A program made the translations under genes and the position numbers. Shown piece after piece: positions 1 to 30,625 of a DNA stretch of 30,625 bases. Location of the stretch: positions 1 through 30,625 of the IMG/VR virus record IMGVR_UViG_3300027770_000191; one strand, given 5' to 3'. The notes under the pieces are model-generated. The model had not been told where the DNA came from. It ran no database searches and worked only from the letters and a program-made list of their open reading frames with translations. This DNA is from a virus. Position 1 is the first letter of the stretch; each line of letters begins with the position of its first letter.

Positions 1-22
1 AAAAAAAATAATTGGTTTTAAT

Positions 23-367
23 ATGAAATTTGAACAACAACTAAAAGAACTAACATCTTATATCGAAGTATATAACAGCGTAAGTTTAAACGATGGCGAA
101 CAGCTGAATTATTTATTGCAAAAGATAAATACTATTTTGTTTTATTTAGAATCCGAACGGGCAAAGTATAAACAACTTTACGAAATTAAAATATATGAAT
201 TAACAACTGATAAAAAGTTAGCAGTTAATCGAGCTGTTAATTTTGCCGAAGTTGAAATCCCTGAGCTTTATTTATTGCGTAGAATAATGGATTCAGCATA
301 CAGGGTTAGCGATGCCATCCGCACAAATATATCATTTTTAAAAAATGAGCGCAATCACTCAAGATGA
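23..367 (+). CDS. Hypothetical protein, 114 aa
   Basis: I do not recognise this protein. It is a 114-residue, largely helical, soluble protein rich in Lys, Glu and Leu, with no signal peptide, membrane segment or Cys motif. It overlaps ninG by 4 bp (ATGA), so the two are probably translationally coupled. If the window is circular, it starts 11 bases after the stop of the RecA-fold ATPase gene that runs off the right end, placing it in the early replication/recombination operon. A role in DNA metabolism is inferred from context only. Confidence 0.7.
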   Translation: MKFEQQLKELTSYIEVYNSVSLNDGEQLNYLLQKINTILFYLESERAKYKQLYEIKIYELTTDKKLAVNRAVNFAEVEIPELYLLRRIMDSAYRVSDAIRTNISFLKNERNHSR

Positions 368-915
368 AACAGCCAAAAACAAAGAATTGCATCCAATGTA
401 ATAAAGCATTCAATCAATACAACTCACTTGTAAAAGTTTGTTCAACTGATTGCGCTATTGCATATTCTAAAATCAAAGTTGAAGAAAAAGCAATTAAAGA
501 CGTTTTAAGCTACGAAAAATTGAAAAGTATAGATACATACCAAAAGAAGTTAAAAGCGTCTCTAATCAATACTAAAATGCAAATTCACGCATATATACGC
601 AAAAGAGATCAACATAAAAATTGTATTAGTTGCGGAGTTGAATGGAATGATACATTTCAAGCGGGACATTTTTACTCAGCCAATTCTTTTAATACTTTAA
701 AATTTAACTTAGATAACATTCATGGGCAATGTAGAAAATGCAATTTATTTTTAGAAGGAAATTTTGATAACTATGCATTAAATTTACCAAATCGAATAGG
801 TCAGGATCGGTATTATGAATTAGTTAAATTAGCAGGTATTGACAAACAATATAGCAAAGTTTGGGATTTAGATAATTTAAAAGAAATTAGATTGAATTTA
901 AAGCTTGCCAACTAA
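364..915 (+). CDS. ninG: NinG/Rap-like recombination endonuclease
   Basis: A 183-aa protein resembling phage lambda NinG (Rap), a structure-specific nuclease acting on recombination intermediates such as Holliday junctions and D-loops. Visible features: an N-terminal zinc-binding pair C9/C12 with C26/C30, a helical Lys-rich middle (about 35-80), then the core with C87/C90, H102, H120 and C123/C126, where the GHF and HGQC..C motifs are typical of the family. The start overlaps the previous gene by 4 bp. The 3' end overlaps the convergent spanin candidate by 18 bp. It is the last gene of the + strand arm, which also encodes an ERF annealing protein and an SSB, so the phage appears to carry its own recombination set. 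Confidence 0.85.
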   Translation: MKQPKTKNCIQCNKAFNQYNSLVKVCSTDCAIAYSKIKVEEKAIKDVLSYEKLKSIDTYQKKLKASLINTKMQIHAYIRKRDQHKNCISCGVEWNDTFQAGHFYSANSFNTLKFNLDNIHGQCRKCNLFLEGNFDNYALNLPNRIGQDRYYELVKLAGIDKQYSKVWDLDNLKEIRLNLKLAN

Positions 916-1416
916 GTTACTAACATTCTCAGCAAGGTTTACAATTTTAGTAGCATTTTTTAAATACAACCTGAGCAATATTACAAAGCAAATAATAAAA
1001 ACAAAGCCAAGAACAACAACGATCCAAATTAGCCAGTTCATATTAAATTCAACTTTTTTAATTGATTCCTTTGCTTTTACAGTTTGCTTTACTTCTGCAA
1101 CTTCTTTTTTAGCTTCAACTTTATTTTCATTTGTTTTAGTTTTATCAGTAATGTACACTATTTTAGTGTTTGTGTACGTTTTACCCCCAAATGTTATTGG
1201 TTTTGTTAAATCTATAGGTTCAATAGTAAATGATGTTTTAAATCCATCTGTTTGCGTTTCTGTTTTAGTATCGCTAACTACTTCTTTTTTTTCTTCTGTA
1301 TCTATTTTAACTTTTTCTTTATGTTTGAATATACTACAGCTGCTAAACATCATTAGTAGCATGAATAGCATCGTAATAATAAAAGCCATGATAATTGAAT
1401 TGTTTTTATTTTCCAT
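898..1416 (-). CDS. Candidate unimolecular spanin (lipoprotein with C-terminal TM)
   Basis: A 172-aa protein with an N-terminal hydrophobic signal (about residues 8-23) ending in the lipobox FSSC, so C27 is the likely lipidated residue. A charged, Lys/Glu-rich, probably extended periplasmic stretch follows (about 28-125), then a strong transmembrane helix (about 127-150) and a short cytoplasmic tail. A lipid anchor at one end and a membrane helix at the other is the layout of u-spanins such as T1 gp11, which join outer and inner membranes and disrupt the outer membrane at lysis. T1 gp11 is somewhat shorter. It is the last gene of the late arm, downstream of holin and endolysin. No homology search was possible; another membrane-linking lipoprotein is the alternative. 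Confidence 0.65.
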   Translation of the reverse strand: MENKNNSIIMAFIITMLFMLLMMFSSCSIFKHKEKVKIDTEEKKEVVSDTKTETQTDGFKTSFTIEPIDLTKPITFGGKTYTNTKIVYITDKTKTNENKVEAKKEVAEVKQTVKAKESIKKVEFNMNWLIWIVVVLGFVFIICFVILLRLYLKNATKIVNLAENVSNLVGKL

Positions 1417-1444
1417 CTTTATTTATTTTTTTTAGTTATAATGT

Positions 1445-1521
1445 TTGTTATTTACAACAATTTTAGCTATTATGTTAACTATAACAAGCATTTAGTCCCA
1501 ATTATAGCTAATATATGGGAC
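1445..1521 (+). other. Structured intergenic region, two hairpins with complementary loops
   Basis: This lies in the 110-bp gap between the 44-aa gene and the spanin candidate. On the + strand, TTGTTAT (1445-1451) can pair with ATAACAA (1481-1487), and GTCCCA (1495-1500) with TGGGAC (1516-1521). The first loop holds TTAGCTAT (1463-1470) and the second holds ATAGCTAA (1504-1511), which are exact complements. The second hairpin carries TATGGGA on its 3' arm, as do the leader RNAs at 26918 and 28542. TAGCTA is itself palindromic and I see no promoter upstream on the + strand, so this may be a decayed relative, a terminator for read-through from ninG, or a dyad operator. Confidence 0.35.
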
Positions 1522-1526
1522 AAAAA

Positions 1527-1661
1527 TTATTTTTTTAAATTTATTATTTTATGATATACAGCATTAACCCGCTCGGAGTTCCCGCCTCTTTTGTATAAAT
1601 AATCCATTACTAAATTAATCCTTTGCTTATTAGTCAGGTGTCTTGTTGGTTTTGCATTCAT
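1527..1661 (-). CDS. Small overlapping ORF, 44 aa
   Basis: ATG at 1661 lies inside the upstream zinc-ribbon gene, in another frame, and the ORF overlaps that gene's 3' end by 32 bp, running on to TAA at 1527-1529. The 44-residue product is basic, beginning MNAKPTRHLTNKQR and later containing YLYKRGGNSERVNAVYHK. The stretch it covers is clearly more GC-rich (around 1570-1590) than the surrounding non-coding sequence, which favours real coding. I do not recognise the family. The many Arg/Lys residues and predicted helices would suit a small nucleic-acid-binding protein, but that is inference. Confidence 0.5.
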   Translation of the reverse strand: MNAKPTRHLTNKQRINLVMDYLYKRGGNSERVNAVYHKIINLKK

Positions 1662-1914
1662 CACAATAGTATTTTTTAGTAAATCCCTCAGTTATAATTG
1701 TTCTACATTTATGGCAAAGTGTTGCTTTTTTGCCATTGTTATATTTATGAATCGGTTGAAAATCCATAAAGTAATTACATTCCATATCTTCATTCTCATT
1801 AACAAACGGTTTGAAGTCTGCATAACTTTGATAATAACCAGGTTCAGCTTTAAATCTGTAGCATTGTTGATTCATAGGGCAAAGCGAATTAGCGCACATT
1901 GAAATATCAGGCAT
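1630..1914 (-). CDS. Cys-rich zinc-ribbon-like protein, 94 aa
   Basis: A 94-aa protein with two cysteine clusters: C7, C12, C18 and C46 in the N-terminal half, and a clean CxxC..CxxC pair (C67/C70, C84/C87) that looks like a zinc ribbon near the C-terminus. The N-terminal pattern MPDI.MC....CP resembles short uncharacterised proteins I associate with Bacteroidota phages. It lies 4 bp downstream of the DEDDy exonuclease, which itself has a C-terminal CxxC..CxxC module, so the two may work together on nucleic acid. Function unknown. Confidence 0.75.
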   Translation of the reverse strand: MPDISMCANSLCPMNQQCYRFKAEPGYYQSYADFKPFVNENEDMECNYFMDFQPIHKYNNGKKATLCHKCRTIITEGFTKKYYCDECKTNKTPD

Positions 1915-1918
1915 AATT

Positions 1919-2806
1919 TTATATTTTATTGTTAAACTTTAATTTAAGAATATAACTTGAGTTACTGATTTCAAAATTATAATCACAATCGTTACATTCC
2001 ATCAATCTTTTAATAGTTCCTGCAGCGGTTACATTGTTTTTAATAAGCTCCGAATGTTCACTCCCACAACTTGGGCAGCTATATTTTAGATTGTTATTAA
2101 TAACCCCGTTATGAGTATTAGTTTTAATGTAATTTTGCATAGTGAAATATACATCTTCAAGAACAATTATATCCCCTTCGCAATAATTAACCATTTCATC
2201 CATAGCTTCAGGATCATTTTTCATTACTTTTTTCCACATATCAAAGCCCGAATGCTTAACTTTTGCACCAACTCCTAAGAATTGAGCTATATAATCGAGC
2301 TTATTTGAATTGAAATTAAAGCCGTTTTTTGCTTTTTTAAGCGTATCTAAGGTTTTATATTGGGGAAACATAGGTATTCGATGAAATATACAACGTGTGC
2401 GGATCCATTTAATATCAAATCTATCCCCATTATGCGCTATTAATTCATCCGCTTGGTTAGCTTGTTGAATAAAATCAATCAACATTTGTTTGTCGCATTG
2501 GTTTTTATCCCATTTTAAGCTATAAATTTTGTCACTATTTTCCCATTTGTATGATATACATATTATTTTACGCTCATCAATTATGTTATCAGGGGTTAAT
2601 GTTAGATTATAACCTATACGCCATGAATAAACAACATTTGGGGATGTTTCAATATCAAAGAATAAGCGTTTAATATGGCTTTGATTTGTTCTACTTCTTA
2701 ATAATAACCTTTCATCGCTTGGGTTAAGTCGATATTTGTTATGAGTATTCTTTTTTAACCCTAATAATTCAACTTCTTTATCTTTTAACCTGTAGCGATT
2801 ACTCAT
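1919..2806 (-). CDS. DEDDy 3'-5' exonuclease (RNase H-like) with zinc ribbon
   Basis: A 295-aa protein of the RNase H-like 3'-5' exonuclease family, similar to DNA polymerase proofreading domains and YprB-type RNase_H_2 proteins. Exo I is FDIETSP with D51 and E53; Exo II is HNGDRFD with D131; Exo III is YCEGD (Y208, D212), the DEDDy form. After the nuclease core, C244/C247 and C271/C274 form a CxxC..CxxC zinc ribbon. No polymerase domain follows, so it is a stand-alone nuclease. The start overlaps the endolysin stop by 4 bp (ATGA), placing it in the lysis end of the late operon, an odd location for a DNA-processing enzyme. Confidence 0.85.
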   Translation of the reverse strand: MSNRYRLKDKEVELLGLKKNTHNKYRLNPSDERLLLRSRTNQSHIKRLFFDIETSPNVVYSWRIGYNLTLTPDNIIDERKIICISYKWENSDKIYSLKWDKNQCDKQMLIDFIQQANQADELIAHNGDRFDIKWIRTRCIFHRIPMFPQYKTLDTLKKAKNGFNFNSNKLDYIAQFLGVGAKVKHSGFDMWKKVMKNDPEAMDEMVNYCEGDIIVLEDVYFTMQNYIKTNTHNGVINNNLKYSCPSCGSEHSELIKNNVTAAGTIKRLMECNDCDYNFEISNSSYILKLKFNNKI

Positions 2807-3276
2807 AATTTTGGATATTTAATGCCGTTATCTACAATTATATTACCAATATCAATTTTTGTTTTTAATTCCTTCCATCCTGATTGCGATTTTTGAAAGT
2901 GTGGCGCATCTTTAAAAGTTTTCCAATCACCGCCCCATTCCCAACCGTTGTTTTTAAAATAGGTTGCAACTTGAATCCAATATTTGTTAACTTCCCAACT
3001 TGCAGTCTCAAAAGTTCCATCGCCATTTTTATCATATAACAAAACAATATCAAAAGCTAATCCGTAATTGTGTATTGATTGCCAAGAATCAGCTCTTGTT
3101 ACCCTTGGGCGTTGCAAAAATATACGATGTTGTTCTTCAGGGGATCTGAATACTGAGCTAAATCGTAAACGTACATTTGCAGGTAGCTTGTTGTTTATTT
3201 CTTTGTATTGTTGCAATAAACTATCCCTAAGAATAGGATGAGCTTGCGTAATTCTTTGTAATGTGATGTTGTCCAT
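2803..3276 (-). CDS. M15-family L-Ala-D-Glu-type endopeptidase endolysin
   Basis: A 157-aa zinc peptidase of family M15, the fold of VanY and phage T5 endolysin, which cuts peptide stems of peptidoglycan. The zinc motif SIHNYGLAFD (67-76) supplies H69 and D76; APHFQ supplies the third ligand H126, with the nearby WEWGG segment in the place of the catalytic Glu region. There is no signal peptide, so release by the holin is expected. DKNGDGTFE (about 82-90), between the zinc motifs, looks like an EF-hand calcium loop, as known in T5 endolysin. It is preceded by a terminator, so its expression may be set separately from the holin genes. Confidence 0.9.
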   Translation of the reverse strand: MDNITLQRITQAHPILRDSLLQQYKEINNKLPANVRLRFSSVFRSPEEQHRIFLQRPRVTRADSWQSIHNYGLAFDIVLLYDKNGDGTFETASWEVNKYWIQVATYFKNNGWEWGGDWKTFKDAPHFQKSQSGWKELKTKIDIGNIIVDNGIKYPKL

Positions 3277-3300
3277 AATTGTTTTTTTTGTAAATGTATA

Positions 3301-3333
3301 AAAAAAACCCTTGCTTTTACAAACTAAGGGTTT
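3301..3333 (-). terminator. Rho-independent terminator upstream of endolysin
   Basis: AAACCCTT (3305-3312) pairs perfectly with AAGGGTTT (3326-3333) around a 13-base loop. On the - strand the stem runs straight into a T run ending near 3301. It lies between the 114-aa membrane protein and the endolysin, so late transcripts would be reduced or stopped before the endolysin unless antitermination occurs. Confidence 0.75.
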
Positions 3334-3366
3334 AAAACAAAAATATTAAAACAAAAATTATCAAAG

Positions 3367-3374
3367 CAAATATA
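3367..3374 (-). promoter_or_regulatory. Candidate -7 promoter element ahead of endolysin leader
   Basis: TATATTTG on the - strand matches the Bacteroidota -7 element TAnnTTTG and is identical to the three + strand promoters of this phage. No TTG sits at the expected distance upstream, so it is weaker. A transcript from here would start near 3360 and meet the terminator at 3301-3333 before the endolysin. Confidence 0.35.
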
Positions 3375-3378
3375 CAAA

Positions 3379-3723
3379 TTATATTTTATCTTTAAAATAA
3401 TTAAATATTATTAATATCGATGCGAACATTAATCCCGCAATTCCTTTGCCCCAAAATTTAACTAATTCTAAAGTCTGTTTTATTTCTGCAACATCTTTAT
3501 CATGCCGATCAACTTTTTCATCAATTTTTTCAACTAAAATATAAAGCCCTTTATTGCCATTTAAATTATTGCCAGCAATTAAAGTTATAAGCCCGTTTAC
3601 ATTTTCGCTTAGTTGCGCAATATCTTTTTTTAATTCCTTATGATGTTGATCCCTACGAATATCAGTAGCCATTAAATAGGCAATCTTTTCGTTATTTGTT
3701 TTAGGTATAAATTCTTCAGTCAT
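3379..3723 (-). CDS. Tail-anchored coiled-coil membrane protein, probable lysis accessory
   Basis: A 114-aa protein. I take the ATG at 3723 (MTEEFIPK) rather than 3795 because the longer form would overlap most of the holin gene; with this start the two genes overlap by one base (TAATG). Residues 20-90 are charged and helical, with heptad-like Leu/Ile/Val spacing. One transmembrane helix lies at about 92-110, followed by a short basic end. Holin-adjacent proteins with this layout, such as XhlA-like ones, are known in lysis cassettes. The role is inferred from position and topology, not from sequence identity. Confidence 0.6.
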   Translation of the reverse strand: MTEEFIPKTNNEKIAYLMATDIRRDQHHKELKKDIAQLSENVNGLITLIAGNNLNGNKGLYILVEKIDEKVDRHDKDVAEIKQTLELVKFWGKGIAGLMFASILIIFNYFKDKI

Positions 3724-3905
3724 TATGGTTTTAATTTTGCAACTATATCTGTAAATCCTTGAATGCTTATATAAGCGGTTGCAATTATAACCCAATCCCT
3801 TGAAGTTATGTTAGCTAAAAATAAACCAATAGAAGCTACTAAAAAAACTAATAGCTTGCGACTAATCCATTTATTCAATAACCTATCTAAAGTTTCTTTA
3901 CTCAT
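3723..3905 (-). CDS. Small holin-like membrane protein
   Basis: A 60-aa protein with two hydrophobic segments (about 17-33 and 37-55) separated by a short polar turn, TSRDW, with a basic N-terminal region and a Lys-rich end. It lies directly upstream of another membrane protein and the M15 endolysin, and just downstream of the tail adhesin genes, the usual holin position. Small proteins with an ISRKL..SRDWVIIA-type pattern are often annotated as phage holins. It probably forms inner-membrane lesions that let the signal-less endolysin out. Confidence 0.7.
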   Translation of the reverse strand: MSKETLDRLLNKWISRKLLVFLVASIGLFLANITSRDWVIIATAYISIQGFTDIVAKLKP

Positions 3906-3908
3906 AAC

Positions 3909-5168
3909 TTATATTGTATATGCTGCTATTTGACCGCCTGTTGTTGCTACTGTTGAAGCGTTTTGTAAACGATCCCCAATACTATTAGCAGTGAATCCAC
4001 TTGCAATTAAATAGTTCCAAAAGTCAGCAGGGGTCATTAATAAAGTTCCTGTTGTTGCATCTACTAAAACTCCACTCAATACGTTTGCAGCACTTGGCAC
4101 TCTTAATGTTCCTGTTAATTCACTTGAAGCACCATAAGTAGTCCCAAATCTTACATTAGTTGTTGCTGGGTTTCCTAAAGCTACTCCAGCAGCATAAAGT
4201 ATTCTATTGCCACCTGTTGAAATTTGATATAACCAAGTTGATGTATTTGTGTCTATTGTTACTCTTGCTGCTACAATAGCCATTACATTAGAATTATTAA
4301 CTACGTTACCACTTACTCTTACAAAAGTACTAGATGAATATGCTGCTCCAAGAGCAAATGCTCCATATATAGCTGGTGCCCCTGTTCCAGCAGTAATTAT
4401 TCCAGTTACTGATATTGTTGCAGCTGATGTTTGATTATAAATTGCAGGTTGCACTGTTGAAGCATTTACGTTCCCTATTTGAGTATAAGCAACTGCTCCA
4501 GTTAAATAAATAGCAGCATTATTTGATGCAGTTGTATTTCCGGTTATATTTATAGTTCCAGTACTTATGCTAATAGTAGAAGAATTTAAAGCAGTATTAC
4601 TAGATGCCGTTACATTACCAGTAATATTTATAGTTCCAGCAGATGTCATTAAAATTGCATTCTGATTTCCACCAACAGCTGTTGTAGTAGAAGAAACATC
4701 CCCAACAACATTTAAAATTCCAGTTAAAGTTACTACTATTATATTTCTTGTAGAAACACTACCATCTATATTATAATTTCCATTTAAATTTAAAGTTCCA
4801 CTACTTGAATGTCTAATGGCTATATAGTTACTGACAGCTGCGAAAGTCAATATACTACCATTAAAAGTACCAGTATTACCACTTGCTAAAGTCATTTCTA
4901 AAGTTGGTGTTGTTGAGCCTACAACAATAGCGGGTGAAGCAGTACAAGTTAAATTACCACCATTAGCATATCTAAATTGACCACCAGCTGCAATAGTAGG
5001 AGCTGCTGCATTTAATGTATTTCTAATTGACAAAACAGTAAAAGTCCCATCAATAGTTACAGTAAAGTTATTTGAAAATACATCGTCTGCTGCTGTTGGT
5101 AATGTACCACCATCCCAAGTTGCTGTATTGCTCCAATTTCCTGTAGCTACTGCATATCTAAAAGCCAT
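3909..5168 (-). CDS. Repetitive beta-rich tail adhesin
   Basis: A 419-aa protein, very rich in Thr, Ser, Ala, Gly, Asn and Ile. The N-terminus reads GNWSNTATWDGG.LPTAADDV, a motif common in beta-rich surface proteins and reminiscent of G8-type domains. The middle has irregular repeats of the type GTINITGNxTASxN (about 170-240), which suggests a parallel beta-helix or solenoid. There is no signal peptide. It is the last of the tail fibre genes before the lysis cassette, so a role in receptor contact is likely. It starts 2 bases after the stop of the 96-aa gene. Confidence 0.65.
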   Translation of the reverse strand: MAFRYAVATGNWSNTATWDGGTLPTAADDVFSNNFTVTIDGTFTVLSIRNTLNAAAPTIAAGGQFRYANGGNLTCTASPAIVVGSTTPTLEMTLASGNTGTFNGSILTFAAVSNYIAIRHSSSGTLNLNGNYNIDGSVSTRNIIVVTLTGILNVVGDVSSTTTAVGGNQNAILMTSAGTINITGNVTASSNTALNSSTISISTGTINITGNTTASNNAAIYLTGAVAYTQIGNVNASTVQPAIYNQTSAATISVTGIITAGTGAPAIYGAFALGAAYSSSTFVRVSGNVVNNSNVMAIVAARVTIDTNTSTWLYQISTGGNRILYAAGVALGNPATTNVRFGTTYGASSELTGTLRVPSAANVLSGVLVDATTGTLLMTPADFWNYLIASGFTANSIGDRLQNASTVATTGGQIAAYTI

Positions 5169-5170
5169 AA

Positions 5171-5461
5171 TTAAAGATTTTTATCGTTAATAAATGTTTG
5201 CAAAGCACCCATAATAGATATTGCCGCATTTATAGCATCCGTATCGTTACTTTCAAAAACATCCATATAAGTAATAGGGATAGAATTATCTGGCAAACTT
5301 TCTGAACTGCCATCATCTAATAATCTATAAGGTGTTAAACGCATTGCTACACTTGCACCTATATCAGTTGGCTTAACTAATGGCGAAATGGCTAAATTTA
5401 CTAAAAAATATGGATAAACAATTCCATCTACTTCAATCGGGTTTGTGCTTTGTATTGGCAT
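5171..5461 (-). CDS. Small tail-region protein, 96 aa
   Basis: A 96-aa acidic protein with beta-type sequence, a central SSESLPDNS loop and a C-terminal Ala/Ile-rich helix (about 76-96). No signal peptide, membrane segment or known motif. It lies between two tail fibre/adhesin genes, 9 bases downstream of one and 2 bases upstream of the other, so it is probably a fibre accessory, a trimerisation or assembly protein, or a virion component. Function not recognised. Confidence 0.6.
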   Translation of the reverse strand: MPIQSTNPIEVDGIVYPYFLVNLAISPLVKPTDIGASVAMRLTPYRLLDDGSSESLPDNSIPITYMDVFESNDTDAINAAISIMGALQTFINDKNL

Positions 5462-5470
5462 AATTTCTAT

Positions 5471-7273
5471 TTATATATATGTTGCTGATTGTCTATTAGT
5501 CCAAGCTACGTTAGTAGCAGTTGCAGTAGTTATTGAGCCACTTGCAGCTATTGTTAATCTTTTTATTGTCCATACTGCCGAAGCTTCAGCGCTTCCATTT
5601 GCAGCAGTTCCACAATAGTTGATATTATTGTTTGCTGAATTATTAGCGTTTCTTCTTACAGAAACTATTTGATTTAAATTTTTATTTTTCCAAAGTGATG
5701 TCGAACTTTCATAAGTTAATATTTGATTATTACTTACGCTTGACAAAGCTACGTCGTGAATCTCTGATAATTCATACCCATTTTGTATACCTACTTCGAT
5801 TTGTCCTAAAGTTGGATGTGACCTTGTAACCTTACCTACATATACTAAATGAGTAGGTGCCAGTATTTTTGATGCAGTATAAGTTCCAGCAGTAACTCCA
5901 GATAAATATAATTGGTCTCCATCTGTAAATGCCGAAGTGTCTAACCCACTTAAATCTCCAATTATAACACAATATCCTAATCCATTGTTATTAATATTAG
6001 ATTGCAATAATCCAAATGTTCGTGAACTTAATTCATCTGTAGTAGCAAGTGCTTTTGAAACTAATGCTTTGTTACCATTTGCACCACTAATATAAACTAC
6101 AGTTCCTTTAGTTAAGGTTGCGCCAGTCATATTTTTAACCTCACGAACTAAAGTACTAGCTTGTCCAGTTGTAGGTATATCTAAAGCAGTAATAAATGGG
6201 TTAACTCCGTCTGCTCCGTTATTAGTTAGTTGGCTAGTTTGAGTTATAGCAGTTGGTATTGTAGGTTTGTTTAATATTTGTTCAACCCCACTTGTTGCAT
6301 TCCAATCACTATTAACTTGTGCTGCAGGAATATCAGAAGTAAAAGCAATTGTGCCATCAGCATCTTGTAGTAAAAAATTTCTATCATCAGTTAATAATGT
6401 TGCATCTAATTTTGCTATCCTAGCATCATTATTTATAAACGATAAAGAACTACCTGATTTATTTGCATTAAAAAAAACTTCTTGTGTTGTATTATTTTCA
6501 AAAGATAATCCTGAACTTGAAATCCAACTTAAATAACCATAATTTGCATCATCAATATTATATAAACCTAATGAATTAACTTTTATATCATTAGTAGTTA
6601 CATTATCAGCATCGGTTACTTCTTGTAGACTTGGAATTGTACCAATATTTACTAACTCCCAAACAGCAGCACCCTCAGTTGCATCCGTACATTCGTAAGT
6701 GTCGCCATTATCTAAAGTCCATCTTGAACCAACTTTAAATCTTAATGTAACATCAAAGCTATAATTAGGAACTAAATCAAAACCATTAGTTGTATTTCTA
6801 ATTAATCCATTAGAATCAAAAACGTGTCTAAATCCACTTTGCCACATATCCTCATAACCAACCCCGCATATTCTTGAAATACCACCATCGGCACCAAAAT
6901 CATACGTACCTTTTTTTAGCGTTGAAAAATTATCTAAAACAATAGCATCGGTGCCATTTAAATTTATATTATTGCCATTAGTTGAATTGCCTTCAATTAA
7001 AACGCCTTCTAAAGTTGGGTTATTTATTACAGGATTTGCAGGATCAGTATTATCAACTAAATCACCCGTAACACTTTCAACAGCACCTGCAGGGATATCT
7101 TCTAAAGTTATAAACGGATGTACGCCATCTTCACCATCGTTAATTAAATCCGATGTTTTAACAGGTTGTGTTTCGCCTATAGTAATATTAACCTGCTCAG
7201 TTGTTTCATCAACAGTAATGTTAACCGCCTCGTTACTATCTTCAATAGTGATGTTAATTATTTCTTCAGGCAT
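5471..7273 (-). CDS. Large tail fibre protein
   Basis: A 600-aa fibre-like protein. The N-terminus has short repeats ending in VNITI or VNITV (about 5-35), followed by a module of the form TSDLINDGEDGVHPFIT that recurs further on as TSQLTNNGADGVNPFIT. Such linker modules are common in phage tail fibres. The middle carries a beta-rich ligand-like domain (about 130-215), and the C-terminal part is Ser/Thr/Ala-rich. No enzymatic motif and no obvious C-terminal autocleaving chaperone. The ATG overlaps the previous stop by one base (TAATG). Probably a main host-recognition fibre. Confidence 0.7.
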   Translation of the reverse strand: MPEEIINITIEDSNEAVNITVDETTEQVNITIGETQPVKTSDLINDGEDGVHPFITLEDIPAGAVESVTGDLVDNTDPANPVINNPTLEGVLIEGNSTNGNNINLNGTDAIVLDNFSTLKKGTYDFGADGGISRICGVGYEDMWQSGFRHVFDSNGLIRNTTNGFDLVPNYSFDVTLRFKVGSRWTLDNGDTYECTDATEGAAVWELVNIGTIPSLQEVTDADNVTTNDIKVNSLGLYNIDDANYGYLSWISSSGLSFENNTTQEVFFNANKSGSSLSFINNDARIAKLDATLLTDDRNFLLQDADGTIAFTSDIPAAQVNSDWNATSGVEQILNKPTIPTAITQTSQLTNNGADGVNPFITALDIPTTGQASTLVREVKNMTGATLTKGTVVYISGANGNKALVSKALATTDELSSRTFGLLQSNINNNGLGYCVIIGDLSGLDTSAFTDGDQLYLSGVTAGTYTASKILAPTHLVYVGKVTRSHPTLGQIEVGIQNGYELSEIHDVALSSVSNNQILTYESSTSLWKNKNLNQIVSVRRNANNSANNNINYCGTAANGSAEASAVWTIKRLTIAASGSITTATATNVAWTNRQSATYI

Positions 7274-7592
7274 TAGTCGGTTACGTTTTGAATTACATTA
7301 AAAGTCCCACCAAAATAGCTTTTTACTTTGCCACTTTGATAGGTAAATTTACAATCATAATATATAGTTCCTATTTGAAAATCTACTATAAAATCATCTA
7401 TAATAAAAGTGCTACTATTAACTACCGTTATGCCATCCCCTTCGGTGCAATCCCGTAACAATTTACCTTGCTTTTGTTCTTTTCGAAATTGAACGTGTAA
7501 TGTTATGTTTGTTAAATCAACATCTATTGTTACTGTTTTAGCTCCAAATGAATTTGATTTAATTACGTCTAAAAAATTTACTGTTGTTGCCA

Positions 7593-7593
<1 letters not shown>
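7273..7593 (-). CDS. Small baseplate/tail fibre adaptor-like protein, 106 aa
   Basis: A 106-aa beta-rich protein. It opens with VNFLDVIKSNSFGAKTVTIDVDLTN and has alternating hydrophobic strands throughout, ending in a FGGTFNVIQNV strand. The pattern recalls the N-terminal domain of baseplate upper proteins, but I cannot confirm the family. It abuts its neighbours on both sides with one-base overlaps (ATG and stop sharing a base), which implies tight co-translation with the fibre genes. Confidence 0.55.
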
Positions 7594-8039
<446 letters not shown>

Positions 8040-8060
8040 TTAAATAAATTTCTAATTTCT

Positions 8061-8621
8061 TTAATAACTGTCCGTTAGGTCTCCGCTGTCGTTTGCCTTC
8101 CATGTATCTTGAGTTGTTTCTGTTCTATATCCAATAAAATCAAAGCCAAAACCGCTGTTTCTAAATTGCGGGTTAACAATATTCTCATAATGCCACTGAT
8201 ATTCAGGCAAATTTACCTTTAATAACCATCTTAAACAACGCTCAACGTACATTTCTACTTTTAACCTTTGATGATTAACCAACATATCAATATCAGTTTG
8301 ATCTACAGGCGTGCCATTTGCAGGCGTATGTTTGTAGATTCCCCCGTTTGATATTTGATAACCACCGATAATTAAGTATTCAACTGCGCTTTGATGGATT
8401 AAAATTGGTTTTACAAAGTCATTGTACAAAATTAAATAATTGTCCGTTAATTCCTCATCTAAATAGTCTGTTTCTATTTTGTTATATAACGTGTCACCTA
8501 AAATTTCTTTTAGCTTACTATTTTGCGCATCTTCAATACAAAACTTATAACGATCAATATCTATATTGCCGCCTAATGGAGTTGCATTTGTTAAATCTTC
8601 ATATTCAATTAAGTATGCCAT
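8061..8621 (-). CDS. Head-tail connector/adaptor-like protein
   Basis: A 186-aa protein, helical and acidic, starting MAYLIEYEDLTNATPLGGNID and containing a run of helices (about 24-140). It starts 3 bases after the stop of the portal gene. Length, helical character and place next to the portal fit head completion/adaptor proteins of the gp6/gp15 type; I associate this N-terminal pattern with uncharacterised connector proteins in Bacteroidota phages (DUF6712-like), though I could not check that. Confidence 0.6.
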   Translation of the reverse strand: MAYLIEYEDLTNATPLGGNIDIDRYKFCIEDAQNSKLKEILGDTLYNKIETDYLDEELTDNYLILYNDFVKPILIHQSAVEYLIIGGYQISNGGIYKHTPANGTPVDQTDIDMLVNHQRLKVEMYVERCLRWLLKVNLPEYQWHYENIVNPQFRNSGFGFDFIGYRTETTQDTWKANDSGDLTDSY

Positions 8622-8624
8622 AAT

Positions 8625-10469
8625 TTAATTTAAAAAGCCGTTGTTAGGCATGTTGTTAGGTTTGATTGTAGATAATGGCTCGCCACTTGTAGGGATTTCA
8701 GTTTGAATGCCTTGAGCTTTTAAATCACTAATTAACTTTTGAGCATCAGAAACTGTAATATAATTGTTACCTTTTTTCAAATATACTTTTCTTAAAAAAT
8801 AATGATTGCATCGAGCACCGCCTTTATATTTTAATATATCGTAAGTGTCAGTTCCTTCAGGACCAAAACCAGGATTAACAGATTGGCTACTTGCTAAATC
8901 AATATCTTCTTTTCTATATACCCTACCTGCATTTATCATTTTTTGGCAAAATTCTCTTTGCGGTTTTAAACTGCCAGCGTATTCAAATCTTACTTTAAAA
9001 TATTCATTATCTATTGAACTTGGGGCTAAAGGAATGTTTGAAATTACGGTTGCTAAATTTAATGATGTTTCTGATAAATTAATAGAATGTTCGTTGTATT
9101 CTTCTTCATCGATTAATTCCCATTCATCGCTTATAACTTCGCCTAAATTAATTAAAGCATCGGCAATTATTGGATCAGTATGTACAGCATCACTTGATAA
9201 TTGTTGTAAATCAGCGGGTTTGTTAGTAAATAATGTTTCAGCAACTGCAGCAGGTATTTGTAAAAATTGTACAAGAAATACAATAGCTTGTTCTTTTGTT
9301 AAAATGCCAGCTTTTACGCTTGTTAAAATTTCAACTGCTGATGATATTTGCGCTCCATTATATGATTGATCGTTTTTAGCCAAATCAGACATTCTAAGTG
9401 GGATAAAATCTAAATCAATAGTAATTCCACTATCACTAAATAATTCCATTAAACAGTCTAATATAGTTTCCTTCATAGGCGTAATAACATTTATCGATAA
9501 TTCGTTAAATGCGCTTTCCATTTCATTAGCATTGTTACCCATTCCTGTATTATCCTTGATTCCGAATAATATAGGCGATGTAACTTTGTGCGAAATAAGT
9601 AACTTTTGCGTAGCTTCTTTAGTTAAAAACTCATATTGTTGATGCGCATCGCTAACTTCTAAAGCCGTTACATCAATCCCTGTTTCTTTGCCATTGTTCC
9701 AATTTATTAAAGCAACGCCAGCGTTAATTGATCCCTGCCCTTCACGTTTAATAATATCCTTCATTGTACGCTTAACCTCAGGTGATGGTTCCCCTTGATT
9801 CATATTAAATATATGCCCGAAGCTTAAACCATTTTTAATATGGTTAATACAATAGTTTGCTATTTCTTCTTCAAGCTCAGCGTATGGTAAACCCGCCATA
9901 TAAATTGGATCGGTAAAATACATCTTACCAACTTGATAGCTATTAATTATATAAATATAACTGCCATTTTTCTTTTTATCATAAGTGAATGCAGGTATTG
10001 GAACGGGCTTATATTTTCTCGGCTCGTTAAAATCTAATGAATACCAATAAGTATTAATATCCCCTTCTTCATTCATTTTGTTAGGAAGTATTTGATTTTT
10101 AGGAACGTGTTTAATTCGATCCAAAGAACCATTTTTATAAATTACTTCCATTGATGCTTCGCTAAACAAAGCGAAATCCTGACAAATATTTTTTAAATCC
10201 TTTTTAGATAGCTTTTGATTCACCATTGCAAACTGTAATGGCTTTTGACTTTGTTGTGTACTCATTAAACCTTTGCCATAAATGAATTTGGCATAGCTAT
10301 CTATAATGGCACGATTTGTAGGGCTTCCGTTGTAGCGGTCAATTATATAGGTATAGAATGAATTTTTAGCTCCATTCATTACGAAATCATTTGTCATTGA
10401 TTCCTTAACTACAGGGCGCACATAATTTGCGAGCTGTATAATTTCTAAAGATTGTTTATTTTCCTTCAT
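8625..10469 (-). CDS. Portal protein
   Basis: A 614-aa protein taken from the ATG at 10469 (MKENKQSLE); an in-frame ATG at 10493 lies inside the terminator stem and is unlikely. The sequence fits phage portal proteins: an N-terminal alpha/beta region with NRAIIDSYAKFIYGKG (about 50-65), a wing/crown area with aromatic beta strands, the segment SHKVTSPILFGI followed by a long helical stem, and the ..MKETILDCLMELFSD.. region. Portals form the dodecameric ring through which DNA enters the head. The C-terminal 150 residues, with NPGFGPEGTDTYD and RKVYLKK, are unusual and could be an extra head-completion domain. The gene lies downstream of the capsid gene and has its own upstream motif. Confidence 0.8.
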   Translation of the reverse strand: MKENKQSLEIIQLANYVRPVVKESMTNDFVMNGAKNSFYTYIIDRYNGSPTNRAIIDSYAKFIYGKGLMSTQQSQKPLQFAMVNQKLSKKDLKNICQDFALFSEASMEVIYKNGSLDRIKHVPKNQILPNKMNEEGDINTYWYSLDFNEPRKYKPVPIPAFTYDKKKNGSYIYIINSYQVGKMYFTDPIYMAGLPYAELEEEIANYCINHIKNGLSFGHIFNMNQGEPSPEVKRTMKDIIKREGQGSINAGVALINWNNGKETGIDVTALEVSDAHQQYEFLTKEATQKLLISHKVTSPILFGIKDNTGMGNNANEMESAFNELSINVITPMKETILDCLMELFSDSGITIDLDFIPLRMSDLAKNDQSYNGAQISSAVEILTSVKAGILTKEQAIVFLVQFLQIPAAVAETLFTNKPADLQQLSSDAVHTDPIIADALINLGEVISDEWELIDEEEYNEHSINLSETSLNLATVISNIPLAPSSIDNEYFKVRFEYAGSLKPQREFCQKMINAGRVYRKEDIDLASSQSVNPGFGPEGTDTYDILKYKGGARCNHYFLRKVYLKKGNNYITVSDAQKLISDLKAQGIQTEIPTSGEPLSTIKPNNMPNNGFLN

Positions 10470-10506
10470 ATATATTAAACGAAAAAAGCGCAAAATGTAA
10501 CACTTT
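10467..10506 (-). promoter_or_regulatory. Module-start motif copy 3 (upstream of portal)
   Basis: Aligned on the ATG without gaps, this block shares TTACA (10500-10496) and TTCGTTTA (10483-10476) at the same distances as the blocks at 13270-13309 and 21489-21528. TTACA falls in the loop of the terminator at 10482-10514. It may be a phage-specific promoter giving the portal its own transcript. The -10 like part ends only a few bases before the ATG, which would give a nearly leaderless mRNA. Confidence 0.55.
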
Positions 10507-10514
10507 GCGCTTTT
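10482..10514 (-). terminator. Rho-independent terminator upstream of portal
   Basis: AAAAGCGCAAA (10484-10494) pairs perfectly over 11 bp with TTTGCGCTTTT (10504-10514) around a 9-base loop, followed on the - strand by a T run (to 10482). It ends the transcript that contains the 173-aa structural gene and lies immediately before the portal start. Confidence 0.85.
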
Positions 10515-10533
10515 AAAAAAATAATAATCAACC

Positions 10534-11055
10534 TTATGGTTCTACATTATTTGCACTTACTAAAGCATCTAATGCTGTTATTGCACCACTACTTAAGAAT
10601 GGGCTAAATTTAGTGTCAGTAGCTTCCAATGTTAATTTGTAACCACCATCATCTGTAGATTTAGTTGAAGTAGAAGCATCTAATCCTGTATCAATTCCTA
10701 CAGCATATACGTTACCGTTATAATCATGTACGAATGCAACAACTGTAGAATATATTAATGCTAATAATTCAACCTCACTTGCTTTAGTTATTTTTTGTAA
10801 TAACAAGCTTAAAACTTGTTTAACATCAACTGTTCTTTTTTCCATATCAGTTGTAGAAGTTTCAACTAAACTGTTTCCAGTAGCTTTTACTTCATAACGA
10901 TATACATCTTCTAACCAACCTGGCAAAGATGAAATTTCTTGGTCTGTAACTGTAAATCCTGTTGAATCATAAACAGCAAAATCTACAAGTTTAATCCCAA
11001 TCCTATTATCTTTACATGGCAATTTACGCCCTTTTGTAATTATATCACAACTCAT
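10534..11055 (-). CDS. Virion structural protein candidate, 173 aa
   Basis: A 173-aa protein, mixed alpha/beta, with a KLPCKDNRIGIKLVDF opening and a Thr/Ser-rich second half (TSTKSTDDGGYKLTLEATDT). Placed between the major capsid protein and the portal, with terminators on both sides, it is produced as a short unit, which suggests that it is needed in high amounts. A capsid-decoration, head-completion or tail-tube role is possible. I do not recognise the family. Confidence 0.6.
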   Translation of the reverse strand: MSCDIITKGRKLPCKDNRIGIKLVDFAVYDSTGFTVTDQEISSLPGWLEDVYRYEVKATGNSLVETSTTDMEKRTVDVKQVLSLLLQKITKASEVELLALIYSTVVAFVHDYNGNVYAVGIDTGLDASTSTKSTDDGGYKLTLEATDTKFSPFLSSGAITALDALVSANNVEP

Positions 11056-11072
11056 TTTTTATCTGTTTTAAA

Positions 11073-11096
11073 AAACCCCTAAATTAATAGGGGTTT
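11073..11096 (-). terminator. Rho-independent terminator after major capsid gene
   Basis: AAACCCCT (11073-11080) pairs perfectly with AGGGGTTT (11089-11096) around an 8-base loop; on the - strand a T run follows at once. It lies 9 bases after the capsid stop codon and ahead of the 173-aa gene, so it should make a strong 3' end for capsid mRNA and lower the expression of downstream genes. Confidence 0.8.
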
Positions 11097-11105
11097 ATAT
11101 TAATA

Positions 11106-12122
11106 TTAACCTCCGTAAAGAACTCCTTTGTTAGCTTGACCTACATTTGCAGCAAGTGTATAGATTGAACGTACAAATTGAGTATCTCCATCGTTAACCA
11201 ATTTACCTACTTCAAATCTGTTAACATCATCTAACAAGTCAGTGTTCCAAGATACAGCCGCTTTTCTTTGAGCGTATGCCATTAAGTTGTTTGGAGTTGG
11301 AACGAAAAGAATTTCAACACCATTGTAGTAACATTTGCTATCATTAGCAGCGCTTTCAAATAAGAAGTTTATTTGTTGAGCAGCACCTACAGCGTTGTTA
11401 GCTATTCTTGCTAATTGTTTCCAAGCTCTTGGAGCGTAAACAACAACAGGGCTAACAGTATCAGCCAATAATTCAGCAGGGATTGCAGCATAAATAAGCG
11501 CAAATTGTGAAGCGATGTTAGCAGCAGTTACTGTAGTTCCTGCAACTTTAATATAAGATCCTAAAGCAGCTTGATCGTAAAGAACTTTTGCGAAAACACC
11601 ATCAACTTGACCTGCAGTTAAAGCAGCTACAGCAGTTTGAGTTGCAGCAGTCATTGAACCTTGAGCACTACCTGGAGTTAAAGCAGCGATTGCTGTTTTA
11701 GTAGCTGAAGTAATACCACCCCAAAAGATTGATTCAGCATCTTGTGATACGTTTGGTCCTACCATAGCTAAAACAGTTGAAGCAAACTCATCTGATTCAA
11801 TGTTGAAAGCACCAGGTGCCATTGTACGATTGAAACGTGCAGCTCTTAAAGATTCTTGTAAAAATGTTTGTTTGTACTCTAATTTTGTAGGAGTTATAAT
11901 TCTTTCATTGATGCTAATTGATCCACTTGATGAAAGCGCAGCACCTGTATAAAGTTGTGCTGTTACATCAACACCTGCTTCGGTAAAAATAGTACCTGCT
12001 TTGATGTCAGTGTTAAATGTTACATATCCATCCGCAATAGTTTTATTTGCGAATAATACTTCTTCTAAGATAGGTTCTACTGCCTTACCACGAATGTCTA
12101 CTGTTGTTCCAGTTATTGCCAT
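11106..12122 (-). CDS. Major capsid protein
   Basis: A 338-aa protein with the features of a phage major capsid protein: it directly follows the protease-scaffold gene, is rich in Ala, Thr, Val and Asn, and has a conserved-looking P-domain/A-domain C-terminal half (SPVVVYAPRAWKQLARI, CYYNGVEILFVPTPNNLMAY, DVNRFEVGKLVNDGDTQF). A HK97-like fold is likely from the company of a XkdF-type protease. A stretch around 140-180 has a duplicated TKTAIAALTPG / TQTAVAALTAG motif, perhaps a surface loop. The terminator after the gene fits a highly expressed transcript. Codon choice here is slightly less AT-rich than in neighbours, as expected for an abundant protein. Confidence 0.8.
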   Translation of the reverse strand: MAITGTTVDIRGKAVEPILEEVLFANKTIADGYVTFNTDIKAGTIFTEAGVDVTAQLYTGAALSSSGSISINERIITPTKLEYKQTFLQESLRAARFNRTMAPGAFNIESDEFASTVLAMVGPNVSQDAESIFWGGITSATKTAIAALTPGSAQGSMTAATQTAVAALTAGQVDGVFAKVLYDQAALGSYIKVAGTTVTAANIASQFALIYAAIPAELLADTVSPVVVYAPRAWKQLARIANNAVGAAQQINFLFESAANDSKCYYNGVEILFVPTPNNLMAYAQRKAAVSWNTDLLDDVNRFEVGKLVNDGDTQFVRSIYTLAANVGQANKGVLYGG

Positions 12123-12141
12123 TTTTTAAATTTTTTTTTTA

Positions 12142-12720
12142 TTAGTTATTTTTTAATGCTCTATGCTTTTCCAAACTTGTCATTTCATCCCAAGTTTTTT
12201 CTTTTGCAGGTTTTGTTTTAGTAAGTTGCACTGCTTCAACTTCATTACTTAATTTAGTTTCAAACTCATTTCTTAAAGCATTTAGTTTAGTTTCAAATTG
12301 ATTGCCAATTTCTAAAACCATTGCGTTAAAATCTTCTTTTGATAACTGATAAAAGATTTCATTTGTAGTTTTTTCACTTTTAACTACAGGCGCACTCATA
12401 GGAGTTGCGGGATTCATCGGAGCTTCTCCTTCAACATCTGTAGTTTCTTCTTCTACAGTTGAAATTTCAGCAACTAAAGAGTTTGCAATTACAACAGCCA
12501 TTCCACCTTCTAAAGTGTATTCGCCATCAGGAACTGGCAACTCCATACCATCTGGAGCGGTCATAGTCATAGGAGTTCCAACGGCAACAGTATCACCATC
12601 AAAATTAAACTCCATTGATCCATCCGCTAACTTTACGCTACCTAAGTTTACTTTTACATCCTTTGTTAAATTCAAAGATGCAAAGCCACTTTTAATAGCA
12701 TCAACAATTTGTTCAATCAT
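12142..12720 (-). CDS. Possible internal-start scaffold form (192 aa)
   Basis: An in-frame ATG at 12720 (M185 of the protease-scaffold protein, MIEQIVDAIK) stands exactly at the border between the protease part and the scaffold part, preceded by a purine-rich GAGAATAAT. A second product made from this start would be a stand-alone scaffold, as with lambda C and Nu3. This is a suggestion from domain borders only; no direct sign of a separate transcript. Confidence 0.35.
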   Translation of the reverse strand: MIEQIVDAIKSGFASLNLTKDVKVNLGSVKLADGSMEFNFDGDTVAVGTPMTMTAPDGMELPVPDGEYTLEGGMAVVIANSLVAEISTVEEETTDVEGEAPMNPATPMSAPVVKSEKTTNEIFYQLSKEDFNAMVLEIGNQFETKLNALRNEFETKLSNEVEAVQLTKTKPAKEKTWDEMTSLEKHRALKNN

Positions 12721-13272
12721 ATTATTCTCGGTTTTTAAATTTACTTGTTCTAAGTCAAAAAATCCATCAATACTGAATCCTTTAACTTTTCCTGTTTTGA
12801 CAAAATCATTCCAAATTTCATCGTTATCTATTTTCATAGATGCGTACCATGTACCGATTGGCTCATTCATCCCGTACACTACAGATTTATCATTAACTAA
12901 ATCTGTTTTAATCCAACTTTCAACAATCGTAACGCCTTTAATTTTACTATCAACATCATGCTCAATAGTTGAACTTGATTGATAACCCTTCTTAAAAAAG
13001 TTTTCACTAGCTAATTTAATAGTCTGAGCAGGAAATACAATGTTAAATTCCCTTCCGTTTTGATTTCTATAAATAGGTTTCTCAGGAATCAATACAGCAC
13101 CGCAAACAATCCTTTGTTCATTATCAACGCTTTTAAGTTGGAATTGTTCTTCTTTACTCAAAGCAATAAACATTGATTCCATAGCAGGATCGTTTACTAA
13201 ACTAATGCCGTAGACACCTGTTGTTTCACCTTCAATAAAATTAACACGGTATGTTTCCATTTCTGTATCCAT
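12142..13272 (-). CDS. Prohead protease (XkdF-like) fused to scaffold
   Basis: A 376-aa protein in two parts. Residues 1-175 resemble the XkdF-type putative phage serine protease: YGISLVNDPAMES, the segment STIEHD with likely catalytic H105, MKIDNDEIWNDF and KGFSIDGFF with likely catalytic S167. Residues 185-376 form a scaffold-like part: a domain with LPVPDGEYTLEGGMAVVI, a Pro/Thr/Glu-rich linker (about 270-298), then a long coiled coil (about 300-350) with NQFETKLNALRNEF. Such fusions direct procapsid assembly and then self-digest. The start uses the module motif at 13270-13309; an in-frame ATG four codons further on is an alternative. Confidence 0.8.
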   Translation of the reverse strand: MDTEMETYRVNFIEGETTGVYGISLVNDPAMESMFIALSKEEQFQLKSVDNEQRIVCGAVLIPEKPIYRNQNGREFNIVFPAQTIKLASENFFKKGYQSSSTIEHDVDSKIKGVTIVESWIKTDLVNDKSVVYGMNEPIGTWYASMKIDNDEIWNDFVKTGKVKGFSIDGFFDLEQVNLKTENNMIEQIVDAIKSGFASLNLTKDVKVNLGSVKLADGSMEFNFDGDTVAVGTPMTMTAPDGMELPVPDGEYTLEGGMAVVIANSLVAEISTVEEETTDVEGEAPMNPATPMSAPVVKSEKTTNEIFYQLSKEDFNAMVLEIGNQFETKLNALRNEFETKLSNEVEAVQLTKTKPAKEKTWDEMTSLEKHRALKNN

Positions 13273-13309
13273 ATTATATAAACGAATTAATTTAAAAGTG
13301 TAATACTTT
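13270..13309 (-). promoter_or_regulatory. Module-start motif copy 2 (upstream of protease/capsid)
   Basis: Contains TTACA (13303-13299), TTT, then TTCGTTTA (13286-13279) followed by TATAAT and the ATG. It aligns without gaps to the blocks before the portal and tail chaperone genes. It lies right after the tape measure stop, so it can start the capsid module. AAAGT..ACTTT (13295-13309) is also a short dyad. Confidence 0.6.
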
Positions 13310-15461
13310 AGTTAAATGTTGCTGTATCTATTCGGTTACGATCTAATGATTGAGCACTTGAAACATTGCCACTAACAACATACGCTTGTACAGGTTGCTG
13401 TTGTTGACCTGCTATTGTTTGCGCTAATTGATTGTTTGAATTTTGCCCTACAATATTAAAGCTTGGGGGGGCTGCAGCTGAACCGCCACCGCCACCACTT
13501 GCTGAACCGCCACCGCCACCGCCGCCTGTAATAGATTGAGCTTGCCCTATGCCAGCCGCTAATATTGATGCTATTGATGTAGCTGCAGTAATTTTAGTTA
13601 ATACAGCACTTTTAGTTGTAGCTGCAACTGCTAAAGGAAAAGCAGGGTTAGGTATCCCAGGCGGCAAAACAGCAGGGATTGTTGCTAAATTAGCAGCACC
13701 TACAGCTAAAGCTTTAGAAGCATTTACAATAATATCAGCAATCGCTAATCCTTTTTGAACTGCCAAAATACTTAAAGCTACAGCTTTATTTTTACCTGCA
13801 AATTGCATCAATATATCTAAGCCCGTATTTAAAGCATCCATTTTAGCTTGTTTAACTGCCAAATCAAGAGCTATTTCTTTGTCAGCTAATGCTTTTGCTT
13901 CTGCTAACTTTTTTTCATTATCAGTTTTAGTTGCATCCGCTAATCTAACTGCGTGTTCTCCATTTAACTTTTCAATTAATGTTTGCTTTTCTAATTCAGT
14001 TTTTGCTAAATTCTCGATTTCTAAAACTTGCCTATCGTAATTTAACATTTCTTTTTTAACATTTGTATCCGCTAAACGATTTGCTTTTTCATCATCATAT
14101 CTTTTGTTTAAATCTGCTATTGCTTTATTATGGGCATCTTCTAATTCAATTTCTTGTTCATGTAATTCAAGTAAAAATTTTAACCTATCTTCTTTTGATA
14201 ATTTATTATCTTCTAAAACAATATTTCTTTTTTCATCAATAGAAATTTTATCGTTTTTTAATTTTTCTTCAACTAATTTCTGTTCGTTATCAAATCCTTC
14301 TTTAATTAATTTTTCGGTATTGTCATTATTTTCTTTACCTGCTTTTTTATCACCTTCATTAATTTTAATTTGATTCCCCGCTTTAGTATTTTGTAAATTT
14401 TGTAATTCTTCTGTTAATGCTTGAGTTGCTTTATCACCTTCTGCTTTTATACCTTCAGAATCAAATAATTTAGTTGATACAAAAGTTGTTGCTTTATCAA
14501 TTCCAGCATCTAAAACATCAGAAACATTCATAGCTGCTACTTTTTCAAAACCTAATGCTTCTGACACTCTATTGACACCAGCTATAATTACATCAAACGG
14601 CTTTGAAATCATTCTAACTATAAAAGTTCCTAATTGCAAACTTCTTGTAAATATTAACTTAGTATATTTTTCATTTCTTTCAGCTGCTGCTACTTCAGCT
14701 TTTACATCTGATATATTTTGTTTTAAAGCTATTTCTCCTTTTAGTATAGCTTTTTCAATTTGTTCATTTTTTTTCTTTAAAATATAATCTTCTGACTTAC
14801 CTTGCAATCGCAAAATATTATCTTGATTATCTAATGTTTTTAATTTTAGTAATTGTGTTTGATAGTCAGAATTTACTTTTGCGTTTAAGTTTGCTTGAGC
14901 AGCACTAACACCATTTACAGCTTGTTTAATATCATCCCAATAAGCAACAATAGCACCTAAAGCAACAACTAAAACACCAATTCCTGTTGCTAGTATTCCC
15001 GTTCTTATTCCTTTTAAAGCATCGCTAGCAACTGCTCCTAATTGTTTAAAGCTATCTTTTGCCTCACCAAGTGCTTGTATCCCTTGAGATAAAGCCATAG
15101 CACTTTGAACTTTTAATAATGTTTTTTGTATATTTTCGGATTCAACACCAAATAAACCTATAGCCCCTTGAGCAGCGGCAAAACCGCCAGCGACACCAAC
15201 TAAAGAAGATGTTAAAGCTTTAAACTTTGCATCAGGGTTAAATGCCTCGGTTAAGTTTTTTGCATCGCCAATACGGTCTTTTAATTCAGCAGCTTTTTTA
15301 GCAGCTTCAACCGCTTCCCTTGAAGTAGCTCCGAACTTGTCAGCTAAAGTTTGAACATCTTGTTGCGCTTCCCTTAGCTGTCTTTTAAGGGATACAACAT
15401 TATTTTCCGTATCCTTAATATCATCGTTAACTTTTAAGTTAATTATTTTTTCGACTGCCAT
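13308..15461 (-). CDS. Tape measure protein
   Basis: A 717-aa protein with the hallmarks of a tail tape measure: a long N-terminal coiled coil (about 5-75), hydrophobic segments (about 85-105, 155-175 with GILATGIGVLVVALG, and 555-640), a long charged coiled-coil middle (about 380-520, Lys/Glu/Leu-rich), and a Gly/Ser-rich C-terminal linker (about 645-665) before a Gln-rich end. It sets tail length and helps DNA pass the host envelope. It is moderate in length for a siphovirus, so a fairly short tail is expected. The start overlaps the preceding 49-aa gene by 19 bp. Confidence 0.85.
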   Translation of the reverse strand: MAVEKIINLKVNDDIKDTENNVVSLKRQLREAQQDVQTLADKFGATSREAVEAAKKAAELKDRIGDAKNLTEAFNPDAKFKALTSSLVGVAGGFAAAQGAIGLFGVESENIQKTLLKVQSAMALSQGIQALGEAKDSFKQLGAVASDALKGIRTGILATGIGVLVVALGAIVAYWDDIKQAVNGVSAAQANLNAKVNSDYQTQLLKLKTLDNQDNILRLQGKSEDYILKKKNEQIEKAILKGEIALKQNISDVKAEVAAAERNEKYTKLIFTRSLQLGTFIVRMISKPFDVIIAGVNRVSEALGFEKVAAMNVSDVLDAGIDKATTFVSTKLFDSEGIKAEGDKATQALTEELQNLQNTKAGNQIKINEGDKKAGKENNDNTEKLIKEGFDNEQKLVEEKLKNDKISIDEKRNIVLEDNKLSKEDRLKFLLELHEQEIELEDAHNKAIADLNKRYDDEKANRLADTNVKKEMLNYDRQVLEIENLAKTELEKQTLIEKLNGEHAVRLADATKTDNEKKLAEAKALADKEIALDLAVKQAKMDALNTGLDILMQFAGKNKAVALSILAVQKGLAIADIIVNASKALAVGAANLATIPAVLPPGIPNPAFPLAVAATTKSAVLTKITAATSIASILAAGIGQAQSITGGGGGGGSASGGGGGSAAAPPSFNIVGQNSNNQLAQTIAGQQQQPVQAYVVSGNVSSAQSLDRNRIDTATFN

Positions 15462-15592
15462 ATTCTTTTGATTTTATATTTTGCGCTTTTCCAATCTGTA
15501 GCTAATTCATTTTTTCCCTTTGCCAATTCTATAACTTCACTTTTGCCAAGCCATTCTTCTTGTTGTAGTAAATCAATAATTAATCGTATCAT
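15443..15592 (-). CDS. Small tail-module protein, 49 aa
   Basis: The ATG at 15592 overlaps the stop of the 811-aa tail gene as ATGA, and the ORF ends at 15443, 19 bp inside the tape measure gene. The 49-residue product is helical and amphipathic (MIRLIIDLLQQEEWLGKSEV...) with a basic C-terminus rich in Lys and Trp. The tight overlaps at both ends support real translation and coupling to the tape measure. The place just before the tape measure is where tail assembly chaperones often lie, but I do not recognise the family. Confidence 0.65.
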   Translation of the reverse strand: MIRLIIDLLQQEEWLGKSEVIELAKGKNELATDWKSAKYKIKRIWQSKK

Positions 15593-18024
15593 AGTTGGTT
15601 TATTTCAATGTTAAAATCCGTAGTTCCTATTGTTATTTTTAAATCTCCACTTCTTGCACTTCCTGTATTTATCGGAATTGTAACACGAATGTAATCACTT
15701 GCATTCCCTGTTGTTTTATTTACCGTTATCCAATTATTTAAAGGCGTTGCAGTCCAATTAGTATTAGCATCAATTTTAACCTCAAAATGTTCTTCACCTT
15801 TTGTTGCATTATATTCAGTTAAACTAACCCCATTAATTATATAAGATGTTACAGGTAAATGAATGCTATCAGCATCCACGCTTAACAATTCACTATCTAC
15901 AGTATAATCTGTTGAATCAACCCTTAATGAAATTGTATCATCGTAGCTATCAAATGGTGCACTAAAATCACTAAAGACTTCAATATCGCATTGGCTTGTA
16001 GTTAAATCAACTTTTAAAGATGAAATTTTATATTTCTTTTGCCCTATTATAAACCTATCATTTAAACCTAATCTTTGTAAAATTCTAATTGGCATTTTGC
16101 CCTTAATATTTAATATTCTTGTTTGCTTATTATATAGATCCTCAATGTAGGTTTGCCAAAAGTTATAATATAAACTATTTGTTAAAGGTTGATAAAAATA
16201 AGTTGAATTATCATCCCCAAAATTTAAACTATTTGTAACCTGCTCAAGTGTTCTATTATCTTCGGTTGCTGTATGCCAAGTTCTTGTAAAAGCTAAAGCA
16301 CCTACAGGAGTTTGTATATAAATATTGCCACCTGTATCGAAGCCATTTCTATAAAATACTAAAGGCGCTGTTTTAACAGGCGCATAAGATTTATCAATCG
16401 CAAATCCACATTGGTAATCTGTAGGAACACTTGTTGAATTATTAACTACCCTTTCAAACATCATATTTTCAAACTTAGATTCCATTTTAAGCTCATCACC
16501 CGATATTTGAAAATCAGCTTTTAAATCGCCATAACCTATTGCGTTATTTTCAAAATATTGTTTGCCTAAAATTGCCTCAGCTTTTTGGTATTTAAATTCA
16601 ATAAACTTTTTAGCTTTTGCCTTGTTTACTGTTATATCTTTTAAATCAATTAGGTTAGATATATCATAAGATTTGCCTTTAGAATACCAGTTATCTAAAG
16701 TGTCAACATAATAGTTTGAACTTGAGCTTGATTTTAAAATTAAATTAAATTGTATTATTAAGCTATTAAAAAAATCTTTTACTTTTATATTAGGTATTTG
16801 TTCTGATATTTTAACAATAGAATTTGCTGTTGTTTGTGATGCCGCTGTAGCTGTTAATCTTCTATATACAGCGTATGGTTCATCGTATACGTTATATAAA
16901 GTTCTTCTGCCTTCATAACCTAAAGTTGAAGTAAATGTAATTTGTTCTTCAATAGCTGTAAGTTTAAAAGTAAATAAATGATTGTTACTATCTTCGGATC
17001 TTTGTTTTAAATATATTGTTGTTGTTGTATTAAACTGCAAATTATTATAGGTATTATACAAAAGTCCATTATCAAAAACTTCTATTTTATATTTATATGG
17101 TGAACTTGTCAAAATTTTTAAGCTTATAAAAATTCTGTTACTAGTTACATTAGTTGGAAAATTATCCCAATTAACAGCAACTGAATCTGTAGATATATTT
17201 ATTTCAGGCGTTGCCAAAGCCCAATCAGCTTGGTTAACTACTAAAGAAGTATAATTTATTGCTAATGGCGTTGAGCTAGGTAATAACCTATCAGCATCCC
17301 GATGCATCCACATAAACAAATTATAAAAAATAGCACGATCAAAGAAATCACGACTAAATGTTAGATTATATTTTGTCTCAATAGCTTCAATAATTCTTAT
17401 AAGTCGTAATGCGGGTTTAAAATCTTTATAGTTTATTGTATTAGCATTATTATGCAAATCAAAGTCATTACTTGTTGCATATTTTAAATAAGTCTTTGCG
17501 CTTATTAAAGGATAGTAAACAGAATTATTACCAAAATAATTAGTATTTAAACTTTGAATTACATTTGCGTTGTAATCATGATCGTAAGTTTGTATATTTT
17601 GAAATAAATCTTTTAATTCATCTTCACCAAATTTATCAGATAAACCAACGCCAGCACCAAAGAATGTTACTGAATAACTATTAGGCACTCCATTCTTTAA
17701 CTTTGCTGAATCTAGTTGTAATGATCCGTATCTAAATGGCGTTGAATTTACTTCAATATAGGCATCAACTCGAATGTTAGCATTATAAGCGTTGGCTTGC
17801 GAATCATCACGCCTTAAAACATCGCCTGAATACCAATAATCAAACATTTTGTTATTAGTATCTGAGCAAGGGATTGTGAAATTTTGAGTAAAATCCGTTC
17901 TTACTTTAGAAATATCAGATAAATTTTTAATTTGTAAATTTATTTCAATCTTTTCATCCTTAAATAAGTCCAAAGCTATGTATCCATCGGCATCAAATCG
18001 CTTTAAATATAATGTAACATCCAT
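15589..18024 (-). CDS. Large tail/baseplate protein with C-terminal BACON-like domain
   Basis: An 811-aa virion protein. The N-terminal 700 residues are mixed alpha/beta with many Tyr, Asn and Asp (motifs such as SKVRTDFTQNFTIPCSDTN and NIRVDAYIEVN), consistent with a tail tip or baseplate hub protein of Bacteroidota phages. The last 75 residues match the BACON pattern: NTNWTATPLNNWITVNKTTG, then a strand pair ending in SGDLKITIG. BACON domains are thought to bind carbohydrate or mucin and occur in crAss-like phage tail proteins. The gene overlaps the stop of the 595-aa gene by one base and the 49-aa gene by 4 bp. Confidence 0.7.
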   Translation of the reverse strand: MDVTLYLKRFDADGYIALDLFKDEKIEINLQIKNLSDISKVRTDFTQNFTIPCSDTNNKMFDYWYSGDVLRRDDSQANAYNANIRVDAYIEVNSTPFRYGSLQLDSAKLKNGVPNSYSVTFFGAGVGLSDKFGEDELKDLFQNIQTYDHDYNANVIQSLNTNYFGNNSVYYPLISAKTYLKYATSNDFDLHNNANTINYKDFKPALRLIRIIEAIETKYNLTFSRDFFDRAIFYNLFMWMHRDADRLLPSSTPLAINYTSLVVNQADWALATPEINISTDSVAVNWDNFPTNVTSNRIFISLKILTSSPYKYKIEVFDNGLLYNTYNNLQFNTTTTIYLKQRSEDSNNHLFTFKLTAIEEQITFTSTLGYEGRRTLYNVYDEPYAVYRRLTATAASQTTANSIVKISEQIPNIKVKDFFNSLIIQFNLILKSSSSSNYYVDTLDNWYSKGKSYDISNLIDLKDITVNKAKAKKFIEFKYQKAEAILGKQYFENNAIGYGDLKADFQISGDELKMESKFENMMFERVVNNSTSVPTDYQCGFAIDKSYAPVKTAPLVFYRNGFDTGGNIYIQTPVGALAFTRTWHTATEDNRTLEQVTNSLNFGDDNSTYFYQPLTNSLYYNFWQTYIEDLYNKQTRILNIKGKMPIRILQRLGLNDRFIIGQKKYKISSLKVDLTTSQCDIEVFSDFSAPFDSYDDTISLRVDSTDYTVDSELLSVDADSIHLPVTSYIINGVSLTEYNATKGEEHFEVKIDANTNWTATPLNNWITVNKTTGNASDYIRVTIPINTGSARSGDLKITIGTTDFNIEINQL

Positions 18025-19811
18025 TAATAAACTTGATTTAACTTGTTAAACGAATATTCAAAGTCCATTGTGTACTGAATTAGCTTGTCAAACAACCTTG
18101 ATTTACGTTCAAATGACTTTTTATTTATGTTAACTGGCAAATATTGACCGTTATTTTCTAAATAAACGAACTCCGATAACATCAATTCATCAAATAATAC
18201 GTTATAATACTCAGGTAAATAGTCAGTATTGCAAGTTATTTTCTCTTTTGCATTAGGATTAAATGTTTTTTGCTGATGTGATTGTAAAGAATACTCACCA
18301 AATGTTGAAATTACAGGCATATATTCAGAACTTTCAACCTCAAATGATTGCTTATTTCTTAAATTAAACGGGATTGATTGCCATACGCCATACTTATTTT
18401 TAAAGAAACAATTATATAAAGGATATTTGCAGGCATCTTTAACAGTTATGTAATGATCTTCATTCCCTGTTTCATAAGTAAACCTAACTAAAAAGAAATC
18501 GCCTAAAAGTTCATCTTCTAAATAGCTATTCATATTTATATAAGAAACTAATTGATTGTTAAACTCAGGGTTTAATCCAAATGGTTGTGAAACGCCAGCT
18601 ATCTTAATAGTTTCTAATCCTTCGCTTAAAAAGTAAATAGGATAATCCGAACCACGATATACAATATGGTTAGTTATGCTGCTTAATACGTTTGTTTGTA
18701 GCTTAGGATTCATTAATTCTATATGATAACCAAAACCATCAACAGCGTAAAAGTTTTTAATTTGTTGCCCTATATTGCTGCCTTGATAAAAAGCGGTTAA
18801 AGTTGTTTCTAACCAAACTGAATCAAAAGCAGTTGAAGTATTTATACCAATACCAAATGTTGGTATGTTTGATTTACAATAATCGTTTACAAATTTAGCA
18901 ACTTCAAAATTTATCTTTGTTTGCCCTGCTTTTATAACCTGATTTGATAATGTAAATTGTGGCGTATTGGGTTTGTCAACATCAAACTCGCCTCGATATA
19001 AACGCATTTCAATTTCAGCTGAATCAAACAAAATAGTTGGTTCTATAAATACGTTATAAGGGCTTCTTGATAAAATAATATCATCCTTTGTTATAGCAGC
19101 AGGCGTAAGATCAACATAAGTTAAATCAACATTTGTAGAAACCGAAACAGTTGAAACAGTTACATCCGATTTATTTATTATAATATCAGCGCCATCTACA
19201 TTTGTAATAACTGATATATAACTATATGTTTGATAATAGTTAACTAAAAAATTATATAGATTAATAACTGTTTCCGCTTTAGTAGCTCCTATTGTAATTT
19301 TTCCTGCAGTTAATAAAGCTGCAAATTGAAACTGATAATTAGTTGCTGTTATAAACTCCGAAGGGATTGCTAAATTAAAAGTAAATTGTTCACTTGAGCT
19401 TTCAGTTAGGGTTTGGAAAAAAGCGCTTGAAATAACAATTGTATTATTAGATACTGCAACTACATATCCAGCTGCTGCTCCTGTTGTTGTTACATCAATA
19501 TATAATTCATTACCTGATGATGAATAAGCTATTGCCGCATCTGTATTGTAAGTTTGCAAATTGGTTACTAAATTAGCAATTGTAGCGGCTACATTTGCGC
19601 CTCTTATTGTATTATTCAAATCGCTTGTTGATGCTGTAAATGTTTTATTAATATTTTTAATAATTGTAGCATCAATTTTAACATTAAAATTAAATGCAGT
19701 TCCTAAATTTGGATTTGTTTGCCCCCCAACAGTTATAAATTTAATTATATTTCTATATAGATTATTTTTAACAGGGTTATTATCTAACCTAACTTCTATT
19801 TTCTTTGCCAT
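18024..19811 (-). CDS. Tail structural protein, 595 aa
   Basis: A 595-aa protein, beta-rich with many Thr, Ser, Asn and Ile in the first 240 residues (SSGNELYIDVTTTGAAAGYV and similar strands), then a mixed region with YNVFIEPTILFDSAEIEMRLYRG, and an aromatic-rich C-terminal part. No enzymatic motif is visible. It lies between a gp10-like tail completion gene and the BACON tail protein, with one-base overlaps on both sides, so it is probably a tail tip or baseplate component. A tail tube with Ig-like additions is another option; I cannot assign it to a family. Confidence 0.6.
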   Translation of the reverse strand: MAKKIEVRLDNNPVKNNLYRNIIKFITVGGQTNPNLGTAFNFNVKIDATIIKNINKTFTASTSDLNNTIRGANVAATIANLVTNLQTYNTDAAIAYSSSGNELYIDVTTTGAAAGYVVAVSNNTIVISSAFFQTLTESSSEQFTFNLAIPSEFITATNYQFQFAALLTAGKITIGATKAETVINLYNFLVNYYQTYSYISVITNVDGADIIINKSDVTVSTVSVSTNVDLTYVDLTPAAITKDDIILSRSPYNVFIEPTILFDSAEIEMRLYRGEFDVDKPNTPQFTLSNQVIKAGQTKINFEVAKFVNDYCKSNIPTFGIGINTSTAFDSVWLETTLTAFYQGSNIGQQIKNFYAVDGFGYHIELMNPKLQTNVLSSITNHIVYRGSDYPIYFLSEGLETIKIAGVSQPFGLNPEFNNQLVSYINMNSYLEDELLGDFFLVRFTYETGNEDHYITVKDACKYPLYNCFFKNKYGVWQSIPFNLRNKQSFEVESSEYMPVISTFGEYSLQSHQQKTFNPNAKEKITCNTDYLPEYYNVLFDELMLSEFVYLENNGQYLPVNINKKSFERKSRLFDKLIQYTMDFEYSFNKLNQVY

Positions 19812-20317
19812 TATATATCTTTTAAACTAAATTCCATAAAATTCTCAACATCTAATCCATACGCTTCAGCAACTTCATTAGGCAATTCTTTAAACGCCTG
19901 TTCAAATGGTTTGGTAAAAAATAAACTGGGCTTTATACCGTTGTAAAATATACCCCTTGCAATCGCCCATTTTAAACCCTCTCGACTTGTAAACCTTCCC
20001 TTTGCTGTTCTTGGTGCCAATCCTTTTTTAATCACCCATTTATCAAACGCTTTAGCAGGTGGCATTTTAGTTGTATATGAGTATTCGGTATTATATTTTT
20101 TCTTAACCCCACTAACCCCTTTATCCTGATATAATCCGTATTTTTCCATTGTGAAATCTAAAGCAAAACTATTCGGCATAACTTTAGCAACGCCATCAAT
20201 ACTATTGCTTAGCTTCTTACTAGAATCTTTATTCATGGAAGCTAAATTTGCTTTTGACTTTGCAATCACAAACTCCTTAAATTCATCAAGTGTCTTTTGC
20301 GTTTCTTTTTTATTCAT
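19811..20317 (-). CDS. HK97 gp10-like neck/tail completion protein
   Basis: A 168-aa basic protein, starting MNKKETQKTLDEF. I chose the ATG at 20317 over the one at 20329 because it then overlaps the preceding stop as ATGAATAA, the same arrangement found at the next junction upstream. The middle has motifs seen in HK97 gp10-like proteins: DFTMEKYGLYQDKGVSG, then YNTEYSYTTKMPPAKAFDKW, and IKPSLFFTKPFEQAF near the end. These proteins complete the neck or tail of siphoviruses. The gene neighbours a probable tail terminator. Confidence 0.65.
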   Translation of the reverse strand: MNKKETQKTLDEFKEFVIAKSKANLASMNKDSSKKLSNSIDGVAKVMPNSFALDFTMEKYGLYQDKGVSGVKKKYNTEYSYTTKMPPAKAFDKWVIKKGLAPRTAKGRFTSREGLKWAIARGIFYNGIKPSLFFTKPFEQAFKELPNEVAEAYGLDVENFMEFSLKDI

Positions 20318-20774
20318 CGCATGGATCATAAGAATTAGTAATACTCAATTCAAGTTGAAAACTACAGCCATCTAACATATTTAAAAACTGCAGGGATATT
20401 GCCTCAGGGTTTGTTTGTGATGCAACTTCAATATCATTTGCATTTATATTTTTTAACGAATAAAATAACCTGTTTGAAATCGCAACCGCTTTGTTATAGT
20501 TGCTTAGCTCGTTATCATTTCGTAGCCATTTATCAGTTGATGTTATTTTTGAAGTGTCTCTAATGTTTAAAATATAAACATCAAATGTAAAGCTCATAAC
20601 CCCCATTGCATAATTTGGATTGAAGCTTAAGAACTGAATATGCCCTAATGGATAATTTGTTTTTTTATCCATATCAATATCATTTGAAGTACCATGTGTT
20701 ACTACATTAATATCGGGATCGGCAATTAACAATCCCTTAAGATAATTTATAACTGTATTAAATTCGTTATTCAT
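20310..20774 (-). CDS. Probable tail terminator/minor tail protein, 154 aa
   Basis: A 154-aa alpha/beta protein: N-terminal helix (MNNEFNTVINYLKGLLIAD), then strands such as GHIQFLSFNPNYAMGVMSFTFDVYILNI, a helix NYNKAVAISNRLFYSLK and C-terminal strands SISLQ-type ending FQLELSITNSYDPCDE. Size, fold pattern and place next to a gp10-like gene fit tail terminator proteins. The ATG overlaps by 8 bp the stop of the hidden -1 frame tail chaperone extension (ATGAATAA), which supports that extension being translated. Confidence 0.55.
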   Translation of the reverse strand: MNNEFNTVINYLKGLLIADPDINVVTHGTSNDIDMDKKTNYPLGHIQFLSFNPNYAMGVMSFTFDVYILNIRDTSKITSTDKWLRNDNELSNYNKAVAISNRLFYSLKNINANDIEVASQTNPEAISLQFLNMLDGCSFQLELSITNSYDPCDE

Positions 20775-21018
20775 GCTTTTTTAATTGTTTGTTTTCTTCA
20801 TTTGCTAAATCAATCTTAAATTCTAAATAAGTGAGAAATTGATGGATATTGGTTTGCGTTGCTCGTTTAAAATCAAAATAGTTTCCTCCAGCAACTGTGT
20901 AAATTGATTGATACCAGCCCCATTTTCCGCCAAATGTTTCTCCAATAAATCTGTCTCCGCTGTCGGTTGTTGTAAAAAGTCCCTCGTAGCTTTCAATAAT
21001 TCGCTGTTTAAATTCGAA
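20767..21018 (-). CDS. -1 frameshift extension of tail chaperone (83 codons)
   Basis: In the -1 frame relative to the 222-aa gene, the reading frame stays open from 21069 to TAA at 20767-20769. It has no ATG, GTG or TTG. Read from the T9 run it gives FEFKQRIIESYEGLF..., then GGKWGWYQSIYTVAGGNYF and HQFLTYLEFKIDLANEENK. The WGWYQSIY..AGG..F(D) pattern followed by a short helix ending in Lys/Glu is what I expect for the second product of a tail chaperone pair. A fusion of residues 1-158 plus 83 residues would be 241 aa. It overlaps the next gene start by 8 bp. Confidence 0.65.
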   Translation of the reverse strand, partial: FEFKQRIIESYEGLFTTTDSGDRFIGETFGGKWGWYQSIYTVAGGNYFDFKRATQTNIHQFLTYLEFKIDLANEENKQLKKHE

Positions 21019-21491
21019 AAAAAAACCATCGAACTGAGTAACAATTCTAAAGGTAGTTTTAACATACTTTCACACGTATCATCTGAGCCCTTATAATCTT
21101 CTAATATATACTTACTACCTAATTTCTTTTTTATTGGTCTGTAAAGCACCGCCATTGCCCTATGATAGTTTTCAGGATCCGTAAAGTATTTATCCAAATC
21201 GATGTATTCACCTGCGCTTATATTATCAAAGTTAGGAATGCGCCCTAAGTCTTTGTAAATTTGTATATCCCTCGGCTGAATATTTAGAACATCAACAATT
21301 TGCTGAGCGATTTCCTTCATATCCTTAATAGGAATTTTAAGCACATCTTCAACGCTTAAATCACAAAAGTTTGCTATAATAGAAACCATTATAACTTCAT
21401 CATCCACTTCTTCAAGTTTAGTTATGCGATTGTATTTAATAAACTGTTCGATAGTTACATCTTCTAAGGATGTTGGTATAAGTATCTTCAT
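20823..21491 (-). CDS. Tail assembly chaperone candidate, frame-0 product
   Basis: A 222-aa helical, acidic protein starting MKILIPTSLEDVTIEQFIKYN, a typical opening for Bacteroidota phage proteins found near the terminase. Residues 156-159 (V F F S) are coded by a run of nine T bases that can serve as a -1 slippery site. The remaining frame-0 tail (159-222) is also open and protein-like (SNLNSELLKATRDFLQQPT..), so both the short form and a shifted form may be made, like lambda gpG and gpGT. It lies between TerL and the tail structural genes and starts from a copy of the module-start motif. Confidence 0.7.
   Translation of the reverse strand: MKILIPTSLEDVTIEQFIKYNRITKLEEVDDEVIMVSIIANFCDLSVEDVLKIPIKDMKEIAQQIVDVLNIQPRDIQIYKDLGRIPNFDNISAGEYIDLDKYFTDPENYHRAMAVLYRPIKKKLGSKYILEDYKGSDDTCESMLKLPLELLLSSMVFFSNLNSELLKATRDFLQQPTAETDLLEKHLAENGAGINQFTQLLEETILILNEQRKPISINFSLI
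21017..21025 (-). promoter_or_regulatory. T9 slippery site for -1 frameshift (or transcript slippage)
   Basis: The - strand reads GG, nine T, CG, in frame as GTT TTT TTT TCG. This includes T TTT TTT, a canonical X XXY YYZ heptamer for -1 shifts, and is also long enough for polymerase slippage. A -1 shift (or one inserted U) leads into the open frame at 20767-21018. Confidence 0.65.
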
Positions 21492-21528
21492 AATATATAA
21501 ACGAAATTAATCAAAATTGTAACGCCCA
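21489..21528 (-). promoter_or_regulatory. Module-start motif copy 1 (upstream of tail chaperone)
   Basis: Contains TTACA (21522-21518), TTTT, then TTCGTTTA (21505-21498) with TATATAT before the ATG, in the same positions relative to the start as the copies at 13270-13309 and 10467-10506. It spans the last codons and stop of TerL, so tail-module transcription may start at the end of the terminase gene. Confidence 0.6.
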
Positions 21529-22712
21529 AAATTAGGTTTGCCGATTAAATCCCAAACGGCATATCCTAAAGCATCTAATAAATGGTTATAATCATCAATA
21601 GGCGTTTGGCTTTTAGAATCGTGCCAAACGTAGTTATTTAGTTCCTTAACTAAGTTTGTTGAATTAGGATCTATTATTAATTCATAATCTTGTACTAAAG
21701 CAATCCGCTCAATTATTGTAGGTTTTTTAATACCCTTTATATTTAAACCCCTGCTTTGTAATTCAGATATTAAACGGGGCTCAGCACTATCAGCAATTAT
21801 TAAATTAAAGGCACCGCAATACCGATTATTTTCATCGTAGATTTGTGAAGTTGTTAACCCCGTTTTATAAAGTAGTTCTTTGCAATAGATTTGTTTGCGG
21901 TCTTTGTCTACAGAAACCTGAATCAAAGTTGTTGGATCAATACTAAATCCAAAATCTTGTCCGTAAACAGATTTGTTTACTTCTTTAAATTCATCAATTC
22001 GCCAGTTAGTAAATACAACGCCCTCAGCTTTGTTTAACCACCCGCCTAATATTTGATGTTTGTATTTTGTAGGGTTGTTTACTTTGATACGTTCAACCTC
22101 GTTTATAAAAGATTGATCTAGGTTATTTATGTTATCTAAGTACGTTGTATGAATATAAGTAACATCTTCTTTAATGCCGTTAAATCCTTCTTGTATGCCC
22201 CTATCTTCAAAGAAGCGTTTATATATCCAATGTTCTTTTGTTGCAGGGTTAAGAATTAATATAACTCGATTCTGTTTGCCCTTTTGCCTAATTGATAAAT
22301 TGATTTTATCAAACACTGTTTCATCTGTTAGTTCTTCAGCTTCATCAACAATCCAGGTTGTAATACCTTGCAACGATTTTAAGTTAGCCGTTTGATCGCC
22401 TGAGCTTGTTCTAATGCCACGAAATATTATATCGGTGTTAGATGTTTTATTTTTAATTTCTGTTTTGTTAACCTCAAAAAATGGCTCAGCATTCATAAGC
22501 TCAATCTTTTCTTGAAATTCAGGAATGATTGACAAATGTGCCGAAGTCATTGTTTGCCTTGTAAAAAGTATTTTATGATCGGGCTCAAAAGATAATCCAC
22601 AAAGATAGGATGCAACCCCGAATGATTTAGAAGATCCACGCCCACCTGTTACAATGTAGTAACGTGTTTCGTTATTTACTAAAGGATAGTATTTAGGGTT
22701 TAATATTATCAA
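21507..22712 (-). CDS. terL: Terminase large subunit
   Basis: A 401-aa packaging ATPase/nuclease. ATPase: Walker A GGRGSSKS (23-30), Walker B WIVDEAEEL (120-128, D123/E124), motif III-like ILILNPA (151-157). Nuclease (RNase H fold): D253 in YGQDFGFSIDP, D308 in LIIADSAEP, and D380 in NHLLDALGYAVWD. The size and motifs fit the PBSX/Terminase_3 group. It cuts concatemers and drives DNA into proheads through the portal. The start overlaps the TerS gene by 20 bp. The module motif for the tail genes lies over its 3' end. Confidence 0.92.
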   Translation of the reverse strand: MIILNPKYYPLVNNETRYYIVTGGRGSSKSFGVASYLCGLSFEPDHKILFTRQTMTSAHLSIIPEFQEKIELMNAEPFFEVNKTEIKNKTSNTDIIFRGIRTSSGDQTANLKSLQGITTWIVDEAEELTDETVFDKINLSIRQKGKQNRVILILNPATKEHWIYKRFFEDRGIQEGFNGIKEDVTYIHTTYLDNINNLDQSFINEVERIKVNNPTKYKHQILGGWLNKAEGVVFTNWRIDEFKEVNKSVYGQDFGFSIDPTTLIQVSVDKDRKQIYCKELLYKTGLTTSQIYDENNRYCGAFNLIIADSAEPRLISELQSRGLNIKGIKKPTIIERIALVQDYELIIDPNSTNLVKELNNYVWHDSKSQTPIDDYNHLLDALGYAVWDLIGKPNFGRYNFD

Positions 22713-22986
22713 ATTTCAATACTTCTTTTAAATCAAAGTTATTTATATTTACGTTTGAATTAACATTTTGTTCGGGTTTGCCACATCCATATTCAATTAA
22801 AATTTTAGATGCTGCAATTCGATCTTTAGAATTTTCATCGGGGTTAATCATTATTTCAGCTATTGTTGTAAAAGCATTTTCTACATGCGGGCTTGCTAAA
22901 TCAATAGCTTTTAATTCATCCCTTTGCGATGGTCTGCCAGCTTTGCCTGCCGTACTATGCCCCCCATTGTTTGATCTGTTATCCAT
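22693..22986 (-). CDS. terS: Terminase small subunit
   Basis: A 97-aa protein: a basic Gly/Ser/Asn-rich start (AGKAGRPSQRDELK), then helices with NAFTTIAEIMINPDENSKDRIAASKILIEYGCGKP, a pattern common in small terminase subunits and related packaging regulators, and a C-terminal tail with NVNSNVNINNFDLKEVLKF that may bind TerL. It is shorter than most TerS proteins, lacking a clear separate HTH domain. It overlaps terL by 20 bp, the usual terS-terL order. It should recognise the packaging site; I could not locate that site. Confidence 0.75.
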   Translation of the reverse strand: MDNRSNNGGHSTAGKAGRPSQRDELKAIDLASPHVENAFTTIAEIMINPDENSKDRIAASKILIEYGCGKPEQNVNSNVNINNFDLKEVLKFDNIKP

Positions 22987-23014
22987 AATTAATAAAATTT
23001 AATTAATTAATTTT

Positions 23015-23314
23015 TTAACTATCATATTCAGCTAATTTGTTTAACTTTTTTAATATAGCTTTTTTAACCCCACCGTTAAAGCTTTCATCTGTAACATCAG
23101 CATTAAACGCCTCGTTATAAACTTGCAGCGGGTTGCTTTCAATTAGTTCTTTTTGTGCTTCAGTTAATACTGTAGGTCTGTTAAATGGAAAATGTACGTT
23201 AAGCCATTGCTTTCTATTCTCACATCCTTTGCACTTCTTAATTTGGATTACTTCGGTAATTGATTCAACAATATCCCCGAGTCCTTTAGCTTTTCTTTTA
23301 GTTTTAGTTTGCAT
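23015..23314 (-). CDS. Conserved phage protein with CxxC motif, 99 aa
   Basis: A 99-aa protein with a basic start (TKTKRKAKGLGD), the segment KGLGDIVESITEVIQIKKCKGCENRK (C28/C31) and FPFNRP. The layout KGLGD..C..C..RK..LN..FP is familiar from uncharacterised Bacteroidota phage proteins just upstream of terminase genes. The only ATG gives a 67-bp overlap with the sigma-like gene. The C-terminus is helical and Lys-rich. Function unknown; proximity to terS suggests a packaging or late regulatory role. Confidence 0.65.
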   Translation of the reverse strand: MQTKTKRKAKGLGDIVESITEVIQIKKCKGCENRKQWLNVHFPFNRPTVLTEAQKELIESNPLQVYNEAFNADVTDESFNGGVKKAILKKLNKLAEYDS

Positions 23315-23736
23315 TGTGTTATAGTTCTAATTGATATACCACTATCCCGACTAAATTTTCTTAAGCCATCGTCAGTTGAATGGTAAATTATTATTTGTTC
23401 ATGGCTTCTTAAGTTGTCAAATTCTATATTTAACCTTTCGTAAAAGTCGTTAATGCTGTTTAATTGATCCCAATCTAACAATTCAGCTATTAAATTGAAG
23501 TCAAAATCGTTAAAATCTACGCAATCAATTCTATTTTTAATCGTTTTTTGCTTTTTTGAATCGTTGTAAAGTGACTTTAAAGTGAAGTAAACATAGCTAT
23601 TATTAATTTCTTTGTCAATTTTATGCAGTTTTAAGTACATATCCTGAACCATATCTTTAGCAGTGTCCCTATCTTTAGATATATCGTATGCCATTTTTAG
23701 CCAAAGCGTATTGTTTTTAGCTAATATTTCTAACAT
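23248..23736 (-). CDS. Sigma-70-like (ECF-type) transcription factor candidate
   Basis: A 162-aa protein with the layout of a small sigma factor. The N-terminal part has a region-2-like segment (LWLKMAYDISKDRDTAKDMVQDMYLKLHKI, about 11-40), a variable linker (about 60-95), and a C-terminal helix-turn-helix like region 4 (HEQIIIYHSTDDGLRKFSRDSGISIRTITQCKLKLKEKL, about 117-155). As the second gene of the late arm, it is well placed to direct RNA polymerase to late promoters, perhaps the TTACA/TTCGTTTA blocks before three module starts. An antitermination or DNA-binding role is an alternative. Confidence 0.6.
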   Translation of the reverse strand: MLEILAKNNTLWLKMAYDISKDRDTAKDMVQDMYLKLHKIDKEINNSYVYFTLKSLYNDSKKQKTIKNRIDCVDFNDFDFNLIAELLDWDQLNSINDFYERLNIEFDNLRSHEQIIIYHSTDDGLRKFSRDSGISIRTITQCKLKLKEKLKDSGILLNQLPK

Positions 23737-23961
23737 TTAAAGCAAATTATTATATCCATCTTTAAATTTAATCACACGTTCGCATTCCATTTGTAAACCT
23801 ATGCTGTAAACAAGTTCGTAAATTGATCCGCCAATTACTATGCAATAGTGAAATCCATCCTTTGATCTGTAGCCAGCTTGTATATCCATAGCAACAAAGT
23901 GGAAGTCTACATAATCTGTATCTTCTTCATCATCACCATATATCAATAATCGTGCAATCAT
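23737..23961 (-). CDS. First late-arm protein, 74 aa, unknown
   Basis: A 74-aa acidic protein with alternating beta-type hydrophobics (YVDFHFVAMDIQAGYRSKDGFHYCIVIGGSIYELVYSI) and no motif I recognise. It is directly followed by the sigma-like gene (adjacent, no gap). Its ATG is just downstream of a TAACTTTG -7 element, so the transcript could be nearly leaderless; a second Met at residue 25 is an alternative start. Confidence 0.6.
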   Translation of the reverse strand: MIARLLIYGDDEEDTDYVDFHFVAMDIQAGYRSKDGFHYCIVIGGSIYELVYSIGLQMECERVIKFKDGYNNLL

Positions 23962-23965
23962 TCTA

Positions 23966-23973
23966 CAAAGTTA
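23966..23973 (-). promoter_or_regulatory. Candidate -7 element of the late-arm promoter
   Basis: TAACTTTG on the - strand matches TAnnTTTG. There is no clear TTG 19 bases further upstream, so the promoter may be weak or need an activator, which would suit a late promoter. The expected start point lies at or next to the ATG at 23961. Confidence 0.45.
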
Positions 23974-24023
23974 TAAATAATAAATATGGATATGTTAAAT
24001 TTATGTTAAAATTTAATTTATTG

Positions 24024-24053
24024 TTGTTTAATTAATTTATTGGCGTATATTTG
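24024..24053 (+). promoter_or_regulatory. Early promoter P1
   Basis: TTG (24024-24026), 19 bases, TATATTTG (24046-24053): a full match to the Bacteroidota housekeeping promoter consensus. The transcript would begin about 20 bases before the ATG at 24082 and open the whole + strand arm. Confidence 0.8.
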
Positions 24054-24081
24054 ACAAATATTAATAACAAAAACAAACATC

Positions 24082-24312
24082 ATGAAAAAACAATTAGCAA
24101 TCGAATTATTGGAATCAGGTTTAAACTTAGATTCATTCTTTAACATTTCAATCAATCATTCAACAGTTAGAATGATAGGCGATTTTAACACTGAATTATT
24201 AGAACAGATTACAGCTTTAGGGTTTAAACGAGCTTATATTTTATACGATGATACTCGTGTTGATATGATTGAATTTAAAAAAGCTAATTTACAAATCGTT
24301 TTAAGCATCTAA
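24082..24312 (+). CDS. First early protein, 76 aa, unknown
   Basis: A 76-aa protein, MKKQLAIELLESG then mixed alpha/beta. No motif recognised. As the first gene after the early promoter it is expected to be made at once on infection, which often means host takeover or anti-defence function, but the sequence itself does not show it. The A-rich leader (AACAAAAACAAACATC) just before the ATG is typical of translation starts in Bacteroidota, where Shine-Dalgarno sites are mostly absent. Confidence 0.65.
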   Translation: MKKQLAIELLESGLNLDSFFNISINHSTVRMIGDFNTELLEQITALGFKRAYILYDDTRVDMIEFKKANLQIVLSI

Positions 24313-24314
24313 TT

Positions 24315-24398
24315 ATGAAAACATTTTTAAAACCCCGCAATCAATATACTTTTATAATAGTAGTAATTTTATACATAACCCTTCAATTTTTAAGATAA
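24315..24398 (+). CDS. Tiny single-TM protein, 27 aa
   Basis: ATG at 24315, TAA at 24396-24398. The 27-residue product has a basic start (MKTFLKPRNQ) and a hydrophobic stretch (YTFIIVVILYITLQFL), predicting one membrane helix. The stop shares a base with the next ATG (TAATG) and the start is 2 bases after the previous stop, so spacing supports translation. Unknown function. Confidence 0.5.
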   Translation: MKTFLKPRNQYTFIIVVILYITLQFLR

Positions 24399-24556
24399 TG
24401 AAAAAAAATATTAGAAATGCAGGTAGAAAACGATTGTTTAAACCTGATGTGCTAACCGCTGAAATTAGAATGATAGTTCCTTCAGCAACTAAAATAGAAA
24501 TAATTGAATTTATAAACGATAAAAAAAAGCCCTACTTATGGAAAATAGAATTATAG
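24398..24556 (+). CDS. Small RHH-like basic protein, 52 aa
   Basis: ATG at 24398, TAG at 24554-24556; it overlaps the 113-aa gene by 19 bp. The 52-residue product has a basic start with AGRKRLFKP, then TAEIRMIVPSATKIEIIEFIN, a short strand followed by a helix. That is the pattern of ribbon-helix-helix DNA-binding proteins of the Arc/CopG type, although the second helix is short. It may be an early transcription regulator. No homology check was possible. Confidence 0.5.
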   Translation: MKKNIRNAGRKRLFKPDVLTAEIRMIVPSATKIEIIEFINDKKKPYLWKIEL

Positions 24557-24879
24557 ATCATCTTATAACTAATGTTAAGTTATACACTGGCAAAGATTTA
24601 GAAACTGTTGGGTTAGAATCTGAGTATGAAAATTACAAAGTTAGCTTTTACGGTCTTAAAGAAAATAATTATAGGTTAGTTGTTGAAGATTTTGGATTAT
24701 CAATTAATCAAAAATGGCGACAATACTATCCAACTGATATGCAAACTGAGTTAATGCAAACTAAATTAATAAAAGCTGTTAGCGATTTGCAAGATGAATG
24801 CTTAGAAGATGATTTAAAAGATGAAGGGATGCAGGATTTATACGAATATTTTGGAGTTAAACGATCTAATTTTTATTAA
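24538..24879 (+). CDS. Hypothetical early protein, 113 aa
   Basis: A 113-aa acidic protein with a mixed alpha/beta first half (NYKVSFYGLKENNYRLVVEDFGLSI) and a helical, Asp/Glu-rich second half (LQDECLEDDLKDEGMQDLYEYF). No signal, membrane or catalytic motif. The start overlaps the RHH-like gene by 19 bp; the next gene begins 25 bases downstream. Acidic small early phage proteins often block host DNA-binding proteins, but nothing in the sequence proves that here. Confidence 0.65.
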   Translation: MENRIIDHLITNVKLYTGKDLETVGLESEYENYKVSFYGLKENNYRLVVEDFGLSINQKWRQYYPTDMQTELMQTKLIKAVSDLQDECLEDDLKDEGMQDLYEYFGVKRSNFY

Positions 24880-24904
24880 TATAAACTATTTAAAACAAAC
24901 AAAA

Positions 24905-25744
24905 ATGAAAAAAGCACAAATATTTAATAACCATTTTCAAAACTTTAAAACTTATGCAATCCCTAAAGCGCAGTTAATTATAGCAGATATACCCTATAAT
25001 TTAGGCAACAATGCTTATGCTTCAAATCCAGCTTGGTATAAAGATGGGGACAACTCAAATGGTGAAAGTGAATTAGCAGGCAAAAGTTTTTTTGATACTG
25101 ATGAAGATTTTAGACCTGCTGAATTTATGCACTTTTGTAGCACAATGTTAAAATCTGAAACAAAAAAAATAAAAGTAGAAGGCGAAGCAAGACAAAAAGG
25201 TGATGCGCCTTGTATGATTGTTTTTTGTGCTTTTGATCAACAAATGTATTTAATTGAATTAGCTAAAAGATATGGCTTAAATAATTATATAAATTTAATA
25301 TTTCGTAAAAACTTTAGCGCCCAAGTTTTAAAAGCTAATATGAAAGTTGTAGGTAATTGTGAATATGGTTTAATTTTTTATAGAGACAAATTACCAAAAT
25401 TTAATAATAAAGGTAAAATGGTTTTTAATTGTTTAGATTGGGAACGTGATGATGCTGATGTTGAAAAATTACATCCAACACAAAAACCATTAAAACTATT
25501 AACTAAATTAATTGAAATATTTACAGATGAAGGTGATGTAGTTATTGATCCTTGTGCTGGTAGCGGAAGCACTTTAATAGCAGGTCAAAAATTAAAGCGT
25601 AAATGCTTCGGATTTGAAATTAAAAAATCATTTCATAAAGCTGCTGAAAATTGGATTGATGAAGAACATCAAAAACTTTCAGATATTGAAGAATTTGGAT
25701 TTGCAAAAAGATTAATAGAAAAAACAGAAGCAACATTATTTTAA
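24905..25744 (+). CDS. Adenine-type DNA methyltransferase (beta class)
   Basis: A 279-aa enzyme taken from the ATG at 24905 (MKKAQIF), since the upstream ATG at 24821 lies within the previous gene. Catalytic motif IV is DIPY (28-31, in LIIADIPYNLG), and the AdoMet-binding motif I is DPCAGSGS (215-222) preceded by HPTQKP (190-195). Motif IV before motif I defines the beta group of N6-adenine/N4-cytosine methyltransferases. The second Pro of the usual DPPY is Ile here. There is no restriction gene beside it, so it is an orphan enzyme likely to protect phage DNA from host restriction or to mark it. Confidence 0.85.
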   Translation: MKKAQIFNNHFQNFKTYAIPKAQLIIADIPYNLGNNAYASNPAWYKDGDNSNGESELAGKSFFDTDEDFRPAEFMHFCSTMLKSETKKIKVEGEARQKGDAPCMIVFCAFDQQMYLIELAKRYGLNNYINLIFRKNFSAQVLKANMKVVGNCEYGLIFYRDKLPKFNNKGKMVFNCLDWERDDADVEKLHPTQKPLKLLTKLIEIFTDEGDVVIDPCAGSGSTLIAGQKLKRKCFGFEIKKSFHKAAENWIDEEHQKLSDIEEFGFAKRLIEKTEATLF

Positions 25745-25749
25745 TTACT

Positions 25750-25869
25750 ATGAAACTATCTAAAGAACAAAAGCAATTTATTCAAGATGAATTTATCTGC
25801 GGGTTAAAAGCCCTTGTATTTATTCTATCAATTTCAATAATTGGAATCTTAATTTATTTAAACTTATGA
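25750..25869 (+). CDS. Tiny C-terminal TM protein, 39 aa
   Basis: ATG at 25750, TGA at 25867-25869, overlapping the next ATG as ATGA. The 39-residue product has a charged start (MKLSKEQKQFIQDEF) and one hydrophobic helix (LKALVFILSISIIGILIYL). It starts 5 bases after the methyltransferase stop. The ATGA overlap supports it. Possibly an early membrane-acting protein (superinfection exclusion or similar), by context only. Confidence 0.55.
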   Translation: MKLSKEQKQFIQDEFICGLKALVFILSISIIGILIYLNL

Positions 25870-26108
25870 AAACAATTAAAGAACTAAAAAAAGAGTACAA
25901 ATGGATGGCTAAAAATGGAATCGATTTAAGCGGTTATAACGTAGATCATTTTATTAAGCAACCCAATACGCCCCAAAGAAGTTTTAAATCAAATCCAACG
26001 GCTGTAAAGAACCTACATAACTACAAATTTAAATTTAACAGGGATATTGATTCAGGTATTTTAGCATTATACGAACGAATAGAATTTTTAAAATTTGAAA
26101 AGCTATGA
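25866..26108 (+). CDS. Hypothetical basic protein, 80 aa
   Basis: An 80-aa Lys-rich protein, with a helical start (MKTIKELKKEYKWMAKNG) and a middle with IKQPNTPQRSFKSNPTAVKNLHNYKFKF. No known motif. It overlaps both neighbours by 4 bp (ATGA), as in a compact coupled set. The net positive charge would suit nucleic-acid contact, an inference only. Confidence 0.6.
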   Translation: MKTIKELKKEYKWMAKNGIDLSGYNVDHFIKQPNTPQRSFKSNPTAVKNLHNYKFKFNRDIDSGILALYERIEFLKFEKL

Positions 26109-26293
26109 AAATTATAATACAAACAAAATTTGAAACTTATACAACTGAATTTACTAACGTAGATGTAAGTATAGAGCAAATTGCAAAAGCATTACAAGGT
26201 ATGTTATTAAGTGATGGATGGGATATAGATACTATAAAAGAACATATTAAAACAGAAGAAGATATATGTAATCAACCCCCACAAATGTCATGA
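26105..26293 (+). CDS. Hypothetical protein, 62 aa
   Basis: A 62-aa acidic protein: a beta hairpin (MKIIIQTKFETYTTEFTNV) followed by a helix (IEQIAKALQGMLLSDGWDIDTIKEHI). No recognised family. ATGA overlaps at both ends show coupled translation within the early cluster. Confidence 0.6.
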   Translation: MKIIIQTKFETYTTEFTNVDVSIEQIAKALQGMLLSDGWDIDTIKEHIKTEEDICNQPPQMS

Positions 26294-26379
26294 AGTACAT
26301 ATTAATATTATTTGCATACGAATTTTTAAGATCAAAGTTAATTTGGTTATGGTATTATTTAATAAATAAAGGAAAATAA
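26290..26379 (+). CDS. Tiny hydrophobic protein, 29 aa
   Basis: ATG at 26290 overlaps the previous stop as ATGA; TAA at 26377-26379 shares a base with the next ATG. The 29-residue product (MKYILILFAYEFLRSKLIWLW...) has two short hydrophobic segments split by LRSK and ends with basic residues. The exact junctions on both sides support it as a gene. It is the third tiny membrane-type protein in the early cluster. Confidence 0.5.
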   Translation: MKYILILFAYEFLRSKLIWLWYYLINKGK

Positions 26380-26651
26380 TGAAAACAATTAAAATATATA
26401 ACGAGAATTTAGAATATACATTTACTTATGAACAAGTTGATAATAATTCAACAGTATATCAGTTATATGAAAATAAAAAATTTATTCATAGAATTGTAGA
26501 TACTGGCAATAACTTTATTTTAAATGGGCATAAATTAGATTATGATGAGTTTGCGGATTTATTTATTTTTTTTAAATGTATTAAAGAAATAGATAAAAAT
26601 TTAATGAGTGAATATAAAGCAGTTTCTGAAGAAGAAATATTTAAGATATGA
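26379..26651 (+). CDS. Hypothetical protein, 90 aa
   Basis: A 90-aa acidic, beta-rich protein (IKIYNENLEYTFTYEQVDNNSTVYQLYENKKFIHRIVDTG) with a C-terminal helix. No motif recognised. It overlaps its neighbours by 1 and 4 bp. Expressed from P1 with the rest of the early cluster. Confidence 0.6.
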   Translation: MKTIKIYNENLEYTFTYEQVDNNSTVYQLYENKKFIHRIVDTGNNFILNGHKLDYDEFADLFIFFKCIKEIDKNLMSEYKAVSEEEIFKI

Positions 26652-26899
26652 ATGCAAAAGAAAGAGCTGCTAACTATATGCGCTTAAAAAGTGGTTATGA
26701 TCAAAGATTTAATTATAAGCCATCAAAAATTATAGCGCTTGAATTATATTTTATATTCAGTTATGGCGTTTCAGTTGGTGCCGTTGCCTATCAATTAGGA
26801 ATGAATAAAGCTCAACTAAATAGAATAGTAGATGAATGGCAAAATAATAATGGTTATTTAATAATAGAATCAAAAATAAATTTGGATATTAAAAAATAA
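26648..26899 (+). CDS. Possible HTH protein, 83 aa
   Basis: An 83-aa protein with a basic start (MNAKERAANYMRLKSG) and a helix-turn-helix-like middle: SKIIALELYFIFSYGVSVGAVAYQLGMNKAQLNRIVDEW (about 26-64), where GAVAYQLGMNKAQLNRIV reads like a recognition helix pair. It may control the next promoter, P2, whose -33 element lies inside the last codons of this gene. It is the last gene before that promoter. Confidence 0.55.
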   Translation: MNAKERAANYMRLKSGYDQRFNYKPSKIIALELYFIFSYGVSVGAVAYQLGMNKAQLNRIVDEWQNNNGYLIIESKINLDIKK

Positions 26900-26911
26900 G
26901 TATTATATTTG
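26882..26911 (+). promoter_or_regulatory. Promoter P2
   Basis: TTG (26882-26884), 19 bases, TATATTTG (26904-26911): the same elements and spacing as P1. The expected start, about 7 bases after the final G, coincides with the first base of the leader hairpin at 26918. Confidence 0.8.
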
Positions 26912-26917
26912 CTTAAC

Positions 26918-27002
26918 AATATCGGTCAGGATATTTAAAAAAACATTAATAGTTCCTGACTTTGCCTATACTGACCTATGGGATTTAAGTCAGGGATTTT
27001 TT
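26918..27002 (+). ncRNA. Structured leader RNA / attenuator L2
   Basis: Hairpin 1 is AATATC (26918-26923), loop GGTCAG, GATATT (26930-26935). Hairpin 2 is CCTGACTT (26955-26962) with AAGTCAGG (26987-26994), and an inner stem CCTATA (26965-26970) with TATGGG (26977-26982, one T-G pair) closing the loop CTGACC (26971-26976). The two loops are exact complements and can form a 6-bp kissing pair. In addition GTCAGGA (26925-26931) can pair with TCCTGAC (26954-26960), which would break hairpin 2. Six T bases follow, so hairpin 2 is also a terminator. The result may be a short RNA or regulated read-through into the recombination genes. Confidence 0.6.
26955..27002 (+). terminator. Intrinsic terminator inside leader L2
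   Basis: An 8-bp perfect outer stem (26955-26962 with 26987-26994) plus a 6-bp inner stem, followed by T at 26997-27002. It sits between P2 and the 56-aa gene, with no gene before it, so it can act as an attenuator. Confidence 0.65.
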
Positions 27003-27012
27003 ATTTAACAAT

Positions 27013-27183
27013 ATGAAAAATACATTTTTAGAATTTTGCAGGGAAACAATGGGATATACATTCCATAGCAAAAAAACAGGTTATCAAGTTTACAAATTTG
27101 AGCTTTATTGGAGCGGATTAAGTCCAAAGGAATGCTTTGAAAAATTTGATAGTAAAGTAATTGAATTTAAAAACATTTATTAA
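27013..27183 (+). CDS. Small hypothetical protein, 56 aa
   Basis: ATG at 27013, TAA at 27181-27183. The 56-residue product (MKNTFLEFCRETMGYTFHSKKTG..) is mixed, with aromatic residues and two Cys, and resembles no family I know. Its start overlaps the stop of a 12-codon ORF (26978-27016) lying in the leader RNA. It is followed by the ERF gene 2 bases downstream, so it belongs to the recombination unit. Confidence 0.6.
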   Translation: MKNTFLEFCRETMGYTFHSKKTGYQVYKFELYWSGLSPKECFEKFDSKVIEFKNIY

Positions 27184-27184
27184 G

Positions 27185-27691
27185 ATGAAAAATATTGCAA
27201 CAGCTTTATTAAAAGCACAAACAGAAATGAGCAATCCAAAGAAGGATGCAACTAACCCATTTTTTAAATCAAAATACGCTGATTTAAATGCAGTTCGGGA
27301 AGCGGTTATACCAATACTTAACAATAATGGGATTGTTGTATTACAGCCGATTAAAAACATTGAAGGTAAGAACTTTGTAAGTACAATTTTAATGCACGAA
27401 TCAGGCGAAATGCTTGAAAGTTTTACAGAAATAGTATATAACAAGTTAAATGATGCGCAAGCTCAGGGATCAGGGATAACTTATGCAAGAAGATACGGGC
27501 TTCAATCATTTGTTTGCGTTGGCGCTGATGATGATGATGGCAATAAAGCAAGCGCTCCAGGTGATATTAACATCGCAAAGTTAAAAGCTTGCAAAACTAT
27601 AGATGAACTTTCAAAAGTGTTTAAATCTATAAGCAACCCTTCAAAAGAAATAACTGCATTAACTGTTGAACTTAAATCAAAACTATCATAA
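27185..27691 (+). CDS. erf: ERF-family single-strand annealing protein
   Basis: A 168-aa protein taken from the ATG at 27185; the upstream in-frame ATG lies in the preceding gene. The N-terminal two thirds carry ERF family features: IATALLKAQTEMSNPKKDATNPFFKSKYADLNAVREAV (residues 3-40), VLQP.., the strand FVSTILMHESGEML, and the glycine-containing GSGITYARRYGLQSFVCVGADDDDG. ERF proteins form rings on ssDNA and promote annealing, for example to circularise phage genomes. Neighbours are an SSB and, further on, NinG. The C-terminal 40 residues are a short helical tail. Confidence 0.88.
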   Translation: MKNIATALLKAQTEMSNPKKDATNPFFKSKYADLNAVREAVIPILNNNGIVVLQPIKNIEGKNFVSTILMHESGEMLESFTEIVYNKLNDAQAQGSGITYARRYGLQSFVCVGADDDDGNKASAPGDINIAKLKACKTIDELSKVFKSISNPSKEITALTVELKSKLS

Positions 27692-28137
27692 TGGGACAAT
27701 CAGCAAACATATTTTTACAATTAAAAGAAGATGAAATGCTACAAATGTACGATTCAACTTTTACAAAAAAAGAAGCTATATTAACAGGCAAACGAATGGT
27801 TGATAATGTAATTGAAAATGGCTTAGTAGGTAAGCATGAATTTATGACTACACTTGTACGGTTAAAAAATGTAATTGATGCTGCAGAAAGTGAAATGCGT
27901 AATTTATTGCCATGTGAAAAAGTAACTATTAACGGGGTTGAATTTAACCCTGTTGATGGTGGCAATACAATCAATTATGCTGATGATGAAATATACGCTA
28001 CTTTAAAAGCCGATTTAGATGCAAGGGTTGAATTGCTTAAGCTTGCGCAAAAACAAACTATAATTGATGCTTATGGTAACGATGTGCCAAAAGTTTCAAC
28101 AACGCCAAGAAAATCATCGATAACAATTAAATTTTAA
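27691..28137 (+). CDS. Recombination-associated hypothetical protein, 148 aa
   Basis: A 148-aa protein, mostly helical in the first 75 residues (FTKKEAILTGKRMVDNVIENG, FMTTLVRLKNVIDAAESEMRNLL), then a short strand pair TINGVEFNPVDGG and another helix ending in a basic tail with PRKSSITIKF. It overlaps ERF by one base and precedes the SSB gene, so it probably helps in recombination or replication. Similarity to Gam- or Gp157-type helper proteins is possible but unproven. Confidence 0.6.
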   Translation: MGQSANIFLQLKEDEMLQMYDSTFTKKEAILTGKRMVDNVIENGLVGKHEFMTTLVRLKNVIDAAESEMRNLLPCEKVTINGVEFNPVDGGNTINYADDEIYATLKADLDARVELLKLAQKQTIIDAYGNDVPKVSTTPRKSSITIKF

Positions 28138-28141
28138 TATT

Positions 28142-28471
28142 ATGGAAATTACAGGATCAGTTAAATTAATCGGGCAAACCGAAGAAGTGGGAACTAATGG
28201 CTTTACAAAAAGACTATTAGTAGTAACAACGAATGAGCAATATCCTCAGGATTTGCCTATTGACTTTGTTAAGGATAAAACATTCTTATTAGATTCTTTT
28301 AAAATAGGGGATGCAGTTACTGTTGGAATCAACTTAAGGGGATCTGAATACAAAGAAAGGTATTATTTAAACGCTCAGGGTTGGAAAATTAACAAAGGTG
28401 TTAATGATATATCAGTTCATAATGCTAAAGTTATTGAAGTTATTGAAGTTGATGATGATTTGCCCTTCTGA
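28142..28471 (+). CDS. DUF3127-type single-stranded DNA-binding protein
   Basis: A 109-aa OB-fold protein of the DUF3127 type: MEITGSVKLIGQTEEVG, then strands with RLLVVTTNEQYPQDLPIDF, a long turn FKIGDAVTVGINLRGSEYK and YYLNAQGWKI. The C-terminus is acidic and ends DDDLPF, like the tip of bacterial SSB that binds partner proteins. It probably coats ssDNA during phage replication and recombination. It stands next to the ERF gene set, and the next promoter (P3) follows its stop. Confidence 0.85.
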   Translation: MEITGSVKLIGQTEEVGTNGFTKRLLVVTTNEQYPQDLPIDFVKDKTFLLDSFKIGDAVTVGINLRGSEYKERYYLNAQGWKINKGVNDISVHNAKVIEVIEVDDDLPF

Positions 28472-28505
28472 GAAAAAACAAATTTAAAATTATTAATTAA
28501 AACAT

Positions 28506-28534
28506 TTGATTTAATAAAATAATTTGTATATTTG
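28506..28534 (+). promoter_or_regulatory. Promoter P3
   Basis: TTG (28506-28508), 18 bases, TATATTTG (28527-28534). It is the third + strand promoter with an identical -7 element. The expected start lies near 28541, at the foot of the leader hairpin. Confidence 0.75.
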
Positions 28535-28541
28535 CATTGTA

Positions 28542-28629
28542 GTTAGCGTCTCACAATATACCTAACGTAAGAACTTAAACAAAGTCCTATAATGAAACCA
28601 AGTGAGACGGGTGGATTTATGGGACTTTT
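28542..28629 (+). ncRNA. Structured leader RNA L3
   Basis: Hairpin 1 is GTTAG (28542-28546) with CTAAC (28562-28566); its loop contains GTCTCAC (28548-28554). Hairpin 2 is AAAGTCCTATAA (28581-28592) with 28617-28628, 12 bp with one T-G pair, including the same CCTATA/TATGGG stem as L2. Its loop contains GTGAGAC (28602-28608), an exact complement of the first loop, so a 7-bp kissing pair is possible. The 3' T run is weak (TTTTGCTTT), so termination here is less certain than in L2. The 176-base gap between the SSB and initiator genes is otherwise non-coding. Confidence 0.6.
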
Positions 28630-28647
28630 GCTTTAAAATTATATAAT

Positions 28648-29298
28648 ATGGCTGAAAATAAAAAATCATTTGTACTTTATAGCGATAGTCAAGGGTTAAT
28701 TAATCAATTACCTGATGATGTTGCAGGGCGTTTATTTAAACACATTTACGCTTATGTAAACGATGAAAATCCTATAGCTGATGAATTGCTTTTAAACATT
28801 GCTTTTGAACCTATTAAGATGCAATTAAAACGTGATTTAATTAAATGGGTTGATATAAAAGAAACAAAATCAAATAATGGTAATTTAGGTAATTTAAAAA
28901 GGTATAATATAGATTTATATGAAAAGGTTTTATCTAATAATATTACATTAAAAGAAGCAATAGAACTCGCAAAAACTCGCAAAAACTCGCATAGCGATAT
29001 TGTGCCATCGCAAGACATCGCAAAACTCGCTGTTAATGATAATGTAAATGTAAATGTTATTAATAAGATAGAATCACGCTCCCAAATTTTTAAAGATAGT
29101 TTATTAGAATATAAAAATAAACATCAGGTTAATATGCTAAAGGAATTTTATAACTATTGGACTGAACCAAATCAAAGCAAAACTAAAATGCGTTTTGAAT
29201 TAGAAAAAACTTGGAGCTTAGATCGTAGATTAGAAACTTGGGCAAAAAGAGAAAATTCATTTAATGTTAAACCACAAATAAAACAAGATAGGTTATGA
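28648..29298 (+). CDS. Replication initiator candidate (DUF6291-like N-terminus)
   Basis: A 216-aa protein. The N-terminal 70 residues (KKSFVLYSDSQGLINQLPDDVAGRLFKHIYAYVND and FEPIKMQLKRDLIKW) resemble the DUF6291 domain found in Bacteroidota phage replication proteins. A variable linker (about 75-135) covers an iteron-like DNA array. The C-terminal helical part has MLKEFYNYWTEPNQSKTKMRFELEKTWSLDRRLETWAKRE (about 160-200), typical of replisome-organiser proteins. It likely binds the array within its own gene and recruits the helicase or ATPase encoded downstream, as with lambda O. It is driven by P3 and overlaps the next gene by 4 bp. Confidence 0.7.
   Translation: MAENKKSFVLYSDSQGLINQLPDDVAGRLFKHIYAYVNDENPIADELLLNIAFEPIKMQLKRDLIKWVDIKETKSNNGNLGNLKRYNIDLYEKVLSNNITLKEAIELAKTRKNSHSDIVPSQDIAKLAVNDNVNVNVINKIESRSQIFKDSLLEYKNKHQVNMLKEFYNYWTEPNQSKTKMRFELEKTWSLDRRLETWAKRENSFNVKPQIKQDRL
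28965..29030 (+). repeat. Iteron-like array, candidate replication origin
   Basis: TCGC occurs at 28967, 28977, 28987, 29008, 29018 and 29027, plus an inverted copy (GCGA) at 28994, so the spacing is about one helix turn. Most copies are part of (A)CTCGCAAAA or CATCGCAA. AT-rich DNA flanks the array on both sides, with tandem GTAAAT-type repeats just downstream (29042-29056). An array of this kind within an initiator gene is the layout of lambda ori. The encoded residues (KTRKNSHSDIV..) lie in a variable linker. Confidence 0.55.
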
Positions 29299-29798
29299 AA
29301 TTAAAAGATGCAATACAAAGAATGCAATGGCGATTTAGCCAAACAAAACAATTTACACCAAACAAAAACGATGCTGATGCCTTTAATTTAATTTTAGATT
29401 ATATAAACAACTCAGTTAAAAAAGAAGTTAATCAAAATGAATTGTTTGCAAAATTATATGTTAAGATGTTAACCGATTATTTAACCTGTTTAAATAACGA
29501 TGTTGATGCTTCACAAAAAGCAATTAGCCAAACATTAAATAAACCAATAGATAACTTATATTTGGATTTTAAAAATAGATTTAATACCTATGCATTTAAT
29601 AACTTCTTAATTTCTGAAGGATTAGATTTTAATAAACATCCAGCTTGTTATAATGAAGCTGAAGAAAATGTTAACAAAGAAGTTACAAAGCATAAAGATT
29701 GGGAATTATATGCAAAGGGAATTATGGATTTAGATGAAGTTGAAATGCAACTAAATTGGATTATTAGTTTAAACTTAAATAACTACAAAAATGTTTGA
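29295..29798 (+). CDS. Replication-associated hypothetical protein, 167 aa
   Basis: A 167-aa helical protein (MKLKDAIQRMQWRFSQTKQFTPNKNDADAFNLILDYINNS..), with Asn-rich loops and a C-terminal part containing ..KDWELYAKGIMDLDEVEMQLNWII. No motif I can name. It overlaps both the initiator (4 bp) and the ATPase (8 bp), so it is coupled to replication genes and may be a helicase loader or replisome adaptor. Confidence 0.6.
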   Translation: MKLKDAIQRMQWRFSQTKQFTPNKNDADAFNLILDYINNSVKKEVNQNELFAKLYVKMLTDYLTCLNNDVDASQKAISQTLNKPIDNLYLDFKNRFNTYAFNNFLISEGLDFNKHPACYNEAEENVNKEVTKHKDWELYAKGIMDLDEVEMQLNWIISLNLNNYKNV

Positions 29799-30625
29799 TA
29801 AAATTATTATTCAGGATGATCCGTTAGAAGATAAATTAGATTTTAAAAAAATAGAATTAGAATGCTATATTAACCCTGCAAAAGAAATACAAAGGCAGCC
29901 GATAGCAATTTCAATAGGGGAATCACAATATAAAAATGAAATGTACCCGATCCCCTTTGGGAGTTATGGCGATTTTAGTTGCATAGTTGGAGCTTCTAAG
30001 TCAAGAAAAACTTTTGTTAAATCTATGATTGAAGCGGGTTACATTGGTGGGGATTCTAATAAATATACCCATATCAAAGGGCATAACAATCAGGATAAAT
30101 TTGTAATTAGTTTTGATACTGAGCAATCACAATACCATACGCAAAGAGTTACAAAGCGAGTTTTAGAAATGGTCGGATCTAATTACGAATACTACAAAAG
30201 TTATTCACTTAGGCAATACGATCCGCTTGTTAGGTTTCAATTTATTGAATGGATTATGTTAGAATCTGAATATCGTAATAATTTAGGGTTGGTTTCAATA
30301 GATGGATTTGTAGATTTAATTACTGATTTTAATTCTTTAGAACAATCAACACAATTAACTGAAAAGTTATTAAATTGGACTTCAAAAACTAAATGCCATT
30401 TAACAGGGATATTGCATAAGAATTTTGGCACCTCAAAACCTGTAGGGCATGTAGGTAGCTCAATTTTAAAGAAGGCGGAAACTGTTTTATTTGTTGAAAA
30501 TGAAAATAATTTAACATTAGCCAAATGTGAATATAGCCGTAATTTGCCATTTGATAATTTTGCAATAGATATTAACAAAGACTGGCTTCCATTTGTAACT
30601 GAAATAAACGGGATTAAAAAAAATA
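29791..30625 (+). CDS. RecA-fold (AAA_25/RepA-like) ATPase, cut by window end
   Basis: ATG at 29791; open to the window end (278 codons). Walker A is GASKSRKT (67-74, in DFSCIVGASKSRKTFVKSM), Walker B is LVSIDGF (167-173), and HLTGILHKN (about 203-211) looks like the following sensor strand. These are features of RepA/KaiC-type hexameric ATPases used as phage replicative helicases or recombination motors. If the window ends are joined, the frame continues K K K and stops at TAA at 9-11, giving 281 residues. It overlaps the preceding gene by 8 bp. Confidence 0.8.
   Translation, partial: MFDKIIIQDDPLEDKLDFKKIELECYINPAKEIQRQPIAISIGESQYKNEMYPIPFGSYGDFSCIVGASKSRKTFVKSMIEAGYIGGDSNKYTHIKGHNNQDKFVISFDTEQSQYHTQRVTKRVLEMVGSNYEYYKSYSLRQYDPLVRFQFIEWIMLESEYRNNLGLVSIDGFVDLITDFNSLEQSTQLTEKLLNWTSKTKCHLTGILHKNFGTSKPVGHVGSSILKKAETVLFVENENNLTLAKCEYSRNLPFDNFAIDINKDWLPFVTEINGIKKN

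Follow-up and report, generated by a model that had tools for sequence, protein, structure and literature searches.

The window, a stretch of 30,625 nucleotides forming the virus record IMGVR_UViG_3300027770_000191, contains two 5′ leaders built on one plan: a promoter, a hairpin at the start site, and a second, terminator-like hairpin whose apical loop is complementary to that of the first. As dozens of phages infecting Flavobacterium and its relatives have the same architecture with unrelated loops, both elements are almost certainly real and represent an apparently undescribed regulatory RNA switch. The best reading, at a probability of about 0.55, is that each is the leader of an early phage gene and acts as a transcription attenuator.

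The two leaders of the window

The features of the two elements and their neighbouring genes, read from the sequence, are as follows.

26881–26911, + strand: promoter of element 1, with TTTG near −33 (26881–26884) and −7 box TATATTTG (26904–26911)
26918–26935, + strand: hairpin 1 of element 1, stem AATATC/GATATT, kissing loop GGTCAG (26924–26929)
26936–26950, + strand: linker of element 1, 15 nt, A-rich, including AAAACATTAATA
26951–27002, + strand: hairpin 2 of element 1, an intrinsic terminator; stem-loop 26951–26998, six T 26997–27002
27013–27183, + strand: small ORF of 56 aa downstream of element 1, followed by the ERF recombinase gene (27185–27691)
28142–28471, + strand: single-strand-binding protein (SSB, DUF3127) gene upstream of element 2
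28527–28534, + strand: −7 box TATATTTG of the element 2 promoter
28542–28566, + strand: hairpin 1 of element 2, stem GTTAG/CTAAC; the loop holds kissing segment CGTCTCAC (28547–28554)
28581–28634, + strand: hairpin 2 of element 2, terminator-like with a weak U tract; stem AAAGTCCTATA/TATGGGACTTT (28581–28628)
28648–29298, + strand: gene for DUF6291, a phage replication-module protein (Pfam PF19808, phrog_19415), downstream of element 2

The original prediction had placed two leaders here, each with a promoter, a start-site hairpin and a second hairpin, and these coordinates hold in a sequence check. The complementary loops, unrelated in sequence between the two leaders, are likewise present, pairing over 6 and 8 bp. 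The start points require correction: the flavobacterial sigma-A box TAnnTTTG sits at −12 to −5 (PMC9723704), and the predicted starts therefore fall at the foot of hairpin 1, at 26916 and 28539, two bases upstream of those first given.

In element 1, hairpin 2 consists of an outer stem, an internal loop, the inner stem CCTATA/TATGGG and the loop CTGACC (26971–26976), which is complementary to GGTCAG over 6 bp. The linker just spans a stacked rod of hairpin 1, kissing helix and hairpin 2, and the U-run ends 10 nt upstream of the ATG (27013). In nested RNA folding, the two hairpins together are the minimum-energy structure (z −3.9). As a separate observation, the loop-1 sequence occurs again in the outer stem of hairpin 2 (26925–26931 and 26954–26960), and GTCAGGA could pair with TCCTGAC in the style of a classical antiterminator, a feature special to element 1 and its close copies.

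In element 2, hairpin 2 has a purine-rich internal loop and bears the kissing segment GTGAGACG (28602–28609) in its apical loop; the loop pair is complementary as predicted, but over 8 bp, one more than the 7 claimed. Hairpin 2 had been regarded as a terminator in element 1 only. The six T of element 1 agree with this, but element 2 is terminator-like too, with a weaker U tract (TTTT GC TTT). The nested fold of element 2 is unremarkable by itself (z −1.0), so its support comes from comparison: covariance model R1, made from other phages with the kissing pairs omitted, matched it at 28530–28625 (32.4 bits, E 0.0019).

The stem CCTATA/TATGGG is shared by both leaders, as claimed, but it is the inner stem in element 1 only and forms the upper outer stem in element 2. 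In L002 and L003, close relatives of element 1, hairpin 1 is unchanged and the inner stem of hairpin 2 reads CCTGTA/TACAGG with pairing retained, indicating that the shape of the stem is conserved rather than its letters. For the same reason, a search of relatives for the literal CCTATA/TATGGG stem returned only the window and chance matches.

Conservation of the loop pairing and anatomy of the element

Several lines of evidence (blind loop tests, covariation and a natural leader swap) strongly support the proposal that selection acts on the structure while the loop sequences are free to vary. The first sample comprised 66 IMG/VR loci with a gene related to that of the neighbouring ERF protein. 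At each TANNTTTG site the best first hairpin and the best terminator were chosen with loop complementarity ignored; 12 of 70 candidates had complementary loops of at least 6 nt, whereas 200 permutations gave 0.55 on average and never more than 3. A wider set of 123 promoter–terminator units contained 56 kissing leaders, versus 2–5 after shuffling of the upstream stretch. Kissing scored generically, with no terminator demanded, showed only mild enrichment (93 versus 61), and for this reason terminators and strict scores were used later.

A third detector, which did not require a U-run, was applied to 20 larger IMG/VR contigs, the window and four isolated phages. It returned 34 sites with scores of −22 or below, versus none in shuffled controls over 2,234 promoter-like sites; these correspond to 31 distinct elements, and, many sampled phages being related, the site counts do not represent independent events. 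One of these elements (L183), within coding sequence, is probably a chance match. T-runs of at least 5 were present in 21 of 28 distinct elements versus 9.7% of background stretches, and this enrichment of a feature that the detector did not require identifies hairpin 2 as a predicted terminator. Across 24 phages, 27 different loop pairs were found.

Covariation was assessed in one sub-type, for which IMG/VR was scanned with the outer stem alone (ATCCTATC...GATGGGATTTTT). The scan yielded 17 contigs, all with the loop pair and 16 with the exact TANNTTTG box. In the alignment of 15 leaders of this sub-type, all eight kissing pairs are formed in every leader and four of them have changed on both sides. 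Counting the structure as a whole, 12 pairs are double-changed versus 5.2 in shuffles, and the covariation score was matched by none of 500 shuffles. The signal is lost when the partner is shifted by one to three bases. At the same locus, the sister isolates morran9-1 and lillamy9-1 have GTGAGAAG/CTTCTCAC and GTGAGACG/CGTCTCAC, respectively. The sub-type covariance model without kissing pairs did not find element 1 at E ≤ 1; element 1 belongs to the group by its architecture, not by this model.

The natural leader swap is seen at element 2. Over the stretch that begins at the end of the SSB gene and includes the promoter, the window is identical to L207 (the contig of L002) and nearly identical to L208 (the contig of L042). 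The three diverge completely at the start site, where GTCTCAC/GTGAGAC, GTGCAT/ATGCAC and TGGTGG/CCACCA leaders begin, followed by three different genes. The shared promoter and the break at the start site indicate that the leader has been exchanged together with its downstream gene, not with the promoter.

The anatomy was compared in 46 distinct elements. Leaders are 72–105 nt long (about 85 nt in the window), and the base of hairpin 1 lies at a median of 5 nt past the −7 box, which corresponds to the start site. Linkers are 13–45 nt (median 20) and, in an estimate from simple lengths (2.8 Å per pair, 6 Å per nucleotide), span the stacked hairpin 1–kiss–hairpin 2 rod in 44 of the 46, in many barely, with the remaining two short by 5–12%; linkers that are just long enough fit the prediction of intramolecular kissing. 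Hairpin 2 usually has a purine-rich internal loop. In one sub-type this loop is AGTA/GAA and, by eye, resembles the sarcin–ricin (loop E) motif; the resemblance is seen in L002, L004, L011, L027, L041 and L208.

An ORF starts 9–49 nt past the terminator in 43 of the 46 elements, with an intervening promoter in two of these. The genes served include those encoding DUF6291, other replication proteins, helicases and a 70–80 aa protein of unknown function, as well as apparent HNH and GIY-YIG nucleases (judged by eye from N-termini). Weak U-runs are found in element 2 of the window, in FCV-1 (CTTAACTTTTT) and in L004, suggesting that not every copy of hairpin 2 need terminate well. Where one phage has two leaders, their loop pairs share at most 3 nt in eight of nine comparisons, which is only suggestive of orthogonality within a phage; in G003, the loops of the two leaders could cross-pair over 6 bp.

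Attenuation and its alternatives

The promoter-like box, two hairpins, terminator-like 3′ end, covarying loops, constrained linker, pre-gene position and leader–gene exchange are seen directly; from these we infer that transcription terminates at hairpin 2 and that kissing alters the efficiency of termination. An attenuator has an intrinsic terminator between a promoter and its first gene, which is the arrangement found, and makes a regulated choice between termination and read-through, which is predicted for these leaders. The original prediction had offered a cis-acting attenuator or antitermination element and a pair of small phage RNAs side by side. The former is favoured by the terminator 9–49 nt before the ORF and by the swapping of leader and gene as a unit, and the latter is less likely as the main role.

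Transcription would begin at hairpin 1, which would fold first. About 50 nt further on, the loop of hairpin 2 would emerge from the polymerase and become free to base-pair with its counterpart in hairpin 1. Hairpin 2 would serve as an intrinsic terminator directly ahead of the start codon, and the kissing state at the moment when the polymerase meets the U-run would determine how often transcription stops, leaving a leader of about 85 nt, and how often it continues into the gene. Only loop complementarity would matter in such a device, so that loop sequences would be free to drift and to differ even between two leaders within a single phage.

Other interactions that might act on hairpin 2 were sought. 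Pairing of an upstream segment with the 5′ arm of the terminator, as in a classical antiterminator, averages 4.0 nt versus 4.4 nt in shuffled sequences and is not conserved, reaching 7 nt only in element 1 and its L002 copy. Antisense promoters are not conserved either, with eight antisense TANNTTTG boxes in 46 leaders versus three in a control stretch, and a third copy of the loop sequence is no more frequent in the phages than expected (127 versus 144). As kissing is the only conserved interaction able to influence hairpin 2, the best reading is that read-through depends on kissing.

In the favoured sub-model, kissing in cis would strain or delay the terminator and allow read-through, and free terminated leaders would compete in trans for the loops and restore termination, giving a dosage brake without a protein, akin to plasmid copy-number attenuators. 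We lean to hindrance of termination by kissing for two reasons: the linker often barely suffices once hairpin 2 is completely closed, and free terminated leaders competing for the loops would then provide protein-free negative dosage feedback. Such feedback by the terminated leader is a possibility only. The full form of this idea, an RNA dosage sensor of virulent phages in which the terminated leader is a trans competitor for the loop pair of later transcripts through a private loop code, is tentative. Each early operon would in that case gauge the concentration of its own leader via a freely evolving code, and phages sharing a code could cross-regulate in co-infection.

An unlikely alternative to attenuation is that the element is an independent small RNA of the phage, about 85 nt long, acting in trans or binding a host factor, with kissing serving a compact, stable fold. 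Exactly this arrangement of promoter, start-site hairpin 1 and terminator is that of a small RNA, and the tight range of lengths (72–105 nt) would suit it. However, the terminator lies 9–49 nt ahead of an ORF for which, in 41 of 43 cases, there is no further promoter; leader and gene are exchanged jointly; and the loop sequences match the phage genome no more often than expected and are too variable to target a fixed host RNA.

It is distinctly unlikely that the element is a put-like antitermination RNA, in which the complex of kissing hairpins would bind the transcribing polymerase and let it pass both the terminator of the leader and later ones of the early operon. The put sites of phage HK022 (putL and putR) form two stem-loops near the start of early transcripts, putL just downstream of PL, and act in cis on transcription; they need a specific sequence and work on terminators at least 10 kb away (PMC9378689). 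The element has in common with put its origin in a phage RNA, the two stem-loops, a similar size (about 70 nt in put) and the position at the start of an early transcript, and the purine-rich internal loops of hairpin 2 suggest a specific three-dimensional fold. Nevertheless, the original prediction was right to cite put as a precedent of layout only: put hairpins modify the polymerase for downstream terminators, which they suppress by way of its β′ zinc-binding domain, and are not themselves a terminator, whereas here hairpin 2 carries a U-run, the loop sequence is free and no sequence core is conserved across sub-types. In a term search, kissing is not mentioned in the paper on put structure (PMC9378689).

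A role in 5′ mRNA protection or translation, with the fold shielding the 5′ end, the U-rich tract aiding ribosome binding and termination incidental, appears highly unlikely. Hairpin 1 starts at the predicted 5′ end, hairpin 2 ends near the start codon and some U-runs, e.g., that of FCV-1, are weak, but terminator-type U-runs are strongly enriched, and loops that drift and yet stay strictly complementary are not obviously needed for this role. Finally, the complementary segments can hardly be DNA operators with accidental RNA hairpins: complementary loops are also inverted repeats in DNA to which a repressor could bind, and repressors are present in some related phages, but the segments lie in apical loops of hairpins with covarying stems, their 45–75 bp spacing lacks helical phasing (|R| 0.19) and a U-run follows.

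Distribution and relation to known leader RNAs

Isolated phages with the element are Flavobacterium phages 11b, elemoA, elemoB, morran9-1, lillamy9-1 and FCV-1; in Cellulophaga phages phi13:2 and phi19:3 it is recognizable by eye, with a weaker hairpin 1. A blastn search that took one leader as query had matches in 156 Flavobacterium phage records, some of them partial. The SSB (DUF3127) gene is the syntenic anchor in morran9-1 and lillamy9-1, where the element lies between this gene and replication/primase genes, as in the window, and the DUF6291 homologue of the elemo phages is annotated as 'replication protein'. Hairpin 2 was also considered as the end of the upstream operon; this was rejected, as an ordinary terminator is already present upstream of the promoter in morran9-1 and lillamy9-1. 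Of 23 loci in a sample anchored on the SSB gene, six were recognized by the detector as carrying the element, L208 and L227 were added by eye, and most of the remaining loci have no such promoter there. Other long hairpin or terminator structures, in which a kissing pair is not obvious, follow the SSB gene on its 3′ side in L224, L219 and L209.

An exact-pattern search for sub-type A in 85,000 bacterial and archaeal species gave 59 pattern matches, none with promoter and kissing under strict filters, and all were judged to be chance matches. A covariance model found the searched sub-type in 0 of 200 Flavobacterium genomes and in 4 of 4 phage records used as positive controls. The element thus belongs to phages, apparently virulent ones, the negative result in genomes applying to the searched sub-type. 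No named RNA family had been recognized in the original prediction, and there is no relevant match in Rfam 15: at E ≤ 5, the window gave only a weak unrelated match elsewhere, and 15 related loci gave none. Searches of the open-access literature likewise gave no description of such an element.

In the best reading, the known kind to which the element belongs is that of leader attenuators, within which a kissing-terminator leader is apparently undescribed. Guanine/purine riboswitches have intramolecular L2–L3 kissing loops in a leader, coupled to a terminator. The present element differs in that no ligand-binding core is conserved across its sub-types, the terminator hairpin itself bears one of the kissing loops and Rfam gives no match. 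P4 CI RNA and P1 c4 RNA are short RNAs that act in trans in prophage immunity. They resemble the element in having complementary segments in phage leaders, a link to premature termination and sequence-divergent types within one architecture; unlike these, the element has its partner in cis, and copies of the searched sub-type were not found in bacterial genomes.

Plasmid attenuators of the pT181 type work with an antisense RNA and with an antiterminator segment able to pair to the stem of the terminator (PMC4878617). A leader terminator before a replication gene, an outcome set by kissing (predicted for the present element), orthogonal loop pairs and interior loops in the hairpins are common to both systems. 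In the present element, however, the complementary loop is in the same transcript, and neither antisense RNA nor antiterminator is conserved.

Little is known about gene timing in phages of Bacteroidota, and the element provides a compact RNA switch that is widespread and can be tested in phages whose hosts (Flavobacterium and Cellulophaga) are in culture, its specificity residing in loop complementarity only. Its variants form a ready set of orthogonal parts and allow a clean test of whether kissing from an upstream hairpin can control a terminator. Families defined by structure with drifting sequence evade searches of the Rfam type.

Some further loci deserve mention. On the minus strand of the window, a promoter-like TATATTTG (3373–3366) lies before late genes, and a strong terminator (AAACCCTT...AAGGGTTTTTTTT) lies ahead of the next ATG (3276–3373); a kissing first hairpin was not found there, and this may be a leader terminator of another type. 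In L146, L154, L077, L004, L080 and L152, the element precedes apparent free-standing homing endonucleases (GIY-YIG, NUMOD4/HNH), suggesting that the leader may travel with selfish genes. The leaders of the 70–80 aa 'MAKFELKFLD...LDKSTAIKFAKTLRTEI' family (L002, L004, L203 and L204) have a conserved stretch, approximately AATAGTTTATAGGTAATCTTAAAACCTTTATTATAATG, from terminator to ATG, which could form a third small hairpin (AGGT...ACCT).
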